Below, in pieces: positions 1 through 64,000 of a stretch of 64,000 nt of DNA. This DNA comes from a virus. Each line of letters begins with the position of its first letter. Within the stretch, counting starts at the first letter, position 1. The notes under the pieces are model-generated. The model saw only the letters and a list, made by a program, of their open reading frames with translations, was not told where the DNA came from and did not search any database. The position numbers and the translations under genes were made by a program. The stretch spans positions 1 through 64,000 of the IMG/VR virus record IMGVR_UViG_3300027770_000027. The stretch is one strand, 5' to 3'.

Positions 1-542
1 TAAGTACCTATATAAGGTACTTCAGTTAATAAGTCTAAATATTTTGTAGTATATACCCATATTTTAGAATGTTCATCTCGAAGCCTCATTGAGTTACACA
101 CTCCACAAGGAATTCTTGGATCCACGGCAGCAACAGCAGCTGCTATACCCTGACTTTGAATGTTAGATGCAATTGTTTGAAGTTGCTCAGCTGCCTGTCT
201 TTCAGCAGCGGTTTGAGTGCCTATGTTAATCGCAACACGGCCACCAATAGAAGTATATACATCTCTTTGAATTTTAACAATTTTATCACCCAATACGGAT
301 TCAAAATAATTCTTATTAGCATTGATGGAAGTATCTGAAGGAGATTCCATTCGAATGGTTCCGCCAGCTCCTAACTTGAGATAAGAACCGTCATTTTGTG
401 ACAATTGAACAGATGAGGTGTCTACTTGGGCATTTGGAGAATTTCCAACATCCTGTTTATTGGTATGAAATCTTAAAGTGCCTGCAGCACCCTTAATTTC
501 ATCTGTTTTTACTGAATTATTTCCTACATTGACATCAGCCAT
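1..542 (-). CDS. virion structural protein, partial (3' end outside window)
   Basis: The open frame starts at an ATG ending at 542 and runs off the left edge, so at least 180 residues are seen and the C-terminus is missing. It begins MADVNVGNNS and is rich in Asn, Thr, Gly and Gln. A later segment (GGRVAINIGTQTAAERQAAE) is followed by a Cys-x-x-Cys pair (PCGVC). I do not recognise a family. It lies just downstream of the hub/lysozyme gene and has its own late promoter, so it is probably a tail tip or other virion protein. The start is fixed by the late octamer 5 nt upstream. Confidence 0.7.
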   Translation of the reverse strand, partial: MADVNVGNNSVKTDEIKGAAGTLRFHTNKQDVGNSPNAQVDTSSVQLSQNDGSYLKLGAGGTIRMESPSDTSINANKNYFESVLGDKIVKIQRDVYTSIGGRVAINIGTQTAAERQAAEQLQTIASNIQSQGIAAAVAAVDPRIPCGVCNSMRLRDEHSKIWVYTTKYLDLLTEVPYIGT

Positions 543-547
543 ACATT

Positions 548-555
548 TATTTATC
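548..555 (-). promoter_or_regulatory. late promoter GATAAATA
   Basis: T4-late-like octamer 5 nt before the ATG at 542; no Shine-Dalgarno between them. Confidence 0.7.
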
Positions 556-578
556 GAATATTAAAAATTTATACTTTA

Positions 579-2387
579 CTAAAGACCTACATTTTTGCTT
601 AAAACTTTTTGAGAAGCCAGGAAGGCTTCTTCATTTGTTAATGGGTTTGAAGCTATAGACGTATAATAATCCACCAACACTTGTTTTGAAGGATCCGTGG
701 CCGCTTGTTGTTTTGTAGTGACAATTAAATTACTCAATTCTTTAGAAGTAATAATATCTGGAGCATAATCTCCCTTGCTACCAGGGGTTAGTGCCGCATA
801 TACCAAATTACCATCCACATCCACTGCCCTGGCAGTTTGATTTTTAGCACCATCCCATGATTTTAAATTTGCCATAACCTTATCCGGTGACATGGGAATT
901 AAGGCTGACACCAAATTAGAAGATTTGGAAAGTTCATCAGTAACAGCTGCCGAACTACCAATCGCAGGAACTTCGCCCGGTGATGTGTTACTAACTGAGG
1001 TGTCCGTTGTTTGTCCATTATTTTGAGTAATTGTCGCACCAGAAGAGGGAGAGGTAGGAGAAGTGCTTCCTTGATTAGGAGCATTTTGAGAAGCAACCGG
1101 ACCCGGAGTTCCTACAGGAACTTGAACATTTCCTTGATCAGTTCTACCCGCCGCCCCTGGTTCCGCTACTGCTGCAAAATATACTGGTCTCTGAGGATCT
1201 CCTCCCAAGAAAAATACATAAACCATATTACCCGGAGACGGTGTAGAATTTACACCATGTGGAGTTCTCATGTCATGGGGAGCCGCCGGAGATGTGGTGT
1301 CTATTGCGTGAGATTTATCGTGAGATAAAGCAGTATTGCCTCCAGCTGTAGTGGCCGGACCACTATTAGAAGAAGATCCCTTAGTAGCGGTGCTCATGCT
1401 GCTAGGATCTCTTTGTCCCGCTAAAGCATTTAGGGTATTAGCAGCATATCCTCGGCTCATTCCAAGGCGACTATTTCCAGTACCAGCTTGAATTACATTA
1501 TTACCAGGTTTAGCCATCATGGCTTCACAATATGCTAAATTTATTCTAGCAGATGTAACCGGGTCTCTTAGTTCTTCTGGAGAATAAACTCGGGCTTCTA
1601 CTCCATATCTAGCAAAAATAGTTGGATAAGCCTTTCCAAAATCTCGTGCGGTGTAGGGCGATAAACTATAAGGGCCGTATGATCCACCAGGGTCATTTAA
1701 ATTTTGTGCCTCTGGTCCATAAAGTTGATTACCAGTTTCATAATATGGCACTTTGCCCATAAATTTAGCCCAAGATTCTGGAGTATTATCCAGCCCAAAT
1801 CTCTCAGCATCTCTTGGAAGGTTATTGGTTAATCCCGAACCACATTCTTTAATAATTTGAAGATTTAAATCAACCATGTCCTGTGTTTGAACCACCTTTG
1901 TTGGTTGTTTATTATAAGTACCATCTGATACAGTGGGCTGTAGATACCCAGAGTTGCCCTTCACCTTGCCATTAGTATCTGCTGTGTTATTTTCTGGATT
2001 AGGATTACCTGCAGAGGGGTTTACAACAGAAGTTGGTTGGCCGTTGCGTAAGTCTTTATTTGCGACATTGGTAACTGTAGGGGCCCCAGTAGATGCTATC
2101 CGAGTACTTCCAGTTGCTGGATCTGAATAACTAGTTCCACCGCCCACTCCAAAATTTTGATTAGCACTTTCAGCCCATGGCAATAGTTTTTTAAGTCTTT
2201 CTAACACCGCTCCTTCTATGCTAGACAGGTCTCCCTGTCGAATACTGATATTAGAACCCTTTTCATTCCAACCTGTAAAAAGTGTTGTAGACAAATAAGG
2301 CACAAAAACTTGTACACGACCACGCGATTCTGGGTCGTTGCTATTAACAATTATACCTATATGGTTTCCGTATACTGGTTCACTCAT
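579..2387 (-). CDS. gp5-like baseplate hub with inserted lytic domain
   Basis: 602 residues. The N-terminus (GIIVNSNDPESRGRVQVFVP, LLPWAE) and a later segment at about 365-400 (PHGVNSTPSPGNMVYVFFLGGDPQRPVYFA) are the two halves of the gp5 OB-fold. Between them, at about 180-300, lies a transglycosylase-like domain (YYETGNQLYG, GSYGPYSLSP, DPVTSARINLAYCEAMM) in which the Glu of YYETG is the likely catalytic residue. Low-complexity Ser/Thr/Pro/Asn linkers flank the domains. In T4, gp5 forms the needle below gp27 and cuts peptidoglycan during injection. The gene overlaps the next upstream gene by 4 nt. The hub assignment is firm; the lytic fold is inferred from motif spacing. Confidence 0.8.
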   Translation of the reverse strand: MSEPVYGNHIGIIVNSNDPESRGRVQVFVPYLSTTLFTGWNEKGSNISIRQGDLSSIEGAVLERLKKLLPWAESANQNFGVGGGTSYSDPATGSTRIASTGAPTVTNVANKDLRNGQPTSVVNPSAGNPNPENNTADTNGKVKGNSGYLQPTVSDGTYNKQPTKVVQTQDMVDLNLQIIKECGSGLTNNLPRDAERFGLDNTPESWAKFMGKVPYYETGNQLYGPEAQNLNDPGGSYGPYSLSPYTARDFGKAYPTIFARYGVEARVYSPEELRDPVTSARINLAYCEAMMAKPGNNVIQAGTGNSRLGMSRGYAANTLNALAGQRDPSSMSTATKGSSSNSGPATTAGGNTALSHDKSHAIDTTSPAAPHDMRTPHGVNSTPSPGNMVYVFFLGGDPQRPVYFAAVAEPGAAGRTDQGNVQVPVGTPGPVASQNAPNQGSTSPTSPSSGATITQNNGQTTDTSVSNTSPGEVPAIGSSAAVTDELSKSSNLVSALIPMSPDKVMANLKSWDGAKNQTARAVDVDGNLVYAALTPGSKGDYAPDIITSKELSNLIVTTKQQAATDPSKQVLVDYYTSIASNPLTNEEAFLASQKVLSKNVGL

Positions 2388-3817
2388 AAAGCTGGAGAAT
2401 ATATAGGTCTCTGAGGCAACATGGTATTTCTCAAATCATTTAATAACGCCGCCGCGTTTGCGCCACTAACACCACCCTTACTCACCATGTCTCCATAATA
2501 GACACTCTTATTTAAATCAAATACATTCTTAAAAGAGTTAACAGATCCTTGTATGGTCATGCTAGGTAACCCATTATGGTCATATGTGGCATTCCTGAAA
2601 GGACTACTAGAATTTAACAACCTATACATTAAAGGACTATTCAATTCTTTTGGTAACCAAGACAACGAACCCTTCACCAGTCCGGGGCCCGTCCGAGTCC
2701 AACTAGATTTTGAACTTATAGGTCCGTTACCGAATGTTTGTAATACTGTATTCAAATCTCCCAATTGAGCCCCTAGACCATATCTTTGAACGATAGCGTT
2801 TGCTATACTCAATCCTCTATTTTGACTAATTTTTCCAAAATTAAAACCCTTTAATAGATAACCCAAATAATGTTCTGGAATAGAACCTATACTCTTGATA
2901 AAAGCATTAAGTTTAGCAGCTTCTTTTGGGAAAAAGGTTCCTAATGTAGCACTGCCGGAGGAAAGGGTATTTGCTGTATCCATGATTTGAGCTCCGGTAT
3001 TAATCACAGTTTGTACAGAATTTAAAACTTTAAACAGACTATCAGAGCCACCAAAAATAGAAGCAAAAAAGGAAACATCATCTAAAATACTTTGTATCAT
3101 TTGAAAAATCATACAAATGATGGCAAGCCACATCATAACTCGAGGCCCTAAGAATTTATTCAAGAGAATTTGAGTCACCGTACCAACTATTTGATCTATC
3201 AGCAATTGCATACTCTGGAGTAACATAGAAACTCCTTTAAATATGTCGTTTATTGCTTCATAAAAACTTTGTACTGTACCAGTTATTGTGTGAATTGCTT
3301 CTGAAAATGCCCCCATTGCTCCGGTGGTGACTTTACTTAGATAACTATTTGCAAAAATATTTTCGGTATATTTTGTTAATTTAGAAAGCATGTTTGGCAC
3401 AAAAGTATTTGCCATATCTTGACACCCAGGAGGCAAACACACCTGTGGACCAGACACCCCATCAAAGTGTAACAATCCAGATAATCTACTGATCAAGCCT
3501 AGACGACCAACATCAAGAAAATGTTGTGCCTGTCCTAAAGTTGAATTGATAGTTTTCTTTAATAAATTACAAGCTTTTAAAATACCCCCATCTTTATCTA
3601 CAAAATCTTTATAAAAACTTTCAGATATTGTACACCCCGGAAAATGTGCAGTTATGGTAAAGGTATTTCCCAACGCCTCATGTCCTTTATTTAAAATAAA
3701 CAATGAAGCTGCATATTTATTAATATCACCATTACATCCTACATTTCTCAAGAGAATTAATTCATGACTCTTGAGACCAGAATTGTCTTCATAAAATTTG
3801 AAATTAAAATCTCCCAT
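2384..3817 (-). CDS. unknown virion protein of the baseplate block
   Basis: 477 residues, family not recognised. The N-terminal half is soluble with several Cys. At about residues 160-300 there are long amphipathic and hydrophobic stretches (for example VMMWLAIICMIFQMIQ) that could be membrane-active or a coiled core. It lies between the hub genes and shares 4 nt with the gp5-like gene, so translational coupling and a role in the tail tip or injection are plausible. A late promoter 6 nt upstream sets the start. Confidence 0.6.
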   Translation of the reverse strand: MGDFNFKFYEDNSGLKSHELILLRNVGCNGDINKYAASLFILNKGHEALGNTFTITAHFPGCTISESFYKDFVDKDGGILKACNLLKKTINSTLGQAQHFLDVGRLGLISRLSGLLHFDGVSGPQVCLPPGCQDMANTFVPNMLSKLTKYTENIFANSYLSKVTTGAMGAFSEAIHTITGTVQSFYEAINDIFKGVSMLLQSMQLLIDQIVGTVTQILLNKFLGPRVMMWLAIICMIFQMIQSILDDVSFFASIFGGSDSLFKVLNSVQTVINTGAQIMDTANTLSSGSATLGTFFPKEAAKLNAFIKSIGSIPEHYLGYLLKGFNFGKISQNRGLSIANAIVQRYGLGAQLGDLNTVLQTFGNGPISSKSSWTRTGPGLVKGSLSWLPKELNSPLMYRLLNSSSPFRNATYDHNGLPSMTIQGSVNSFKNVFDLNKSVYYGDMVSKGGVSGANAAALLNDLRNTMLPQRPIYSPAL

Positions 3818-3823
3818 ATAAAA

Positions 3824-3831
3824 TATTTACC
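3824..3831 (-). promoter_or_regulatory. late promoter GGTAAATA
   Basis: Late octamer 6 nt before the ATG at 3817; it overlaps the stop of the upstream gene. Confidence 0.6.
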
Positions 3832-4132
3832 ACTTTCTTTCCGGACACTTTTCAACTTTTAATTTAGTTTTTATCTCCATATAACAGCCACATTTCTTAC
3901 AACGGTTGTTATTTTTTTCAAAAAAATCACATTTTTGACATATAGCCAATCGAGCATCTGCTACAGATGCTTCTACCATAATTCCATTTCCACTAATAAC
4001 TTGCTGTAAATTTTGACTAATACTGGAAACCGCATTTTTAATTACTTGAGAAGTAGATGGGTAGGAAACTGGAGCAGCTGGAATTTTATCTCGTATTTCT
4101 TCTAAATGTTTCTTTAGTTGTTCTCGAGTCAT
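3827..4132 (-). CDS. small zinc-binding protein of the tail block
   Basis: 101 residues. The C-terminal third carries four Cys as CQKC and CKKCGC, followed by a KTKLK..KCP segment. This is a zinc-knuckle arrangement common in small T4-like phage proteins whose function is unknown. The N-terminal half is helical and polar. It sits between the gp27-like and hub genes, so it may be a structural or assembly component. The start follows a late octamer at 5 nt. Confidence 0.7.
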   Translation of the reverse strand: MTREQLKKHLEEIRDKIPAAPVSYPSTSQVIKNAVSSISQNLQQVISGNGIMVEASVADARLAICQKCDFFEKNNNRCKKCGCYMEIKTKLKVEKCPERKW

Positions 4133-4137
4133 AACAC

Positions 4138-4145
4138 TATTTAAT
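4138..4145 (-). promoter_or_regulatory. late promoter ATTAAATA
   Basis: Late octamer 5 nt before the ATG at 4132; it overlaps the preceding stop codon. Confidence 0.55.
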
Positions 4146-5745
4146 AGGCATTGTCGGTTTTACCATATATTGCAGAGAATGCATCTATTTTTGATGCAAC
4201 TATATCATTAATATATCCACCTTTTGTAAAAAAGTGTGTTATTTTAGTAATAATCCATTGGCCTAAAAATCGATCATCAAACGGATTTTGATCACCGCCG
4301 GCTGATGGTCTGTCTATATAAATAATTTTGCCAGGAGCCCTAAAAGTTAATCCAGGAACTTGAAATGCAATAGATTCACCTAGGAATATTAAATCTTTTA
4401 ACATATTCAATCCTGTATGATCCTTCAAATAAAATCTTTGAGGCAAGAATACATTACGAGTTGCTGCTCCAGATGCCTTTGTTTTATTAATATTCATTAA
4501 TATTTTATCTTGACTTTTATCGGGAGAATCTTTAAAATTATATAAACCCATTGCAGCCACTTTTTTAGTTTTTTCTAACACTTCTTTTAAGGTGTTATCT
4601 TTAAAGTGTATATTATACGTACCTGTAGAATGGTCATAGTTAAAAACCGGAGCGTTAACCATACGATGCTCATCTAAAGCTATCATAGGAGAATGTTGAT
4701 AATTTTTAATTATAGATGCCAGTGGAGATGTAAAGTTTTTAAGAGGATTATCAGAACCAGTTGTAAAATAACTTCTCTCTATATGTGGGGGAGAGTTAGA
4801 GTTACCACCTTCTTCTAATAATAATTTTTCTATTTGATTTTTTTCAGAATCTTTAATAAAAGATGACAATGAAACAAATTGCCAAGCTTTGGTTTTTATA
4901 GTTCTACCATAATCTAAAATAAGAGGACAATTATCTGCAGATTTGGAATTATTGACAATATATTGCATATCATCAATGACATTGGTATTTCCTGGAGATG
5001 TGTAGTAAATTGCTGATTCATTCTTAGGGGCTCCAGTATCCCAATTATTGGTATCTATTTTTGAAAGTGGTATATTTGGCTTATCAATGGATCCTTGTTC
5101 GTCATATGTTACACACAATTGAGCGGACTCACTCCCCATTTTTCCAGCTGCCTCTAAAAGAGACTTTAAGGCAGCTGGTCCTGTCATTGCTTTTTCAAAA
5201 TCTGTACCTCCTTGAGAAGAATCCATTCCAGTACTCCATTCAACCCTTCTTTCCTCTAAGACCTGTTTTTTAACATCTTTGAAATAATAGGCCCTCATTT
5301 TTTTGGCTGGATCATCTGTAATATCTTGTATATCATAAATTACAAAATCAAAAGACATGCTCCAGGGATCAAGTTTTTCAACCTGATTAGAGGTGGGCTC
5401 TTCTTGAGTGTATGGATAAATTTTAATACTAATTAAATTACGCCCGTCTGATCTCATTACATAAGGGGCTTTTATATCTAAAGATTTTTTACCATCAGAA
5501 CCGGCAGCAGAACTAAAGGCGGAAGCTCCTCTTTCTATAGCTTCACCCCAGTTTTCAATTACAATATAACCTTCTGTAGACCAATCATATAAAGTTTCTT
5601 CTATGGAAAGTTGATCAATAAACATGCACGGAACTGGCCATGGTTGGTAATTTGGAAGCATATTATACATCCAAACTTCAACCCAAAAATAATCAGCACC
5701 GATTTGATTTATAAACCGTTCTTTATTGATTACCGAGTTTGTCAT
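4141..5745 (-). CDS. baseplate hub protein, gp27-like
   Basis: 534 residues. The last ~110 residues (LIFLGESIAFQVPGLTFRAP, GKIIYIDRPSAGG, FLGQWIITKITHFFTKGGY) follow the pattern of the C-terminal domain of gp27/gp44-type hubs: a beta module, a proline-glycine loop, then a 'G.w.Ittv.H.f..g.Y' strand pair. The N-terminal ~150 residues are beta-rich (WVEVWMYNMLPNYQPWPVP). Such hubs form a trimeric ring joining tube and gp5 needle. Position next to the gp5-like gene supports this. The start is 1 nt from the upstream stop. Confidence 0.65.
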   Translation of the reverse strand: MTNSVINKERFINQIGADYFWVEVWMYNMLPNYQPWPVPCMFIDQLSIEETLYDWSTEGYIVIENWGEAIERGASAFSSAAGSDGKKSLDIKAPYVMRSDGRNLISIKIYPYTQEEPTSNQVEKLDPWSMSFDFVIYDIQDITDDPAKKMRAYYFKDVKKQVLEERRVEWSTGMDSSQGGTDFEKAMTGPAALKSLLEAAGKMGSESAQLCVTYDEQGSIDKPNIPLSKIDTNNWDTGAPKNESAIYYTSPGNTNVIDDMQYIVNNSKSADNCPLILDYGRTIKTKAWQFVSLSSFIKDSEKNQIEKLLLEEGGNSNSPPHIERSYFTTGSDNPLKNFTSPLASIIKNYQHSPMIALDEHRMVNAPVFNYDHSTGTYNIHFKDNTLKEVLEKTKKVAAMGLYNFKDSPDKSQDKILMNINKTKASGAATRNVFLPQRFYLKDHTGLNMLKDLIFLGESIAFQVPGLTFRAPGKIIYIDRPSAGGDQNPFDDRFLGQWIITKITHFFTKGGYINDIVASKIDAFSAIYGKTDNAY

Positions 5746-5746
5746 A

Positions 5747-6349
5747 TTATTGAGAAATAGAACTTACATTGTTTAATAATTGTGGAGTCATTTGATTATA
5801 TGCAAACGATACAGTTGATGTTAAAATGTTTTCATCTTGATGGGTAAAATTTATTTCAGATAATCCAGTTATAAAAGCATCTTTATATTTAAATGCCATT
5901 ATATTATTATTATATTCGTCTAAAGCATATAAAACAAAATCACAAACATAATCTGTAAATGGAATATTGGTAATATAATCTTTATCTTCAAACGGAGATG
6001 GTCTGCTTATCATGTCTGTGTGGCCGGTGGAGGAATCATTAAAAAGATTCAACCAATTCCAAAGTATCCAATAATTTTGATATCCGTTGTCAATTACGAG
6101 TTTTAAATCCAAAGGTGGCCACGGTCCTCTAGTGTTGCTAGAAGTATTATAACTTTGTCCACCAAATGGCAAATTTATAGGAGCAATCTTCATAGCAGGT
6201 ACTGGCGAACCAAAGACTGTAAATTGAATAGTGTTTGGGTTTTTTGCAGTCTTTAAAATGGGATCTAAAGTTTTCTTCAATGCCAATGGAATATCCATTA
6301 ACAAATTAAATTTGTCTATCCTAGCTTGATTTAATACGCTTTGATTCAT
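5747..6349 (-). CDS. tail-tube-fold protein (gp54/gp48-type candidate)
   Basis: 200 residues. A beta-rich body with PVPAMKIAPINLPFGGQSY, a YWILWNWLNLFND helix and a C-terminal strand pattern (FITGLSEINFTHQDENILTSTVSFAYNQM) matches the layout of gp19-fold tube proteins: loop, conserved helix, then an antiparallel hairpin. It is the third such protein in the block, so it may be a tube initiator or a baseplate tube layer rather than the main tube. This is inferred from fold-like pattern, not from a close family match. Confidence 0.5.
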   Translation of the reverse strand: MNQSVLNQARIDKFNLLMDIPLALKKTLDPILKTAKNPNTIQFTVFGSPVPAMKIAPINLPFGGQSYNTSSNTRGPWPPLDLKLVIDNGYQNYWILWNWLNLFNDSSTGHTDMISRPSPFEDKDYITNIPFTDYVCDFVLYALDEYNNNIMAFKYKDAFITGLSEINFTHQDENILTSTVSFAYNQMTPQLLNNVSSISQ

Positions 6350-6353
6350 ATAT

Positions 6354-8231
6354 TTAAAATAATACTATAGGTGAATATTCTTCCTTATACATTGATTCTA
6401 GTTCCTCTGTCGTCAATTCTTTTTGAACTTCTGGAGGAGTTCCTCCAAAGGCTTGTGTGTGAAGCCACATCCATAAATCTTTTGCATCATCTCCATAAGG
6501 ATCCCTTTGAGCGGGTTTAGGATTTATCATGGCGGGTATCACATTGATGTGACGATTCCTGTATAATTTACCCATCTGACCAACAATTAAAGGACTTTGT
6601 TTTAATAGCTCTGAATTATCATTAATAGCTCTTATTACTTTAGGTCTTCCTTGATCATCTATTTCTAAAACACTAAAATAATTTTGAACTAGATTGGGTA
6701 TTAAAATAAATAAAGCCCAAATACTGGACATGACTCTATCATCTAAATCTTTATCTGTTCGTTTACTATACATTTGATTAGGCAATCTTACAAACGTATG
6801 CAATTCTTGTACAGTTTCTGCATTATTAAATTTTACAGCCTTTAAACTATTGCACCAATATCTAAAATTACTAACTCCATGATATTTCGTAGTGGTATGA
6901 GCATGTACTCCTTTACGATTTCCAGTGTTATAATGAACACTATTTCCTTCTTGAGCATATGTTACTATATTTTCATAATTGTGAGTATGATACAGCACAT
7001 CCAAAACTTGCATTCCATAATTATTATTTTCAACAAGCACTGGACATCTGCCCCAATCATTTAATAATCCTAAAAGTCGAGTCCCAAAATGATAAGGACT
7101 GATATCTTTTGAAGCAAATGTAGCCACTTGTTCTATTTGTTGCAGATCTGTAATATCAAATACCTGTGCAACAGTATTAGATCTACCTATACCTTCCCCA
7201 ACATCAACACCCATTACATATTGTTTACCGGGTTCTGGTAATTTATAAACTAAATATCGACCCTCTTCAAATGCTAATATAGGTTCTGGACAATTTTTAA
7301 GCTGCTCTAATAGTTCTGGATCTATAACAGTTCTACCCGGAACAATAAATTGATTACCAAATTCTTGATCGAAAGATTCTTCCCCCTTGCCCTCTTCTGC
7401 TAAGAGCTCCATGGCATCTTTTTTCCATTTTTCATCCCGGCCAGGAACATCCCACCATTCAACTCGCTCAGAATGCCAAATACTTTCTGGTTTTTGAGCG
7501 TCTCTAAACAATTGATAGAATTTATTATCAACTCCATTCGCAGTACTAATAACTGTAATTTGAGATTTTTTAGATTGAATGATAATTGGAATAGCAGACT
7601 TCCACAATTCATTCATAATTTCTGGAGGACAAAAAGCCATCTCATCAATGAGTAGCAGGTTACTACTACCACCACGAGGTCCCGCTGCTGATGTAGTACT
7701 AATGGTAATAGCGGAACCGTTTGTTAAATTTAAACCATCTTTACGCCAAGATTTAATGGCTGGTTTAAGATAAATGGGTAACATTTCATAAGCAGTTCGG
7801 ATGCGACTAAAAATTTCTTTTGCGGTAGATTCTTTATTAGCAACAATAGTGACTCTTTTATCTGCCTGAAAACAAACCAACCACAAAGCATATATAGTAA
7901 TAGTGGTGGTTTTACCCGACTGACGGCTACTTAATACAACATTAAAACGATTAGCCTTAAATGCCTTTAAAAGTCTTTTTTGATATTTGTATAACTGGAT
8001 TTTTTGTTTTCCATCATCAAGAGTTATGATATAAAAATGCTGTTCAGCAAAGTGTAAAATGCTTTTTATACACAACTTAACTTCTTCCTGCATCGCAGGA
8101 GTCCATTTAAAGGTAGCATTTTTGGTACGAAGAATGTTTTCATTTCCTTGATAATATTTGCCATCTACAAGAATATCATCTGGCTCTAATTCATCCAACG
8201 GAATATCAAGTTCTTCATCGTCATCAGGCAT
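6354..8231 (-). CDS. terminase large subunit, gp17-like
   Basis: 625 residues, close to the usual size of T4-like gp17. The ATPase domain has Walker A SSRQSGKTT at 101-109 and Walker B LLLIDEMAF at 192-200 (catalytic Glu 197). The nuclease domain begins near 340 with YVMGVDVGEG (first metal Asp), followed by LVENNNYG and, near 490, DLDDRVMSS. It drives DNA into the prohead and cuts concatemers. It lies inside the tail block, downstream of the gp53-like gene, unlike T4 where gene 17 sits directly upstream of the sheath gene. A late octamer is 6 nt before the start. Confidence 0.95.
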   Translation of the reverse strand: MPDDDEELDIPLDELEPDDILVDGKYYQGNENILRTKNATFKWTPAMQEEVKLCIKSILHFAEQHFYIITLDDGKQKIQLYKYQKRLLKAFKANRFNVVLSSRQSGKTTTITIYALWLVCFQADKRVTIVANKESTAKEIFSRIRTAYEMLPIYLKPAIKSWRKDGLNLTNGSAITISTTSAAGPRGGSSNLLLIDEMAFCPPEIMNELWKSAIPIIIQSKKSQITVISTANGVDNKFYQLFRDAQKPESIWHSERVEWWDVPGRDEKWKKDAMELLAEEGKGEESFDQEFGNQFIVPGRTVIDPELLEQLKNCPEPILAFEEGRYLVYKLPEPGKQYVMGVDVGEGIGRSNTVAQVFDITDLQQIEQVATFASKDISPYHFGTRLLGLLNDWGRCPVLVENNNYGMQVLDVLYHTHNYENIVTYAQEGNSVHYNTGNRKGVHAHTTTKYHGVSNFRYWCNSLKAVKFNNAETVQELHTFVRLPNQMYSKRTDKDLDDRVMSSIWALFILIPNLVQNYFSVLEIDDQGRPKVIRAINDNSELLKQSPLIVGQMGKLYRNRHINVIPAMINPKPAQRDPYGDDAKDLWMWLHTQAFGGTPPEVQKELTTEELESMYKEEYSPIVLF

Positions 8232-8232
8232 A

Positions 8233-8592
8233 TTACCTATTTAGTTGGTTATGCAATTCCTGCAGTACAATACTTACATATTGTTTGTTTAAAATTTTTA
8301 TAGTAGAACCCGGACGAGGCCTCAAAACTGGATTGTTAATGCTGTTATAGGCACAAACTAACCACCATAAATCCATGATATTATAATGCAAATAGGAAAT
8401 AGACTGCCAAGTATCAGATTCAGAAATTATGTGAGCAGTTTCAACATCTGCACTACCAGACGGAAATATATTTACAGATTTTAAAATATTATAAAATCTT
8501 TCTCCAGTGCGCTCATCTGTATAAATGTTGAAAAAATTTTCATATCTATACAAATTAAGCTGGGGCAGATCTTCAAATTCATTTTGTTTCAT
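8233..8592 (-). CDS. baseplate wedge protein, gp53-like
   Basis: 119 residues. The C-terminal half has the LysM-like pattern of gp53 proteins: SDTWQSISYLHYNIMDLWWLVCAYNSINNP, then a PRPGSTIKIL strand. The N-terminal half (YENFFNIYTDERTGERFYNI) is typical of wedge proteins that start with a tyrosine-rich segment. In T4, gp53 clamps wedges around the hub. An imperfect late octamer (AGTAAATT) lies 6 nt upstream. Confidence 0.7.
   Translation of the reverse strand: MKQNEFEDLPQLNLYRYENFFNIYTDERTGERFYNILKSVNIFPSGSADVETAHIISESDTWQSISYLHYNIMDLWWLVCAYNSINNPVLRPRPGSTIKILNKQYVSIVLQELHNQLNR
8238..8245 (-). promoter_or_regulatory. late promoter ACTAAATA
   Basis: Late octamer 6 nt before the terminase ATG at 8231. 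Confidence 0.65.
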
Positions 8593-8604
8593 ATGACTAA
8601 TTTA

Positions 8605-11127
8605 CTATTGACCAAGAGCTTGATTTCTTGTAGTGGTTTGTTGGGTTCTAAGAGGTTTTATAAAATTTTGATATTCATAAACTCTTAAATCTGCATTCTT
8701 TTTTGCAGTAGCGTCTGCAGGACTCATACCAGAACTTATATTACTTTGATAGTTTTGTTGAATTGTATCATACTGGGCTTTTTGATCTGCGGTGGTTTGA
8801 TATGTAGTTGACCCTGTCTTGCTATAGGGTATACTCACAACACCCACTATGTTCGGATTTGGTGTGGCAAATGCCTTGGTTTCTGCATCTATTTGAGCCT
8901 TTATTGCCGCTACTTTATTGTCATATGATGTGGTTGAGGTGCTAGCTCCCGGAGGTCTGACTGGTGTTAAATCCGGTTCTTTGTTAGCAACCGGAACATT
9001 TGTAACAACACTTGGAGGAACAGTTGCTGGTGAAGACCCTGGAGCTCCTGTGGGTGGAAATAATGCATCTACCGAAGAATGTTTGGCTTCTGCTACTACA
9101 AATTTAGCTTCATCTGATAAATTTGCTTTTTGTTCTGGGGTCATCTTATCATAAGCAGCAGAAACTCTAGCATTAGATTGTGCGTTCAAGGCATCTAAAT
9201 TGGCTTGTTCGCTTTTCATTTGAACATCAGCAGCTCCTTGCATATCTTTCATAACCGCCTGCTCTTCTTGAAAAGACATGTCTTTATAATTTCCAGCAGC
9301 TAGTTCAGCCAGAGACCGTCCTGGATAGTCTTGTGTTACTAGTTTTTCTGGGGGTTTTGACCAATCTGGAGCAGATAAGGGTCGAGGCAATTCAGCTGGG
9401 TCTTTTGCTAGTGTTGAGGGATCTACTTTTGGAATTTCTGGAGTAGGAGATGCCTGGTTCCACATTGGATCTACTTTAGCTTCTGGAGGAGCTGGTGGTC
9501 CAATAGGGCCTTCTGCAGCATCAGGATCTTGGACATAACGTTGAGGTTGTACAGGACCGTCTCTTCCACTCCATTCTTCTCCGGAGTTATTATTAGAAGA
9601 TGGGGTTGGATAATTTGTAGATTGTTTTTCACCTTGCACAGAAGCTCCATATTCTTCTCCAGAAGAGGCATCCAGTCCAGTGTCACATTTCAAAGGATCT
9701 GGTACGTATTTACCTTGGGTTATATCAGAGGTTTCTGAGTTGGTAATAGTATCTGGAGTGGGCAATGGTTCTAGTCCGGTGGGTTCTTCTCCGACAGCAC
9801 TTGCAAATTGTTGAGCAGCAAGTGCTTCTTCCATTTGCGTCCTGTCCATAGGAGTACCATCTGGATTGGGTATGAAATTTTCTAAATTTTTGGAGGGGTC
9901 TCCGTTGAATCGCTCATCCGGTAATCCAACTGGTGCAGTTGGGCCATATACTTCGGCGATTGACTCGCCGGAAAGTTCAAACTCAGTTGAATAATTGTTT
10001 GGTGGACCTAGCGGATATATAACATCTCCATCATCCTGTCTTGCATTAATGCTGACTCCGCTAGAAACTCTGTCTGTAAACCCTTCACCCATGTCTATAG
10101 GGTTTGGCCCCACTCCTCCACTGCTATCAGTGGGCAAGACATCATTTGATGGATTAGAATTACTAGAATTGGAAAAAGTACTGGCAAAAGATGTACCCGC
10201 AGTAGATGCCATAGAGCTTATTACTTTAACTTTTGAACCACCAAGGGCCCCTTCCATAATATTGGAACTCTCTGGTAAAAGTTCTCCAAAAACAATTTTT
10301 ACTAAATATGCTTCTGGCACTAATCGATATCCACTAGAGCCTGCACCAGCAGCATTACCCACTCCAAAATCATTCATTCTTCTTACTGGTCCTATAGCTT
10401 CAACGTCAAAAGATTTGACATAAGCAGCTGGGCAAAAAATACCACCTTCTGCCATTGTGTCTAATGTATATATTTTAGGAGGCAAATAAGTTGTAAAAGA
10501 TGTTCTGGTTTTTAAATTTTGAATTGCGAATAAACTTATGAAACTATAGTTATCATTAGCTTCTTGCACGGTGCCAGTGTTGTAAAGAGGAAAAGAAACT
10601 GATATAGATTTTTCTTCAGTTTGACCAAATCTTTTAATATCCTCTCGACCCCAACCAGGAGTTAAAACTTTTCCAATTTTATCAAAGGTGTCTCCTGCCC
10701 TTTTAATCATTTTTCCGATTCCTCCCAAACTACTGCCTATTATATCCATGAGGCCGTCCTGTTTGACCCATCCATTAGAAATAGCCCCTCTTATGCTGCC
10801 CTCACTTTTTAGGTATGGTAAATTATATGAAAACCCTGTAGGATTTCCAGTATATAAAACCTGTCCCGGATCTTTACCCATACTCAAAGCACTATTGATT
10901 GGTTGTAATAACCTGGTAATACTTGTGGTCAATAATCCGTAATCTAAACTATACTCTGTAACAACTAGACAAGGAACCTCTTCAACACTTCCATGATTCT
11001 TCCATTTAAATTTACCATGAACATCTATAGAACCGGATCCAGCCTTTACAACATTTGGATATGTAAAGGTGTTAGTACCCATAAAAGTACCCATCTTAGG
11101 TTGAATACTGAAAAAATTATATGCCAT
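8605..11127 (-). CDS. large baseplate/tube-cap protein with disordered C-terminus
   Basis: 840 residues. Roughly the first 300 are folded: strand-rich, with YLPPKIYTLDTMAEGG, CPAAYVKSFDVEAIGPVRRM and RLVPEAYLVKIVFGELLPES, a pattern like baseplate tube-cap proteins (gp48-type). The remaining ~500 residues are Pro/Ser/Thr/Asn/Gly-rich and probably disordered, with a predicted coiled stretch (about 640-720, rich in Ala, Glu and Gln). The tail-tube-cap role is an inference from position and fold pattern. The start is 3 nt from the tape-measure stop. Confidence 0.55.
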   Translation of the reverse strand: MAYNFFSIQPKMGTFMGTNTFTYPNVVKAGSGSIDVHGKFKWKNHGSVEEVPCLVVTEYSLDYGLLTTSITRLLQPINSALSMGKDPGQVLYTGNPTGFSYNLPYLKSEGSIRGAISNGWVKQDGLMDIIGSSLGGIGKMIKRAGDTFDKIGKVLTPGWGREDIKRFGQTEEKSISVSFPLYNTGTVQEANDNYSFISLFAIQNLKTRTSFTTYLPPKIYTLDTMAEGGIFCPAAYVKSFDVEAIGPVRRMNDFGVGNAAGAGSSGYRLVPEAYLVKIVFGELLPESSNIMEGALGGSKVKVISSMASTAGTSFASTFSNSSNSNPSNDVLPTDSSGGVGPNPIDMGEGFTDRVSSGVSINARQDDGDVIYPLGPPNNYSTEFELSGESIAEVYGPTAPVGLPDERFNGDPSKNLENFIPNPDGTPMDRTQMEEALAAQQFASAVGEEPTGLEPLPTPDTITNSETSDITQGKYVPDPLKCDTGLDASSGEEYGASVQGEKQSTNYPTPSSNNNSGEEWSGRDGPVQPQRYVQDPDAAEGPIGPPAPPEAKVDPMWNQASPTPEIPKVDPSTLAKDPAELPRPLSAPDWSKPPEKLVTQDYPGRSLAELAAGNYKDMSFQEEQAVMKDMQGAADVQMKSEQANLDALNAQSNARVSAAYDKMTPEQKANLSDEAKFVVAEAKHSSVDALFPPTGAPGSSPATVPPSVVTNVPVANKEPDLTPVRPPGASTSTTSYDNKVAAIKAQIDAETKAFATPNPNIVGVVSIPYSKTGSTTYQTTADQKAQYDTIQQNYQSNISSGMSPADATAKKNADLRVYEYQNFIKPLRTQQTTTRNQALGQ

Positions 11128-11130
11128 AAA

Positions 11131-13410
11131 TTATCCTTGTACTCCTCTTACATTAAATGCTGAATATGCGTTGCGGTGTTTGTCCAATTTATCATCTCTT
11201 GAAGAAGGTATAGTTATGCCTCCAGAACTACCAGAACTGCTAGAAGATTCTCCACCAGAATTTTTAGAAGAGAATCGTTCGGTAAAGTCTTCAAAACGAT
11301 CCATGAAATTGTCTGTCAATTGTTTAAAGGAGTCTTTTACAACCCCCAAAGAATCTCCCACAGAACCCTTATCTTTGCGGCTTTCGTCTATATATTTATT
11401 TAAAACATCAGCACCCTTTCCAGCAACTTGTTTGCCAAATTGAGGAACCTCTTGTATATTGGTAGGAACTTTAATAGTGGACGAAACCACCGGAGAAGTT
11501 TTATTGTCTTCGCCCAATTTCTTTGCCCATGGAGATAATCCAGCACTTTCTTCTCCGGGTTTTAAAAATATTAATTTTTCAGATGCAGGAGTTTCTTCTG
11601 AATTTTGTTTAGAAACTTCTCGTTTAAGTTTTCGAGCTGCCTGAGCCTCATGCATTTTATCAACAGAATTTTTGTGTTCTTCCGCTGCTTGTATCCTACT
11701 AGCATTTCTTTTGGCTTCTGCTTCTTTTTTAACAGCTTCTTCCTTTTTCTTTTCTTCATCACCAGAACCCCAATTCTTAGGATTCCACAAACTCTTTTCA
11801 TCTTTCTTATCTTTATCTAGTTCTAGTGGTTTTTCCGGAGTTTCTGTGGGCATCGGAGTTGCTTCTGCAGAGTTGTCTTCAATGCCAAAATAGTCTGCTA
11901 TCTTTTTTCGAATGCCCCAAGTCTTTGGTAATAAAAATAATATACCCCTCAAAATAGCTTGTTTAACATCTTTAAAGACAGTGGTCCAATTAAATCCTTC
12001 ATTTTTCTTTGCAATATCTCCACCAGCTTCTTCTGTAAGTTTGGCATCATACATATCAATAGCCAATGAAGCCGCCCATCCTACAATCGGTATCATGCCC
12101 GCTAATGCTGAAGCCAGTCCCAAAAATCCGCCACGAGTATCTCCGTCTATAAATTTTTTGATAGCCAAACCAAAACTAATAATGGTGCCTATACCAGGCA
12201 TTTTTAAAAAAATACCTTTAAGAGCTCCTTTGAAAAGTGAGAACATTCCTTTACCCGCACCACCAGCTGCCTTACCAGCTAGATTTAAAACTCCTGATAC
12301 TCCCTTCTTGCCTAAATCTGCAAAGAAGCCACTCATGCCTCCTGCTAATTTACCAAAGACTCTCCCGAATCCAAATTTAAATCCCATTTTAATACTGTGA
12401 ACTATTTTAGAAGCAGCATCTAACATTTTAGGCCCAGCAGCAACAACTCCAGCAGCAGCATCTTTAAGTTTTCCTATAACAATTGCAACTCCTTTAATTA
12501 TTTTAGGAACCGCCATGACAATTCCTTTGGCGGCGGTTCCTATACCCTTTACAACAGCCATCATGCCACGAGCTATTTTAAATGGTAAATCTTTAAGAAA
12601 GGCTCCGGCTACTACAGCCCATTTAGCGGCAGATTCTAAATAACCTTTGAATTTTTTGAGAGGTGCTATGAAGTTAGAAACTGCTTCAGATAAATTTGTA
12701 CCAAATTTTTGGTCAAACATTCCTATTGCCTTCATAATGCCTCCAGCAAAAAAACTAACCAAAAGACCTATAATACCGCCACCTATTAATAAAGCCGCTA
12801 TGGTGCCAAGAATGCCCCCTCCCTCATCTTTATCTTCTTTACCTTTAAGAATCCAATCTTTTAATCTTCCACCAAGCCCTCCAATAGAACGAGCCACTTT
12901 ATCCATTTTCTTACCCAAGAAAGATTCTAAATCTAAAACCCAAAGAGGAACTGCAGGTTTAGCTAAAGTCTGTGGCTGGACGTCAGGTTTCTTCGGAAAA
13001 ATTTTAAGCAATTTTTCTATTAAATTTTCTTCAGTTTTTGGATTTTTACTAGGATCTTGTACTTTGTCAACATCTCCTCTAGTAGTTATTAGTCCCGTAT
13101 TAGTTACAATTTTATTCAGAGCCTCCAACATAGGACTGAAAAACTTTTCCATCCTGTAAACACTTGAGTAAATTTCTTTAGACAGCTCTGTAGTTTGACT
13201 TCTTTCTTCTTTTTTTTCTTCTATCTGTTGACTTAAAAAACCAACCATTTTAGACATTTCCGAATTTAAACTACCCAGAAGTATTGTAGATTGAAGAGAA
13301 TTGGATTTATTATCTGTAGCATCTGTTCCAAGTTTTGCTAAAGCCTTAATTAAGCTTTCTGGCAATCCTGAATCTTTTTCATCTCTATTACTGGTGCCGC
13401 CAAATAACAT
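11131..13410 (-). CDS. tail tape measure protein candidate
   Basis: 759 residues. The N-terminal ~110 residues are coiled-coil-like. There are hydrophobic Gly/Ala-rich segments at about 205-240 (GTIAALLIGGGIIGLLVSFFAGGIM) and 270-450, with many Gly-Lys-Ala repeats. The C-terminal 200 residues are charged and low complexity. Length, central hydrophobic segments and position after two overlapping assembly-type genes fit a tape measure, which sets tail length and is ejected into the host. It has its own late promoter 6 nt upstream. Confidence 0.65.
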   Translation of the reverse strand: MLFGGTSNRDEKDSGLPESLIKALAKLGTDATDNKSNSLQSTILLGSLNSEMSKMVGFLSQQIEEKKEERSQTTELSKEIYSSVYRMEKFFSPMLEALNKIVTNTGLITTRGDVDKVQDPSKNPKTEENLIEKLLKIFPKKPDVQPQTLAKPAVPLWVLDLESFLGKKMDKVARSIGGLGGRLKDWILKGKEDKDEGGGILGTIAALLIGGGIIGLLVSFFAGGIMKAIGMFDQKFGTNLSEAVSNFIAPLKKFKGYLESAAKWAVVAGAFLKDLPFKIARGMMAVVKGIGTAAKGIVMAVPKIIKGVAIVIGKLKDAAAGVVAAGPKMLDAASKIVHSIKMGFKFGFGRVFGKLAGGMSGFFADLGKKGVSGVLNLAGKAAGGAGKGMFSLFKGALKGIFLKMPGIGTIISFGLAIKKFIDGDTRGGFLGLASALAGMIPIVGWAASLAIDMYDAKLTEEAGGDIAKKNEGFNWTTVFKDVKQAILRGILFLLPKTWGIRKKIADYFGIEDNSAEATPMPTETPEKPLELDKDKKDEKSLWNPKNWGSGDEEKKKEEAVKKEAEAKRNASRIQAAEEHKNSVDKMHEAQAARKLKREVSKQNSEETPASEKLIFLKPGEESAGLSPWAKKLGEDNKTSPVVSSTIKVPTNIQEVPQFGKQVAGKGADVLNKYIDESRKDKGSVGDSLGVVKDSFKQLTDNFMDRFEDFTERFSSKNSGGESSSSSGSSGGITIPSSRDDKLDKHRNAYSAFNVRGVQG

Positions 13411-13416
13411 ATGGAA

Positions 13417-13424
13417 TACTTAGT
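13417..13424 (-). promoter_or_regulatory. late promoter ACTAAGTA
   Basis: Late octamer with G at position 6, 6 nt before the tape-measure start. Confidence 0.65.
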
Positions 13425-13431
13425 TCCAAGG

Positions 13432-14262
13432 TTAGTTTGACAAAAATAAAGTGGTATCAATCTCAAGTATTTTCTTGACTCCTGTAGAAGAGGTAACGGT
13501 TAAAAAAGAATCTACATAGGTTTTCCAAGTAGAAATCTTATCTATAATACTCTGAATAATTGCCGCTGGCAATTTTTCAACCATTGCAATTTTTTGTTTA
13601 ATGGAAAGAGTGTTATAAAATAAATCATTATTTGCAATTGATATATTTTCTATATACTTTGAGGTTTCATACAAATAAGCATCTGCAATAAAGGCCTTTA
13701 ACCCCTCTTCTCCTTCATTTGTTTTATAGAGAGGCATGTTTTCAAAATATTCAACCTCTCTTTTAATAGTAGGCACCACCAATCTTATAATCAATTCTGT
13801 TCCATTTTTTTCTAAAAGTAAATTCTCAGGAGAAGGGTGGGTGTAATCTGAAAATTTTGAAATCAATTCACTTAATATAACATCCTCTGAATTTGTATCA
13901 TTTTTTTCTTCTTCCGTAGTACTAAAATCTATTCGTATTGAATCAGATACTTGTGATTTCATTGCAACAGATATAAAAAGTCTATCAAAAAATGTTAAAT
14001 TATCAATTACAGATTTTTCACACAAAGCATTTTCTATCAAAATTTGATATATAGCTTTTGTAAAAAATGGTTTATAACCGTTTGAACTAGAATCTAATGC
14101 AAATGATAATAAAGATTTTTGTTGTTTTGCATTCAATTCTTTAATTTTAATAACCTTCTTTAAAGAAGGGACCCACACATCAGAGACGAATGATTGTTTA
14201 GTATACGCATCTAAAAGGTTAACTGCATCGTTAAAGGCCAACGGGGTTTGTACATCACTCAT
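13432..14262 (-). CDS. gp26-like baseplate hub/assembly protein
   Basis: 276 residues. The N-terminal segment VWVPSLKKVIKIKELNAKQQKSLL matches the 'P-S-x-x-K-x-I-x-x-K/R-E-L-x-x-x-x-Q-K-x-L' start of T4-like gp26/gp51-type hub assembly proteins. The rest is helical. It lies directly before the tape measure gene, where tail-assembly chaperones are often found, so a chaperone role is an alternative. It is 3 nt from the upstream gene and seems co-transcribed with it. Confidence 0.6.
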   Translation of the reverse strand: MSDVQTPLAFNDAVNLLDAYTKQSFVSDVWVPSLKKVIKIKELNAKQQKSLLSFALDSSSNGYKPFFTKAIYQILIENALCEKSVIDNLTFFDRLFISVAMKSQVSDSIRIDFSTTEEEKNDTNSEDVILSELISKFSDYTHPSPENLLLEKNGTELIIRLVVPTIKREVEYFENMPLYKTNEGEEGLKAFIADAYLYETSKYIENISIANNDLFYNTLSIKQKIAMVEKLPAAIIQSIIDKISTWKTYVDSFLTVTSSTGVKKILEIDTTLFLSN

Positions 14263-14265
14263 AAT

Positions 14266-15255
14266 TTAATTATCACCGGCTTCACCCATTTCTCCGCCAC
14301 CAAAGGCCGACTCAAAACTTGTAGGTCCTTCATTTAAATAATTAGAATTTTCCTGATCCGCCTGCTTGGATTTATACTCTTCCTCTACAAAGGAATAATA
14401 AACTTGTCTATCAGCAATAGATACCTTATCTAAATAATCTGGAGAAATGTTTTTAGAAGCTAATACATAATACTGTTGGTAAATGTTTTGTATGTTTTCT
14501 GCAAAAAATAATCTTAAAAGGTTTTGACACGATAGGTTATAAAAACTTAATTTTAAATATTTGCTAATTGCCTCGTTAAATACTGTATTTTCTGTAAAAT
14601 ATTTAATAGCTCTTAATACAATTGTTTGTATTTTATTTTGAATTTTAGTGGGCAATTTATTATACAAATCAGATCTTTGAGAGGAAGTAAATCCGGACAT
14701 GTTTATATCCTGATTGTTGATAGAAATTTTTTTAATAAACTCCGGAACAGATTCTAAAATTGCCAAAATTGTATTATCTGCATAAACTGTTTGATTAGTT
14801 AAAAAGTTTAATTCAGATTTTAAATTAGGCCAATCAAGAATAACATATACTCCGTTTTCTTCTATATATGTTTCACTTAAAGAATCTTGGCAAAGATTGT
14901 ATAAATCAATAATAAGTTTTTGTAAATTTAAATTTAATTTAATTATACTAGTTTCAACTTCTTTGTTAGAATCATCTATTTGCAATTCTATTTCATTTCC
15001 TATAGAAACCATTCGCAATTTACAAGCAAACATAATATATTCTATTATGTTTAATTTTAAAAATTCTTCTTTGTCTTCTACACAATTCATTAGAATTTTT
15101 TGCAGAAAAGCAGCGTACTCTGGAGCATATTCTGTAGTTAGGGGCAACATAGCATTTGCCTTTGATAACATTATATATTCTCTATTATTGAGTTCTCTAT
15201 AATTTAATTTTACACCAGAGAACGGCAAGTCTACACTATAAAGATAGTACTCCAT
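14266..15255 (-). CDS. gp26-like paralogue, baseplate hub/assembly
   Basis: 329 residues. It starts with YSVDLPFSGVKLNYRELNNREYIMLSKANAM, the same 'element then REL.NREY' layout as its downstream neighbour, so the two may be diverged copies. The body is helical and Asn/Leu/Ile-rich; the C-terminus ends in a Gly/Glu tail. Its first base overlaps the last base of the upstream gene, indicating tight coupling. The family call is moderate. Confidence 0.55.
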   Translation of the reverse strand: MEYYLYSVDLPFSGVKLNYRELNNREYIMLSKANAMLPLTTEYAPEYAAFLQKILMNCVEDKEEFLKLNIIEYIMFACKLRMVSIGNEIELQIDDSNKEVETSIIKLNLNLQKLIIDLYNLCQDSLSETYIEENGVYVILDWPNLKSELNFLTNQTVYADNTILAILESVPEFIKKISINNQDINMSGFTSSQRSDLYNKLPTKIQNKIQTIVLRAIKYFTENTVFNEAISKYLKLSFYNLSCQNLLRLFFAENIQNIYQQYYVLASKNISPDYLDKVSIADRQVYYSFVEEEYKSKQADQENSNYLNEGPTSFESAFGGGEMGEAGDN

Positions 15256-15998
15256 TAGTAGTTTATGTAAGATTTTGTATTCAAATCCATTACAGAATAT
15301 GAGTCATATGCAAAAGAAACAGAACGTTCAACCATGCCTTCTTGACTATGATTCAATTCTTTATCTCCTATATTAGTAGGCACCACATTAAAAAAACGAA
15401 CCAATTTACGTAAAACTGGAGCTTGTGATCTATAATATCCATTCTCAGAATTTGAAGCCGGGTCAACTCCTCCCTTTGCAAATTGAATAATGTCCATATG
15501 TGAACATTTAACATTTTTTGGCGAACCCGGAGCTCTTGCAACGAGACCGTAATGTCCTACCAAAACAAGCCAGGGTCTTATAACAAAATCTATAAAAGAA
15601 GCATTTGTTTCTAGCAAGTTCATGCTAATTGCTTTAAACTTAGCCCGGCTTCCAGCAGTGGCAGGTCCTTGATACCCTGCATAATCTAATCCTTTGTGTT
15701 CTACAGATACACTTTCTCCTGGTATTGATACCGCTCGGGCAAATACACAGCCAGACATGCATTCGGCCACTTCTTGATATTCTTTAGAAGTTAATTTAGA
15801 TATAACATCTGGAGATATTTGCCAAGGTTGATACCCCTTAGAATCCATTAAACTAACTCGGCCAGCCGGGTCATTGTTTAAAGCATCTACACTTTGCAAA
15901 TTAAATGTAACAAACCATTGGCTGGCCAAGGCTACTGTGGACGGCCATTGGGATAGTACATCAAGATAAAAGCTATAGGGACTAAGATTTTGTGCCAT
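15255..15998 (-). CDS. tail-tube-like protein (baseplate tube initiator candidate)
   Basis: 247 residues. Contains a WFVTFNL strand, an IPGESVSVEHKGLDYAGYQG loop, then FKAISMNLLETNASFIDFVIRPW and a C-terminal VERSVSFAYDSYSV strand. This is the gp19-fold order (strand, receptor loop, helix with conserved Trp, closing strands). It directly follows the main tube gene, so it could be a second tube protein or the tube initiator. A late octamer lies 8 nt upstream. Confidence 0.55.
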   Translation of the reverse strand: MAQNLSPYSFYLDVLSQWPSTVALASQWFVTFNLQSVDALNNDPAGRVSLMDSKGYQPWQISPDVISKLTSKEYQEVAECMSGCVFARAVSIPGESVSVEHKGLDYAGYQGPATAGSRAKFKAISMNLLETNASFIDFVIRPWLVLVGHYGLVARAPGSPKNVKCSHMDIIQFAKGGVDPASNSENGYYRSQAPVLRKLVRFFNVVPTNIGDKELNHSQEGMVERSVSFAYDSYSVMDLNTKSYINY

Positions 15999-16006
15999 GT
16001 ATACAA

Positions 16007-16014
16007 TACTTAGT
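16007..16014 (-). promoter_or_regulatory. late promoter ACTAAGTA
   Basis: Late octamer 8 nt before the ATG at 15998. Confidence 0.65.
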
Positions 16015-16030
16015 ATACAAGATCAAAAGG

Positions 16031-16567
16031 TTACTCCCAATACTGATAAGCAATAGTTGCTTGTTGTTCTACAACAGAACCAGCATCTGTAATATCAAGA
16101 GCGTAATCACCGAGGCTAACACAATAGGCACCGACCATTTTATAGGTTTTAATAGGCATCCCTTGTTTATCCATCAATGCTAACCAAACAGTTCCTAGAT
16201 CTCTTAATTCATATGCACCAGTACTTGTAGCGTCGTCAAAAGTTGCTCTTGTCCAATACTCCAATTTCTTTCTAATGGAAAGATCTTGAGGCATGCGGAA
16301 AGTAACATTCCACCCATCACTTCCGGGATAGTTAGCAGTTCCAGGTACATTGAATTTCATACCCATGAAAGGTACGGACACATTGTTTATAGCTCTTTTA
16401 GGAAGAGACGTAGCAGTGACATACACCAAATCATTTTCAGTGAATTGAATGCCGGCAGCACCGGTTTCAATACCCAGCACACGGAAAAGATTTTTACGTG
16501 CAAAATCCTTTCTAAATGCTGTTTGGTAGAAATTTTGAATATCTTGGTTGGAGAATACGTTAGCCAT
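16031..16567 (-). CDS. tail tube protein, gp19-like
   Basis: 178 residues, near the ~163 of T4 gp19. Landmarks in order: FARKNLFRVLGIETG, VTATSLPKRAINNVSVPFMGMKFNVPGTANYPG, WNVTFRMPQDLSIRKKLEYW, VWLALMDKQG and a C-terminal TIAYQYWE strand. These are the tube-protein signature. It polymerises as hexamer rings inside the sheath. It lies right after the sheath gene, as in T4, and has its own late promoter, as expected for a high-copy product. Confidence 0.9.
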   Translation of the reverse strand: MANVFSNQDIQNFYQTAFRKDFARKNLFRVLGIETGAAGIQFTENDLVYVTATSLPKRAINNVSVPFMGMKFNVPGTANYPGSDGWNVTFRMPQDLSIRKKLEYWTRATFDDATSTGAYELRDLGTVWLALMDKQGMPIKTYKMVGAYCVSLGDYALDITDAGSVVEQQATIAYQYWE

Positions 16568-16574
16568 ATGTTAA

Positions 16575-16582
16575 TACTTATC
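16575..16582 (-). promoter_or_regulatory. late promoter GATAAGTA
   Basis: Late octamer 7 nt before the tube ATG at 16567. Confidence 0.7.
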
Positions 16583-16585
16583 TCG

Positions 16586-19129
16586 TTAGGATGTGAGTTC
16601 GTTGAAATCTGCGCCAGTGCGGGTAGCAATGAAGTCTGCCAATATGAATTCTGCGGTTCTCACTGGTTGGATGTAAATGGCAACTCTTAATTCATTGTTG
16701 TCAATCACATCTGGAGTGTTGTTGCGTTCATCACATACAATTTTATATGCATATAAACCGTCATTGTTCTTAGCTTGACTAAATACTGGACTCAAGGCAC
16801 TAACCAGTCTTGCACGAGTTGCAAAGGTATTAGGCTCAAATGTATAGTACTTCAAGAGTCTTAATGTAATTTTTTCAAGAGTCAAGAACAGTCTGCGCAC
16901 ATTAATTCTATCAAAGGCGGAAGGTTTATTGAATAAGGTTTTCTGACCAAAAATAACATATCCATCACCAGCAAAGTAAGCAATAGGATTGATATTAACA
17001 CGATATAACAAATCTCTTTGTTTTTGAGTTGGGTTAATAGCAATATCCAAAACGTTACTAAGTTGCCCTCTGCTAAACCCAGCAGGTGCAGACCATGGAA
17101 AACTTGTTGCAGATGATAAAGCAATATCTGCTGCAACATATCCGGATGCTGGCAACCAACAAGGTTTGTTAGAAAACACATCGTTAAATAACAACCAGTT
17201 ACCGTAAGCAGCAGCGTAGCTAGTCACAGTATTGGCATAAAGATTTTTTAAAGCCCAATAAATATCTGAAGAGAATACATAATCAAATCTCTTAACAGTT
17301 TTATCTTTACCATGGATATCCCAAGGCCCGTTAGCAAAAATACATCTTAAAGGATCCGCAATGAACATGTGATCTTTGCGGGTTTTTTCTGCAAATGTTG
17401 AAAACTGTTGAGCAATAGATTGATACCAAGTTCTTAAAGCACTTGTAGCTTCAACATCTTGATTTTTTAAATCAGCTAAATCAGCAGCAGAAACCGCAAA
17501 AGTTGGATCAAAATGTATTCCAGTATAACCAGAATTTGCTAGTTTAATTTTAGCTAATTTGCAATTTGCCTGAGTCCATATAGTACCTAATCCAGCTTCT
17601 GGAATGATGTCTACATCAACTTCAAGATCGTCGATGCGTTGTAACACTCTTTGGAGTTTTAAAGGCACATCTCCTAAATCATCTCCATTGATAGAATTTT
17701 CTACGAACACACCCTGCGAATATAAATTCTTTGCGTCTTGATGAATTCTAACGGTTTTACCAGCTGGAATATAATTTCGGGCAGTACCTGATAGGGGACT
17801 TAAAGTAGAAGTCACATAAGGAGAATTTAAGGCGATTCTTTCCTCTGTATTCCAATTTCCAATTTCTGATATATAGGGATTAACTATTACTTTAACATCA
17901 GAAGATCTTTGATTAACAAGTTTTTCCAAAGCAAAGGACACTGGTGCTCCTCCTCTAGGATTGTTTTGTGTTCTCTTAGAATATAAAGAACCAGAATATG
18001 CTTCCTGTATTGAATAATCTAATTTAACTGTATCCTGAGCATATATAGAAGAACGAACTTTTAGATATACCAGACTCAAGCTATCATTGTATTCTTTACT
18101 GCCAAAATCAAAACCTGTAGGATATTGTTCTATTACTTCTGAAATACTACCAGATCCGTCCATTGGAGTTGCTGATAATTTGAAGTTTAATTTAGTAGAA
18201 CTAACATCAACAAAGGTTTGGAAGTGCTCTCCAATGTCACCTATACCGGTTTGCATGCCCGCAACTGCTTTCATACCACCAACTGCATCGAAATTCGTTG
18301 CGGGGTTATTGTTAGAGTTGTCTGCCAGACCTACATAATATCCTTCATAAATTTCATTGATAGATACCTTGGAAGGATTGGCTATAATAATACCGGCATT
18401 ACCTAAACCAAGTTCATCTCCTGCTTTGAGGGTTGTTGTATATTTGTCTGACCAGTCTAATTGATTCGAAAGTAAGGCACTATATGCCCCTTCGTCTAAT
18501 AATACAGATTTTGGAGCCAATATTTGATAATAGTTGGCATTTTCATATGTGACTGGTATCTGAACATATGAAGAGGTTAAGGCTCCAGTCGGTGCGTAAA
18601 AATTAGGCAATTCAGGATTATGCTGTGTTGGATCTCCCGACATTGCTGCGTAGGTTGAAAGAAACGGCATTGTATTGGAGAATACATCTAACCAGGTTCC
18701 TTTAGAACCACCGGCTCCTGTAAGAGAAGGTATAAATTGTACACCACCGCCTGGAAGATCTTGATAAGAACCTGCTAATGTTTGAGTGTGATAAACTGCA
18801 GATATTCCATACACCAAAGCACTGTATGTATTGGCAAATCCTGATCCGTGACCCGAACCATAAGCCATTCTAGTAACCATAAGATTACCAGGAGACTGGG
18901 TAAGGATTTGTCGAGCGGTGTGATATAAATAACGCTCCGCTTCATTGGTTGGAATCCCGAAAACAGTTTCATATTCAGAAACTGAGGAGATATTAACAAT
19001 TTCATCAGTAGGACCTTGAGAAGTGAATCCAGTGATAAATATATTAGTCCCAACTTGAGATCTTGCTATAATAGACAGGTCTGTCTCGTTGATTTGGACT
19101 CCAGGAGATGCTATTGTTCTTGTTGCCAT
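16586..19129 (-). CDS. tail sheath protein, gp18-like
   Basis: 847 residues; T4 gp18 is about 660, so there is extra inserted sequence in the middle (roughly 130-480). The N-terminus ASPGVQINETDLS..IIARSQVGTNIFITGFTSQGP and the C-terminal DRINVRRLFLTLEKITLRLLKY through RVAIYIQPVRTAEFILADFIATRTG are the conserved sheath core and handshake regions. The sheath contracts to push the tube through the envelope. It is the first gene of the late tail operon, and its late promoter has a longer 15-nt gap to the ATG. Confidence 0.95.
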   Translation of the reverse strand: MATRTIASPGVQINETDLSIIARSQVGTNIFITGFTSQGPTDEIVNISSVSEYETVFGIPTNEAERYLYHTARQILTQSPGNLMVTRMAYGSGHGSGFANTYSALVYGISAVYHTQTLAGSYQDLPGGGVQFIPSLTGAGGSKGTWLDVFSNTMPFLSTYAAMSGDPTQHNPELPNFYAPTGALTSSYVQIPVTYENANYYQILAPKSVLLDEGAYSALLSNQLDWSDKYTTTLKAGDELGLGNAGIIIANPSKVSINEIYEGYYVGLADNSNNNPATNFDAVGGMKAVAGMQTGIGDIGEHFQTFVDVSSTKLNFKLSATPMDGSGSISEVIEQYPTGFDFGSKEYNDSLSLVYLKVRSSIYAQDTVKLDYSIQEAYSGSLYSKRTQNNPRGGAPVSFALEKLVNQRSSDVKVIVNPYISEIGNWNTEERIALNSPYVTSTLSPLSGTARNYIPAGKTVRIHQDAKNLYSQGVFVENSINGDDLGDVPLKLQRVLQRIDDLEVDVDIIPEAGLGTIWTQANCKLAKIKLANSGYTGIHFDPTFAVSAADLADLKNQDVEATSALRTWYQSIAQQFSTFAEKTRKDHMFIADPLRCIFANGPWDIHGKDKTVKRFDYVFSSDIYWALKNLYANTVTSYAAAYGNWLLFNDVFSNKPCWLPASGYVAADIALSSATSFPWSAPAGFSRGQLSNVLDIAINPTQKQRDLLYRVNINPIAYFAGDGYVIFGQKTLFNKPSAFDRINVRRLFLTLEKITLRLLKYYTFEPNTFATRARLVSALSPVFSQAKNNDGLYAYKIVCDERNNTPDVIDNNELRVAIYIQPVRTAEFILADFIATRTGADFNELTS

Positions 19130-19144
19130 AAAAAATTATGTAAC

Positions 19145-19152
19145 TACTTATC
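19145..19152 (-). promoter_or_regulatory. late promoter GATAAGTA, longer leader
   Basis: Late octamer 15 nt before the sheath ATG; the leader is about 10 nt instead of the usual 0-3. Confidence 0.65.
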
Positions 19153-19199
19153 TTTTTGTGGGACCCAAATGAATTTGCTCTTGAATGGTAACGTTTGTA

Positions 19200-19207
19200 T
19201 CTAAATA
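19200..19207 (+). promoter_or_regulatory. late promoter TCTAAATA
   Basis: Late octamer 5 nt before the ATG at 19213; with the sheath promoter it forms a divergent pair. Confidence 0.65.
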
Positions 19208-19212
19208 GATAT

Positions 19213-19560
19213 ATGAGTCGCTTTGATGATATTATTAAAAACACCTTAAATCAGGTAAATGAAACTGCTTCTATATTGTCAGACATATATTCAAGCACAG
19301 ATCCTCAAAAGGTTACTTTGATTAATCAAGCACTTATAAAGTTGGCACAAAAGACTGGATCCAATCAATTAATGGGAACAGAAAAGGCTGCACTTGATGA
19401 ATTCGGAAAGGCATTTGCTTCTAAGATGACATCCACCACTCCCTCAACCTCTGCAGTCAATCCCACAGGAGCACCTACCACACCAGCGCCCACCACAGCT
19501 GCTGTTGGTCCTGGATCCAATCCAGTAAGTCAACAGATTAGTTCTACAGCAGGATACTAA
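19213..19560 (+). CDS. small hypothetical protein with Thr/Pro-rich tail
   Basis: 115 residues. The N-terminal ~70 are helical (MSRFDDIIKNTLNQ, LINQALIKLAQKTG), followed by a Ser/Thr/Pro/Ala-rich tail. The first residues resemble the short start peptides of other proteins in this genome. Function unknown. I chose the ATG at 19213 over an upstream one because the late octamer lies 5 nt before it. Confidence 0.65.
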   Translation: MSRFDDIIKNTLNQVNETASILSDIYSSTDPQKVTLINQALIKLAQKTGSNQLMGTEKAALDEFGKAFASKMTSTTPSTSAVNPTGAPTTPAPTTAAVGPGSNPVSQQISSTAGY

Positions 19561-19563
19561 ATA
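19556..19563 (+). promoter_or_regulatory. late promoter ACTAAATA
   Basis: Late octamer 7 nt before the phoH-like start at 19571; it includes the stop of the previous gene. Confidence 0.65.
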
Positions 19564-19570
19564 ACTATAT

Positions 19571-20368
19571 ATGGGAAAAAAACCCCGTTCGAAAAGCCGG
19601 CCAATGGCAGAATTAGTATTGGAAAATACTGATGAACCAAAGGATACATCACCAAGAGTCTATCAGAGAGACAAAATAAATTTTGACTTTAATTGTAGAC
19701 CACTTCCGTGGACAGAAAAACAAAAAGCCCTTATCGCTACGTTATTGGATAAAAAAACTAAATGTGTTTTCATAGAAGGACCCGCAGGAACTTCCAAAAC
19801 ATGTACGGCGGTTTATGCTGGTCTACAATTATTGAAACTTAAAAAAGCTTCTGATATTATTTTTGTAAGAAGTGCCGTGGAGAGTGCTGATAGTAAAATT
19901 GGCTACCTGCCCGGTACTATAGATGAAAAGTTTGAAGCTTATATGGCACCGTTTACAGAAAAGATGGAAGAATTTCTAGACTCTGGTACTATTAAAAGGT
20001 TACACACAGATAAAAGAGTTAGTGCTATGCCGGTGAATTACATAAGAGGTCTTCACTGGCCTGCAAAGGTTATTATAGTAGATGAATGTCAAAATATTAC
20101 CTTTAAAGAATTAACAACAACCATTACCCGGTTGGGAGAATTTTCAAAAATTATCTTTTTAGGAGATCCCAAACAATCAGACTTGCCTCCAAATAAATCT
20201 GGAGGATTTGCTAGAATGTGTGAACTATTTTCCGGACAAGATAGTATAGATCATGGAGTTTTTCACTTTAAATTTGACAAAGAAGACATTGTTCGTTCAG
20301 AATTTGTTAAATTTGTGGTGTCTAAATTAGAAGAAACTCCACCATCCCATGAGATGTTTCCGGTATAA
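19571..20368 (+). CDS. phoH: PhoH-like ATPase
   Basis: 265 residues. RecA-type P-loop: Walker A GPAGTSKT at 70-77, Walker B VIIVDECQN near 170, then the sensor-like KIIFLGDPKQSD near 195. This is the PhoH family, widespread in marine and freshwater myoviruses; its role in infection is not settled (RNA metabolism or phosphate stress have been proposed). It is the only enzyme in a plus-strand run of small genes and is under a late-type promoter. Confidence 0.92.
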   Translation: MGKKPRSKSRPMAELVLENTDEPKDTSPRVYQRDKINFDFNCRPLPWTEKQKALIATLLDKKTKCVFIEGPAGTSKTCTAVYAGLQLLKLKKASDIIFVRSAVESADSKIGYLPGTIDEKFEAYMAPFTEKMEEFLDSGTIKRLHTDKRVSAMPVNYIRGLHWPAKVIIVDECQNITFKELTTTITRLGEFSKIIFLGDPKQSDLPPNKSGGFARMCELFSGQDSIDHGVFHFKFDKEDIVRSEFVKFVVSKLEETPPSHEMFPV

Positions 20369-20370
20369 CC

Positions 20371-20378
20371 TGTAAGTA
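20371..20378 (+). promoter_or_regulatory. late promoter TGTAAGTA
   Basis: Late octamer 5 nt before the ATG at 20384. Confidence 0.6.
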
Positions 20379-20383
20379 TACAT

Positions 20384-20575
20384 ATGAGCAATCAGAATCA
20401 AAAACCAGAATATCAAACTCTAGCCAATAAGCCAATTGGATGCACTTATTGTGGCAATCATGTACAAGGAAAAATTGAAGAACAATATGATCCACGTACC
20501 AAAGTTGTCAATAAATTAATTAAGTGGAACTGTGGTCGTTGTGGTAATGTAGTAAGAATAGGCAAACCACAATAA
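20384..20575 (+). CDS. zinc-ribbon protein
   Basis: 63 residues with two Cys pairs, CTYC and CGRC, separated by about 30 residues, ending in NVVRIGKPQ. This is a classic zinc ribbon and could bind nucleic acid or stabilise a complex. Partner unknown. Confidence 0.7.
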   Translation: MSNQNQKPEYQTLANKPIGCTYCGNHVQGKIEEQYDPRTKVVNKLIKWNCGRCGNVVRIGKPQ

Positions 20576-20582
20576 TTTCTTT

Positions 20583-21065
20583 ATGGACGTGAATAAAATC
20601 TTTAACGAGGCCTTAGACGGACTCTGGAACAATACTAGTTATGGTGGCCAGAGTGACCCTCCTCGAAAAGATTTTAGTCCACAAAGTAGTGCTCAAGGGT
20701 ATAATTTTCCCTATCAAAAAAATAAAGGACCAGTATTTCCCCCGACTGCTCCTGGACCCGAGGCCCCAATAAATCTAGCATGGCCTCTTCAAACCATTAC
20801 ATATGATCTGGCAGACAGTTTTACCTATCTGTTAGCAGCCTCTAATAAGTTAGAAAATTGTAGACAATTAAATACGGCCATATCAAAGAAACAACGAAAG
20901 CAATTAGACTCTCTTCTTACTTTTTCTGCAAAAATTATGACGGCCATACAAAAATTAGATGCAGAGATTGGTTTAGTAGCAAATCTCTCTAATGAACAAC
21001 CCCCGATGAATCCTCATCAAGAAAGAGATCCGAATAGTGTTGCAGTTCCCTTGAAAAATATGTAA
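20583..21065 (+). CDS. hypothetical protein
   Basis: 160 residues. A Pro/Gly/Ser-rich first 60 residues, then a helical part (LAASNKLENCRQLNTAISKKQRKQL) and a polar tail. No family recognised. It starts 7 nt after the zinc-ribbon gene and is probably co-transcribed with it. Confidence 0.65.
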   Translation: MDVNKIFNEALDGLWNNTSYGGQSDPPRKDFSPQSSAQGYNFPYQKNKGPVFPPTAPGPEAPINLAWPLQTITYDLADSFTYLLAASNKLENCRQLNTAISKKQRKQLDSLLTFSAKIMTAIQKLDAEIGLVANLSNEQPPMNPHQERDPNSVAVPLKNM

Positions 21066-21074
21066 TATTTGTTT

Positions 21075-21482
21075 ATGAAAATAAACAAAAACTTGTTTGA
21101 CTTTTTGAAGTCAACATCTGTAGTAATGTTTACCTCCTCTCTTGTGGGGTTATCATTTATCCTTCTAGAAAAACCTTTTTGGCCGGCTTTTATTCTAGCG
21201 GTGTGTACACAGTATATACTCTTTTCCTTTGTTGCAAACCTAATCAATAGTTTCTTAGCAGCTTCTGTTAGACAAAAGGAATTAGATGTTCTAGAACCTC
21301 TTTCATCTATTCTCCAATGTGCAACTTGCTCTGCTTCTAATGTTATTACATTTGTGCCTAATCAAAATGAGAGGGTAGAATTTGTATGTGACAGTCCTAC
21401 ATGTGCTAGTAAGAATGTAGTGAATATTAATTTTACAGTGGCTCGTGTCACAGAATTCAATGATCCTATTGAAATTAAATAA
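21075..21482 (+). CDS. membrane protein with C-terminal Cys-rich domain
   Basis: 135 residues. Two hydrophobic segments (about 18-37 and 43-60) form a hairpin in the membrane. The C-terminal half has CATC and CDSPTC, a possible zinc site facing the cytoplasm. The ATG at 21075 is preferred to a TTG two codons upstream. Function unknown. Confidence 0.65.
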   Translation: MKINKNLFDFLKSTSVVMFTSSLVGLSFILLEKPFWPAFILAVCTQYILFSFVANLINSFLAASVRQKELDVLEPLSSILQCATCSASNVITFVPNQNERVEFVCDSPTCASKNVVNINFTVARVTEFNDPIEIK

Positions 21483-21483
21483 T

Positions 21484-21810
21484 ATGAAAACCAAGACAAA
21501 ACCAGAACAGTTCACAGAAGAACCTAAACAAAATCCTTTGGCTTGGTGGGGTGAAACACAAGAAAAGGCCTTAACATTAGCAAAGTGGATGTCTCTGTAT
21601 GAGGCAGTTAATTATATAGCAGACAAAGCTGATGAAAAGCAGATTCCTATTGATGATGTAGATTTTAAACCACTAGATATTCGTGACTATATGGAATCTA
21701 CCCAGGATATCTTTTTACGTAAAATTTTAGAACACGATTATAAAATTCATATCTGTGCCTCCTCTGATAATGTTGTAGACAACGTAGAAGTTGAATTAAA
21801 TCCTACTTAA
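21484..21810 (+). CDS. hypothetical acidic protein
   Basis: 108 residues, acidic and helical (WMSLYEAVNYIADKADEKQIPIDDVDF). The ATG lies 1 nt after the preceding stop. Its stop shares the tetranucleotide TTAA with the convergent neck gene. No family recognised. Confidence 0.65.
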   Translation: MKTKTKPEQFTEEPKQNPLAWWGETQEKALTLAKWMSLYEAVNYIADKADEKQIPIDDVDFKPLDIRDYMESTQDIFLRKILEHDYKIHICASSDNVVDNVEVELNPT

Positions 21811-22439
21811 TAATTTCCATAAACAGAAGTTCTGCTGTCTGGGTTATCCACAATGTAATCAAAGTGTTCTTGTGTAGAATGTTCTTCAATGATGTCGTTA
21901 TCATCATGGGTAATATTACCAACACCAGGCCCAGGCGCAGTCGGCTCGAAGCTATAGTTACACCTTTTAGCAGACCAGAACCAAACATAATGTCCTCCGA
22001 GGGCATTTACTTTAAATTCATCAATAGCTTCTGTTATCTCATACACAGTAGCTCCTCGTTTAGGAAATCCTAAACGATCAGATCCATATTCAGACAGTAC
22101 CACTACATCACCAGCCTTGGGTTCTGCAGATACTCCAAAAACTGCTGTAAACATTTCTGGATGAATAACGGAAGCAACCTCCCCATCTGCAACTAAACCA
22201 AATTTAGACAACATAATAGCATCGTTGTTTAAATTTAAATAAACAATTAATGGTTTTGGCACTTCAAAACCAGCCATTGGTTGTTCTCCGTAAAGTTGAT
22301 TAGCAGCTGATAAAGATGTGTTATTAACATAATACATTACTTCCTGACCTTTTATTGAAATCTGTTCTTTCCACCAATTAGAAATCAAATAACGTTCAGA
22401 AGCATTTGTTTGTTTATTTAAATATCGTAAGTTGTCCAT
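21807..22439 (-). CDS. neck protein, gp14-like
   Basis: 210 residues. The start RYLNKQTNASERYLISNWWKEQISIKGQEVMYYVN and the later NNDAIMLSKFGL segment match the gp14-type neck proteins of T4-like phages ('NRY.n...nasE..L...L..E.I.i.G.dv.Y', then 'LSKFG'). gp14 completes the head-neck and accepts the tail. The C-terminus is acidic. It follows the 137-residue gene by 1 nt. Confidence 0.75.
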   Translation of the reverse strand: MDNLRYLNKQTNASERYLISNWWKEQISIKGQEVMYYVNNTSLSAANQLYGEQPMAGFEVPKPLIVYLNLNNDAIMLSKFGLVADGEVASVIHPEMFTAVFGVSAEPKAGDVVVLSEYGSDRLGFPKRGATVYEITEAIDEFKVNALGGHYVWFWSAKRCNYSFEPTAPGPGVGNITHDDNDIIEEHSTQEHFDYIVDNPDSRTSVYGNY

Positions 22440-22440
22440 A

Positions 22441-22854
22441 TTATCGTTTAAATAATGTCCAAGTTTGTCTGTCTGGAAAAAACTTTATACAGACTTTAGC
22501 ACCAGTAAGTTTACATTTTATCCCGTGAATGGACTTAACATAAGAATCTTCTTGATCATGGTCATGTTTAATCTTATAAAGACTAAAAATTGGTTGTACC
22601 AAATTCCATTTTAAATTTGGCATTAGAGTGGTGCCACTATTAATAAATTTATTAATAAGAGGATGTTCCGCATCTTTTTTTGTGTGAGAAACTGCTACTA
22701 GGTTTTCTTTACCACTCTTGCGGTGTCCCATTTTCATCAAGCGATCTTTACTTTGATGATGAGTACGAGAATTGGCAGTAAATTTGTCAGATTTATTGAA
22801 TTGAGGTTTTAGAGATTCTCCTCGCTTATAAAATGAAAAAAATGAATCTAACAT
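22441..22854 (-). CDS. hypothetical protein upstream of neck gene
   Basis: 137 residues, basic (many Lys and His), beginning MLDSFFSFYKRGESLKPQF. No family recognised; the pairing with the gp14-like gene suggests a neck or head-completion role. The ATG at 22854 is chosen because a late octamer lies 8 nt upstream; an in-frame upstream ATG would lie inside the terminator. Confidence 0.6.
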   Translation of the reverse strand: MLDSFFSFYKRGESLKPQFNKSDKFTANSRTHHQSKDRLMKMGHRKSGKENLVAVSHTKKDAEHPLINKFINSGTTLMPNLKWNLVQPIFSLYKIKHDHDQEDSYVKSIHGIKCKLTGAKVCIKFFPDRQTWTLFKR

Positions 22855-22862
22855 AACATAGA

Positions 22863-22870
22863 TACTTAGG
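22863..22870 (-). promoter_or_regulatory. late promoter CCTAAGTA
   Basis: Late octamer 8 nt before the ATG at 22854, right after the T-run of the upstream terminator. Confidence 0.6.
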
Positions 22871-22877
22871 CAAAAAA

Positions 22878-22900
22878 AACTCCGTCTCAAGGACGGAGTT
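22878..22900 (-). terminator. rho-independent terminator, bidirectional
   Basis: Stem AACTCCGTC / GACGGAGTT (9 bp) with a 5-nt loop; eight T follow on the minus strand and T-rich sequence on the plus strand. It ends the acidic-protein transcript. Confidence 0.85.
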
Positions 22901-22925
22901 TTTATTTTTTAGACTTACGCTTAAT

Positions 22926-23846
22926 TTACTGATCGTTCCAGAATTTGCCTTGTCTTACATAGTCTGTTTTTTGTCCAGACTTACTCTGTAGAGGGGCAAT
23001 ATTTCCTTTGAATTCTGTGGGCTTACCATCTACCTTAGCACCTTTAGGAACTTGGGCCTTTCCCTTGGCAACATTAACAGCTCCTTTAACAACATTGTTT
23101 TTAGGATTTGTAAAGTTGTTGGCAAGACGTTCAAGATCTACTAAAGCAGTGCCAAGTTCTTCGGCGTCTACTTCTTCTTCAACTTTACTGTCTTCACCGT
23201 CTTCTTCACCACCTTCTTCACCTTCTTCTTCGTTAACGGTGTTTTCTCCAAAGGGATTACCAGTACCTTCTTCTCCTTCTTCGTCTTCTTCTCCTTCTTC
23301 GTCTTCTTCTCCTTCTTCTTCGCCACCTTCTTCATGTTCTTCTTCTTCTTCTTCTTCTTCAGATTCACCTTCTTCGTGTCCTGTGGCCTTTTCCAAAGCA
23401 GCTACGGCTGCTCTTAAAGCATGTAACACTTGAACCATGGGGTCTTCATCTTCTTCAGAGGCTTCTGCTTCTCCTTCACCGGATTCTGCATCACCGCTAA
23501 AATTTAAATCTAAATCACCAGCGGGGGCTCCACCAAAGTTAGGTTGGCTGTTGGCTTCTTCATCAGATTCCCAGTTTTCCTGAGCTAAAATTTTATTATA
23601 AAGAGAATCAAAGGGATTGGTTGAAGCATTAACTAAAGTTTTCTTAAGGGGTTTGGGAGAAGTTTCTGCCCCGTCTGAATTAAGTTCCTTAGAAGCTTCT
23701 TTAGGTTTGTCAACCGTTTCACCTTCTTGTTTGTTGATCTTCACCTTACCGAAATAAGGATCCTTTGAGGGAGTGATATCGGAACCTTTAACGGCTTGAC
23801 CTTCACTTTCGTTTAAGATTTTGTTGTAAGCATCTAGTAATGACAT
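22926..23846 (-). CDS. highly acidic protein, possible prohead core or packaged protein
   Basis: 306 residues. Starts MSLLDAYNKILNES and repeats a similar motif at about 78 (LYNKIL). Residues ~120-230 are dominated by Glu runs encoded by GAA/GAG repeats. Such polyanionic proteins act as prohead scaffold cores, internal proteins or DNA mimics; none can be chosen from sequence. The N-terminal ILNE fits the (I/L)-x-E cleavage rule of T4 gp21 prohead protease. It has its own late promoter (15-nt gap) and a strong terminator, so it is a single-gene unit. Confidence 0.65.
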   Translation of the reverse strand: MSLLDAYNKILNESEGQAVKGSDITPSKDPYFGKVKINKQEGETVDKPKEASKELNSDGAETSPKPLKKTLVNASTNPFDSLYNKILAQENWESDEEANSQPNFGGAPAGDLDLNFSGDAESGEGEAEASEEDEDPMVQVLHALRAAVAALEKATGHEEGESEEEEEEEEHEEGGEEEGEEDEEGEEDEEGEEGTGNPFGENTVNEEEGEEGGEEDGEDSKVEEEVDAEELGTALVDLERLANNFTNPKNNVVKGAVNVAKGKAQVPKGAKVDGKPTEFKGNIAPLQSKSGQKTDYVRQGKFWNDQ

Positions 23847-23861
23847 AAGCGTTTGTAAGAA

Positions 23862-23869
23862 TATTTACC
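23862..23869 (-). promoter_or_regulatory. late promoter GGTAAATA, longer leader
   Basis: Late octamer 15 nt before the ATG at 23846. Confidence 0.6.
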
Positions 23870-23885
23870 TTTTAAGTAGGCCAAT

Positions 23886-24683
23886 TCAATTGTTAGACAG
23901 AGTTTTTTCTGCTTCTAAAATCATTTTTGCTTCCTCTTTAAGGTCTAATGTGGGTATTAATTCATATTTATCTCCACCAATCCACACTATGTTAGATTCT
24001 TTTATTTTAATATTAGTATTGCGTTCAATTATAAGAGAATACAGATGTAACTGTAAACTATATTTAGTTATTGAATTATTGGATAGATGACTCAAAATTC
24101 CAGTCAAGTTATCTTTAGCCTTACTATGCACGTCCTTATTGGTCTTGTAGTCAAATACTATAATAGTTTGATCTTTTGTGTTAAAGGAAAGGTTGTCCAG
24201 AGTTCCACACACAGAGGATTCCTTATCTCCTATAACAAATTCTGAACGCAATATAACATGTTCTTGATTAAACCATTCATAAAAATTTAAAAAATGATTT
24301 ACATGATTAGCAACATCTTTGTAAAAGGTATCCTCATCTAGATAATCTGGATATTTTCTAATAAAACTTTTAATGACATTTTTATCCAGAGGACTTTTTT
24401 TTCTTAAAAAATAGTTTTCAATGTATGAATGTACCAATGTACCCTTTTCACAAGAATAATCTCTTTTGAAGTCCCACAACTGTCTTACTTCACCCACCGG
24501 CACTCCTTGGTTCTTGGCTACAATTCGAGAAATCTTATCTACATCAAAAGGTACTTCGTATTGTTTAATAATTCGAGATATAGATTTGCCAGAAGTGGTA
24601 TTCCCTATTTTATAGGAATGTCCTTCTTCATAAAAAAAGATATCCTTGAAGGCCAAATCCAATTCTATCAGGTCTTTTGTCAT
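23886..24683 (-). CDS. PD-(D/E)XK nuclease, RecB/Cas4-like
   Basis: 265 residues. The nuclease core is CGTLDNLSF (first Asp), IIVFDYKTNK (D-x-K) and YSLQLHLYSLII (the Q-x-x-L-Y helix), the order of RecB-type exonucleases. A Glu upstream (KGTLVHSYIE) completes the site. Likely role: DNA end processing in recombination or host DNA breakdown. I prefer the ATG at 24683; an upstream in-frame ATG at 24734 would overlap the divergent promoter region. A TATAAT-like box lies 14 nt before the preferred start. Confidence 0.75.
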   Translation of the reverse strand: MTKDLIELDLAFKDIFFYEEGHSYKIGNTTSGKSISRIIKQYEVPFDVDKISRIVAKNQGVPVGEVRQLWDFKRDYSCEKGTLVHSYIENYFLRKKSPLDKNVIKSFIRKYPDYLDEDTFYKDVANHVNHFLNFYEWFNQEHVILRSEFVIGDKESSVCGTLDNLSFNTKDQTIIVFDYKTNKDVHSKAKDNLTGILSHLSNNSITKYSLQLHLYSLIIERNTNIKIKESNIVWIGGDKYELIPTLDLKEEAKMILEAEKTLSNN

Positions 24684-24727
24684 TATGTTTTCATTATAGA
24701 TCTCTTTTTTAAAAATGCTCTTTTTGC

Positions 24728-24756
24728 TTGACAAATTCTTTAAAACCTGTGATAAT
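24728..24756 (+). promoter_or_regulatory. sigma70-type promoter TTGACA-17-GATAAT
   Basis: A near-perfect host-type promoter with 17-nt spacing; GATAAT ends 6 nt before the ATG at 24763, so the transcript would be almost leaderless. Confidence 0.8.
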
Positions 24757-24762
24757 TATAAT

Positions 24763-25107
24763 ATGAAGAAGCTATCTGAAAAATTCATCAAAAAGAGTTT
24801 TAGACACGTCCTGGTAAAAAGAGAAGGTGATGTGGCAATATACAAGCGTCGACATATTGAAAACACAGGGCGGTGGCATTATGAAGTGGTAGTTATTACT
24901 TCACACGATGGGACTTATATTAATGAAAACCTCATTGAAGCTAGTGAGATTTATCCTAGCACTTCGCAATGGGGACTCATGGGATGGACGCACACTACCA
25001 TAGAGGAGGCAGAAAAACGATTTCTTTTAACTTTAAAAAGAGTACAAACCTCAGAAGAGAATAAGATAGCAAAGGCGGAAAAGGCATCAAAAAAACAAAG
25101 CAAGTAG
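24763..25107 (+). CDS. hypothetical early protein, Lys-rich tail
   Basis: 114 residues. A mixed alpha/beta N-terminal ~90 residues (DVAIYKRRHIENTGRWHYEVVVI) with a Lys/Ala-rich tail. No family recognised. The ATG at 24763 is chosen because the sigma70-type -10 box ends 6 nt upstream. Confidence 0.65.
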   Translation: MKKLSEKFIKKSFRHVLVKREGDVAIYKRRHIENTGRWHYEVVVITSHDGTYINENLIEASEIYPSTSQWGLMGWTHTTIEEAEKRFLLTLKRVQTSEENKIAKAEKASKKQSK

Positions 25108-25112
25108 TCTTC

Positions 25113-25520
25113 ATGAAGCTTTCTAAGGAAGATTTAACCAATCTGTTTAAAAAGATAATGATTCTGGTGAAAACACAACCACCAGAATTTTTTAATCTTC
25201 GTAAAATGAGTGGCACAGTGGGCCTGTGTTATTTTACAGATATTGAATTAGATTATAGAAGAGATATAATTCCTACTGCCTTTCATGAATTAATTCATTA
25301 TCTTTACCCCGATTGGCCAGAGTCTGCAGTCAGATATGCAGAGTCTCGGATTATTAATTTTTGCACCCCACTCCAGGTTGCATCATTTTTAAAAATTCTA
25401 GCAAATAAAATTTATAAAGCAGAGCTTGCTAAGCAGACTCTCACAGAAGGAAAACCCAAAAAATGCAGGGCTAAACATCTTAAAATAAAGATTAGAAAGC
25501 CAAATCAAAATTTAGACTAA
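25113..25520 (+). CDS. SprT-like zinc metallopeptidase, small
   Basis: 135 residues. AFHELIHYLYP carries HExxH, with a downstream Glu/Ser-rich helix. Short phage SprT-like or neutral zinc peptidases have this layout; the target is unknown. It is 5 nt after the preceding gene and shares its promoter. Confidence 0.65.
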   Translation: MKLSKEDLTNLFKKIMILVKTQPPEFFNLRKMSGTVGLCYFTDIELDYRRDIIPTAFHELIHYLYPDWPESAVRYAESRIINFCTPLQVASFLKILANKIYKAELAKQTLTEGKPKKCRAKHLKIKIRKPNQNLD

Positions 25521-25523
25521 ATA
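25516..25523 (+). promoter_or_regulatory. late-type promoter ACTAAATA upstream of nrdA
   Basis: Octamer 16 nt before the nrdA ATG at 25540, an unusually long gap. A late-type element before a nucleotide gene is unexpected. Confidence 0.5.
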
Positions 25524-25539
25524 GAGCACAACATTATTT

Positions 25540-27795
25540 ATGAGTGATAAAATTCTTCACGTTAAAAAGCGAGACGGTACACTAGTCCCGTTTCAAGTAG
25601 AAAATATTAATAAAGTTATCAAGTGGGCTGTGGACGGTATTACAGGTGTAAGTGTTTCAGATATTGAAATAAATACAAAGCTCAATCTTGTGGACGGCAT
25701 TTCTACTAAAGAAATTCACAAAGTTTTAATAGAATCTACCATTAATCTTTTTAATGAGGAAAATCCTAATTATCAATGGGTAGCATCTCGCCTATTAACT
25801 TATCAATTACGCAAAGATGTATGGGGAGGCAAAAATCCTCCGAGACTTTATGATTTTATTACACTTAATACTGAACGTAAGGTATATCATCCCGAGATCC
25901 TCCTTGCTTATTCTAAAACAGAAATAGATAAATTAGATGATAAAATTTCTCATAATAGAGATTATGATTTTACCTTTTCTGGAATAAAACAATTATGTGA
26001 TAAATATTTGATCCAAAATCGTAAGTCTAAAGAGATTTTTGAGACCCCTCAGTTTGCGTATATGTTGGCAGCAATGGTTAGTTACATTAACTATCCCGTT
26101 GAAACTCGCTTACAGTACGTTAAAAGAGCCTATGACAGATTCAGCAAATTTAAAATCAATCTCCCGACACCTCAAATGGCAGGAATTAGAGGATTGCTCA
26201 AACAATACGCCTCATGCTGTCTCATTGATGTGGACGATACTAAAGAATCCATTTTCAGCTCTAATACTGCTGCTGGCTTTGCTACTACCCAAAGATATGG
26301 CATCGGATTAAATTTTGGGAGAATTCGGGGTATTGGTACTGAAATTAAAAACGGCAGTGTCATTCATACGGGCATCATTCCCTTTCTCAAAGTATTTGAA
26401 GCCACTGTAAAGAGCTGTCAACAAAATGGTATTCGAGGTGGTGGAGCCACTGTTAATTTTCCTTTCTGGCATTATGAAATTGAAGATGTATTGGTTCTTA
26501 AAAACAATGGAGGAACAGAAGATAATAGAGTTCGTAAAGTTGATTATGTAATTCAATTTTCAAAATTATTTTATGAGAGATTCATGAGAAATGAATTCAT
26601 CACTTTGTTTTCTCCACATGAGGTTCCTGATCTGACAGAAGCTTTTGGACTTCCTCATTTTGATGAATTGTACGAAAAATATGAAAAGGATAAAAGTATT
26701 CGTTACAAGCGCAAGATCAAAGCAACCACTTTGATGTCACAATTTGTTAAAGAAAGAACAGAGACTGGAAGAATTTATGTAATGAATATAGATCACTGTA
26801 ATGAGCATGGATCTTTTGAGGATCGAGTTTGTATGACCAATCTTTGTGTTGAGGTTACTCATCCTACTAAGCCTATTCAACATATTGATGATCCGGATGC
26901 AGAAATTGGTATTTGTGTATTATCTGCTATTAACGTATTGGAAATTAAGGACGATCAGGACTTGGTAGACACCTGTGACATTATTGTTCGTATGTTAGAT
27001 GAATTGATTGATTATCAAGAATATTTTACAAAAGCCGCAGAGAACTTTACCAAAAAACGTAGAAGCCTTGGAGTTGGTATTACCAATTTAGCAGCATTGC
27101 TAGCTAAGAACAATCTCAAATACACAGATGTAGACGCTCCAAATTTTGTAGATGCGTTAATGGAAAAGATTCAATATAACCTTATTTCCGCCTCAGTTGA
27201 TTTGGCCGCTGAAAAGGGTGTGTGTGAAAAATTTAACAATACAAAATATTCAAAAGGTATTTTACCCATTGACACATATAAGAAGAAAATAGATGCGGTT
27301 GTTACTCGTAAACCCACATTAGATTGGGAATCTTTGAGACAGAGGATTATTACAACCGGAATGAGACACTCAACACTTACGGCATTAATGCCTTGTGAAT
27401 CTAGTTCTGTAATTCAAAATACTACAAACGGAATTGAACCACCCCGGTCTCTATTAACATATAAGGGATCAAAGGCAAATTCTGTGCCGGTACTTGTACC
27501 CAATTATAGCACTTGTAAAAATAAATATACTTTACAATTTGATATGCTTAATAATATGGGTTATATCAATATCGTAGCAGCCCTTCAAAAATGGGTAGAT
27601 ATGTCTATTTCTGCAAATCTTTATTACAATTATGAACACTATCCAAACAAAGCATTGCCGGATGCTTTGTTAATTAAAGAATTGTTATATGCATACAGCA
27701 TGGGTGTAAAGACTTTATATTATAGCAACACCTATGATGGAGACAAACAATCTGCAACTGATCAAGGATGTTCAAGTGGTGCTTGTGCAATTTAA
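25540..27795 (+). CDS. nrdA: ribonucleotide reductase class Ia, large subunit
   Basis: 751 residues, near the 761 of E. coli NrdA. In order: an ATP-cone (KRDGTLVPFQVENINKVIKWA), ASCCLIDVDDTKESIF with the first active-site Cys, GIGLNFGRIRGIG, NIDHCNEHG and VCMTNLCVEVTHP with the catalytic Asn-x-Cys-x-Glu, PCESSS, and the redox tail GCSSGACAI, spaced like the E. coli tail. It reduces ribonucleotides to deoxyribonucleotides for phage DNA. nrdB follows by 1 nt. Confidence 0.97.
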   Translation: MSDKILHVKKRDGTLVPFQVENINKVIKWAVDGITGVSVSDIEINTKLNLVDGISTKEIHKVLIESTINLFNEENPNYQWVASRLLTYQLRKDVWGGKNPPRLYDFITLNTERKVYHPEILLAYSKTEIDKLDDKISHNRDYDFTFSGIKQLCDKYLIQNRKSKEIFETPQFAYMLAAMVSYINYPVETRLQYVKRAYDRFSKFKINLPTPQMAGIRGLLKQYASCCLIDVDDTKESIFSSNTAAGFATTQRYGIGLNFGRIRGIGTEIKNGSVIHTGIIPFLKVFEATVKSCQQNGIRGGGATVNFPFWHYEIEDVLVLKNNGGTEDNRVRKVDYVIQFSKLFYERFMRNEFITLFSPHEVPDLTEAFGLPHFDELYEKYEKDKSIRYKRKIKATTLMSQFVKERTETGRIYVMNIDHCNEHGSFEDRVCMTNLCVEVTHPTKPIQHIDDPDAEIGICVLSAINVLEIKDDQDLVDTCDIIVRMLDELIDYQEYFTKAAENFTKKRRSLGVGITNLAALLAKNNLKYTDVDAPNFVDALMEKIQYNLISASVDLAAEKGVCEKFNNTKYSKGILPIDTYKKKIDAVVTRKPTLDWESLRQRIITTGMRHSTLTALMPCESSSVIQNTTNGIEPPRSLLTYKGSKANSVPVLVPNYSTCKNKYTLQFDMLNNMGYINIVAALQKWVDMSISANLYYNYEHYPNKALPDALLIKELLYAYSMGVKTLYYSNTYDGDKQSATDQGCSSGACAI

Positions 27796-27796
27796 T

Positions 27797-28858
27797 ATGA
27801 AAACTGTCCTCTCAACTAAAAATATTGATACTCGTCTACAACCATTGTTCTTGGGTGAACCATTAGCCCTTCAACGATACGATCAACTTAAATATCCCAA
27901 ATTGTATGAACTAGCAGAACAAATGGAAGAATATTTCTGGAGAGCTAAGGAAGTCAATCTGATGAAAGATCGGAATGATTATTTAGAACTATCAGATGCA
28001 GAACGATTTGTTTTTGATACAAACCTTAAATGGCAAACAACTACTGATTCTATGTTATCTCGTAGTTTACAAATTCTTACACAGTATGTTTCTAACCCAG
28101 AATTAGAAGCTTGTATGAATGCCTGGACTTTCTTTGAATCTAACATTCATTCTCGTTCTTATTCCCATATTCTCAAAAATGTATATCCCGATGAATCTGT
28201 TTTTTGGAATTCTATTCTAGAAGATGGAGAGGTCTCTCGTAGAGCAGATGAGATTAAAAATGACTATGATAAATTTTTTAATAATGATGGAGACATTAAA
28301 CAAAAGATATTTGATGCATTATTGTCTACTCAAATTACAGAAGGTCTTTCTTTTTATAGTTCTTTTGTATGTTCCTTTTTCTTTGCAGCAAGAGGTAAAA
28401 TGGAAGGAAATGGAAAAATTATTAAACTCATTGCAAGGGATGAAAATCTTCACGTTGCAGTTTCTAAAAATGTCCTAGATTATTTAAGAGATAATGAGGA
28501 TGAAGGATTTCAGCACATCATTCAAGCAAGTGAACAAAAGGTATACGAAGCATATACCATGGCAGTAGAGCATGAAAAGCGTTGGGCTGATTATCTGTTC
28601 TCTCATGGAAGTTTACTAGGTCTCAACGCAGACATCCTAAAAGGGTATGTAGAGTGGCTTGCTAACAACCGTTTATCTTCTCTCGGTTATAAGAAAATTT
28701 TTGAAATGAAGAAAAACCCTTTAGGTGCTTGGTATGACCAGTTCATGAACTCAGATAAAGTTCAAGTAGCTCCTCAAGAAACAGAGATCTCCTCTTATAA
28801 AATAGGAGCCAGAGACACACAGGTAGATATGGCTCAATTTGAAGGAATTGAACTTTAG
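27797..28858 (+). CDS. nrdB: ribonucleotide reductase class Ia, small subunit
   Basis: 353 residues. Iron ligands and the tyrosyl radical site are visible: EACMNAWTFFESNIHSRSY (Glu, Glu, His and the Tyr) and LIARDENLHVAVS (Glu, His). The C-terminal tail DMAQFEGIEL is the part that docks into NrdA. The start at 27797 is the first ATG after the nrdA stop. The stop overlaps the convergent DUF1003 gene by 4 nt. Confidence 0.97.
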   Translation: MKTVLSTKNIDTRLQPLFLGEPLALQRYDQLKYPKLYELAEQMEEYFWRAKEVNLMKDRNDYLELSDAERFVFDTNLKWQTTTDSMLSRSLQILTQYVSNPELEACMNAWTFFESNIHSRSYSHILKNVYPDESVFWNSILEDGEVSRRADEIKNDYDKFFNNDGDIKQKIFDALLSTQITEGLSFYSSFVCSFFFAARGKMEGNGKIIKLIARDENLHVAVSKNVLDYLRDNEDEGFQHIIQASEQKVYEAYTMAVEHEKRWADYLFSHGSLLGLNADILKGYVEWLANNRLSSLGYKKIFEMKKNPLGAWYDQFMNSDKVQVAPQETEISSYKIGARDTQVDMAQFEGIEL

Positions 28859-29304
28859 GCTTTAGAAGATACTAATTTATGTATCTCAACTACAAGAGCA
28901 TCAACACGTTTAGTCAAATCTAAAATTTCTTTAGAAGTTTCAGCGGCTAACTGTTGATGCTCCAAGGAAGATTTGTGTAACTCTTCCCGATGTTCTGCAT
29001 CAGATTTTTCCCAGGCTTTGTCTCTTTCTGCTTGTCTAGTTTGAGCAAGTAAGATGAGAGGGGCTGCATATGCTGCTTGTGTACTAAATGCTAAATTTAG
29101 TAAAATAAAAGGATAAGGATCAAATGTTAATTTTTCAAAACAATTGTATACAATCCATATCACTACAAATATAGATTGGCCTATTAAAAATGTAGGAGTG
29201 CCGAAAAAACGAGCAAAGTTTTCAGCATAGGCACCAAACCGATTATCTCCAAATGGTTGGTGATTGACAAATCCGTCTTTATCTAAAGAAGAATTATTTT
29301 CCAT
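28855..29304 (-). CDS. DUF1003 membrane protein
   Basis: 149 residues. Two hydrophobic segments (FLIGQSIFVVIWIVYNCF and FILLNLAFSTQAAYAAPLILLA) followed by the DUF1003 hallmark QTRQAERDKAWEKSDAEHREELHKSS and a helical tail. Found in bacteria and phages; function unknown, possibly linked to ion or envelope stress. The ATG at 29304 is preferred to one at 29346, because it overlaps the end of the upstream small gene in the usual way. Confidence 0.8.
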   Translation of the reverse strand: MENNSSLDKDGFVNHQPFGDNRFGAYAENFARFFGTPTFLIGQSIFVVIWIVYNCFEKLTFDPYPFILLNLAFSTQAAYAAPLILLAQTRQAERDKAWEKSDAEHREELHKSSLEHQQLAAETSKEILDLTKRVDALVVEIHKLVSSKA

Positions 29305-29473
29305 TCTTCTTTTTTGGATTAGCAATTGATTTAGCAATTGCAGCATTACGCTTTTTTAGGTAACCGTCTGTTTTATCAACTTTGCCATCATCATTGACAT
29401 CGTCTTTAGAAAAATCAAGTTTCTTTTTAGTGGCTTCAAGAATTGAACTAACAAATGCATCAAAAGAGATCAT
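29294..29473 (-). CDS. 59-residue protein with one EF-hand/dockerin-type loop
   Basis: 59 residues. Residues 25-36 (DVNDDGKVDKTD) fit the 12-residue calcium loop exactly (Asp1, Asn3, Asp5, Gly6, Val8, Asp9, Asp12). The start MISFDAFVSSILEAT has the Phe/Ile-rich peptide plus I-L-E that several other proteins here share. The C-terminus is Lys-rich. The start overlaps the dCMP deaminase end by 14 nt. A late octamer lies 6 nt upstream. Function unknown; it may be packaged into the head. Confidence 0.65.
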   Translation of the reverse strand: MISFDAFVSSILEATKKKLDFSKDDVNDDGKVDKTDGYLKKRNAAIAKSIANPKKKNGK

Positions 29474-29897
29474 ATGATATATTTACACACTCTATATCAT
29501 AAAATTTAAAAATTTCTAAAGCTGATTGATCTCTGTGATACATTTCCTTATAAACCACCTTTTTAACTCCATGTCCGGCAATTAAAGTAGCACATGCTTG
29601 ACAAGGCAGTAGTGTACATGCTAGTAGTTTACATTTACCTCTTTTAAAGAGAGACAAGAGGTTTGCCTCTGCGTGTATCATATACATTCGTCGTTGATCT
29701 CTGTCAGTCCAAAAAGAAGCATCAACACTTTTACCAGGAGCGAGTCCGTTGTAACCAGTTCCTAGGATTCTATTCTTTTTGTCCAAGGCACAAGCCCCAA
29801 CTCTTTTATAAGGATCTTCTGAACGAAGTGCTGCATCTGTCGCAATACGCATTGCGTATTCTTCCCAACTTATCCGGCTATCAGAAATGGGTTCCAT
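29460..29897 (-). CDS. dCMP deaminase
   Basis: 145 residues. The zinc site is complete: HAEANLLSLF (His and catalytic Glu) and LLPCQACATLI (Cys-x-x-Cys). DAALRSEDPYKRVGACALDKKNRILGTGYNGLAPG is the usual N-terminal region. It converts dCMP to dUMP, feeding dTMP synthesis. It overlaps the HNH gene end by 28 nt. Confidence 0.92.
   Translation of the reverse strand: MEPISDSRISWEEYAMRIATDAALRSEDPYKRVGACALDKKNRILGTGYNGLAPGKSVDASFWTDRDQRRMYMIHAEANLLSLFKRGKCKLLACTLLPCQACATLIAGHGVKKVVYKEMYHRDQSALEIFKFYDIECVNISYDLF
29480..29487 (-). promoter_or_regulatory. late promoter TGTAAATA
   Basis: Late octamer 6 nt before the ATG at 29473, inside the end of the deaminase gene. Confidence 0.6.
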
Positions 29898-30460
29898 TCT
29901 TTAATATCGTATCTATTGCGAATATAAACGGTGGTGGGCATTGCAGAGGGTTCTTTGGCAGGTTTGATCAAGTGCAATCCTGCTTCGATTGGAGTCTTGT
30001 CCCCTTTTTGTGTATTAATGTCTTTATGAGACAATACACAATTAGACCAAGTGGTTTTGCCGCCCCTGGATTTTGGCACAATATGATCAATGTTACCTTC
30101 ATTTGGAGTTAACTTCTTTCCGGAGTATTGACATATGCCACCATCTCGTTCCCAAATATTTTTAGAAGTAAATCTAAGTCGTCTGCGAGGCACCTTATTA
30201 AATTTACACAACACAATTATTTTTGGAATCTTGATATCTCCTCTGACAGTTTTAACATAATCTGAATGAGGATCATGTGGCAATTTAACCCAATCATCCC
30301 ATTTCAAAGGAGTCATATCATCTTCTCCCTCTATATTTAGACCTGTGGCGGCGTCACAGAACATCATTGAAAGAGCATCTAGTGGATTTTTCACATTGAT
30401 GGCTTGCCAGCTCTTGTTTAACACAAGAACACTATTTCTTTCTAGTTTACAATTTTCCAT
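29870..30460 (-). CDS. HNH endonuclease
   Basis: 196 residues. RRRLRFTSKNIWERDGGICQYSGKKL, then NIDHIVPKSRGGKTTWSNCVLSHKDINTQKG: the His-Asn-His motif is intact, although the usual zinc Cys pair is reduced (CQYSG). The N-terminal part (SVLVLNKSWQAINVKNPLDALSMM) is typical of a bacterial stand-alone HNH family. It may be a free-standing phage nuclease. I moved the start to 30460 because the TTCCCT-type promoter (30471-30493) lies just upstream and would be cut by the longer frame. Confidence 0.85.
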   Translation of the reverse strand: MENCKLERNSVLVLNKSWQAINVKNPLDALSMMFCDAATGLNIEGEDDMTPLKWDDWVKLPHDPHSDYVKTVRGDIKIPKIIVLCKFNKVPRRRLRFTSKNIWERDGGICQYSGKKLTPNEGNIDHIVPKSRGGKTTWSNCVLSHKDINTQKGDKTPIEAGLHLIKPAKEPSAMPTTVYIRNRYDIKEWNPFLIAG

Positions 30461-30470
30461 ATCCTGTATT

Positions 30471-30493
30471 ATATTATACAATATATCAGGGAA
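30471..30493 (-). promoter_or_regulatory. TTCCC-type promoter: TTCCCT-11-TAATAT
   Basis: TTCCCT, 11 nt, TAATAT, then 10 nt to the ATG at 30460. Confidence 0.65.
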
Positions 30494-30502
30494 TGTCAAT
30501 CT

Positions 30503-30868
30503 TTAAACTGCTGGTGGTGGCTGAGTAGAAGCATCTGGAGCTTTGTCTTCGGCTTTTTTTGTCAACTTAATATCAAGAGACGGATTGTTTTTAAGCATTG
30601 CGAGAGCATAGTTGTTTGCTCCTTTTTTCCAATCAAATGCTTTTGGTTGGCCTTGTTGCTTAAATACTTTGCCATTGATTAATAGGTACCACGGACCTCT
30701 ATCATGATCTCTAAAACGCGCGGCTTCTTTTTTACCACCTGGGTCATCTTGATAATCATCATATCCTCCACCCAAAGCATTTCCGTCTGCGTCATGATAT
30801 TTGTCATAACGACTTTGACCAAACCTTGATTCCTTTAATATCTGATTGACTGCTTTATCGAAGTTCAT
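30503..30868 (-). CDS. hypothetical small protein, possibly packaged
   Basis: 121 residues. Starts MNFDKAVNQILKESRFG, again a short peptide ending in I-L-x-E. The body is Gly/Asp/Lys-rich (GGGYDDYQDDPGGKK) with a WYLLINGKVFKQQGQPKAFDWKKG segment and an acidic/Pro tail. Function unknown. A late octamer lies 5 nt upstream. Confidence 0.65.
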   Translation of the reverse strand: MNFDKAVNQILKESRFGQSRYDKYHDADGNALGGGYDDYQDDPGGKKEAARFRDHDRGPWYLLINGKVFKQQGQPKAFDWKKGANNYALAMLKNNPSLDIKLTKKAEDKAPDASTQPPPAV

Positions 30869-30872
30869 ATTT

Positions 30873-31427
30873 TTATTTATCTCTCAACACACCAATGTAT
30901 GGCAAATTTCTATAAAGACCATTATAGTCTAAACCGTACCCAACTATAAATTCATTTTCTATATCAAAAGCTTTATAGTCTGCTTCTATTTCTATAGATC
31001 TTTTTACCTTTTTATTTAACATTACACAGGTTTTAACTTCTTTAGCTCCATTGTTTTCCATGGCTCTTTTAAGAGTGGACATGGTTAATCCCGAGTCTAA
31101 GATGTCATCAACTAATAAAATATTTTTACCATGACAGAAAGAAAGATCTTGAGAATTGTATACCACTAGACCAGTACTTTCTTTTCCTTGATAACTAGAA
31201 ACTTTAAGAGATACTAAATCAATATCTATTGTCATTTCTATAATTAAATTTGCTGCAAAGATTAAACTACCTTCTAATAGATAGACTACTGTTAATTCTT
31301 TGCCGTGATAATCTCTGCTAATTTGTCTGCCCAAAGATTGACTTTTACCAAGAATTACCTGCTTATTAAATAAAATCCGCTCTATATCTGGATGCACAAA
31401 AACTCCTGTGTTTAAATCTATAGCCAT
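30873..31427 (-). CDS. hpt: hypoxanthine phosphoribosyltransferase
   Basis: 184 residues, usual size. VVYLLEGSLIFAANLI, the PRPP loop NILLVDDILDSGLTMSTL and the C-terminal FIVGYGLDYNGLYRNLPYIGVL are HPRT signatures. It joins hypoxanthine or guanine to PRPP for purine salvage, in line with the nearby RNR and dCMP deaminase genes. Confidence 0.92.
   Translation of the reverse strand: MAIDLNTGVFVHPDIERILFNKQVILGKSQSLGRQISRDYHGKELTVVYLLEGSLIFAANLIIEMTIDIDLVSLKVSSYQGKESTGLVVYNSQDLSFCHGKNILLVDDILDSGLTMSTLKRAMENNGAKEVKTCVMLNKKVKRSIEIEADYKAFDIENEFIVGYGLDYNGLYRNLPYIGVLRDK
30874..30881 (-). promoter_or_regulatory. late promoter GATAAATA
   Basis: Late octamer 5 nt before the ATG at 30868. Confidence 0.65.
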
Positions 31428-31463
31428 AAAATATTATGACCAATTTTCTGAAACAATCAACTA

Positions 31464-31628
31464 CTATTTCATTCTCAAGTCGTTTTTACTTATTATTTCA
31501 GGTTTTGAATTTTTAGTGGCCTTAACCTTATATAAGTCAGGAGTGACTTCTATAACATAAACAATTTGACCAAATGCTAGTGTTGGATGTGTTTTGATAC
31601 AAACAACACCTTGTGGATAGTTATTCAT
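31464..31628 (-). CDS. 54-residue hypothetical protein
   Basis: MNNYPQGVVCIKTHPTLAFG start, then a strand-rich QIVYVIEVTPDLYKVKATKN and a polar end. The start overlaps the upstream gene's stop by 8 nt. It looks like a small beta domain; no family recognised. Confidence 0.55.
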   Translation of the reverse strand: MNNYPQGVVCIKTHPTLAFGQIVYVIEVTPDLYKVKATKNSKPEIISKNDLRMK

Positions 31629-31803
31629 TTAAAGTATTTCCTATTAAACTAATAAAAAAATTAGTAGACTCTTTAGAATTTATTTCTATTGCAGCCCTTT
31701 GAGCCAAAGCTTTCTTTTTAGATAAAGATTTTTTACTAAAACATTTGCCAGAAGGCTTACACACTTTGTATCCCTTTCCCTTTTTTCTTATTTTGTATGG
31801 CAT
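31621..31803 (-). CDS. small Lys-rich conserved phage protein
   Basis: 60 residues: MPYKIRKKGKGYKVCKPSGKCFSKKSL, then KKKALAQRAAIEIN and a hydrophobic tail. The 'PYKvRk..kyyV..k.tGk.fSk.pl.k.kA..Q..A' pattern occurs in many phages and large viruses; function is unknown. The late octamer is 5 nt before the ATG. Confidence 0.7.
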   Translation of the reverse strand: MPYKIRKKGKGYKVCKPSGKCFSKKSLSKKKALAQRAAIEINSKESTNFFISLIGNTLNE

Positions 31804-31808
31804 AACTA

Positions 31809-31816
31809 TACTTATC
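31809..31816 (-). promoter_or_regulatory. late promoter GATAAGTA
   Basis: Late octamer 5 nt before the ATG at 31803; divergent from the plus-strand promoter at 31831. Confidence 0.65.
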
Positions 31817-31830
31817 TTTTCTTTCTCTAG

Positions 31831-31838
31831 ACTAAATA
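31831..31838 (+). promoter_or_regulatory. late promoter ACTAAATA
   Basis: Late octamer 6 nt before the ATG at 31845. Confidence 0.7.
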
Positions 31839-31844
31839 GATTAT

Positions 31845-34547
31845 ATGAATTTTAGGGAATTTTTTACAGAGGCTGGTAAGATCTTGTCCAAACAGGGTAT
31901 AGAACTATCTAGAGTAAACAAGCAAGACTTTTTAACAGCCAAAGCAAAATTAAACCCTATTCTTCAAAGGGCTGGGTTGACTGCTGGGTGGACTGCCGGT
32001 GGTGCGGGGAGTTTTGATCCAGAACACCCATATGGTGGTGGTGGCAGAGATGACTCTGGAGATATAGACATTTTAATAGATCCTGTAGAATTAATTCAAA
32101 AATTTCCTAAAGACATTGCAGAATACGTAAAAGAATTCAACGCAAGAGCCAAAACAGAAGGTAAAAAACCTATAGGTGATGTAGCTTTGAATAATGCTTT
32201 AGCAATACCTGCCAAGAAAAGTGAACTACAAATAAGTGCTAGTAAATGGGAGCTAGCAAAATATATGTCTCAAAATGGTTACGAAACTACTCCAGGAACT
32301 TTGACGTTACAATATTCTGTAAACGGAAAAAATCATTCTGTAGATTTAATTTTAAGACCCAAAAGTGCCTGGGAGTTACACACTCACGACTTTACAAAAG
32401 ATGCTGGAATGAGAGGAAGTGATCTTTGGTTAAAGATTTATCCTCTCTTGGCTAAGTTAGCTAGTAAAACAAAACTTCCACCAGATCCAAAAACTGGAGA
32501 AGAAAAGGGCAATTTACAATTTAGTCCAGAAAGGGGAGTAGTAGATAGAAATACCAATGAAGTGATAACTTCCAATAAAAATGAGATAGCAAAACTTTTA
32601 TTAGGACCAGATGCATCTGCTGTAGATTTAGCTAGTCTTTCTGGCATTAAAAATAAATTAATGAATCAACCCGAAAAATGGAATGCAATCAAAGAATTTT
32701 ATCCAATTAAAAATGAAAGCATGGACTTAGGAGTTTTAATGGAAGGCATTGACCATCCAGAGGATAATATTATTAATAACGGATATGAAGGAGCCGAACA
32801 GGCATTTAAACAAATGTCTTCTCTGGTCAAAAATAGTAAGACAGTTACCATTAAATGGGATGGTTTTCCAGCAATTATTTTTGGGTGGAAAGAAATTCCT
32901 TCTAAAAATAATCCAAACGGTCAATTTTTGTTTGTAGACAAACACATGTTTGATAAAATGGCTAAGAGTAAACTAGAGTTTACATCTATAGAAGATTATG
33001 ACAAAGGTCGCGGAGCCAATAGACAAAGCCTATGGGAAGCCGCAGCAATGATGGTCCCTACAATGAAAAAAATTGTTCCCATGACTCAAGATCAATACTT
33101 TTTCGGAGATCTTATGTGGTCTGGAATGCCTAAGATTCAAAACGGATATTATGTATTTGAACCCAACACCGTAAAGTATCAGGTCAAAATTGACTCTGAC
33201 TTGGGAAACACTATAGGCAAGAGTGTAGGTGGTATAGCCATACACACCTTTATACCATCTATGGGCGCGGAGGATAGACCGTTGAAGGGATTGCAGGGAT
33301 TAAAACAAAACAATGGAATAACTTTCTTAGTTGGGGAAATTAAAGAAAAACCAAAAATTGCTCTGTCTACAGACCAGTTATCTCAAACTCAAGAAATTCT
33401 TAACTCAAATAAACATGTTGTCAAACAATTTGTGGGTGATCTTAAAACGTTAAAATCTGCAGTTGTTTTATCCAGCATGTCGCCGTTTATTACTTCGATG
33501 TTAAGAGACAATGATATAGCATCTGATATAGTTCCTAGATTTTTAACATTTCTTAAAACTAGATTATCTGAAGGACAGTCTATAAAATTATTAGGCATTA
33601 ATAAAGACGGATGGCTTTATAAAGAAGGTGCTCGCGGTTTAATAGGAATTTGGTCTATATGGGCGGCTTTAACTGAATTAAAACTTAACATTAAAAAGCA
33701 AATAGACCTTCAACAAACCGGTCTTCCTGTACAGGCTCGGATAGGCGAAGAAGATTCTCATGAAGGATATGTTTTTGGATCCGGAGCTAATAAATTAAAA
33801 CTTATAGATCGACTAGGATTTAGTAAAGCAAATTTTGCCAAAAATAATGTTGCTGGAGAAGATGTTTCTTCAAAATTAAATATGCCCGCAGCTTCATTTT
33901 GTTTTGGTCGAATGAATCCACCAACTGTGGGTCACAAAGCTTTGATGCAAAAAACTATCGAAAAGGGTGGTACTAATTCTTTTATATTTTTAAGTAATAC
34001 TCAAAATTCAAAAAAAGACCCACTAAATCCAGATATTAAATCTCAATTTGTAAAATTAATTTATCCAGAATTTGCTCCACATGTTGTTGATGAGAAAGTA
34101 TTAAATCCGATTTATGCTGCAAATTATCTATATGCTAAAGGTTTTAGAAATTTAATTTTTATTGCTGGCTCTGATAGATTGGGTGATAATCAAGGTAGTC
34201 TTGAAAAATTATTGACTAGTTGGAACAGTGGGGCTATTAGAACCAAAGATACTAATTTTGGCCCACAAGGAAGAGAACAAGTGGCTTTAAGATTTGTTAG
34301 CAGTGGAGACAGAGATCCAGATGCTACCGAAGGAGACGTAAGTGGTATATCTGCTTCTTTAGCGAGAAAGTTAGCAACTGAAGGCAATGAACAAGGATTT
34401 TATAAAGCCACAGGAGTTTCTTCTAATCTAGTAGTTGCTGGTAAAAATCTCTATCAAGCTGTAAGAGAAGGAATGGGACTTTCAACTGTTAAACCACCCG
34501 TATCTGAAAGTATCATTAGTTTCAAAGAATTTCTCTTTAAAACTTAA
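31845..34547 (+). CDS. triple nucleotidyltransferase fusion: pol-beta-type, ligase-type and HIGH-type domains
   Basis: 900 residues with three unrelated nucleotidyltransferase folds. (1) Residues 48-170: pol-beta type, with GG-x-GS at 52-56, GDIDILID at 72-79 (Asp73, Asp75) and a third Asp at 167 (VDLIL). (2) Residues ~335-655: covalent ligase type, with motif I KWDG at 337-340, FFGDLMW at 419-425 (motif III-like), EGYVF at 640-644 (motif IV-like) and KLKLID at 650-655 (motif V-like); this part resembles the DUF6267 proteins of T4-like phages. (3) Residues ~685-860: a HIGH cytidylyltransferase fold with GRMNPPTVGH at 688-697 and GISASLAR at 834-841. The start MNFREFFTEAGKIL resembles the packaging peptides of T4 internal proteins, and the end repeats it (SFKEFL). 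It is a single late gene. The domains are read from motifs; the joint activity (RNA or tRNA repair, nucleotide modification, or host RNA attack) is unknown. Confidence 0.8.
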   Translation: MNFREFFTEAGKILSKQGIELSRVNKQDFLTAKAKLNPILQRAGLTAGWTAGGAGSFDPEHPYGGGGRDDSGDIDILIDPVELIQKFPKDIAEYVKEFNARAKTEGKKPIGDVALNNALAIPAKKSELQISASKWELAKYMSQNGYETTPGTLTLQYSVNGKNHSVDLILRPKSAWELHTHDFTKDAGMRGSDLWLKIYPLLAKLASKTKLPPDPKTGEEKGNLQFSPERGVVDRNTNEVITSNKNEIAKLLLGPDASAVDLASLSGIKNKLMNQPEKWNAIKEFYPIKNESMDLGVLMEGIDHPEDNIINNGYEGAEQAFKQMSSLVKNSKTVTIKWDGFPAIIFGWKEIPSKNNPNGQFLFVDKHMFDKMAKSKLEFTSIEDYDKGRGANRQSLWEAAAMMVPTMKKIVPMTQDQYFFGDLMWSGMPKIQNGYYVFEPNTVKYQVKIDSDLGNTIGKSVGGIAIHTFIPSMGAEDRPLKGLQGLKQNNGITFLVGEIKEKPKIALSTDQLSQTQEILNSNKHVVKQFVGDLKTLKSAVVLSSMSPFITSMLRDNDIASDIVPRFLTFLKTRLSEGQSIKLLGINKDGWLYKEGARGLIGIWSIWAALTELKLNIKKQIDLQQTGLPVQARIGEEDSHEGYVFGSGANKLKLIDRLGFSKANFAKNNVAGEDVSSKLNMPAASFCFGRMNPPTVGHKALMQKTIEKGGTNSFIFLSNTQNSKKDPLNPDIKSQFVKLIYPEFAPHVVDEKVLNPIYAANYLYAKGFRNLIFIAGSDRLGDNQGSLEKLLTSWNSGAIRTKDTNFGPQGREQVALRFVSSGDRDPDATEGDVSGISASLARKLATEGNEQGFYKATGVSSNLVVAGKNLYQAVREGMGLSTVKPPVSESIISFKEFLFKT

Positions 34548-34888
34548 TCTACATCATAAGAATGTTTTTTGAAAAAGACCGCCCATACCAACAAAGCTGG
34601 GCGGTCTATATCTAATTCCCAAATTGGGTCCACCATAAATCCATCGGCATATGTTATAGCAGATATAACAGTACAAATTTCTGAAGCCATGTCGGCCATT
34701 TGAGAAGGAAATTTTTTAAGGTCTTTTGAAGATTTCCAATAAATTTCTATTTCTAAAAATGGTTCAGATATCAATGCAGATCCTTTATTTCTGTAATAAA
34801 TAATAGCCTTTTGAGCTTTATATTTTTCAATAAATTTATCTGTACATTTTTCTGTTATTCTAAATAGCGGGTGTTCCGTTATTTCCAT
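34544..34888 (-). CDS. hypothetical protein
   Basis: 114 residues, mixed alpha/beta (QKAIIYYRNKGSALISEPFLEIEIYW, SEICTVISAITYADG). No family recognised. It ends the minus-strand lysis region and shares its stop tetranucleotide with the convergent 900-residue gene. A terminator-like hairpin lies inside its last 25 codons. Confidence 0.65.
   Translation of the reverse strand: MEITEHPLFRITEKCTDKFIEKYKAQKAIIYYRNKGSALISEPFLEIEIYWKSSKDLKKFPSQMADMASEICTVISAITYADGFMVDPIWELDIDRPALLVWAVFFKKHSYDVD
34576..34607 (-). terminator. terminator-like hairpin inside coding sequence
   Basis: Stem of 10 bp (AGACCGCCCA / TGGGCGGTCT), 12-nt loop; on the minus strand it is followed by TTTTTC. It lies before the stop codon of the gene at 34544-34888. 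Confidence 0.55.
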
Positions 34889-34892
34889 GAAA

Positions 34893-35096
34893 TCATTTTA
34901 AACTGCTTTTCATAGATAGCAACTCTTTAATAGAATCTTCTAAGGACTGTGGAGTGGCTAACATACCCTGTTTTGGAGGTTCTACATATCCAATTTGCAT
35001 GTATTCCTCAGAGACAATATCATTCATTAGACTAAAGACATCGTGGGATAATTGTCTGATTAACGGATCTCCCTCTCTCTGGATGCCTCCCATCAT
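34893..35096 (-). CDS. small hypothetical protein of the lysis cassette
   Basis: 67 residues (MMGGIQREGDPLIRQLSHDVFSLM...). The ATG overlaps the endolysin stop (ATGA), so I prefer this start to an upstream one that would run inside the endolysin. Helical; no family recognised. Confidence 0.55.
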   Translation of the reverse strand: MMGGIQREGDPLIRQLSHDVFSLMNDIVSEEYMQIGYVEPPKQGMLATPQSLEDSIKELLSMKSSLK

Positions 35097-35704
35097 ACAC
35101 AAGATTCCATTAAAGTTGCTTCTGCATCTCTTCTTTTTAACAATCCGTCTAGACCCTGGCCTTCCCAAATTCTTTTCATAGCTCTAAATTCTGCTGCAAT
35201 TTTTTTATAATTTTTGTCTGGCACCAAAGCTCTAATATTTCGCATTTCTCTTCTTGAGTCTCCAGACATGCTAGTGCCTCTATTAAACACCAAAGAAACT
35301 ATAGTACCGTAAGCATCTTCATGCAATTCTGTTAAATCTGGAAAAGCCTTTTCTGCTGCTTTTGAAAATTTAGGCCAAGTCAAATCTTCAAAAATTTCTA
35401 CAGCATGATCCCAAGTAACAACAATACCCGCTTTTCTCAATTCTAATGTATAGTCTTTACCGCGTTGTTTTGTTTTGCCCGCTGCTCCTTGTATTAAGTG
35501 TATTTGATCTTCTGGTAAAAATTTAAATATAGATGCAATTTCTTGAGGATTATAATATGCGGTATCTATTCCGATTCCAATAGTAGGACCACTAGCTCCA
35601 CCAGGCCAAGTAAACCTTGAAAGTTTCTTTTCATAATAAGCCTTACCTCCACCAACTTCATATTCAAATAATAAATTTAAAGTATTTTTAGATGGTTTTT
35701 TCAT
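35093..35704 (-). CDS. endolysin, lysozyme-like
   Basis: 203 residues. LLFEYEVGGGKAYYEKKLSRFTWPGGASGPTIGIGID carries a Glu, then a 'G.T.G.G' element typical of phage lysozyme active sites. The C-terminal GLDGLLKRRDAEATLM is the closing motif of T4-type and pesticin-like lysozymes ('GL..RR.AEA.L'). It would cut peptidoglycan at lysis. There is no signal peptide, so release depends on a holin, and the neighbouring gene is a candidate. Confidence 0.85.
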   Translation of the reverse strand: MKKPSKNTLNLLFEYEVGGGKAYYEKKLSRFTWPGGASGPTIGIGIDTAYYNPQEIASIFKFLPEDQIHLIQGAAGKTKQRGKDYTLELRKAGIVVTWDHAVEIFEDLTWPKFSKAAEKAFPDLTELHEDAYGTIVSLVFNRGTSMSGDSRREMRNIRALVPDKNYKKIAAEFRAMKRIWEGQGLDGLLKRRDAEATLMESCV

Positions 35705-36033
35705 ACAGTATAATCATCCTCCTTCACATTGTGGGTTAATTTTTCTTCTATGATATGAGTTACTTGTTTAATCTCTTGTTTAGACTCTTGATTAATATTT
35801 TGAGAAGAAGAATTTACCGAAAATAATTTCATAGTTTCTGTTCCAGAATATCCCATAATAAAGGCGCCACTCAAAAATGTTAAAAATGTTAAATAGCTAT
35901 CTACCTTTTGTATAGTTCCAGTAGCATCTAAACCCAAAACTATAAACATACAAATTAAAAAAACAATCAACCATCGTTGACGATTTCCTTGTAAAAATCC
36001 CTCCTTTTCGTGTACGTTTCGTTTCTTATCCAT
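35701..36033 (-). CDS. candidate holin
   Basis: 110 residues. Two transmembrane segments, RWLIVFLICMFIVLGLDATG and a second at about 47-65 (YLTFLTFLSGAFIMGYSG), then a charged cytoplasmic tail. The gene overlaps the endolysin by 4 nt. Size, topology and position fit a class II holin; no direct family match is visible. Confidence 0.6.
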   Translation of the reverse strand: MDKKRNVHEKEGFLQGNRQRWLIVFLICMFIVLGLDATGTIQKVDSYLTFLTFLSGAFIMGYSGTETMKLFSVNSSSQNINQESKQEIKQVTHIIEEKLTHNVKEDDYTV

Positions 36034-36142
36034 ATCTTATAATTAGGGAGACCAGCAGTCCTAAAAGAAAATAACACTTACGAGGATGTTCTTCTTCTAT
36101 ATCTATGGTCCAATTTAAAAGGGCTATGATGAAGTCTGTCAT
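36026..36142 (-). CDS. 38-residue membrane peptide of the lysis cassette
   Basis: MTDFIIALLNWTIDIEEE, then HPRKCYFLLGLLVSLIIRYG: a short amphipathic start and one hydrophobic C-terminal segment. The stop overlaps the holin start. A small regulator or antiholin is possible. Confidence 0.55.
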   Translation of the reverse strand: MTDFIIALLNWTIDIEEEHPRKCYFLLGLLVSLIIRYG

Positions 36143-36157
36143 ATAATTTAACATAAT

Positions 36158-36730
36158 TTAAAAGGGCATTAAGCCTCGTATTTTTAAAAATACATATAAG
36201 CCAATAGCCATCATTAATAGGCCTATAATTACATTTCGCTTCAACAAAGCAAGTTGTTTGTCCTTTATCTCTAATACTAGATTATCATAATCTCTCAACA
36301 ATTGAGATTTTGCATCTCTTTGTTCTACTAGAGCTTTATAAACTTCTTCTTTTTCTTTCTGCAGATTTTCAAATTCTGTTTTTAATTGTTCTGCATTTTC
36401 CTTTATTTCTAAAAGTTTTCTATACTCATCAGACCCAACAACAACAATTTGCATGCCTTTAAGAGAAGGTGGAACTACTATAACATTTTTACCTATATCT
36501 GAAGAGGTTGCCTTAGAAACAATGGGTTTGATTAATATAGGTTCTTTAGGTGGATCTACTAAAGTCTTGGCTTGTTTGGCATATTGATCTGCCAGATCTA
36601 TTCTACCTAGATCTATAGAATCACTGGAGGCGTATACAGCCCTTGATAACGGCTCAGAATCTTTGGGAATATATCTTGTAGGTGCACAAGAAGTTAACAT
36701 ACAAACTAGCAATAAAAAAATCCTCTTCAT
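36158..36730 (-). CDS. unimolecular spanin candidate
   Basis: 190 residues. It starts MKRIFLLLVCMLTSCAP, a short lipoprotein signal with a lipobox-like LTSC. The middle is a long coiled coil (about 110-165), and the C-terminus (NVIIGLLMMAIGLYVFLKIRG) is a transmembrane segment. An outer-membrane lipid anchor joined to an inner-membrane segment in one chain is the u-spanin design, which fuses the two membranes at the last step of lysis. It lies 15 nt before the lysis genes. A late octamer is 5 nt upstream. Confidence 0.7.
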   Translation of the reverse strand: MKRIFLLLVCMLTSCAPTRYIPKDSEPLSRAVYASSDSIDLGRIDLADQYAKQAKTLVDPPKEPILIKPIVSKATSSDIGKNVIVVPPSLKGMQIVVVGSDEYRKLLEIKENAEQLKTEFENLQKEKEEVYKALVEQRDAKSQLLRDYDNLVLEIKDKQLALLKRNVIIGLLMMAIGLYVFLKIRGLMPF

Positions 36731-36735
36731 GTAAC

Positions 36736-36743
36736 TATTTACA
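36736..36743 (-). promoter_or_regulatory. late promoter TGTAAATA
   Basis: Late octamer 5 nt before the ATG at 36730; it would drive the lysis cassette. Confidence 0.65.
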
Positions 36744-36769
36744 CAAAGAGGATTATACTAACCTGATTA

Positions 36770-36800
36770 GGCATACTAACTTGAGCTATGTTAGCATGCC
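36770..36800 (-). terminator. weak hairpin after the 88-residue gene
   Basis: GGCATACTAAC / GTTAGCATGCC (10 of 11 pairs, 9-nt loop); no clear T-run, so terminator status is uncertain. Confidence 0.35.
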
Positions 36801-36808
36801 GTGTGAAG

Positions 36809-37075
36809 TTATTTAGCAGAACTAGACATCATTCGATGTACACCAGAACCTCGACCGGTATAACGACCGTAAGGATTATATTTCTTCCACTCTTTATGAG
36901 CATCTTCAGAAATAATCTGGATAGCTCCGGCGGTCTTATGGCCAAAAACCATGACACCACGAGGCTTAGACTTCTGGCCCATGCCCTGCTTAGCACACCC
37001 ACTACAAACTTTAGTCTCCGGCAAAACTTCTAGACGCTCAAATTCAATCAGATAATCACAAGATAAGCAATTCAT
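36809..37075 (-). CDS. zinc-binding protein, DksA-type knuckle
   Basis: 88 residues. Two Cys pairs, CLSC at 3-6 and CSGC at 24-27, framed by LPETKVCSGC, which resembles the zinc finger of DksA/TraR-type proteins. The C-terminal half is Gly/Arg-rich and basic (PYGRYTGRGSGVHR). It could bind RNA polymerase or nucleic acid; this is inference. Confidence 0.65.
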   Translation of the reverse strand: MNCLSCDYLIEFERLEVLPETKVCSGCAKQGMGQKSKPRGVMVFGHKTAGAIQIISEDAHKEWKKYNPYGRYTGRGSGVHRMMSSSAK

Positions 37076-37087
37076 ATTGTGATAATA

Positions 37088-37609
37088 TTATTGAGTAATT
37101 GGGGGAAGATCAAGATCTTTCCGATGAATAATATACCGTTTGCCAGTAGCTACTACTGCTTCCATTTCTTTAACAATCCGAGTAGCGTCCTCGTGTCTGC
37201 CGAGATCCCGTAATTCCTTAGCAAACTTCAAAGTTCGCTTGCGGCCAGTTAGTTTGTATTTCTTTATTCGACGATGATCTTCTCCTATCTTCCAACCATA
37301 TTTCTGAAAGATCATTTCTGGAGTATAAGGTTCTTCTTCCAAGGTCCAAACCGCGTGTCCCGGTTTGTCATTATCATCCATCATGAAATTGTTACAATAG
37401 ACCTTTTGTCCTGTAACAACATTAAACATGTTGATGCGATACCTTCCAATACCCAAGCGATTGTTGCCGGTAGTTCGAAAGATTGTCTTCTCTCTAAGAA
37501 GAATGCTTGCTTGGGTTTCATGATCGAATACGATGGCACCCGAAGGGGCTGAGATGGTCATATCCTTAAAGACCTGACCTTGGTAGTTAGTCATTGCAAT
37601 ATAAGCCAT
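37088..37609 (-). CDS. hypothetical protein
   Basis: 173 residues. Beta-rich first half (IVFDHETQASILLREKTIFRTTGNN, YRINMFNVVTGQKVYCNNF), charged second half with a basic stretch (HRRIKKYKLTGRKRTLKF). No family recognised. It precedes the zinc gene by 12 nt. Confidence 0.65.
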   Translation of the reverse strand: MAYIAMTNYQGQVFKDMTISAPSGAIVFDHETQASILLREKTIFRTTGNNRLGIGRYRINMFNVVTGQKVYCNNFMMDDNDKPGHAVWTLEEEPYTPEMIFQKYGWKIGEDHRRIKKYKLTGRKRTLKFAKELRDLGRHEDATRIVKEMEAVVATGKRYIIHRKDLDLPPITQ

Positions 37610-37633
37610 GACCTATTATCTAAAATTTTTATA

Positions 37634-39001
37634 TTATTGGCAAGCCCAATCTACAGATTCATTTGTATTCAATTGAATAGATTTGGTGGATTTGGGATAA
37701 GTCAACATCAAGTTTAATTGATCCGGTTCAAATCCTCCAGAAGCAGTTCTGACCTGTAATATAAATTGTTTGACTTTATTGTTTTTACCTTTAGTCCATA
37801 ATTCTATATCAAAGTGTTTTTTCTTCTTTGTTTTGGATTCAAAATATGGATAAGAAATATATCCACCATCACTTAGTGGTTCACCTATAAAATCTAAAAC
37901 ATCCTGTGGTGTCATTAAACTTTCAAGTTGCATACCATCTTTTTCCAGGTCTCTCAAATAGTAATAACCATATGAACAAGCGGCTTGAACCATCTCTTTT
38001 ATATATTGTGAAGAACCTGGAATGATATCTCTTTTGAACGAAGTTTGATTACCCTCAATTTTTCCCATATAAGCCGCGCCAGTTTTACTTAATCTATCCA
38101 ATGCAAATTCTACATCAAAATTTAAATTGGTTAACATGTGTCCTACAAAGCTTTTAGTTCCGTTTGGATCAAATCCAAAAGCTGGTTTTTTAGTATCTGT
38201 ATAAAAGAATAAACCAGTTGCTCCTGAGTTTAATATAGTGTATCCGTCTATATTTTTAAAAGATATATAAATTTCCTTTCCGTTGATATCTTTTCCTATC
38301 ATATCTGCTATGGCAGAACCATAATCTTCACATTTACCTGTAAAGGGTCTTCGAGTAGAACCCTTCCGAGATTCTACCGATACAATCTGTATATTGAATT
38401 TTTCTTTGAATAAATTTATTACAACATTATCAGCTGGTCTTTCACTTTCAGAAGAAGCTTTAAGAGTATCTAACATTTGTTTTTCGGCTTGATTTCCTTT
38501 ATTTCCAAAAGTTCCTTTGCCGATTACTATCTTGCACTCTGTTGAAAAATCTGGTTGATTAGTTTCTGGATTAATTTTTGCTATTAAATATGTATAAAAT
38601 TTTGAAGAAAGAGAATCAGCTGTTCTTCCAATGCCTTGAGATGTTTCGTCAGGCACATCGTTGTAAGGATTACTTCTCTTCACACAGACATATCCGGATC
38701 CTTGGATAATAGCATTCAATTCGTCCGCGGATAAATTTGTATATTTGTCTGCAGATTCTTGATCCTGAGCTGTAATTCTGATGTGAGGATGTTTTTCAGC
38801 AAATACCTTAGAAGTTTTATTTGCTATCTTTACCTTTCCCGGAAAAAAATTTCTCAAAACTACACCAGCTTCTAGTAGTCTTTTACCCAAAGGAGAGGCA
38901 GCTGCCTCTAAGATGCTGCTATAAGTTTCTGTTAAAGATTGTTTTTTTACAGTATTTGATTGTTTGGAAAGGCTACTCCAAAAATGGTGATTGAAAGGCA
39001 T
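37634..39001 (-). CDS. large hypothetical protein, candidate packaged protein
   Basis: 455 residues. The N-terminus has TYSSILEAAAS near residue 30, an I-L-E site like those in other proteins here. The middle is alpha/beta with a strand segment (GKEIYISFKNIDGYTILNSG). The C-terminal ~100 residues have many aromatic residues. Some elements recall nuclease-like folds (a Glu/Asp-x-x-Lys-like strand) but I cannot identify a family. Single late gene (octamer 6 nt upstream). Confidence 0.6.
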   Translation of the reverse strand: MPFNHHFWSSLSKQSNTVKKQSLTETYSSILEAAASPLGKRLLEAGVVLRNFFPGKVKIANKTSKVFAEKHPHIRITAQDQESADKYTNLSADELNAIIQGSGYVCVKRSNPYNDVPDETSQGIGRTADSLSSKFYTYLIAKINPETNQPDFSTECKIVIGKGTFGNKGNQAEKQMLDTLKASSESERPADNVVINLFKEKFNIQIVSVESRKGSTRRPFTGKCEDYGSAIADMIGKDINGKEIYISFKNIDGYTILNSGATGLFFYTDTKKPAFGFDPNGTKSFVGHMLTNLNFDVEFALDRLSKTGAAYMGKIEGNQTSFKRDIIPGSSQYIKEMVQAACSYGYYYLRDLEKDGMQLESLMTPQDVLDFIGEPLSDGGYISYPYFESKTKKKKHFDIELWTKGKNNKVKQFILQVRTASGGFEPDQLNLMLTYPKSTKSIQLNTNESVDWACQ

Positions 39002-39007
39002 ATGATA

Positions 39008-39015
39008 TATTTATT
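39008..39015 (-). promoter_or_regulatory. late promoter AATAAATA
   Basis: Late octamer 6 nt before the ATG at 39001, directly after the terminator of the upstream gene. Confidence 0.6.
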
Positions 39016-39017
39016 CC

Positions 39018-39052
39018 AAAAGGACTGGGAGTCAATCTCTCCCAGTCCTTTT
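39018..39052 (-). terminator. rho-independent terminator
   Basis: 14-bp stem (AAAAGGACTGGGAG / CTCCCAGTCCTTTT) with a 7-nt loop; ends the 101-residue gene. Confidence 0.8.
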
Positions 39053-39061
39053 ATCTCTGAA

Positions 39062-39367
39062 TTAAAAACTTCCAATTGTAATAGCTCCTAGTGGATCTTC
39101 TGAAAGTTTTACCAGAGCCCTGCCAAGAGCAATTGAGTTGCCCAACTTCCGATTGAAACTGTCTTGTAGAGAACAATGGGCTTCACCAATCACAGTAACC
39201 TCGTTGTTAGGTGTGGTGACATCAATTCGAGTATAACCCCCTTTAGCGGAAAGACGTTTTGATTGATCCATACGAGCCATTCTGGTTGGTGGTGTTTCAT
39301 AATGACGAGTGTGTAGTATACGAACCTTGAAGCCAGCTTTGCGAAGTTTTTGAATTGTTGGTTGCAT
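39062..39367 (-). CDS. hypothetical protein next to tmRNA
   Basis: 101 residues, basic (many Arg), mixed alpha/beta (GFKVRILHTRHYETPPTRMARM, GYTRIDVTTPNNEVTVIGEAHCS). No family recognised. The ATG at 39367 is preferred because it sits 6 nt after a TATGAT -10 box. Confidence 0.6.
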   Translation of the reverse strand: MQPTIQKLRKAGFKVRILHTRHYETPPTRMARMDQSKRLSAKGGYTRIDVTTPNNEVTVIGEAHCSLQDSFNRKLGNSIALGRALVKLSEDPLGAITIGSF

Positions 39368-39373
39368 GTATAG

Positions 39374-39402
39374 ATCATACAGCAAATGTGTTAATCAATC
39401 AA
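39374..39402 (-). promoter_or_regulatory. sigma70-like promoter TTGATT-17-TATGAT
   Basis: Host-type promoter with 17-nt spacing; the -10 box ends 6 nt before the ATG at 39367. It overlaps the gap after the tmRNA 3' end. Confidence 0.6.
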
Positions 39403-39410
39403 CTAGAAAA

Positions 39411-39835
39411 TGGTGGAGGCGAGGGGAGTTGAACCCCTGTCCTGAAAACTTAGACTTTAGCGTCTACAATCATATTTTGCTAACATTATAGGGACAAAGG
39501 GTTGTTAGCTAGTTTTTAGTCTACCTGCTGGCGCGAAGTCTACCAGCTACTCTCGGCTTGTTTTTATTGAGCTTCACGATCTTACTCAAACCTACTTAGG
39601 TTACTCCAGAAATTTTAATAGGATCCATTTCTGTTTGTTAGGCTGCGAGCTCGTACATCTCTTCTTCTGCGAGGTAATCCTCGAAGTTGTTGATGATGTG
39701 GGTTGCTTCAGCTAAGAGTGCTTCTGTATTATCAGTTGCATTTATTTGTTTGTCCAGAGATTTTAACGAGGCCAACCAGACTTCCTCGGATTGCAACTAA
39801 AGTTTTCAGCGCTCAGTCGAAACCAATGCGCCCCC
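39411..39835 (-). ncRNA. ssrA: tmRNA (ssrA), phage-encoded
   Basis: About 425 nt including CCA. The 5' end GGGGGCG pairs with the 3' CGCCTCC acceptor arm, with a G-U pair at position 3, the alanine identity element. The start continues with CATTGGTTTCGACTG, and the T-arm GGGGTTCAACTCCCC and the encoded CCA are present. The tag frame runs to a TAA at 39640-39638. It reads AEATHIINN at its start (codon at 39712), or three codons earlier from GCA at 39721, and ends MYELAA. The tail ELAA resembles the ALAA degradation signal. No protein gene lies in this stretch. Confidence 0.92.
39638..39721 (-). other. tmRNA tag-peptide reading frame
   Basis: Resume codon is either GCT at 39712 (24 residues) or GCA at 39721 (27 residues); both lead to the same stop. 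It is longer and more acidic than typical bacterial tags. Confidence 0.6.
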
Positions 39836-39891
39836 AAATGTTAAAGATCTATTTACAATTATATAACAATTATATAATTATTCAAGCAAAA

Positions 39892-40128
39892 TTATTCAAA
39901 AGAAGGATTTGGAGCCGATAATTTTTCCAACGCCTTAAGGAAAACACTATCATTGTTCCATGAACGGGCTTCTTTAGAATCATATTCTGCAGGTCCCCAC
40001 AAAATCAAAGACCTTGGCAAACCGTGAATTCTAGCCGTAATTTTTTTTTCAAAAAAACTATCACGAACTGCCAAAATATTAATTTCATTCAATTCTACAG
40101 AGGTCTCAGACTGTACTACAATTTTCAT
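39892..40128 (-). CDS. hypothetical protein
   Basis: 78 residues, beta-rich start (MKIVVQSETSVELNEINIL), helical end. No family recognised. A late octamer is 5 nt before the ATG. Confidence 0.6.
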   Translation of the reverse strand: MKIVVQSETSVELNEINILAVRDSFFEKKITARIHGLPRSLILWGPAEYDSKEARSWNNDSVFLKALEKLSAPNPSFE

Positions 40129-40133
40129 ATATT

Positions 40134-40141
40134 TATTTAGT
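40134..40141 (-). promoter_or_regulatory. late promoter ACTAAATA
   Basis: Late octamer 5 nt before the ATG at 40128. Confidence 0.6.
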
Positions 40142-40161
40142 TATATTGGGTTCAATTGTTA

Positions 40162-41847
40162 CTATGAAATTGTATTAATGGTATGAGGCACTAAGATGCT
40201 TGCTTTTTGAACTCCTTTATTAATAATTCCTTGATTGGTTAAAATAACTTGAAGTGTTCCTGTGGTACCAAAATCAATTGCATTATGTCCTTTGACAATA
40301 CTAATGGTATTAGACAAGACTATACCACCAACTGTAACTCTTGCATATTTATCACCAGACAAAATTACATTATTTGTAGATATTTGACCATACTTGAATC
40401 TAAGAGCTCCACCAGTTGATGTAGGACCTGGATTTGTTAAAGTATCTCTATCAGACTCTGTTTGGTAAATTGTAATGGAATCTGCTCCTGTAAATATTAA
40501 TTCACTATCTAAATTATTGGATCTTATTAATATTTTATCAGAAATTAAATTATTATTTAATTGGTAAAAATCTTTGCCAATTGCAAATACTATATCATCA
40601 GTCAATACTATACTTTTTAGTATTAAAGTATCTCCCGAAATGCTAACAACATTACTTGCGGTTGCATCCAAAGCTAATCCATTTTTAAAAGATAATGTAC
40701 CAAAAGTTTCTGATTCAATATCTCCGTAATCAATGCCGTCAGATGTTGTTTGATAATAAGACAAATAATCATGTATCTTCGCGACAGAGTCTAGATTATT
40801 ATAAGCAGATGCCACGTCAACCTTGGTTTCTGTTATAAACAAATCTTTAACGTAATTGGGATTAATTGTAATAGTTGATCCGATGGCGGGATCAACTGTA
40901 AAATTTTCACTGATTGAATAGTACCCATATTTTGCTATTTTATAATTCCACAATCCAGACGCATTAGATGCTAATACAATTGAAGAAGGTTCTGTAATAA
41001 AATATTGTTTAGAGTTAGTATTATCATATATTCCAACACTGCCACTTAATGGACTTATATTAATAATTGTAGGTGCATAATTTTGAATTTCTGGATCAGT
41101 GGCATTGTTAATTGTAGAATTAACACGCTTGATTAAAACATTACCAGTTCCTATATTAACAACAGTACCAATAGTACAATTAGTATATGTAATAGATGCC
41201 GGAGAATTTGTATTGTAAATTAATGTGCCGTTAATTATTACATTTGTTAAATCATTTGGAGTTTTGTCTGTTGCACTAGCTGCTATAGTGATATTTGTAA
41301 TCCCACTATTACCAGAAACTGAAAGAGTTCCATTTGTCTTAACGGATGCTCCAGAAAGCGTATTGCAATGAAGTACAAAAGTACTTCCGTCATAACTAAA
41401 TGCTGGGGAAGCAGAATCAAATAGAATAATATTATTAGAACCTACGTCTAATGTAGATGCATAAAAATTTAAATCTCCATATCCTAATCCAGCACTAGTA
41501 GTTCTGTAATAAGATAGGTAATCATAAATCTTTTGTGTTACACTAAAATCAGAATAAGCAGAAACGGATGCGACTACATCAGATACATAAATGTCTTGGA
41601 TATATGTTGGAGCAATTGTTACGATACCTCCAGCAGCACGATCAATCGTAAATGTACCAGTAACTAACTTGTATCCGTATTTAGCAATCTTATACGTCCA
41701 CGTTCCAGTAGCTGAATAAGGCAGTTCTAAAGTACCGTCTGTATTTTGATAATACTGCTGAGTTGTCGCGTTATCATAGATAGCAATATACCCTCCTTGT
41801 AAAGTCAGGCTTATATAAGTTGGGATATATGTTAAAATATTAGACAT
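40162..41847 (-). CDS. tail fibre protein with duplicated module
   Basis: 561 residues. Two copies of a ~260-residue unit: each has an Ig/CNA-like beta part (IAIYDNATTQQYYQ... GTWTYKIAKYGYK and GVGIYDNTNSKQYFI-like ... GLWNYKIAKYGYY), a YDYLSYYRTTSAGLGYGD or HDYLSYYQTTSDGIDYGD helix, and a parallel-beta-like run of Ile/Asn/Thr. The same unit occurs at the C-terminus of the preceding protein. Likely a distal receptor-binding fibre. It overlaps that gene by 8 nt. Confidence 0.7.
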   Translation of the reverse strand: MSNILTYIPTYISLTLQGGYIAIYDNATTQQYYQNTDGTLELPYSATGTWTYKIAKYGYKLVTGTFTIDRAAGGIVTIAPTYIQDIYVSDVVASVSAYSDFSVTQKIYDYLSYYRTTSAGLGYGDLNFYASTLDVGSNNIILFDSASPAFSYDGSTFVLHCNTLSGASVKTNGTLSVSGNSGITNITIAASATDKTPNDLTNVIINGTLIYNTNSPASITYTNCTIGTVVNIGTGNVLIKRVNSTINNATDPEIQNYAPTIINISPLSGSVGIYDNTNSKQYFITEPSSIVLASNASGLWNYKIAKYGYYSISENFTVDPAIGSTITINPNYVKDLFITETKVDVASAYNNLDSVAKIHDYLSYYQTTSDGIDYGDIESETFGTLSFKNGLALDATASNVVSISGDTLILKSIVLTDDIVFAIGKDFYQLNNNLISDKILIRSNNLDSELIFTGADSITIYQTESDRDTLTNPGPTSTGGALRFKYGQISTNNVILSGDKYARVTVGGIVLSNTISIVKGHNAIDFGTTGTLQVILTNQGIINKGVQKASILVPHTINTIS

Positions 41848-44287
41848 AGGTTACAGTAGAATTTATCTTCTTAATTGTTACGTTTGCTGATCCTTCATTG
41901 GTAGCGCTAGTTATGGTACAATTAGTGTATGTTACCAATGAAGGAGTGTTTGTATTGTAGCTTAGCAATTTAGAAATTGTTACTCCATTTAAGTTGGATA
42001 CATTTAATGAAGATACGTTTGCATTAACTGTTATATTTGACAGAATAGCGCTGCCAGATAATGTCACCAATCCACTTGTCTTTACAGTATTAAAATTATT
42101 ACCAGAAGAAAGTAAAGGAGTTTTAATTGTTATTGTATTTGAAGCACTAGCATATGCGAAATTTGTAGATGCTGAATTATTAACAACAATGTTCTTATCA
42201 CCAAAATCTAACACAGTTCCGTTCCTTGTATATAAGTCTAGATACGAAGTTGATAATGGATTATTAATTGTCCAGTAATTGGAAGCATCATAGAGACGAT
42301 CTAAATTAGTTATATCAACGGAAGATACTTGGTTTTCTGTTAATGTTGTTAATGTATCAACACTTCTATAAGCATTTTTAACTACTTCATATCCATACCA
42401 TCTTACATCTTTAATAAAGGGATCTAAATTTAAACCGTCAAGATAAACAAAACCTGTAGAAAGTGTACTTGTTCCTGTCAATCTAATTTCTATATCACCA
42501 GTATATGTTGGTGTAAGATCATATTCGAAACCATTCCAAGTATTTACAGATGATTGACAAGTAAATGTTGTAGTAGTAACTGCACCACCGAACGTAATTG
42601 AAGGTGGAGTGGTTGAACCATAAGCTGAATCAAATCTTAAATTACCTTTAATTTTTTGAGTAACACCTTGAATAGCTGGTATAGTAAATATTTTAACAAA
42701 TGCTGTATTTGGAATTTTTGGTCTAAACGAAAGTGAAGTTAAACCATTTTTTCTTATAGAAGAATTTGTTGTTGCGTGATAAAAATAATTGAATGAAGTA
42801 GATGTACTATCGTTATTCGGATTAAAGATATTAAAAGTAGCCTCATTAAGAGTTCTGTTTACAGTAGAAAATGTATACGAAGAAATTGGAACACTCATTG
42901 TGCAGTTTAACAATGTCATGTCACCAAACACATTTAGAGTATTAGTTGCTATTGTTCTAGGAGATGGATATACAAGAGTGCAGTTATTTGCTTTCCATGA
43001 GTTTAAATTGTCAAAATATAAAAGCTGACCGTTTGATCTTAATGTGCAGTTATTAAGTATATTATACGCTCCAGTAGTACCAACTGGTAGAATATTAGTT
43101 TCAGCATTTAAGTAAGAATTTTCGAATGTTATTTTATATGGTCCAGCCGATTCATATCCTATACCACATCTATATATTACAGAATTTGTAACTTTTGTTA
43201 GATTATTAGCTCCAAAATAAAATGAACCTATGGTGGAATTACTAGGAACAATGATAGCAATATCATCTGCAATAATTTCATTATAAGGTAGTCCTGTAGA
43301 AGTGAAAGCGGGGGCAGTTGAAGCGTTTAAAGAAATTGATATTCCTTTAAAAATAGGTTGTGTTATAGAACTATATGTAACAGTACAAATTAATGCTCCA
43401 ACACCAGCGAGAATATTACCAGTTGCATCTGTTCTTGTCCAATTAGTACCAAAATTTTCAAATGAAACATTATTAACTTGATAAGCTCCATTTGAACCAT
43501 CTAAAATTAATCCAGCAGCTTGAGGAGAACTTTCTAAAGATTTTAAAGTTACCGTGCTGCTAAAATTACCAACTCTCGTTCCTGCTAATCTTGCAAAGTT
43601 TAAATTAGTATCTAAAGTAATTGTATTACCAGAAACGTTTGAAATTCTTGCACTAAAAGCTCTACTTGTACTAGTAGTATCAGATTCAATCCAGATTAAA
43701 TCACCATTTGCCCAATTTTTACTAGCATTAACAACAATTTGATTTTGAGAAGCACTTGCAGGAGATGTTAAAAAGGTATTTCTTGTTTTCTCTAAACCAC
43801 AAAAACATGCAGAATTATACAGAGTTAAAGTTGATACACGGTTAACATATATTGCTGCTGAACCATCTCTATTACAAGAGAGTGAAATTGTAGAAGTAAC
43901 TGATGATAAAGGATCATTTACTGTACCCCAATCCAAAAATGAATTAGTTGTTAATACACTTGCACCGTCTACCCAAATAGTTCCTACTGCTGTTAATGCT
44001 GTATTTTGAGTCCTTGATGCTCTTAATGTACCTCCACTTAATATGATTGAGGCAGTTGAAATATTTTTAGTACCAGTGCCAAGCGTATGTCCTCCTCCTC
44101 CATCACCAAATACACCTGAAGTATTATATGTAACAGTATGGCCTTGCCTAATGACAATTTTATCTCTACCGTTAGATTGAGGAGCAACACTAGCAGTTGC
44201 TGTTGGTGTAAATGTACCAGTTGCAGCAGTTAACCATATTGATGCTGTTGTCCAATCTCCTGTTCCATTTGAAATATACGTTGCCAT
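41840..44287 (-). CDS. tail fibre protein, beta-helix-like
   Basis: 815 residues, Ser/Thr/Asn-rich, with many short strand repeats (NNVSF, NCTLRSNGQ, LTKVTNSVIYRCG) like a right-handed beta-helix or fibre shaft. The C-terminal ~200 residues (YEVVKNAYRSVDTLTTLTENQ onward) match the repeated unit of the next gene. Probably a fibre shaft or host-glycan binding protein. Confidence 0.7.
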   Translation of the reverse strand: MATYISNGTGDWTTASIWLTAATGTFTPTATASVAPQSNGRDKIVIRQGHTVTYNTSGVFGDGGGGHTLGTGTKNISTASIILSGGTLRASRTQNTALTAVGTIWVDGASVLTTNSFLDWGTVNDPLSSVTSTISLSCNRDGSAAIYVNRVSTLTLYNSACFCGLEKTRNTFLTSPASASQNQIVVNASKNWANGDLIWIESDTTSTSRAFSARISNVSGNTITLDTNLNFARLAGTRVGNFSSTVTLKSLESSPQAAGLILDGSNGAYQVNNVSFENFGTNWTRTDATGNILAGVGALICTVTYSSITQPIFKGISISLNASTAPAFTSTGLPYNEIIADDIAIIVPSNSTIGSFYFGANNLTKVTNSVIYRCGIGYESAGPYKITFENSYLNAETNILPVGTTGAYNILNNCTLRSNGQLLYFDNLNSWKANNCTLVYPSPRTIATNTLNVFGDMTLLNCTMSVPISSYTFSTVNRTLNEATFNIFNPNNDSTSTSFNYFYHATTNSSIRKNGLTSLSFRPKIPNTAFVKIFTIPAIQGVTQKIKGNLRFDSAYGSTTPPSITFGGAVTTTTFTCQSSVNTWNGFEYDLTPTYTGDIEIRLTGTSTLSTGFVYLDGLNLDPFIKDVRWYGYEVVKNAYRSVDTLTTLTENQVSSVDITNLDRLYDASNYWTINNPLSTSYLDLYTRNGTVLDFGDKNIVVNNSASTNFAYASASNTITIKTPLLSSGNNFNTVKTSGLVTLSGSAILSNITVNANVSSLNVSNLNGVTISKLLSYNTNTPSLVTYTNCTITSATNEGSANVTIKKINSTVTYV

Positions 44288-44297
44288 GTTATAGTTG

Positions 44298-44305
44298 TAT
44301 TTATT
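44298..44305 (-). promoter_or_regulatory. late promoter AATAAATA
   Basis: Late octamer 10 nt before the ATG at 44287; it drives the two overlapping fibre genes. Confidence 0.55.
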
Positions 44306-45746
44306 ATAATGTAATCGATTTACTAGCTACTAATCCAGAAACTGCTGTGCCGTTCCATGTAGTGTAGAAAGCATCTGTGCTGCCATTAGTTGATATAAAT
44401 CTGTAATATGTTTTGTTTGTTGGAGAGGAGTTGTAAACATAACTGTATACTTCTCCAGTTCCTATAGTTGCCAATAAAGTAGGAGCAATGTTATATCCTC
44501 TAACTAAAGTCATCCAATCAACTACTGTTTTATTTGTTAAAGTCTGAGTTCCGCTTAGAGTGACATAGGTACTAGAAACCGCTTGATATGTGGTGGCTGT
44601 GTTATGAGCAATATTCCAATTACTTGATAAATTATTTGTAGTAGAATAAACAGAGGCCCATTTGGGAGTATCAACTGTAGAAAATGTTCCAGTTACAGTT
44701 AAATTTCCGTTAACCGTTCCCCCAGATTTATCAAATTTAGCACTTAAATCTGTTGTTAAATTTAATATCTTAGATTGATTAATTTGAGCATTTGAAGCTA
44801 CATCTACATCAACCAACAAAGATGCTGGTGTTTGATATATACCGTTAATTACTTTTACTAGCCCAGACCCACCCACAGATGGTAAAGTTGTATGAAAATG
44901 TGTTGGTGTATTACCTCCAAACCCAAAAGTTACATGATGGTTATTAGAGCTTGCTTTTGCTCTAAACTCAACGTATATACGATCTGATGTTAGTATAGGT
45001 GTTTGAGTGAGTAAACATGAAATAACTATAGGGTAAAAAACACCCCCGTTTGTTAATTTTGTACTCTCTGAAGTTGATAATAAAGTTGGAGCATTAACCC
45101 CGTCGTATTTGTATATCAATGCTTGTACTAATAGTGTTTCATTTTGGTTAGCATCACTATACCCCCATAGATTAAAATCCCATAGACCTGCTGGAATAGC
45201 AGTAATGTTAGGGTCTAATACATCTGATACAAATCCCGCAACTAGATCATAATTAACCTGTGAAAGTGTAGGACTAGTGACAATAGTCTGAGCTGATAGC
45301 CCTGTTCGTCCTAGTTCATGAGCAGTTAATGGTAAATTGGTAGTTGGCGATTGAGCAGATAGTCCTTGATTTAAGAAGTATGTTAATCCACCTCCTCCAC
45401 TACCCCCTACGGCAATTGATCCGGGAACCCAAGCTGTTCCATTCCATTGTAAAATCTGTCCATTAACAGGAGTTGCTGTACTAATCGTATAGCCTTGCAA
45501 TTTAGAAACTGTAGGATTTGGATAAGATCCAGAAAGATCTCCTCCTGCAGAACCCGTAGTGGTGTCTGCCCCTGCCCATTGAGCGGAAGAAGCAAGAACC
45601 GTAGAATATGTAGCATTCCACAGAGTAGAATTGCCCCCATTGGCATAAACAACATTCTGAGCAGAAGCAGATCCTATAAGAGACAAGGATCCACTGCCAT
45701 ATGTGTTGCCGTATACAACTAAATCATCTACTACATTTATAGACAT
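44304..45746 (-). CDS. tail fibre protein
   Basis: 480 residues. Contains GGDLSGSYPNPTVSKLQGY, a motif common in phage and bacterial fibre-like proteins, a central jelly-roll-like part (about 140-290) and VNGNLTVTGTFSTVDTP, a trimeric-fibre element. The C-terminal domain (ATTYQAVSSTYVTLSGTQTLTNKT) is fibre-like too. A late octamer is 7 nt upstream. Confidence 0.75.
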   Translation of the reverse strand: MSINVVDDLVVYGNTYGSGSLSLIGSASAQNVVYANGGNSTLWNATYSTVLASSAQWAGADTTTGSAGGDLSGSYPNPTVSKLQGYTISTATPVNGQILQWNGTAWVPGSIAVGGSGGGGLTYFLNQGLSAQSPTTNLPLTAHELGRTGLSAQTIVTSPTLSQVNYDLVAGFVSDVLDPNITAIPAGLWDFNLWGYSDANQNETLLVQALIYKYDGVNAPTLLSTSESTKLTNGGVFYPIVISCLLTQTPILTSDRIYVEFRAKASSNNHHVTFGFGGNTPTHFHTTLPSVGGSGLVKVINGIYQTPASLLVDVDVASNAQINQSKILNLTTDLSAKFDKSGGTVNGNLTVTGTFSTVDTPKWASVYSTTNNLSSNWNIAHNTATTYQAVSSTYVTLSGTQTLTNKTVVDWMTLVRGYNIAPTLLATIGTGEVYSYVYNSSPTNKTYYRFISTNGSTDAFYTTWNGTAVSGLVASKSITL

Positions 45747-45753
45747 ACATATC

Positions 45754-45761
45754 TATTTATC
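45754..45761 (-). promoter_or_regulatory. late promoter GATAAATA
   Basis: Late octamer 7 nt before the ATG at 45746. Confidence 0.65.
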
Positions 45762-45774
45762 TTTATAAACAACA

Positions 45775-47040
45775 TTACCCTATGATAACGGCCTTATAGG
45801 CATTAGTTGTTGGTATAAAGCTAAAAGATACGACTGTAATGTATGGATCTTTGTTTGCAATGGTGGGAATTACAGTTTGACCACTAGAGTTATCATATAT
45901 ATTAACTACTCTATCAATAGAACTAATAGTGTGAGAAATAGAGAATATTCTATTTATTCCGTCTCCTATAAGAGCTACTTGCTTACTGCTTATGTTAAGA
46001 GCAGTTACCAAGGCGTATGTAGTATTCCAGCGAGCAGATAAGCTATTAACAGTTGCTTCGACCGATGCAATCTTGGGTTGATATACAGCTGAGGATAACA
46101 CCCCATCCAGATGAGATCCGTCCCCGTAATGAGTACCAGATAAACTAGCCGCATTTACATACTGGCTAAAGACTCCATAAGAAGCAGAAACTGAATTAGA
46201 TATAGAAACATCTGACGTGGTAATTTGTTTATCAAAATATACATTGTCGGTAGCACTAACAGTGCCTATCACTGTTAGGGTCTTATTAGGAGCGGATGTA
46301 TTGATGCCAATAACTCCAGCTGGTATTGTTCCGTTAGTAAATTTGGCGTTTCCTACATGCAACGCTTCTATACCATCAGCATCATAGAAACTTGCAATGT
46401 TTCCAGGACCAAGTCCTTGTTGAACATACAAGGCAGGACCGTCCCCTAGATTGATAACACTTAAAGAACTGGTATTAGTGAAGACTGTGGTGTTATTAAA
46501 GGTGGTGGTTCCGGTTGCGGTTAAGTTTCCTACAACAGTAACATTGCCAACAATAATATCTGTATGAAGAGCATATGTTGATAGATTGTTATAAACCGTG
46601 GCATTGTCTACAAATAAATTTTTTGCAGATATTTGATTAGTGGCAATAACACCACCAGCTTTAAGAGATAATACATCTAATTCTGCACCTCTTAATAATG
46701 CTGCAAGGTCACTAGCAGATCCTAAAGGAGATCCGTTTAGTACAATTGAAGACGCACTCAGTCCATCAAAAATTGCATTTTTACCAGACAGTAGTCCTGT
46801 AAGAGTTCCTCCAGTTAATGAAAGCTTGGAAGGATCTATACCAGTAACATTAGTAACAAATGTACCGTCCCCATAAAAATAATTGAAATGGGCATTATCT
46901 CCCGACAATCCAGCAAACCCCGTAAGTTGGCCCCCAGAAAGAGGTAGAACATTAGTTAGTCCACTGCCGTCTCCGTATATAATAGAATTGGAGGATACAG
47001 ACCCAGAAACTGTAAGAGCATCTAAAAATTGAACAGCCAT
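45775..47040 (-). CDS. tail fibre protein with YGDGS repeats
   Basis: 421 residues. Several copies of a 'YGDGS/T-x-L/V-T-N-V' or 'HYGDGSHLDGV' repeat (residues ~22, ~55, ~310), TVVGNLTATGTTTFNNTT shaft repeats and GVIGINTSAPNKTLTVIGTVSATDN, a typical proximal fibre pattern. The C-terminus is a compact beta domain (IFSISHTISSIDRVVNIYDN). A late octamer is 7 nt upstream. Confidence 0.75.
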   Translation of the reverse strand: MAVQFLDALTVSGSVSSNSIIYGDGSGLTNVLPLSGGQLTGFAGLSGDNAHFNYFYGDGTFVTNVTGIDPSKLSLTGGTLTGLLSGKNAIFDGLSASSIVLNGSPLGSASDLAALLRGAELDVLSLKAGGVIATNQISAKNLFVDNATVYNNLSTYALHTDIIVGNVTVVGNLTATGTTTFNNTTVFTNTSSLSVINLGDGPALYVQQGLGPGNIASFYDADGIEALHVGNAKFTNGTIPAGVIGINTSAPNKTLTVIGTVSATDNVYFDKQITTSDVSISNSVSASYGVFSQYVNAASLSGTHYGDGSHLDGVLSSAVYQPKIASVEATVNSLSARWNTTYALVTALNISSKQVALIGDGINRIFSISHTISSIDRVVNIYDNSSGQTVIPTIANKDPYITVVSFSFIPTTNAYKAVIIG

Positions 47041-47047
47041 ATGATAC

Positions 47048-47055
47048 TACTTATC
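47048..47055 (-). promoter_or_regulatory. late promoter GATAAGTA
   Basis: Late octamer 7 nt before the ATG at 47040. Confidence 0.65.
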
Positions 47056-47075
47056 CCTTAGTAGTACCATGATTC

Positions 47076-47411
47076 TTATAATTTGCCACCTACTCGATGA
47101 GTGGCTCTATCACCTAGTAACCCTGCCCAGGCATTTCTGACTTGATCTCTCAGAGGATCTACAGAAGGTTCTTTAATAGCTCCTGTCCGAAATCCTGAAC
47201 AGGTGACATAATTTAAAACCCGACGAACCCTCCACGGATTATTTGGATCTACATCAAAATAAGCTTGCAGCCCCTTTACACACTCCGGCCCTTGAGCTGC
47301 CCATTTACCCTTCAACCACACTCGAAGCTTTTGCCACTCTGGATCATCAACTACAATTTGAATATTGGTTGCTTTTACCTTTTTTGCCAACTCTTGAATA
47401 CTTTCTTTCAT
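47076..47411 (-). CDS. hypothetical early protein
   Basis: 111 residues, Trp/Arg-rich (DPEWQKLRVWLKGKWAAQGPECVKGLQAYFDVDPNNPWRVRRVLNYVTCSG). No family recognised; looks like a compact helical, possibly nucleic-acid-binding domain. Its promoter is of the TTCCCC class, so it is not expressed with the late fibres beside it. Confidence 0.65.
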   Translation of the reverse strand: MKESIQELAKKVKATNIQIVVDDPEWQKLRVWLKGKWAAQGPECVKGLQAYFDVDPNNPWRVRRVLNYVTCSGFRTGAIKEPSVDPLRDQVRNAWAGLLGDRATHRVGGKL

Positions 47412-47417
47412 ACTACT

Positions 47418-47440
47418 ATAATAGTAGAATTATTGGGGAA
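47418..47440 (-). promoter_or_regulatory. TTCCC-type promoter: TTCCCC-11-TATTAT
   Basis: -10 box ends 6 nt before the ATG at 47411. Confidence 0.8.
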
Positions 47441-47448
47441 GTTCCCGA

Positions 47449-47739
47449 TTAATCTGAGTGGTGTTCATGTTCCGGATCAGAATGGTGTGCTTCTATGTGG
47501 GCATCTAGATGGGCATCATCAATAAATGCCCTCCAAGCAATCAATCCTTGCAATACAAAATTAATAAGAATGATTGACCATTTAATTAAATGCCCTTCAG
47601 GAACTTCTACATGAGACACTGCCTGGGATGCTGTCTGTAAATAATGATTTAAGTCCGCTAGTAAAGAAGCTAGAGAAGCTGTCGTGATATACAGTATTAA
47701 TTTAGTAGTAGGACTACATAAAGAATTCTTTTTACCCAT
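47449..47739 (-). CDS. small membrane protein with His-rich tail
   Basis: 96 residues. Two hydrophobic segments (LILYITTASLASLLADL and WSIILINFVLQGLIAW), then DDAHLDAHIEAHHSDPEHEHHSD, a tail with eight His among acidic residues that may bind metal. Holin-like or virion membrane protein; function unknown. A late octamer is 6 nt upstream. Confidence 0.6.
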   Translation of the reverse strand: MGKKNSLCSPTTKLILYITTASLASLLADLNHYLQTASQAVSHVEVPEGHLIKWSIILINFVLQGLIAWRAFIDDAHLDAHIEAHHSDPEHEHHSD

Positions 47740-47745
47740 ATAATA

Positions 47746-47753
47746 TATTTATC
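47746..47753 (-). promoter_or_regulatory. late promoter GATAAATA
   Basis: Late octamer 6 nt before the ATG at 47739. Confidence 0.65.
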
Positions 47754-47776
47754 CGCTTTATATGGACACTATGGCG

Positions 47777-47784
47777 ATTAAATA
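47777..47784 (+). promoter_or_regulatory. late promoter ATTAAATA
   Basis: Late octamer 6 nt before the ATG at 47791. Confidence 0.55.
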
Positions 47785-47790
47785 AGAAAC

Positions 47791-48039
47791 ATGACTATAA
47801 AGGAAACTTTAAATCTAATATTAGAAACACGGGATGTTTTGATATCAGATTATACAAATATACACGGAGAAGATCCTACAAATGAGGACCTCCTTCTTCA
47901 TGTTAAAAAAATTATTAAAGAGGGAAATGCAGATGAACTTTTGGAAAGTATATTACTAGAAGAAGATATAGAAGATGTTGCTGATCTCTATAAACTTCTT
48001 CTATTAACTGCTGCCTCTGTATCAGACCATAAAGATTAA
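47791..48039 (+). CDS. small acidic protein with ILE peptide
   Basis: 82 residues, acidic and helical. Starts MTIKETLNLILETRD, a short peptide with I-L-E near residue 12 like other proteins here. Function unknown; it may be carried in the head. It shares its stop tetranucleotide with the convergent gene. Confidence 0.6.
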   Translation: MTIKETLNLILETRDVLISDYTNIHGEDPTNEDLLLHVKKIIKEGNADELLESILLEEDIEDVADLYKLLLLTAASVSDHKD

Positions 48040-48305
48040 GCAGCAACTGCCACCACTTCCTTTGTCTCAACTGTATACTGCTTGTCTACAAAGTGTCCTT
48101 TACTGGAAGGACTTCCAAGGGTTTTAAGTTGTTGATAAACAGAACGATAATTGATTTTAATAGTAAGATTGTGTTCCGCTGCAACTGTGGTTGCAACTTC
48201 TACTGCCTTACTGACAGATACTCCTGAAGTTCCGGCATTTTTAAGAATGGAAGAAACTACAGATGACAGGGATACTCGCTTGGTGTTGGTGTTGGTGGTA
48301 TTCAT
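48036..48305 (-). CDS. small protein, possible winged-helix
   Basis: 89 residues. SLSSVVSSILKNAGTSGVSVSKAVEVATTVAAEHNLTIKINYRSVYQQLKTLG has the helix-turn-helix spacing of a small DNA-binding domain, with a strand pair after it (GHFVDKQYTV). A regulator role is possible but not shown. It has a TTCCCA-class promoter with a ~20-nt leader. Confidence 0.55.
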   Translation of the reverse strand: MNTTNTNTKRVSLSSVVSSILKNAGTSGVSVSKAVEVATTVAAEHNLTIKINYRSVYQQLKTLGSPSSKGHFVDKQYTVETKEVVAVAA

Positions 48306-48325
48306 ATGTGTTATTGTTTGTATAT

Positions 48326-48348
48326 ATCATAGATCTCTTTTGTGGGAA
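48326..48348 (-). promoter_or_regulatory. TTCCC-type promoter: TTCCCA-11-TATGAT
   Basis: 20 nt separate the -10 box from the ATG at 48305, longer than in other copies. Confidence 0.6.
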
Positions 48349-48350
48349 GG

Positions 48351-48602
48351 TCACTCTTCTTCTTGCTCCATTTCTTCGATATGTCTAAAATTAATTGGAA
48401 GGCCATCTGTTAAAAATCCCTCTTTGTGCATATACCCCATAATCATTTGCATATAATAGGGATTTGGTCTACCGGCAATATCTTTCTCTAATTCTGGTTC
48501 CAAGCAAACAATATCTCTATTTTTGCCTTTAAAATTAATATAAAATTTATTTCCCAGAATATTGAGAAAATATGTTTTCCGAATATTCTTTTTAATTCTC
48601 AT
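48351..48602 (-). CDS. hypothetical protein
   Basis: 83 residues, basic and strand-rich (TYFLNILGNKFYINFKGKNRDIVCLEPELEKDI), ending in an acidic tail. No family recognised. The ATG at 48602 is preferred to an upstream TTG; it lies 1 nt after the stop of the small membrane gene. Confidence 0.6.
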   Translation of the reverse strand: MRIKKNIRKTYFLNILGNKFYINFKGKNRDIVCLEPELEKDIAGRPNPYYMQMIMGYMHKEGFLTDGLPINFRHIEEMEQEEE

Positions 48603-48603
48603 T

Positions 48604-48771
48604 TTAAAACAATTCTTCTGCAATTCCTAGGGTTTCTGCAATGATAATAAGCATACCCGCAACTGGAATTGCCATATTATTATTTAGAAGTAATACAATT
48701 CCTGCCCAGACTCGAAAGCCGGATTTGATGAGAGAAATGATTAAATGTTTTTTAGGATCTGGAGTTTTCAT
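48604..48771 (-). CDS. 55-residue membrane protein
   Basis: Helical: HLIISLIKSGFRVWAGIVLLL and MAIPVAGMLIIIAETLGIAEELF are two hydrophobic segments. It follows a terminator and precedes the 83-residue gene by 1 nt. Function unknown. Confidence 0.6.
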   Translation of the reverse strand: MKTPDPKKHLIISLIKSGFRVWAGIVLLLNNNMAIPVAGMLIIIAETLGIAEELF

Positions 48772-48780
48772 AAAAAAAGA

Positions 48781-48809
48781 AAGGGCTCTGGATTTACTCC
48801 AGAGCCCTT
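48781..48809 (-). terminator. rho-independent terminator
   Basis: 11-bp stem (AAGGGCTCTGG / CCAGAGCCCTT), 7-nt loop, T-run on the minus strand; ends the 81-residue gene. Confidence 0.85.
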
Positions 48810-48821
48810 AGAGGTTATTTT

Positions 48822-49067
48822 TTAGCGGCTACGGCGGTTGCGGGCAACGCGTGCGAAGCGACCCTTGTTGTCACGAACATTGTGGAATCGTGTCTGCAAG
48901 ATAACATTGTTAGTGCGATCAACCATACCAATTACAGTATACTTGCTATGATTAATGCTCTTTTCAACTAGACACATCTTATAAGTCTTTTCAGTGGTAG
49001 GTTCGACATTACGACCAGTAAGACAAGTGATGTTCTTGATGACGATGTTTGGGTTTGTTGTACTCAT
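48822..49067 (-). CDS. hypothetical protein with Arg-rich tail
   Basis: 81 residues; strand-rich (YKMCLVEKSINHSKYTVIGMVDRTNNVIL) with a basic C-terminus (RDNKGRFARVARNRRSR) suited to RNA or DNA binding. A TTCCCT-class promoter lies upstream (12-nt spacing). Confidence 0.6.
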   Translation of the reverse strand: MSTTNPNIVIKNITCLTGRNVEPTTEKTYKMCLVEKSINHSKYTVIGMVDRTNNVILQTRFHNVRDNKGRFARVARNRRSR

Positions 49068-49080
49068 ATGTTGTGATATT

Positions 49081-49104
49081 ATAATAACTCATATGAGCAG
49101 GGAA
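49081..49104 (-). promoter_or_regulatory. TTCCC-type promoter: TTCCCT-12-TATTAT
   Basis: The only copy with a 12-nt spacer; -10 box ends 13 nt before the ATG at 49067. Confidence 0.5.
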
Positions 49105-49117
49105 GTCACCAAGAAAA

Positions 49118-49125
49118 GATAAGTA
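49118..49125 (+). promoter_or_regulatory. late promoter GATAAGTA
   Basis: Late octamer 5 nt before the ATG at 49131. Confidence 0.65.
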
Positions 49126-49130
49126 TTTAT

Positions 49131-49727
49131 ATGAAGGGGTTTGTAAAGCTCTGGCTAACTGTAATAACCTTTTTTGGATTATTGCTATTTGGTTCTCAAT
49201 TAAGTTTGGGAGCCACACCATTAAGAGAATCTCAATTGATACGAAGGGTTTACCTAGATGTTCTAGGGTTTCCTCCAAGTCCTAAAGAGTTAGATTGGTA
49301 TTTAACATATAACTCTAAATCGTATGAAACAGCCGTGGACTGGGTGATTAATAGTCACGGTGCTTACTTTCAAAATTTAGATCCGGTTGAAATGAAGAGG
49401 TATTTGTGTTCTATAGAGTATAAAACAACTCCTCAAATTAAAATAATACCTTTTCAATTAGAAATGATAATCAAATACCAGTGTGGTGATCTTAGTCTTT
49501 CTCTAAATGACGCAAAAATCAAATTAACAAAAGATGCAGTTGGTTTTGGAGAGGGCAATGTTTTAGACACTATAGATTATATCGCAGAAAGTCTAATGGC
49601 TAGAGTTTCTCATGCAGAAGAAGCTACTAGTTTGTTAAAAATATATAAAAAATACCCCTCTGAAGCAGAGGGGTATTTTAACGTTGTGTCTGAAATAATG
49701 ACTTATAAAGATTATCTTTACAAGTAA
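49131..49727 (+). CDS. secreted protein with DUF1549-like start
   Basis: 198 residues. A signal peptide (VKLWLTVITFFGLLLFGSQLSLGA), then LRESQLIRRVYLDVLGFPPSPKELDWYLTYNSKSYETAVDWVINS, close to the 'LIRRV.LDl.GLPPTPeEv..fl.....YE..VD.ll.S' start of DUF1549 surface proteins of Planctomycetes and Verrucomicrobia. Only that first part is present; the rest is not like the cytochrome/sulfatase-linked DUF1549 proteins. Possible host acquisition or virion/envelope role. A hairpin lies inside its coding sequence. Confidence 0.6.
   Translation: MKGFVKLWLTVITFFGLLLFGSQLSLGATPLRESQLIRRVYLDVLGFPPSPKELDWYLTYNSKSYETAVDWVINSHGAYFQNLDPVEMKRYLCSIEYKTTPQIKIIPFQLEMIIKYQCGDLSLSLNDAKIKLTKDAVGFGEGNVLDTIDYIAESLMARVSHAEEATSLLKIYKKYPSEAEGYFNVVSEIMTYKDYLYK
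49650..49678 (-). terminator. terminator of the minus-strand pair, inside a convergent gene
   Basis: 13-bp stem (AAATACCCCTCTG / CAGAGGGGTATTT), 3-nt loop, with a T-run on the minus strand; it would end transcripts of the genes at 49735-50132 while lying within the plus-strand CDS. Confidence 0.7.
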
Positions 49728-49734
49728 TATTTAT

Positions 49735-49956
49735 TTATTTCCAAATAATATTCCATTCAAAATGTTTTATTACATTCAAAGCATTTTTATTTTGGATAGT
49801 CCAATCAATATCTTCCGGGGGATTATGCTTTTGTATAATTTGATTTCTCAATTCTAACAAATGTTTTACAGTTTCTGCATTAGAATAATGTAATTTTACA
49901 TTACCTAGTTGATTATCCAATTCTTGTATTATGGAATATAATAAAGAGGTGTCCAT
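49735..49956 (-). CDS. hypothetical protein
   Basis: 73 residues, helical (LLYSIIQELDNQLGNVKLHYSNAETVKHLLELRNQ). The ATG at 49956 overlaps the upstream stop as TAATG, so I prefer it over a start 54 nt further upstream. No family recognised. Confidence 0.55.
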   Translation of the reverse strand: MDTSLLYSIIQELDNQLGNVKLHYSNAETVKHLLELRNQIIQKHNPPEDIDWTIQNKNALNVIKHFEWNIIWK

Positions 49957-50132
49957 TAAATTCCAACGTGGTTTTCGTCCCACAGGTCTAAATTGTGTTC
50001 GTGATGCCATTTGATAGCAATATCGCCGAGTGTCTGGTGGAGATTAAAGGCCCACTTTGTAGGAATCTTCCAGAGAAGAGGGCTAACTGCTAAGATGGCT
50101 TTACCTAAAAATCGAAGAACGGTTCTTTTCAT
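49956..50132 (-). CDS. 58-residue hypothetical protein
   Basis: MKRTVLRFLGKAILAVSPLL start, then Trp/His-rich (WKIPTKWAFN, IKWHHEHNLDLWDENH). An amphipathic or membrane-associated start is likely. The TTCCCC-class promoter ends 6 nt before the ATG. Confidence 0.65.
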   Translation of the reverse strand: MKRTVLRFLGKAILAVSPLLWKIPTKWAFNLHQTLGDIAIKWHHEHNLDLWDENHVGI

Positions 50133-50138
50133 GTCTTA

Positions 50139-50161
50139 ATTATACTAACTCTTTTGGGGAA
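50139..50161 (-). promoter_or_regulatory. TTCCC-type promoter: TTCCCC-11-TATAAT
   Basis: Best-matching copy with a perfect TATAAT; 6 nt to the ATG at 50132. Confidence 0.85.
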
Positions 50162-50175
50162 TCTCTCGTAAAAAC

Positions 50176-50712
50176 TTACACAATCGGGGTCTGCTTCTGA
50201 GTAGCTACACTCACTGGAGTTTGTTTAGCCCCTCCTCCTGATATTTCGTCCGTCCTCCACTTATCCGTATACATATACTCTCTAAAGGAGGGCATATTTT
50301 GACCCCGAAGTTTTAATCCTTCAGAATTTCCCCACTTATCATAAGCATCAATTTCTCTAGTAGTGTTTGGTTTGCCTTCTATTTGAGGATCATAAGAACC
50401 AGGTTTAAATGCCGAGCTGCTCGTAGATACAGAACTAATTCGATAGTTTTTAATGAGAGGATATGCCTTTGAAAGTCTTTCACCCACTGGAGTCTTTTCC
50501 AATTTTTTCCAAATTGCCCCAGCATTTAGTTGAGAGCTTCCCTGATGTTGAACGTCATCCATTCTGACACCAGCTGCTAATTCTGGATCAGATTCTATAG
50601 TGTTTATTAAATCTTGAACGTCTCTTGAGTTGTCTATGAGGTCGGGTAAGGAATATCCTTGTTTTTGAGAGCCTCCTGTTACAACTTGTTCAAAGAAATA
50701 GTATCGTTTCAT
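50176..50712 (-). CDS. hypothetical virion or packaged protein
   Basis: 178 residues, polar and helical, beginning MKRYYFFEQVVTGGSQK. No family recognised. A late octamer is 7 nt upstream. It follows the tRNA cluster. Confidence 0.6.
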   Translation of the reverse strand: MKRYYFFEQVVTGGSQKQGYSLPDLIDNSRDVQDLINTIESDPELAAGVRMDDVQHQGSSQLNAGAIWKKLEKTPVGERLSKAYPLIKNYRISSVSTSSSAFKPGSYDPQIEGKPNTTREIDAYDKWGNSEGLKLRGQNMPSFREYMYTDKWRTDEISGGGAKQTPVSVATQKQTPIV

Positions 50713-50719
50713 ATATCTT

Positions 50720-50727
50720 TATTTATT
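50720..50727 (-). promoter_or_regulatory. late promoter AATAAATA
   Basis: Late octamer 7 nt before the ATG at 50712, within a TTTA repeat tract. Confidence 0.5.
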
Positions 50728-50747
50728 TATTTATTTATCATAAAAAA

Positions 50748-50829
50748 TGGTCCACGGGCAGGATTTCTATGTAGCTACATTCCAATCACGACAAGACCTA
50801 TATACCATTGGGTTTGTGGTTACCCGTGA
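50748..50829 (-). ncRNA. tRNA-like structured RNA, not a normal tRNA
   Basis: 82 nt with TCACGGG at its 5' end and CCCGTGG-A-CCA at its 3' end, forming a 7-bp acceptor-like stem that extends to 11 bp with GGT/ACC outside. T-A follow the stem as at tRNA positions 8-9. The T-arm (no GTTCGAATC) and a clear anticodon stem are missing. The centre holds the palindrome ATGTAGCTACAT. A T-run follows the CCA. It is the last element of the tRNA cluster. Degenerate tRNA or a new small RNA; cannot be decided here. Confidence 0.45.
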
Positions 50830-50836
50830 ACCAAAG

Positions 50837-50913
50837 TGGTGCAATCGGCGGGATTCGAACCCGCGACCAACAGATTAGAAATCTGTTGCTCTATCCAGCT
50901 GAGCTACGATTGC
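50837..50913 (-). tRNA. tRNA-Arg (anticodon TCT)
   Basis: 7-bp acceptor GCAATCG/CGATTGC, anticodon loop TTTCTAA (TCT), T-arm CGGGTTCGAATCCCG, CCA encoded. AGA is a frequent codon in this AT-rich genome. Confidence 0.95.
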
Positions 50914-50923
50914 TTGTTAAAAA

Positions 50924-50998
50924 TGGAGCGGGTAGAGGGAATTGAACCCTCCTATCTAGTTTGGAAGACTAGGGCATTAGCCACTATGCTATACCCGC
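50924..50998 (-). tRNA. tRNA-Gly (anticodon TCC)
   Basis: Acceptor GCGGGTA/TACCCGC, anticodon loop CTTCCAA (TCC), T-arm AGGGTTCAATTCCCT, encoded CCA. Confidence 0.95.
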
Positions 50999-50999
50999 A

Positions 51000-51073
51000 T
51001 GGCACGTCCTGAGGGAATCGAACTCTCATCAACGGTTTTGGAGACCGCAGTTTTACCATTAAACTAAAGACGC
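51000..51073 (-). tRNA. tRNA-Trp (anticodon CCA)
   Basis: Acceptor GCGTCTT/AGGACGT with two G-T pairs, anticodon loop CTCCAAA (CCA), T-loop TTCGATT with one A-C mismatch in the T-stem, encoded CCA. It is 1 nt from tRNA-Gly. Confidence 0.85.
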
Positions 51074-51115
51074 ATTGAGTATATTTTATATCAAAAAATC
51101 TTTAAAGCAACAAAA

Positions 51116-51853
51116 TTAAGAAATTAATGTTTTATTGATAAGGTTTACGTAAAAATTATCAAAGAAATTTGCAGGCCTTGCGGCAGATTTTCCAGCAGCG
51201 GGCAAACCACCTCTTCTGCGTTTAGAGGTTCCAGCGGCTGGTAATTTGCCCCTTCTAGGCTTGGTAACTGGCGGTTCTGTTAAAGGGGGTTCTGTAGAGG
51301 TTCCTGGTTCAGTTGAAGGAGGGGGTGTTCCAGATTCAGCTGGAGGGGGCTCTGTAGTTGTTCCTGGGTCAGTTGAAGTGGCAGGATCTGTTGTTCCGGG
51401 ATCTGTTGAAGTAGCTGGATCTGTTGTTCCGGGGTCAGTTGGAGGAGGGGTTGTAATTGCATCTGGTTCTGTAGGGTTAATGTTACTCGATCCTGAAATA
51501 GTTTCTACTGTCTTAGATATGTTGGAAACTAGGTCTGTAATGTTTTGAGTACTTGGTCTTCTTCCTTTTGGAAAAAGTCCTAATTTGTAAAAATCATTCA
51601 ACATATCAGTTGCGTGAGATTTTGCTATAGACTGAATTTTAGCTGAGGTCCCTTCTTTGGCAGCATCTTGAGTATTAATACCCGCTCCTCCAGTTCCACG
51701 AACAATAGCCTTTCCTACAGCACCTACATTAGAAGCCATAGTACTTGCAGCCGTTTTAGCTCCTTGCAGCCTTGCACCTATGCGGCTAAACAGCCCTTCT
51801 TCTAAAGTATTTCCGTTTAAAGCATCTTGTACATATTCATTAAATGATCCCAT
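51116..51853 (-). CDS. repeat-rich virion or packaged protein
   Basis: 245 residues. The first ~110 are helical (start MGSFNEYVQDALNGNTLEEG). Residues ~128-195 are Thr/Pro/Asp repeats (units like TDPATSTDPGT) encoded by an imperfect DNA repeat. The C-terminus has a duplicated basic motif, RGKLPAAGTSK and RGGLPAAGKSA. Proline-threonine linkers followed by a basic tail suggest a surface or DNA-contact protein. The late octamer TATAAATA, 7 nt upstream, is the perfect T4 consensus. Confidence 0.6.
   Translation of the reverse strand: MGSFNEYVQDALNGNTLEEGLFSRIGARLQGAKTAASTMASNVGAVGKAIVRGTGGAGINTQDAAKEGTSAKIQSIAKSHATDMLNDFYKLGLFPKGRRPSTQNITDLVSNISKTVETISGSSNINPTEPDAITTPPPTDPGTTDPATSTDPGTTDPATSTDPGTTTEPPPAESGTPPPSTEPGTSTEPPLTEPPVTKPRRGKLPAAGTSKRRRGGLPAAGKSAARPANFFDNFYVNLINKTLIS
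51350..51440. repeat. imperfect tandem repeat coding for Thr-Pro-Asp units
   Basis: Near-repeats of about 33 nt (CTGTTGTTCCGGG recurs) inside the gene at 51116-51853. Confidence 0.6.
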
Positions 51854-51860
51854 AATAAAT

Positions 51861-51868
51861 TATTTATA
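51861..51868 (-). promoter_or_regulatory. late promoter TATAAATA (perfect T4 late consensus)
   Basis: Exact T4 late octamer, 7 nt before the ATG at 51853. Confidence 0.75.
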
Positions 51869-51873
51869 CAAAC

Positions 51874-52185
51874 TTAGTGACTGTTTATTAGATAGATAGA
51901 GAAAACCATTAAAGAAATACCCACCCATTGTATATTAGAAATGTTCTCTCCATAGATTACAAATCCAGCAAAGTAAGCCAATGCTCCTAAAATATCATAT
52001 AGAGCACTTAGTTTTACTAACCCGAGAGCTGAATGCCTCACTACATATGCCCACACAAACATTCCCAAGGTGCTTGTTATAATAGAAGACCAGGCTGGTA
52101 AACTTTCCTTACGAACTTCAACAGCCACAAAGGAACTAGCCACGCAAATAAAGGCATAAATTATAGCTGCAATAAGATCTTTCAT
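51874..52185 (-). CDS. small multidrug-resistance-like membrane protein
   Basis: 103 residues with four hydrophobic segments: LIAAIIYAFICVASSFVAV, WSSIITSTLGMFVWAYVV, LSALYDILGALAYFAGFVIY and IQWVGISLMVFSIYLIN. The G-x-x-x-x-A/G-x-x-Y pattern is like EamA/SMR-type small transporters. Substrate unknown. A late octamer lies 11 nt upstream. Confidence 0.6.
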   Translation of the reverse strand: MKDLIAAIIYAFICVASSFVAVEVRKESLPAWSSIITSTLGMFVWAYVVRHSALGLVKLSALYDILGALAYFAGFVIYGENISNIQWVGISLMVFSIYLINSH

Positions 52186-52190
52186 ACAAC

Positions 52191-52198
52191 GTTAAATA
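52191..52198 (+). promoter_or_regulatory. late promoter GTTAAATA
   Basis: Octamer 16 nt before the ATG at 52215; with 52197-52204 it makes a bidirectional, almost palindromic element. Confidence 0.4.
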
Positions 52199-52204
52199 CT
52201 TAGT
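52197..52204 (-). promoter_or_regulatory. late promoter ACTAAGTA
   Basis: Late octamer 11 nt before the ATG at 52185; overlaps the opposite plus-strand octamer at 52191. Confidence 0.5.
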
Positions 52205-52214
52205 ATTTCGTAGC

Positions 52215-52634
52215 ATGATATGGTTATTCAATTATAATAAAAGTATGTCGATGTGTTTAAACATTAAATCCAAACTAACTGACACCTATCCTAAACTGTT
52301 TGCAAGGGTTCAATATTTTGAATGTGGGATTGGTTGGTACAATCTTCTTGATAGAATGTGTAATAAATTACAGTCTTATATAGACAAAGAAGGCGAAGAA
52401 CAGATTAATATTACTTCTATTAAAAATATGTACGGACTCTTGTTAGTACATGCTAGCACTTATGGAATGGAGAGGGCTGAAGAAATTATAGAAGAAGCAG
52501 AAGCAGAAGCTACTGTTACTTGTGAGTTTACAGGTAACAAAGGAAGCCTCCACAGTGTGGGGTCCGTGTTCCACGTAGTTTGTCCGGAAAAGGCCAAGGA
52601 ACTTAATTTAAGTCCCTGTGAAAAGAGTTTCTAA
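52215..52634 (+). CDS. hypothetical phage protein with Cys/Trp motif
   Basis: 139 residues. YPKLFARVQYFECGIGWYNLLDRMCNKLQSYID is a motif seen in a widespread phage protein family of unknown function ('f.....yFe.gdGWy.Li..l...I'). The C-terminus has CEFTGNKGSLHSVGSVFHVVC. The stop overlaps that of the convergent 50-residue gene. Confidence 0.65.
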   Translation: MIWLFNYNKSMSMCLNIKSKLTDTYPKLFARVQYFECGIGWYNLLDRMCNKLQSYIDKEGEEQINITSIKNMYGLLLVHASTYGMERAEEIIEEAEAEATVTCEFTGNKGSLHSVGSVFHVVCPEKAKELNLSPCEKSF

Positions 52635-52783
52635 CGACCCAAGCGAGGTATCTTATATAGTCGTGGCTCTTTTTGCGGACCTTGCCGCTGACTTCGGGAT
52701 TCTGAAACAGATGTTATGATTTGATTAAATCCATCTAGGAGGAGATGAAGGATGCTGGAACAGAAGGAAATGGCCACTCTCAT
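52631..52783 (-). CDS. 50-residue hypothetical protein
   Basis: MRVAISFCSSILHLLLDGF start, then a basic Arg/Gln/Ser tail ending RLGR. Supported by a GTAAATA element 5 nt before the ATG and by the 4-nt stop overlap (CTAA) with the convergent gene, as in other pairs here. No family recognised. Confidence 0.45.
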   Translation of the reverse strand: MRVAISFCSSILHLLLDGFNQIITSVSESRSQRQGPQKEPRLYKIPRLGR

Positions 52784-52825
52784 AATCTATATTTACCTAT
52801 TATCCCTCCCACCCATATAATAAAA

Positions 52826-52904
52826 AAGGGCGTGTATCTAAAGTCTTTCAAGAAGAACTATTTGCGAAAAGACTAAAAGCAATAGTCTCCTGATACACGC
52901 CCTT
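52826..52904 (-). terminator. long-stem structured 3' element
   Basis: Outer 13-bp stem (AAGGGCGTGTATC / GATACACGCCCTT) encloses ~53 nt, with an inner AGTCTTT/AAAGACT pairing; T-run on the minus strand. It follows the SprT-like gene. More elaborate than a simple terminator. Confidence 0.65.
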
Positions 52905-52909
52905 AATAT

Positions 52910-53638
52910 TTATGCCACCTCTTCTAAAATCTCTTTAATTTCTGTTGGATTATTAATTTCATATTCTGCTCTAATAAGAGCAAATGTTTCTTTAGATTTA
53001 AGCCCTTGTGTAAATTTTAGATGTTGAAACCATTCATAATCTTCTTCAGAAACATTAATCATATATTGTTTCTTTTTACCAGGACCTTCTTCAAAGGTGT
53101 CTATTCGTACCAAACGAAAATCTTGAACGCCCTCTTTAATCACAAATTCCTGTACGTCTGCTAGGGATCTAACAGATAGGCTAGTCAGTGCAAATCCTCT
53201 CTGTGGCATTCTATCTACTTCTAGAAAGAACTTGTCTTCTGCTACTTTTTTAAAATTTTTATTATGATACTGGGTCTTGCTACAATCTAAGACATTATGC
53301 TGACTATTCCAAAGATGAACCATTTCATGGAGAAGGGTTTCTAGAATATCATTAATGGGTCTCCTCAAAGTCTCTGCAGCAATCATAATCTCTGTATGAA
53401 GAGTGTTCTGATACTGCCACTTGTTCTTCCAATGCCATCCGAGGCAAGCCTTCTTGCCTCTAGACAAAATGGTAATCAACGGCCTATTGAGGATATTTTC
53501 ACAATACTTTTCATTAAAATGGTCAAAGGCTCTATTAAGAATCTCCACAGCCTTAACATAAGGATTCTCGAATCCTGGTTCAATGGCGGTGAATTCTTCT
53601 ACGATCTCTTCTGTCTGGTCTGTGGTTTCTTCTTTCAT
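52910..53638 (-). CDS. SprT-like metallopeptidase, phage type
   Basis: 242 residues. ETLLHEMVHLWNSQHNVLDCSKTQYHNKNFKKVAED carries HExxH plus a third His ligand region (QYHN..F), the SprT-like layout common in phages. The N-terminal part (AVEILNRAFDHFNEKYCENIL) and an unusual C-terminal ~70 residues complete it. Possible DNA-protein crosslink repair or host protein cleavage. The TTCCCC-class promoter is 6 nt upstream. Confidence 0.75.
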   Translation of the reverse strand: MKEETTDQTEEIVEEFTAIEPGFENPYVKAVEILNRAFDHFNEKYCENILNRPLITILSRGKKACLGWHWKNKWQYQNTLHTEIMIAAETLRRPINDILETLLHEMVHLWNSQHNVLDCSKTQYHNKNFKKVAEDKFFLEVDRMPQRGFALTSLSVRSLADVQEFVIKEGVQDFRLVRIDTFEEGPGKKKQYMINVSEEDYEWFQHLKFTQGLKSKETFALIRAEYEINNPTEIKEILEEVA

Positions 53639-53644
53639 GCTATT

Positions 53645-53667
53645 ATTATACCAACTTTTATGGGGAA
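53645..53667 (-). promoter_or_regulatory. TTCCC-type promoter: TTCCCC-11-TATAAT
   Basis: 6 nt to the ATG at 53638; it sits just downstream of the OMP-gene terminator. Confidence 0.85.
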
Positions 53668-53678
53668 GTTCAAATAAA

Positions 53679-53706
53679 AAAGCCGGTGTCTTTCGACACC
53701 GGCTTT
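53679..53706 (-). terminator. rho-independent terminator
   Basis: 12-bp stem (AAAGCCGGTGTC / GACACCGGCTTT), 4-nt loop, T-run on the minus strand; ends the outer-membrane protein gene. Confidence 0.9.
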
Positions 53707-53732
53707 GAGAGGCAGGAGTTGGCTATTCTAAA

Positions 53733-54509
53733 TTAGAATGAAACGGTTACTCCTGCAGAATTCTGCACAAAGCTGTTGGAGGCATTTGCCAGAGTTGTGT
53801 CTGTATTATAGTAGATGCTACTTGCCTTGAGAGCAAGTCGATCGGTTACGTTATACACAAAAGCTAGTCCGGCTCCTGTAAATGCATACTTTAGGTCCTT
53901 GTTAGTTCGGGTATAATAGCTACTAGAGCCAGCACCCACACTAACTGGGACACTAACAGATAGCTTTCCGAGGTTCTTAGTAGGAAGGATCCCCGTTTCG
54001 TAATAAGTCCCTCCCTTTGGATCTACTGCCCTTGAGACGTAGACATATGGATTCAAGGTTACTGGAAAAAATCCTTCATCATTGAAAGATACCCGACCAG
54101 TTACTCCTTGAGTGTTTACACCATCTCGACCAGGATATGCCTTAACTTCATATCCCGGAGTCACTGTGAAGCGTCCGAGACCTAAGGCGAGTCCTGCATT
54201 GTACTTGCTACGATACAAGGTGGATCCACTAGTTCCTACAATCTGTTCTGTAGATAGTTGTAGAGTACCTCCTGTAAACAACGGATATGCCAAAGACAAC
54301 TTTGGAACTACCACTGGATTGCTATCTAGTACACGACCGTGATACGTGTAATTAGATACCAAACTCGTTTCTAAGCTACCAGTCAAATCTGACTTTGAAG
54401 CCAACGAGATGTCAGGGCCGATTGGGCGGGTTGAAGAACCAGCGGAAGCTCCTGACGTGAAAGCCACTGCAATAAGAGCGGCTACAATAGTATGTTTTAG
54501 TTTTGTCAT
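53733..54509 (-). CDS. predicted outer-membrane beta-barrel (TorF/porin-like)
   Basis: 258 residues. Signal peptide MTKLKHTIVAALIAVAFTSGASA, then alternating amphipathic strands (SLVSNYTYHGRVLDSNPVVVPKLSLAYPLF resembles the start of TorF-type porins) and a C-terminal Phe (GVTVSF), the usual barrel-insertion signal. Its own promoter and terminator make it a single unit expressed with the early class. A phage-encoded outer-membrane protein could block further phage adsorption or change permeability. The start at 54509 is preferred because the promoter would cut the longer frame. Confidence 0.7.
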   Translation of the reverse strand: MTKLKHTIVAALIAVAFTSGASAGSSTRPIGPDISLASKSDLTGSLETSLVSNYTYHGRVLDSNPVVVPKLSLAYPLFTGGTLQLSTEQIVGTSGSTLYRSKYNAGLALGLGRFTVTPGYEVKAYPGRDGVNTQGVTGRVSFNDEGFFPVTLNPYVYVSRAVDPKGGTYYETGILPTKNLGKLSVSVPVSVGAGSSSYYTRTNKDLKYAFTGAGLAFVYNVTDRLALKASSIYYNTDTTLANASNSFVQNSAGVTVSF

Positions 54510-54516
54510 ACGATTT

Positions 54517-54539
54517 ATATTAGATATGTGTTGAGGGAA
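54517..54539 (-). promoter_or_regulatory. TTCCC-type promoter: TTCCCT-11-TAATAT
   Basis: 7 nt to the ATG at 54509. Confidence 0.75.
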
Positions 54540-54553
54540 ATGCAACGGTTAAT

Positions 54554-55018
54554 TTATTGTGATGTGTTATATGCTTGGTGTTGGGTTTTATTTAGATTGC
54601 GAGATTTAAAAATCAAAGTAGTGGTCTCTTCCATCAAAGAATTTAATTGTGTAAGCTTCAAACCTCCTTGATCGATACTGTTAAATGTTTCTACCGCCAT
54701 GCTCTTTTCAATTTCTGCATCTACTTTATTAAGCTGATTTACCAGGATAGATCTGTCCTGTGTTAGAATTTTAACCTTCTCATAGACAAAGTCTTTTGAT
54801 GATTTTTGTTCAAAGGTTCCGTAAAGGGTGTCTAGCTTAGCTAAATTAGCCTTACACACTTCAACTTCACGAGCCAATTCCTGTCTGGTGATTTTCATTT
54901 GAGGATAGTGACTTTCCAAGAACACCATTTTTGGATCATTGTCTTTTAGGACATATCGCTTGCCTTCACAGGCAATCATTGAAAGAGATATCAAGCTCAA
55001 AAACAATATTTTTTTCAT
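54554..55018 (-). CDS. lipoprotein
   Basis: 154 residues. Signal MKKILFLSLISLSMIAC, lipobox-like SMIAC, then helical, Lys/Glu-rich sequence likely to form a coiled coil. Starts 1 nt after the next lipoprotein gene's stop, so the two are co-transcribed. Function unknown. Confidence 0.65.
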   Translation of the reverse strand: MKKILFLSLISLSMIACEGKRYVLKDNDPKMVFLESHYPQMKITRQELAREVEVCKANLAKLDTLYGTFEQKSSKDFVYEKVKILTQDRSILVNQLNKVDAEIEKSMAVETFNSIDQGGLKLTQLNSLMEETTTLIFKSRNLNKTQHQAYNTSQ

Positions 55019-55019
55019 A

Positions 55020-55577
55020 TTACCTTACTACATTTTTATCTTCAAAACTATTAACCTCAAAGGTGGACTGTGCTCTTTTGGACTTAATTTTAAGATCAGC
55101 TAAGAGACTCTTAATAACGTCTGCTCTCTTTTCACATTCCATAACTGTATCTGTGGTATTGATCAAGGAAGCATTGGCTTTATAACTACTAATTTCTTCC
55201 TTCAGAAACCGTACTTCCGCACGTTGCTGTTCATAGACAGCAAAGAATTCTTTTAAAGTGTTTTCTGCTTCTGGAATCTTATTATTAAGTTCTGCTTGCA
55301 ACTTGGTATAATGGCCAATCCGGCGCTCATCTCCCTTGGCATACGCAGCATCCAATTCATCCTGATAAACCGCCTGCAAGGTCTTCAAACGAACTAGTCG
55401 TTCTTTAAAAGAAGAATATTGGCTCCGGTACATCTCCAAAGCACATTCTCCCTCGCCGGCAACCTTCATCATTTTATTTTCAGTATTGTCTCGAAACACG
55501 GTCAGGGCTATTCCGGTTTTTTCTGTACATCCAACCAAGAAGGATGATGTTAGAGCTAGTAGAAGAATCTTTTTCAT
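55020..55577 (-). CDS. lipoprotein with coiled-coil
   Basis: 185 residues. Signal MKKILLLALTSSFLVGC with lipobox LVGC, then a long helical region (residues ~50-165) rich in Glu, Lys and Leu. Together with the downstream lipoprotein, candidates for surface exclusion or lysis-control proteins. The TTCCCC-class promoter lies 13 nt upstream. Confidence 0.65.
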   Translation of the reverse strand: MKKILLLALTSSFLVGCTEKTGIALTVFRDNTENKMMKVAGEGECALEMYRSQYSSFKERLVRLKTLQAVYQDELDAAYAKGDERRIGHYTKLQAELNNKIPEAENTLKEFFAVYEQQRAEVRFLKEEISSYKANASLINTTDTVMECEKRADVIKSLLADLKIKSKRAQSTFEVNSFEDKNVVR

Positions 55578-55590
55578 TTATTCTTCTTAT

Positions 55591-55613
55591 ATGTTACCCC
55601 TTCTTCGGGGGAA
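55591..55613 (-). promoter_or_regulatory. TTCCC-type promoter: TTCCCC-11-TAACAT
   Basis: 13 nt to the ATG at 55577, giving a short AAGAAGAA-containing leader. Confidence 0.75.
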
Positions 55614-55666
55614 CTTCAAGCAGACAATTCTCTGCCTATAAGAATACTTATTCGAGAGACAGCCAA

Positions 55667-55674
55667 GATAAATA
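55667..55674 (+). promoter_or_regulatory. late promoter GATAAATA
   Basis: Late octamer 12 nt before the ATG at 55687. Confidence 0.55.
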
Positions 55675-55686
55675 TCATTAGAGACT

Positions 55687-57546
55687 ATGCCAAATAAAAA
55701 GATTTCAGAATTTTTAAAATTTTCTTTGCCGGACGCAACTGATTATTTTTTATGTAACCATTTAGATGTTACTAAAACTATTACCTTTGCATCTACGCAA
55801 GATTGGGTATTGTCTACCGCAACCTATATAGATGCTACCTCTTACGGACGTTTTGGAACTGGAGTTGCTATTGGAGGCACTACCTCCAAAGAAAAAAGCA
55901 ACAATTGGTTTACCGGAGATACTAACACCATAAAGTTGTGGGGTAATAGATATTATGATGTAGGCGCAAAATTTTGTTCTGCTGGATATGGCGGAGAGAT
56001 TTCTTTTGACAAAACAACTGGAAAATGGGCCATATCTAATACGGCCTTAGGAACTTCTGGAGGAGCTTTAACTAACATAGAAAGACTTACAATCTCCGCT
56101 GATGGCACTGTCACCGCCAAAGCTGCAGCAAGAGTCAATAGCAATTTGTCCGTAGATTCAAATATCGGAATAGGCACCACCTCTGCAGGAGCTCGCTTGC
56201 ATATTGAGGGTGTCACCGCCAATGCCTTGTTAAAGGATACTAGTAATACTACGTCCGCAACCATTCGGCTTGGTGATGCTGCTACGGGTTTTTACGGAAC
56301 TTGGGGAGGATATTCTAATGGATTTACTGCAGGAACCTTCCTTAATGTAGGAGCAAACGGTCTTTACATGACTCAAGACGCAGGTGGGTCTTTAGCTCTC
56401 GGCACTCGAGGTGCAGGGTCCGTAATACTAGGCACTAACAATACAGAAAGAATACGGATTACTAATGCCGGTAAAGTTGGAATAGGTACTCCATCCCCTT
56501 CTCAAGATTTATCAATTGTAGGAACTAATGTAGGAGATGGTGGTAGTATTGGAATATATGACCAAACACTATCTGCTTATGCAAGGGTAAAATTTATAAG
56601 TAATAGCACCGGTTCCTGGCTGGGATGGGTCGGTAATGTTTCTGAAAGCAATTATACTGACCCCTATGATTCAATGAAGGGGCCTGGTACCTTGAGTGTT
56701 AATCAATATGCCACTGCTCCGTTAGCTATTAATAATAGGGCAGCATATCCAATACTCTTCGGAACTGCAGATGTGGAAAAAATGAGGATTACTTCTGCTG
56801 GCCAAGTGGGCATCGGTACCAAGTCACCGGATCAAAAATTTCAAGTTAGTGGTGGTAATATTACAGTGGATAATGGAAATGGTTATTATGCCAAAACAGT
56901 ATCTGGCGTTGATTCGCGGTTGATATACATGAATGGCTCTAATGATGTCGTGTTAGGTAGTGGTACCACGAATAATATAAGATTTAACACAGGAACTGGA
57001 GGAGAATCTCTAACCATTGCCAATGGAGGAACTGTTAGTACTGCTGGCGCTCTCACAGTGGGCGGGTTGTTGACCGGCAATGCTAATTTGCAACTTGCAG
57101 GAAATGCCGCAATCACTGGAACTCTTCATTCTAATGGAGCCTTATCCACGGCTTCTACTCTCGGAGTGGCGGGTAACACCACTCTTAGCGGTACGCTTTT
57201 TGTATCAAGTACCATTTCTACCAATAGTGACATTATAGCATTTGCATCTTCTGATAAGAGACTTAAAGATAATATTCAACACATTCCAAATAGTTTAGAC
57301 ATCGTATCTCAATTAAATGGAGTGTCTTTTGATTGGAATGATCAGCAAAGTCTTTATACCGGAAAAGATTATGGAGTCATAGCTCAGGAAGTAGAAGAGG
57401 TACTACCAGAAATTGTAACTACTAGAAGCAACGGAATCAAGGCCGTTCGTTATGAAAAATTAATACCAGTGTTAATAGAAGCTATAAAAGAACTCCGAAA
57501 TGAAAATCGAAAACTTAAAAATTCTATTCAGGAATTGATTAAATAA
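55687..57546 (+). CDS. tail fibre with S74-type chaperone domain
   Basis: 619 residues. Shaft with repeated 'GIGT.SP..' and 'ri....kVGIGT' units, then SSDKRLKDNIQHI (Ser-Lys pair of the S74 self-cleaving chaperone), DYGVIAQEVEEVLPEIV and a terminal coiled coil (IEAIKELRNENRKLKNSIQEL). S74 domains trimerise the fibre, then cleave themselves off. Likely a receptor-binding fibre. First of a plus-strand group of three. Confidence 0.85.
   Translation: MPNKKISEFLKFSLPDATDYFLCNHLDVTKTITFASTQDWVLSTATYIDATSYGRFGTGVAIGGTTSKEKSNNWFTGDTNTIKLWGNRYYDVGAKFCSAGYGGEISFDKTTGKWAISNTALGTSGGALTNIERLTISADGTVTAKAAARVNSNLSVDSNIGIGTTSAGARLHIEGVTANALLKDTSNTTSATIRLGDAATGFYGTWGGYSNGFTAGTFLNVGANGLYMTQDAGGSLALGTRGAGSVILGTNNTERIRITNAGKVGIGTPSPSQDLSIVGTNVGDGGSIGIYDQTLSAYARVKFISNSTGSWLGWVGNVSESNYTDPYDSMKGPGTLSVNQYATAPLAINNRAAYPILFGTADVEKMRITSAGQVGIGTKSPDQKFQVSGGNITVDNGNGYYAKTVSGVDSRLIYMNGSNDVVLGSGTTNNIRFNTGTGGESLTIANGGTVSTAGALTVGGLLTGNANLQLAGNAAITGTLHSNGALSTASTLGVAGNTTLSGTLFVSSTISTNSDIIAFASSDKRLKDNIQHIPNSLDIVSQLNGVSFDWNDQQSLYTGKDYGVIAQEVEEVLPEIVTTRSNGIKAVRYEKLIPVLIEAIKELRNENRKLKNSIQELIK
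57538..57545 (+). promoter_or_regulatory. late promoter ATTAAATA
   Basis: Late octamer 5 nt before the ATG at 57551; it lies at the end of the previous gene. Confidence 0.5.
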
Positions 57547-57550
57547 TTAT

Positions 57551-58075
57551 ATGTTACAATCAAGTGGTTTAATTAGCTTGGGTCAAATACGAAATGAATT
57601 TTCTCCTGGATGGACGTATGCCAATATAGGTAAATTTACTCGCGGTGGTTCCTATGTAACTAATCTCCCAGAAAATGCTAGAATTAAAACCTCTAACGAT
57701 GTCCAAGCCTGGTCAGATTATTACGGAACTAGAAAATATCCACGAGCTGGTTTGACAATCTATAATGTAGTATCAGAAACCAAAAGCCAATATGCCAATA
57801 GCAATAATGGATGGTTTAGTGTGGCAAAATTAGGACCCATTAACACTGGTTATTACTTTTATTACAACGGTATAAGACAAGGAGCAGTATATGACGAAGG
57901 ACACATTCACGCGAAAGGTGGCTTGAATAGTGGTAGTTATACTATAGGATTTTCAGACATATTAACCGGTTATTATATAGGTTTTCTTGTATCTATTGGA
58001 TATGGGGGCGTGTCAGACATTAATGGGTATTCTAGTGGTAGTAGTTTTTGGGTAACACCCAGGGCACCTCGTTAA
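57551..58075 (+). CDS. fibre-associated protein
   Basis: 174 residues. MLQSSGLISLGQIRNEFSPGWTYANIGKFTRGGSYV is the start of a family of phage receptor-binding or tip proteins ('MLqSSG.IslsqI..Ef'). The rest is Tyr/Gly/Asn-rich and beta-like (YYFYYNGIRQGAVYDEGHIHAKGG). Probably the adhesin at the fibre tip. Confidence 0.65.
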   Translation: MLQSSGLISLGQIRNEFSPGWTYANIGKFTRGGSYVTNLPENARIKTSNDVQAWSDYYGTRKYPRAGLTIYNVVSETKSQYANSNNGWFSVAKLGPINTGYYFYYNGIRQGAVYDEGHIHAKGGLNSGSYTIGFSDILTGYYIGFLVSIGYGGVSDINGYSSGSSFWVTPRAPR

Positions 58076-58078
58076 ATA
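58071..58078 (+). promoter_or_regulatory. late promoter GTTAAATA
   Basis: Late octamer 5 nt before the ATG at 58084. Confidence 0.5.
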
Positions 58079-58083
58079 ATTTT

Positions 58084-58980
58084 ATGAGTTTATATAAACA
58101 TGGGTTGAATTATATTCAACAAAATTATCCTTCTTTTAATTTATTAGACTCTACTATAGGAGTAGTTACTGCTGGAGACACCAATGTTTTTGGGGGAGTG
58201 CAGGCTCTGTTTCTTTCTTTAAAAGGAAAAATTAATTTTATATGTATAGACATAGGATTCACAGAAGCTCAAAAACGATGGGCTTTTGAGAATGGTATGA
58301 CTTTAAAATATGTAGACATTGCAGATTATCATAAAACTATAGACAATTGGCAAACTTGGTTTAAACCCCTATACATAATGGCTAGTCCATATGAATATAC
58401 TATATGGATGGATTCAGATTGTTTAGTAGTTGGTGATCTATCTGCCTCTCCTATTATATCCAATAAGCAAACTTTCTTTTTAAAACATTGGTTGCGTCAA
58501 AAATATTTGCATAAAATTTCTGAAAATGTATATAAAGAATTTCCGGTGCAAGATCCTAATGTGCCTACCATTAACGCCGGTGTTGTGGGTATTAATAAAA
58601 AGACTCACAAGCACTTGTTAGACAGTTGGTGTGATAAATTGAACCTATGTTTAAATCGTCCAGAACTAAGGCCACAATTTGTTAATAGTGATGAAGGAAT
58701 ATTAACTTGGACTTTACAAAAAAATAGCTGTAACTCTCTAGTTAAGGATCTGGCAACTCATAATAGATTTGCCAATATCACAGACACCAATATCAATCTT
58801 TTCACAGTAGAAGATGATCACATGGAGCAATCTTACATAACGGTTAAATCTTCTTCCATGCCCTCCAAATTCTTTAGAGAAGTATTGCAAGCAAGCCAAG
58901 GACAAGGAAACTTGGTCCTTCATTTCTCCACGGCCTTAATGAATCGTATGAAGTATTGGAAGACCTGGACCCCTAATTAA
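58084..58980 (+). CDS. glycosyltransferase, GT8-like
   Basis: 298 residues. IWMDSDCLVVGDLS is the DxD metal/nucleotide-sugar motif, and NAGVVGINKKTHKHLLDSWC is the acceptor-side element of GT8-type enzymes. N-terminal SLYKHGLNYIQQNYPSF is conserved in phage relatives. It may modify fibres or the host surface. The ATG at 58084 is chosen by the late octamer 5 nt upstream. The stop overlaps the convergent gene. Confidence 0.75.
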   Translation: MSLYKHGLNYIQQNYPSFNLLDSTIGVVTAGDTNVFGGVQALFLSLKGKINFICIDIGFTEAQKRWAFENGMTLKYVDIADYHKTIDNWQTWFKPLYIMASPYEYTIWMDSDCLVVGDLSASPIISNKQTFFLKHWLRQKYLHKISENVYKEFPVQDPNVPTINAGVVGINKKTHKHLLDSWCDKLNLCLNRPELRPQFVNSDEGILTWTLQKNSCNSLVKDLATHNRFANITDTNINLFTVEDDHMEQSYITVKSSSMPSKFFREVLQASQGQGNLVLHFSTALMNRMKYWKTWTPN

Positions 58981-59749
58981 TTCTCTTCATAAAGAGCCAA
59001 GGTTCATTAGGAGCTAAGATAGAAGGCCAGTGTCTAGTTACAATAGAGTACAGAGAAGTGTCTTGATCTATTAAAGGAAACTCTACATCCACCACTTCTT
59101 TGAAATGAGCTTTAACCAAATCTCTTTCTTCTGTGGATACGTCCGGATCTTGTTCCTTATAGGTTTCAAACTCTTGGTCAATGATCTCTTCTTCTAATTG
59201 GATTCTTTTCTCGAGAACCTTTTTCATTTGAGCCCTACAAATGTTTAAGTCCGCCAGAACTGCCGGACTTTCTACTCCTAGAATGAACATAGCTTTGCGA
59301 TCATCCAAAGATACCCCATCTGCATAATTGGTGAGAAGATTTAAAATCTTTTGTAGATCTACCACCAATCCCGTGTTGTATTGATATAACAAAAAGCTGA
59401 GCACAGAATTGAATAAATGTATGGATAGGTCTTGCAAGCCTTCTGCTTGATCTCCGGGTAGAATTTCTAGAATCTTTTCATAAACTCTCTTCTGTCCCTC
59501 GTACTGTTTTAGCATGTCTGCGTCTGCAAAGAAAGCGGCCTTTAAATTGGCATAATAAATAGTCACCACGCTTCCGTCTACAATATTGGAACAGGTGAAA
59601 TACTTTTTGGTCTTCTTATATTTAACACCCGCTTCTCGTCGAACCAACTTTGCAAACCTCTGCATATTTTCGTCTAGATAGGTAACTTCAACTGCACTCT
59701 GTTCTAGTGCTGCGTGTAGTTGCTCTGTGAATTCTTCTGATAAAAACAT
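58973..59749 (-). CDS. hypothetical protein
   Basis: 258 residues, helical and acidic (RKAMFILGVESPAVLADLNICRAQMKKVLEKRIQLEEE). No family recognised. Lies 16 nt after the next gene; the two look like an operon. Confidence 0.65.
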   Translation of the reverse strand: MFLSEEFTEQLHAALEQSAVEVTYLDENMQRFAKLVRREAGVKYKKTKKYFTCSNIVDGSVVTIYYANLKAAFFADADMLKQYEGQKRVYEKILEILPGDQAEGLQDLSIHLFNSVLSFLLYQYNTGLVVDLQKILNLLTNYADGVSLDDRKAMFILGVESPAVLADLNICRAQMKKVLEKRIQLEEEIIDQEFETYKEQDPDVSTEERDLVKAHFKEVVDVEFPLIDQDTSLYSIVTRHWPSILAPNEPWLFMKRIN

Positions 59750-59765
59750 ATATAATATATAGGGA

Positions 59766-60557
59766 TCAAACTTTAAAAAGCTTCTTTAATTTATACTCAG
59801 CTCTACTAGTTGGTATATTACTTAGATCATCTAATTCTTTTCTAGTGAATGGTGCTGCAGGGGTTGGGATTCCGTCATAGGTTCGAGCAATGTCCGGTAA
59901 GATTTCCTCTTCACAAAATAGACTGCCGGACATATGCCAAACATTCAAAGTCAGGGTCACTGCTTTAATCTTATCTTCCAGACTCTCAGCTCCAAACAAC
60001 AAACGAAAACAATAATCTATTCCCTTATAAGCCTCCGCGGCGATATTGGATAAGTTCACCCGCTCCAGGTCCTCTTCGGCATGTAACAAAAAACGCGGGG
60101 ACTTGGGATTATTAATATAGTCGCCCGTCAAATAATCTATCTTTTGGGAATCCTCAGGCCAGTCCAGTTGAGGCTGCGTGTGCCTCATTAAGCGGCCGGC
60201 AGGCATAGGGGTCACTCCCCTACAATCGAACTCACTTAAAAGAGCCCTTCTCGTTCGTCTTCCGACATGCGCATCCATTATAGTAATAAGATATAATTTA
60301 ATCCATTCATAATGGTTTCTTATTTCTCTATCCACCTGTTGCTTCACTTGGTCCTGTTCGTCTCCATAGTGATAATCGGATAAGAGATATTTCATCATTA
60401 CATATTCATGAAATATATGGAGTCTCTTTAATGCCGTCCCCTTAAACTCTTTTACGATCTTCTGGATAACGGGATAATAACCGCGGTACAAGGGGGACAG
60501 CCGGATAGTGACAAGCAGCTTCTTCCTAAAGGCCATTACATCTGTTGTGGAACTCAT
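59766..60557 (-). CDS. hypothetical protein at the edge of the GC-rich block
   Basis: 263 residues, helical and Arg-rich (IRLSPLYRGYYPVIQKIVKEFKGTALKRLHIFHEYVMM). No family recognised. Codon use is more GC-rich than the genes to its left, so it marks the start of the compositional change. Confidence 0.65.
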   Translation of the reverse strand: MSSTTDVMAFRKKLLVTIRLSPLYRGYYPVIQKIVKEFKGTALKRLHIFHEYVMMKYLLSDYHYGDEQDQVKQQVDREIRNHYEWIKLYLITIMDAHVGRRTRRALLSEFDCRGVTPMPAGRLMRHTQPQLDWPEDSQKIDYLTGDYINNPKSPRFLLHAEEDLERVNLSNIAAEAYKGIDYCFRLLFGAESLEDKIKAVTLTLNVWHMSGSLFCEEEILPDIARTYDGIPTPAAPFTRKELDDLSNIPTSRAEYKLKKLFKV

Positions 60558-60762
60558 CTAATACATACCGCGCCAGGTACAGGGGTCTATAGGGTATATA
60601 GGGGGTACTCTTATATAGTAGAACAGCGGATTGCCCCCACCCCCCGGCTCCGGCGTGATACCCCTATTACCTGTTTTTGAACAGCCGGGGTCCTTGCATA
60701 CCACGGTGCGAAAAATCCCCAGAGGTCCCTCTCCGCCCCTGGGGCTTGACTCGCCGCCTATG
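60558..60762. other. GC-rich gap with a terminator, no supported gene
   Basis: 205 nt, C-rich. Holds the terminator at 60717-60744 and a TATGTA-like box before the 60557 start; the only open frame here is not supported by a promoter or family. Confidence 0.5.
60717..60744 (-). terminator. GC-rich terminator
   Basis: Stem CCCCAG / CTGGGG with inner pairing and ATTTTT on the minus strand; ends the first gene of the GC-rich block. Confidence 0.65.
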
Positions 60763-61149
60763 CTACTCGAGGCCGTTCTCCAGGAGGCTGTCGATGAAGC
60801 CGTACTCACATCCTAGGTCGAAGTCGAGGAACCGATTGTCACCAAGGGTCTCCTGGGCCTCGTGGAGCCACCGGATTGCCATCGCAACGTCCTGGGCCCC
60901 ATACTGCATGAGGACTCGGATCTGCTCCCGAGCTGCCTGCTCAGCCCTAGCGGTGCGTTGCTTCTCCTCTTCTACCTGGACATAGTACTCCCGCTCGAGC
61001 CGAGCCAGCATTCCCTTCAGCTCCTGCACCGTGACCTTGGTACCGTAGATCCACCGAGCCTTCACCCCGTAGACGTCCTTGTGGAAGTCACAGTACTCAT
61101 CCATCAGCTGCTCGAGTTCGGTGCGGGCGATCGTCATGTCATTCATCAT
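60763..61149 (-). CDS. hypothetical early protein
   Basis: 128 residues. RTELEQLMDEYCDFHKDVYGVKARWIYGTKVTVQELKGMLARLE is a motif found in proteins of unrelated phages of varied hosts ('LmDeyCDyHKDVYG'). Function unknown. TTCCCC-class promoter with 6 nt to the ATG. Confidence 0.7.
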   Translation of the reverse strand: MMNDMTIARTELEQLMDEYCDFHKDVYGVKARWIYGTKVTVQELKGMLARLEREYYVQVEEEKQRTARAEQAAREQIRVLMQYGAQDVAMAIRWLHEAQETLGDNRFLDFDLGCEYGFIDSLLENGLE

Positions 61150-61155
61150 GTTTAT

Positions 61156-61178
61156 ATATTAGAGGAGAGAGTGGGGAA
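61156..61178 (-). promoter_or_regulatory. TTCCC-type promoter: TTCCCC-11-TAATAT
   Basis: 6 nt to the ATG at 61149. Confidence 0.85.
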
Positions 61179-61187
61179 CCTCAAGGA

Positions 61188-61412
61188 CTATCGGACCGTT
61201 GCGAGGTCCCAATCGTCGAGTCGGACCACATCCTTATTGGCTAGCTCGACGTCCACTGTGACCCGGTTCACCTTCACCACGGTGCCTGTGTGGCGGATGT
61301 TCTCGGTCTGCCGGCCGTCGAAGAACGTGGTCGTCCAGTTGATCGTCTGGCCGATGGTGAACTGATCCTTGAGGGTGGTCTTGGCGGTGTGCTTCTTAAT
61401 TACTTTCATCAT
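61188..61412 (-). CDS. small beta-barrel-like protein, paralogue A
   Basis: 74 residues. FTIGQTINWTTTFFDGRQTENIRHTGTVVKVNRVTVDVELANKDVVRLD reads like a small SH3/KOW-type fold. Clearly related to the next gene upstream (shared FFDGR, HTGTV, VNRVTVDV, DVVRLD). Confidence 0.7.
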   Translation of the reverse strand: MMKVIKKHTAKTTLKDQFTIGQTINWTTTFFDGRQTENIRHTGTVVKVNRVTVDVELANKDVVRLDDWDLATVR

Positions 61413-61418
61413 GTATAT

Positions 61419-61441
61419 ATCTTAAGGGTTTATTGGGGGAA
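61419..61441 (-). promoter_or_regulatory. TTCCC-type promoter: TTCCCC-11-TAAGAT
   Basis: 6 nt to the ATG at 61412. Confidence 0.85.
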
Positions 61442-61450
61442 CTGCAACAC

Positions 61451-61687
61451 TTACCAAGGCCGAGTATTAACCTTCACCTGACGGAGGTCTAGGCGGACTA
61501 CATCCTGGTTCGGCAGGTACACGTCCACGGTGACCTTGTTCATCTTGCACACGGTGCCGGTGTAAGGGACATACTCACCGGTCCGGCCGTCGAAGAAACG
61601 AATTACCCAGTCGACTACCTGTCCGGTGCGGAACTTGGGAAGCTGTTCGGTGTGGCGCTTGATTGTTCTCATTGCTGTTCTCATCAT
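61451..61687 (-). CDS. small beta-barrel-like protein, paralogue B
   Basis: 78 residues. FRTGQVVDWVIRFFDGRTGEYVPYTGTVCKMNKVTVDVYLPNQDVVRLD repeats the downstream gene's motifs with many substitutions. The pair shows a tandem duplication, promoter included (TAAGATATATAC is identical in both). Confidence 0.7.
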   Translation of the reverse strand: MMRTAMRTIKRHTEQLPKFRTGQVVDWVIRFFDGRTGEYVPYTGTVCKMNKVTVDVYLPNQDVVRLDLRQVKVNTRPW

Positions 61688-61693
61688 GTATAT

Positions 61694-61716
61694 ATCTTAA
61701 GGGTTTCTGGAGGGAA
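61694..61716 (-). promoter_or_regulatory. TTCCC-type promoter: TTCCCT-11-TAAGAT
   Basis: 6 nt to the first ATG at 61687. Confidence 0.85.
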
Positions 61717-61725
61717 CTGCAAGCA

Positions 61726-62022
61726 CTACCGGTTGATCGTTGTGGTCCTATTCTGCAGGAGGAGGTCGAGCTCCTTCAGCTGCTTGAGGGTCGTGAGGTT
61801 CTCCTTCTGTACCAGCGCCAGGCCTTCCACGAAGTCGGTGTTCAGCCAGTCAGTCTTGAAGGCGAGTCCGTTCACCCCGAAGCCTAGGTGTGTGGTTCCT
61901 TCTTCCTCATCGGTGAGGATACCGAGGACGCGGAAGTCGATGGCCTTCGGGTTCTTGGCTTCGAGCGCCTGGAGGACTGCTACGCGGACTTCGGTCTTGG
62001 TGTTCATCTTGTTTTTCATCAT
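61726..62022 (-). CDS. hypothetical early protein
   Basis: 98 residues, helical N-terminus (KTEVRVAVLQALEAKNPKAIDFRVLGILT) and acidic centre. No family recognised. Own TTCCCC-class promoter. Confidence 0.65.
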   Translation of the reverse strand: MMKNKMNTKTEVRVAVLQALEAKNPKAIDFRVLGILTDEEEGTTHLGFGVNGLAFKTDWLNTDFVEGLALVQKENLTTLKQLKELDLLLQNRTTTINR

Positions 62023-62028
62023 GTAATA

Positions 62029-62051
62029 ATATTAACGGACGTTGGGGGGAA
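62029..62051 (-). promoter_or_regulatory. TTCCC-type promoter: TTCCCC-11-TAATAT
   Basis: 6 nt to the ATG at 62022. Confidence 0.85.
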
Positions 62052-62060
62052 CTGCAAGGA

Positions 62061-62333
62061 CTACTTCCGAGCTCTGGCCTTCTTGAACTGAGCCCTCACC
62101 TTTGCAAAGGTCTCGTCCTGCTCGGGCTCCGGGTAGAACCAGTTCCAGGTGTTGCGGACTCCCTTGACCAGGAGCTCGAGGAGGCACAGAGGGATGAGGA
62201 TCGGGGAGAGCACCACGGTGAGCAGAGCGGTGACAACGATCGTGGTGATACAGGCGCTCGCTAGTGCGTTGATCGTGGACTGGTGGCGGAGGCGGAAAGC
62301 GAAGGCTTCGGTGGGTGTCATGGTGTCTTTCAT
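62061..62333 (-). CDS. small membrane protein
   Basis: 90 residues with hydrophobic segments at about 27-60 (ACITTIVVTALLTVVLSPILIPLCLLELL) and a basic C-terminus (FKKARARK). Inner-membrane topology with the basic tail inside is likely. Unknown function. Confidence 0.65.
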   Translation of the reverse strand: MKDTMTPTEAFAFRLRHQSTINALASACITTIVVTALLTVVLSPILIPLCLLELLVKGVRNTWNWFYPEPEQDETFAKVRAQFKKARARK

Positions 62334-62342
62334 CTTGTATAT

Positions 62343-62365
62343 ATCTTAGGTGAGGAGAGGGGGAA
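62343..62365 (-). promoter_or_regulatory. TTCCC-type promoter: TTCCCC-11-TAAGAT
   Basis: 9 nt to the ATG at 62333. Confidence 0.8.
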
Positions 62366-62375
62366 CCGCACGGAC

Positions 62376-62468
62376 TTAGTTGAGGTCGAAGAGGTAGATA
62401 AAGGTCGCGCCGAGGCCTACGAGAAGGACGAAGTGAACTGTCACGGCTACTACTTGGAACGTTGTCAT
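62376..62468 (-). CDS. 30-residue single-pass membrane peptide
   Basis: MTTFQVVAVTVHFVLLVGLG, then ATFIYLFDLN: one hydrophobic segment. Supported by its own promoter at the usual spacing. Confidence 0.55.
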   Translation of the reverse strand: MTTFQVVAVTVHFVLLVGLGATFIYLFDLN

Positions 62469-62475
62469 TGTTAAG

Positions 62476-62498
62476 ATATTAAAGGATGTACTGGGGAA
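62476..62498 (-). promoter_or_regulatory. TTCCC-type promoter: TTCCCC-11-TAATAT
   Basis: 7 nt to the ATG at 62468. Confidence 0.8.
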
Positions 62499-62500
62499 CC

Positions 62501-62695
62501 TCAAGCGAAGACTTCGTGGGCGATCCCGGACTCTGGCTGCTCGTAGGACTCGATGAAGAACCTCTTAGAGTCCTTCCGTTGCCAGATCCACTCCTCCGCG
62601 GACTTCCGATCGAAGAAGACTCCGATGAACTCATTGCCGCCGTTGGAGAAGGCTCCGGCTTCCTTGAACACGATATGGACTTGGGTCTTGGTCAT
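62501..62695 (-). CDS. hypothetical early protein
   Basis: 64 residues (MTKTQVHIVFKEAGAF, FFDRKSAEEWIWQRKDSKRFFIES). The strand-helix-strand pattern resembles small phage-encoded inhibitor or adaptor proteins; no family recognised. FFDRKSAEEW is similar in layout to AKREDAEQAA of the neighbour. Confidence 0.6.
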   Translation of the reverse strand: MTKTQVHIVFKEAGAFSNGGNEFIGVFFDRKSAEEWIWQRKDSKRFFIESYEQPESGIAHEVFA

Positions 62696-62701
62696 AGTTC
62701 T

Positions 62702-62724
62702 ATTATGGGTTAGGAACTGGGGAA
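62702..62724 (-). promoter_or_regulatory. TTCCC-type promoter: TTCCCC-11-CATAAT
   Basis: 6 nt to the ATG at 62695; the -10 begins with C instead of T. Confidence 0.7.
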
Positions 62725-62733
62725 GCTCAACGC

Positions 62734-62898
62734 TTATCGTCCGAGAGCAGGCAGGGGCTTCTGAACAGTCACCCAGTGGAGGATCTCGGTCGGGACTCGG
62801 AACACCTTAGCTGCCTGCTCTGCGTCCTCGCGCTTGGCGTAAGCTCCGAGGAAAGCCTGATTGTCTTCGCGAACGAGAATGTAAACGGTGTCTTTCAT
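62734..62898 (-). CDS. hypothetical early protein
   Basis: 54 residues: MKDTVYILVREDNQAFLGAYAKREDAEQ, then a C-terminal strand. Same strand-helix-strand layout as its neighbour, suggesting related small folds. The start is set by the promoter rather than by a longer upstream frame. Confidence 0.6.
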   Translation of the reverse strand: MKDTVYILVREDNQAFLGAYAKREDAEQAAKVFRVPTEILHWVTVQKPLPALGR

Positions 62899-62905
62899 TG
62901 TTAAT

Positions 62906-62928
62906 ATCTTAGTGGATCTAACGGGGAA
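62906..62928 (-). promoter_or_regulatory. TTCCC-type promoter: TTCCCC-11-TAAGAT
   Basis: 7 nt to the ATG at 62898. Confidence 0.85.
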
Positions 62929-62930
62929 GC

Positions 62931-63128
62931 TCAAGCCTCAAGAGCGAGGACGTTGAACGGGACCTGGACTACCTGATTGCTGGGAAGTTCCACGCAGACA
63001 TCCAGCTCGGTGTTCTTCTCCAGGCGAGCGGCCACGGACATGGCCTGCCAGAGAGTCTCGTGGGATGTGTGGATCCGGTAGGGCTTGTTGGGGTAGAGAG
63101 GGGAGCGAGTGAGGACGTTGTAGGTCAT
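62931..63128 (-). CDS. hypothetical early protein
   Basis: 65 residues (MTYNVLTRSPLYPNKPYRIHTSHETLWQAMSVAARLEKNTELDVCVELPSNQ...). Similar strand-helix-strand design. No promoter of its own; it follows the 33-residue gene by 12 nt and is probably co-transcribed. Confidence 0.6.
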   Translation of the reverse strand: MTYNVLTRSPLYPNKPYRIHTSHETLWQAMSVAARLEKNTELDVCVELPSNQVVQVPFNVLALEA

Positions 63129-63140
63129 GGTGATTGGGAA

Positions 63141-63242
63141 TTAGAGGTTATGCTTAGCTGCTACGTAGGTCACGAAGACTGCGGCGACTCCGGTGAGAGC
63201 GACTCCGGTGAACATCAGGATGGGAAGGACTGTTTCAATCAT
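63141..63242 (-). CDS. 33-residue membrane peptide
   Basis: MIETVLPILMFTGVALTG, then VAAVFVTYVAAKHNL: one hydrophobic segment. Own TTCCCC-class promoter 6 nt upstream. Confidence 0.55.
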   Translation of the reverse strand: MIETVLPILMFTGVALTGVAAVFVTYVAAKHNL

Positions 63243-63248
63243 GTAATA

Positions 63249-63271
63249 ATCTTAGCACATGACTGGGGGAA
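63249..63271 (-). promoter_or_regulatory. TTCCC-type promoter: TTCCCC-11-TAAGAT
   Basis: 6 nt to the ATG at 63242. Confidence 0.85.
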
Positions 63272-63281
63272 CCTCCCGCCC

Positions 63282-63530
63282 TCAATAGTGCCGTGTCTTT
63301 GACTCTGTCTTGACTCGCTCATACTCTGCTCGCGTCCTCTCGTCTTCCAAAGAGAGGAGTAGCCGGTGGAGTTGGCCTGCAGCAACCTGATAGGCCTTCT
63401 CGGCGGTGTAGGCTTCCCGGCGAAGGGCATTGACGGCATCCAGCTTATCTGTCTTGTGAGCAGAGAGACTGTCCAGGAGGTCGAGTTGTTGGCGGACGCC
63501 GGGGTTATTGAGGATGTCTTGGTTATTCAT
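63282..63530 (-). CDS. hypothetical helical protein
   Basis: 82 residues, helical, Ala/Glu/Arg-rich (VRQQLDLLDSLSAHKTDKLDAVNALRREAYTAEKAYQVAAGQLHRLLLSL). Upstream there is TTCCCC, but a -10 box at 11 nt is weak (ATCTAT overlapping the start). Confidence 0.6.
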   Translation of the reverse strand: MNNQDILNNPGVRQQLDLLDSLSAHKTDKLDAVNALRREAYTAEKAYQVAAGQLHRLLLSLEDERTRAEYERVKTESKTRHY

Positions 63531-63554
63531 AGATTTATTGGTTGTGGGGAAAGA

Positions 63555-63731
63555 TTAGTGGCGGTTCCGGGGATTGATTCCCTTCCCGGCGTTCTCCTGC
63601 CGGTGGATGATGACCCCGGCGATCACGAAGAGGACAATCACAGGCCAGAAGTTCACGGCGAGCTTGAGGAAGACCTGGCCAATGAGGGAAAGCTTGTCTG
63701 TGAGGGTCATGTCGAAGTGTTCTTGAATCAT
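63555..63731 (-). CDS. 58-residue single-pass membrane protein
   Basis: MIQEHFDMTLTDKLSLIGQV, then a hydrophobic stretch (WPVIVLFVIAGVIIH) and a polar tail. Own promoter at the usual spacing. Confidence 0.55.
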   Translation of the reverse strand: MIQEHFDMTLTDKLSLIGQVFLKLAVNFWPVIVLFVIAGVIIHRQENAGKGINPRNRH

Positions 63732-63737
63732 GTTTCT

Positions 63738-63760
63738 ATTATGGCTGGGAATGCTGGGAA
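63738..63760 (-). promoter_or_regulatory. TTCCC-type promoter: TTCCCA-11-CATAAT
   Basis: 6 nt to the ATG at 63731; both boxes are imperfect. Confidence 0.6.
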
Positions 63761-63788
63761 GGGAACGGCTGACTTTAACATTGAGGTC

Positions 63789-63971
63789 CTACTTGCACAG
63801 GCAGTAGACTCCGAAGAGGGCCAGCCCTCCCACGATGAGGCCGTGGTTCCCCAGGAACGCGAGACATAGGGTTCCCAGGGCGGTTCCGGCCATCGCCATT
63901 CCTAGGAAGGCGGACGGGCATAGGAACCAGAGGGCTGCGAGAACGGCGAGGAACATCATTACTTTCATCAT
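63789..63971 (-). CDS. small membrane protein
   Basis: 60 residues, almost entirely hydrophobic (MMKVMMFLAVLAALWFLCPSA, LGTLCLAFLGNHGLIVGGLALFGVYCLCK), with two or three membrane segments. Early-class promoter 6 nt upstream. Confidence 0.6.
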   Translation of the reverse strand: MMKVMMFLAVLAALWFLCPSAFLGMAMAGTALGTLCLAFLGNHGLIVGGLALFGVYCLCK

Positions 63972-63977
63972 GTATAT

Positions 63978-64000
63978 ATCTTACAGGACTTGAGGGGGAA
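63978..64000 (-). promoter_or_regulatory. TTCCC-type promoter: TTCCCC-11-TAAGAT
   Basis: 6 nt to the ATG at 63971; touches the right window edge. Confidence 0.85.

What the first reader, a model, noticed from the sequence alone, without database searches (positions are those of the whole stretch)
31845..34547. One protein combining three unrelated nucleotidyltransferase folds
The 900-residue product carries a complete pol-beta-type site (GG-x-GS, D73/D75, D167), a ligase-type site (KWDG at 337, FFGDLMW, EGYVF, KLKLID) and a HIGH-type site (GRMNPPTVGH, GISASLAR). Each fold is known to transfer nucleotides, but joining all three in one chain suggests a linked reaction such as ligand activation, transfer and sealing of RNA, or a multi-step nucleic-acid or tRNA modification. 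The presence of tRNA and tmRNA genes makes RNA repair or defence evasion plausible. This is the most promising candidate for a new system in the window.
Basis: partly seen in the sequence, partly recalled or inferred. Interest (0 to 1): 0.88.

Follow-up and report, generated by a model that had tools for sequence, protein, structure and literature searches.

The report
Three-enzyme phage protein, probably packaged
A T4-like virus of bacteria makes one long protein holding three different nucleotide-transferring enzymes, with start and joint sequences suggesting that it is loaded into the virus head, cut apart there and injected with the DNA; what the enzymes do together is still unknown.

Summary
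In detail: ORF 31845-34547 (900 aa) is one chain with all the motifs listed, in a 227-kb T4-like phage. It is not an isolated oddity. It fuses a conserved gene cluster: pol-beta-type domain (NT), DUF6267 ligase-like domain (LIG) and adenylyltransferase-like domain (CT). Aquatic T4-like phages carry NT|LIG-CT, NT|LIG|CT, NT-LIG, LIG|CT and LIG-CT, with fusions on several branches. Catalytic residues are invariant across 46, 60 and 39 sequences. NT folds confidently and resembles family X DNA polymerases. CT relatives are annotated as NMN adenylyltransferases. The ligase fold of LIG rests on motifs; structure and profile searches were weak or inconclusive. New here: the protein starts MNFREFFTEA, like the T4 capsid-targeting peptide MKTYQEFIAEA, the only one of 284 ORFs here to match. 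At the NT/LIG joint an [ILV]xEG site is invariant in 27 distinct sequences, split or fused, fitting the phage's own prohead protease. Relatives of CT with such a tag were found in cyanophage virions by mass spectrometry (published). Best reading: a head-packaged, protease-cut enzyme kit ejected with the DNA, probably for nucleic-acid end repair coupled to NAD+/NMN chemistry (function inferred). Packaging of this protein itself is not shown.

The parts
31845..34547 (+). Whole ORF, 900 aa: tag-NT-site-LIG-CT
   Evidence: one intact place in the 227,352-bp virus record
31845..31871 (+). N-terminal capsid-targeting-like tag, residues 1-9 (MNFREFFTE|A)
   Evidence: Resembles T4 ipII/ipIII MKTYQEFIAEA, gp24 MAKINELLRES and gp23 FGSFLTEA; only 1 of 284 ORFs of this phage matches the T4-derived pattern; same type of tag on virion-detected CT relatives S-CREM2 gp154 (MKNFSSFLTEA) and S-SCSM1 ORF91 (MKSFLQFLKEA)
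31872..32735 (+). NT: pol-beta-superfamily nucleotidyltransferase, residues about 10-297
   Evidence: AF2 pLDDT 91.5; PDB fold matches all family X polymerases at the top; SGDxD and D167 invariant; no Pfam family
32736..32747 (+). Putative prohead-protease site at the NT/LIG joint, residues 298-301 (L-M-E|G)
   Evidence: [ILV]xEG directly before I[DET]HxED in all 27 distinct junction or N-terminal sequences, whether the genes are fused or split, in an otherwise variable stretch
32745..33848 (+). LIG: DUF6267, covalent-nucleotidyltransferase-like, residues 301-668; putative nucleotidylated lysine K337
   Evidence: PF19782 E 8e-35; invariant H304, E306-D307, K337-W-D-G, G421-D422, K613, E640-G-x-V643; AF2 pLDDT 93.1; fold match to ligases weak
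33888..34499 (+). CT: HIGH-type (TxGH) adenylyl/cytidylyltransferase-like, residues 682-885
   Evidence: PHROG 3041/395 cytidyltransferase; profile matches in PDB to NadM/NadR NMN adenylyltransferases, weak; relative annotated NMNAT in S-SCSM1
34518..34544 (+). C-terminal SFKEFLFKT, possibly a second tag or processing signal
   Evidence: Similar ends in L006-L008; T4 Alt is processed at both ends (PMC5694885); pattern alone not significant in this genome, 4 of 284

Best explanation
The protein is a head-packaged polyprotein of a T4-like phage. Its first ~9 residues act as a capsid-targeting sequence that puts it into the prohead core. The phage's own gp21-type protease then cuts after E9 and after E300, releasing a pol-beta/Pol X-like enzyme (NT) and a ligase-like/NMN-adenylyltransferase-like enzyme (LIG-CT) inside the head. 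They are ejected with the DNA. In the cell they most likely act together on nucleic-acid ends at the start of infection: NT adds nucleotides, LIG activates and seals through K337-AMP, and CT supplies or recycles NAD+/NMN. Shown: the ORF, domain families, invariant catalytic residues, the conserved gene cluster with repeated fusion, and presence of a protease and capsid protein of T4 type. Supported by relatives: the tag and virion location. Inferred: packaging and cutting of this very protein, the ligase fold, and the reaction. Rough step probabilities: NT and CT assignments 0.9, ligase-type LIG 0.75, packaging 0.7, cut at E300|G301 0.6, end repair 0.35.
For: Module: LIG with NT and/or CT in the great majority of 148 loci, as one, two or three genes in the same order; tree needs separate fusions for NT-LIG, cyanophage LIG-CT and NT-LIG-CT. 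Catalysis: invariant motifs. Folds: NT near Pol X; LIG model confident, next named viral matches after its own family include RNA ligases, a capping enzyme and a DNA ligase, at low probability. Packaging: tag matches T4 CTS; in cyanophage S-CREM2 5 of 25 virion-detected non-structural proteins carry it against 0 of 144 undetected ORFs (Fisher 5e-5; proteome PMC10665884 Table 3); CT relatives gp154 and S-SCSM1 ORF91 are among the tagged virion proteins (PMC9602691). This phage has gp23 and S77 protease genes. Joint site invariant. T4 CTS peptides of 10-20 aa are removed by gp21, Alt is cut at both ends (PMC7411985, PMC5694885). Some relatives carry an AAA_33/zeta-type kinase beside LIG and CT (18 loci), an end-healing-like partner.
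Against: No virion proteome exists for this phage. The tag is not universal: S-PM2 LIG-CT and many marine LIGs lack it, and S-CREM2 LIG (gp87, no tag) is not in its virion list. The tag pattern was relaxed after a first look (first rule: 2/25 vs 0/116, p = 0.03); the second phage adds one tagged virion protein of 15 vs 0 of 46. No solved ligase structure matches LIG. HIGH-type enzymes act on small molecules, so CT does not fit end repair directly. No substrate is known.
Confidence: 0.42

Rival explanations
1. An injected effector: NT and LIG nucleotidylate host targets (tRNA 3' ends or proteins) to disarm the host, as T4 Alt modifies RNA polymerase; CT changes the NAD+ or nucleotide pool.
For: Head-packaged non-structural enzymes of T4-like phages are often host-directed or counter-defence (T4 Alt, IPI*; PMC3012670); S-CREM2 virions also hold a kinase, SAM hydrolase and another pol-beta-type NTase, gp156. 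Single pol-beta NTases often modify tRNA or proteins (general knowledge).
Against: The nearest solved folds of NT are template-using Pol X enzymes, with small NTases (cGAS-like, OAS, CCA) far behind; the pairing with a ligase-like domain suits nucleic-acid joining better.
Confidence: 0.22
2. A cytoplasmic, unpackaged enzyme of NAD+/nucleotide salvage in infected cells; the N-terminal sequence is a coincidence and the joint is a plain linker.
For: CT resembles NadM/NadR NMN adenylyltransferases and its relatives are annotated NMNAT; neighbours look like ribonucleotide reductase, dCMP deaminase and phosphoribosyltransferase genes (phosphoribosyltransferase by PHROG); many relatives lack the tag.
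Against: Tagged relatives are found in virions; the joint E-G is invariant in a variable stretch; NT and LIG have no role in known NAD+ salvage.
Confidence: 0.2
3. LIG is not a nucleotidyltransferase of the ligase kind but an unrelated fold in which KWDG, GD, EGYV and KLK are conserved for another reason.
For: No ligase among the listed PDB fold matches; no Pfam ligase among the listed matches of 60 members; profile-profile scores not significant.
Against: Four ligase motifs in the right order are invariant or nearly so; viral RNA ligases, a capping enzyme and a DNA ligase stand out among the named non-family matches; a ~115-residue helical insert between the motif IIIa-like strand and EGYV can explain poor global scores.
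Confidence: 0.12
4. The fusion is neutral and the three enzymes work independently.
For: Cyanophages do without NT, other phages without CT; a large group of loci has an NT-type gene with neither LIG nor CT found in the fetched DNA.
Against: Fixed gene order and several independent fusions among the same partners.
Confidence: 0.04

Closest known systems
Cyanophage T4-GC_71 / T4-GC_190 pair (DUF6267 plus 'cytitidyltransferase'), fused in S-PM2
   Same: Same two families, same order, adjacent or fused
   Different: No NT domain found in the sequenced phage records by tblastn; often no tag; about 25-30% identity
Virion-borne NMNAT-like proteins of cyanophages (S-SCSM1 ORF91, S-CREM2 gp154)
   Same: CT family, T4-like N-terminal tag, detected in virions
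   Different: Single CT domain with a C-terminal extension; not fused to LIG or NT
T4 internal/ejection proteins (IPI-III, Alt)
   Same: CTS-like N-terminus next to a gp21-type Glu site; phage has gp21 and gp23 homologues
   Different: IPs are small proteins and Alt an ADP-ribosyltransferase; none is a nucleotidyltransferase polyprotein
African swine fever virus Pol X and DNA ligase (viral gap filling and sealing)
   Same: Pol X-type polymerase paired with a ligase in one virus for repair (PMC5330486, PMC6344480 abstracts)
   Different: Separate proteins, unrelated virus, no NMNAT; homology not shown
T4 RNA ligase 2 (Rnl2)
   Same: Order of motifs: K-x-x-G, FGE/GD, EGYV, KxK
   Different: No significant sequence or profile match; DUF6267 has a large helical insert and an invariant H-x-E-D before motif I

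Membership tests
Pol-beta (family X-like) nucleotidyltransferase, for NT | GS/GG followed by DxD and a third Asp | tested here: met
   SGDxD (71-75) and D167 invariant in 46 sequences
Pol-beta (family X-like) nucleotidyltransferase, for NT | Palm fold | tested here: met
   Top 23 PDB matches are Pol beta/lambda/mu, prob up to 1.00, but E no better than 2e-3 and TM up to 0.44
Pol-beta (family X-like) nucleotidyltransferase, for NT | Nucleotide transfer activity | not testable with these tools
   needs purified protein
DUF6267 (PF19782), for LIG | Score above the curated cut-off | tested here: met
   121.3 bits vs 27; all 60 members match
Covalent nucleotidyltransferase (DNA/RNA ligase) superfamily, for LIG | Motifs I (KxDG), III, IV (EG), V (K) | tested here: met
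   Invariant or at least 90% in 60 sequences, right order
Covalent nucleotidyltransferase (DNA/RNA ligase) superfamily, for LIG | Ligase fold | tested here: inconclusive
   No PDB ligase; weak viral RNA ligase matches, prob <= 0.2; hhalign without power
HIGH-type nucleotidylyltransferase, NadM/NadR-like, for CT | (H/T)xGH and ISxxxxR motifs | tested here: met
   P15, G19-H20, S159, R164 (alignment numbering) invariant in 39 sequences, T17 nearly so
HIGH-type nucleotidylyltransferase, NadM/NadR-like, for CT | Significant match to NMN adenylyltransferase | tested here: inconclusive
   Best NadM/NadR matches E 0.02-0.5, behind spurious S-layer hits
T4-type capsid-targeted (ejection) protein | Short N-terminal CTS ending in a gp21-type Glu site | tested here: met
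   MNFREFFTE|A; 1 of 284 ORFs
T4-type capsid-targeted (ejection) protein | Phage encodes S77 prohead protease | tested here: met
   G000 162854-163345, E 1e-25
T4-type capsid-targeted (ejection) protein | Present and cut in mature virions | not testable with these tools
   Only relatives have proteomes

The most novel reading that the evidence does not exclude
A virus head carries a self-contained, protease-liberated nucleic-acid end-repair machine: a Pol X-like nucleotidyltransferase and an NAD+-using ligase of a new family whose released NMN is turned back into NAD+ by the NMN adenylyltransferase in the same chain. The invariant H-x-E-D helix ahead of motif I would be the NMN-binding element. 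It acts on incoming phage DNA or host RNA in the first moments of infection.
Probability: 0.12. Interest if true: 0.9.

Novelty: new variant of a known kind. Interest (0 to 1): 0.62.

Why it matters
LIG (DUF6267) occurs in hundreds of marine cyanophages and has no known function; no paper naming it was found in the library. The window links it to a polymerase-like partner, and the tag gives a place of action (head, ejected) that can be tested at once. If right, T4-like phages of lakes and seas deliver a ready-made nucleotide-transfer kit into the cell, and an inner-head protease is used to split a fusion protein into working enzymes.

Tried and rejected
Assembly artefact: rejected, same fusion in several contigs. 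Linkage to tRNA/tmRNA genes: nothing supports it. Pfam for NT: none at E up to 10. PDB sequence search for the whole protein, NT or LIG: nothing useful. Profile-profile LIG vs T4 Rnl2 and T4 DNA ligase: not significant, and Rnl2 vs T4 ligase failed too, so the test had no power; it does not count against LIG. Foldseek LIG vs PDB: no ligase. A C-terminal tag by itself: 4 of 284 ORFs match, not significant. First tag rules: strict 2/25 vs 0/116, loose 7/25 vs 14/116 (p 0.03 and 0.06); the T4-derived rule was set after seeing those lists and is therefore partly post hoc. The architecture label NT-CT-LIG is an ordering slip of the script for NT-LIG-CT. Papers on 'cytitidyltransferase' or DUF6267: none.

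Full report
What is there. Window 31845-34547 (+) is a single intact ORF of 900 codons, in a 227,352-bp virus record that has a T4-type major capsid protein (PF07068, E 3e-90) and a T4-type prohead protease (Peptidase_S77, E 1e-25). The listed motifs are all present at the stated places. Pfam finds DUF6267 (residues 302-666) and a sub-threshold CTP_transf_like match; PHROGs gives cytidyltransferase families for the C-terminal part. The first 300 residues match no Pfam family and no phage record by tblastn.

It is a fused gene cluster. Scans of viral contigs, with domain profiles built from the close relatives, show the same three domains in the same order in every degree of splitting: NT-LIG-CT in one chain (window, L005-L009, L013, L017, and L035 up to the contig end), NT | LIG-CT (40 loci, some the same contig fetched twice), NT | LIG | CT, NT-LIG, NT | LIG, LIG | CT (56 loci) and LIG-CT. 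In phage records LIG and CT are the pair T4-GC_71 and 'cytitidyltransferase' of about 500 mostly cyanophage genomes, adjacent in S-MbCM7 and fused in S-PM2. A maximum-likelihood tree of LIG places the window in a supported clade of six fused proteins. It requires separate origins for the NT-LIG fusion and at least two label changes for the cyanophage LIG-CT form. Repeated fusion of the same partners is the strongest evidence that the three work together. One relative splits LIG and CT again (L038). In many pelagiphage-like loci a kinase of the AAA_33/Zeta_toxin kind sits beside the pair, usually between LIG and CT (18 loci with the kinase).

The folds. NT: AlphaFold2 gives pLDDT 91.5 from 46 sequences; the first 23 PDB matches are DNA polymerases beta, lambda and mu, before cGAS-like, OAS, Cid1 and CCA enzymes. 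E-values are modest (best 2e-3) and TM-scores up to 0.44, so the superfamily is safe but the subgroup is not. CT: the profile reaches NadM and NadR type NMN adenylyltransferases in PDB only weakly and behind spurious matches, but relatives in phage records are annotated NMNAT or cytidylyltransferase. LIG: pLDDT 93.1 from 60 sequences. Its invariant columns include K337-W-D-G, G421-D422, E640-G-x-V643, with K652 nearly so, the order of motifs I, III, IV and V in ligases and capping enzymes. Yet no solved ligase matches the model. In predicted viral structures, fifteen significant matches come first, several of them recognisable as members of the same family; the next named ones include RNA ligase 2, an African swine fever virus RNA ligase, other RNA ligases, a capping enzyme and a DNA ligase, all at low probability. 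Profile-profile tests had no power because the positive control failed. I therefore hold the ligase-type reading at about 0.75.

Where it acts. The protein begins MNFREFFTEA. T4 ipII and ipIII begin MKTYQEFIAEA, T4 gp24 MAKINELLRES, and T4 gp23 has FGSFLTEA in its propeptide (sequences read). T4 internal proteins and Alt carry such 10-20-residue capsid-targeting sequences, which gp21 removes, and they enter the cell with the DNA (PMC7411985; PMC3012670); Alt is processed at both ends (PMC5694885). A pattern derived from the T4 sequences matches 1 of 284 ORFs of this phage, namely this one. In cyanophage S-CREM2, whose virion proteome is published (PMC10665884 Table 3), 5 of 25 detected non-structural proteins match and 0 of 144 undetected ORFs do. 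One of the five is gp154, a clear relative of CT (161 bits), beginning MKNFSSFLTEA. In S-SCSM1 the NMNAT-annotated virion protein ORF91 is also a CT relative (212 bits) and begins MKSFLQFLKEA; it is the only match among 61 genes tested in the stretch read. Its authors note that NMNAT-like proteins are repeatedly found in cyanophage virions (PMC9602691). The pattern was relaxed after a first look at S-CREM2, so its p-value is optimistic; the S-SCSM1 check used the fixed pattern but adds one case only. Natural counter-example: S-CREM2's LIG (gp87) has no tag and is not in the virion list, and S-PM2's fused LIG-CT has no tag. So packaging is a property of tagged members, not of the whole family.

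The joint. Directly before the conserved I[DET]HxED start of LIG, all 27 distinct sequences, fused or at the beginning of a split gene, read [ILV]-x-E-G, while the residues further upstream vary freely. This is the form of a gp21-type site. In split genes it ends the N-terminal tag; in the window it has become an internal site (L-M-E300|G301). The simplest reading is that the prohead protease cuts the 900-aa protein into NT and LIG-CT in the head. This is inferred, not shown.

What it does. A Pol X-like enzyme beside a ligase-like enzyme suggests adding nucleotides to and sealing of nucleic-acid ends; African swine fever virus is a precedent for a virus using its own Pol X and ligase in repair (PMC5330486 and PMC6344480, abstracts). 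The adenylyltransferase does not act on polymers; it could supply or recycle NAD+ if the ligase uses it. That last step is conjecture, resting only on CT's kinship and on an invariant H-x-E-D ahead of motif I. An injected host-directed nucleotidylating effector, or NAD+ salvage in the cytoplasm, remain open.

Verdict. Observation confirmed. Interpretation partly supported. Known families in a new arrangement, with a testable packaging and cleavage logic for which I found no earlier description.

Noticed in passing
L042:8876-9895, L043:8876-9904, L024:6954-8828: A second NTase-like protein (GGWDT..GSSAY..YGDIDLQ) lies between NT and LIG-CT, or is fused ahead of NT; no Pfam family.
   Followed up: partly
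L001:7706-8368 and 17 further loci (e.g. L160, L161, L176): AAA_33/Zeta_toxin-type kinase beside LIG, usually between LIG and CT, in pelagiphage-like modules; two copies read start with a similar tag.
   Followed up: partly
L048-L077: About 30 contigs carry an NT-type protein of about 280-325 aa starting MSGNALKKLGI or similar, with no tag and no LIG or CT found in the fetched DNA.
   Followed up: no
L199:6513-7226 (S-CREM2 gp156): Another pol-beta-type NTase (NTP_transf_2), two genes from CT, also detected in S-CREM2 virions.
   Followed up: partly
virus record 72304-73770 and 105643-106035 (loci L109, L111): Four small proteins share an N-terminus (MRTKDSILLEQAYxxVLES and variants), possibly another packaging-type tag.
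   Followed up: no
window 22926-23846 and 51116-51853: Low-complexity acidic or T/P-rich proteins with N-termini ending in ILNES or LEEG; possibly head-packaged.
   Followed up: no
window 30873-31427: Phosphoribosyltransferase gene next to the finding; a similar gene is also next to it in L006 and L007.
   Followed up: no
window 37634-39001: 455-aa protein without any Pfam or PHROG match.
   Followed up: no
L324:42459-43793 (S-SCSM1 ORF90): Annotated virion protein directly upstream of the NMNAT; not DUF6267 by profile. It may be related to the gene found upstream of LIG in other cyanophages.
   Followed up: partly
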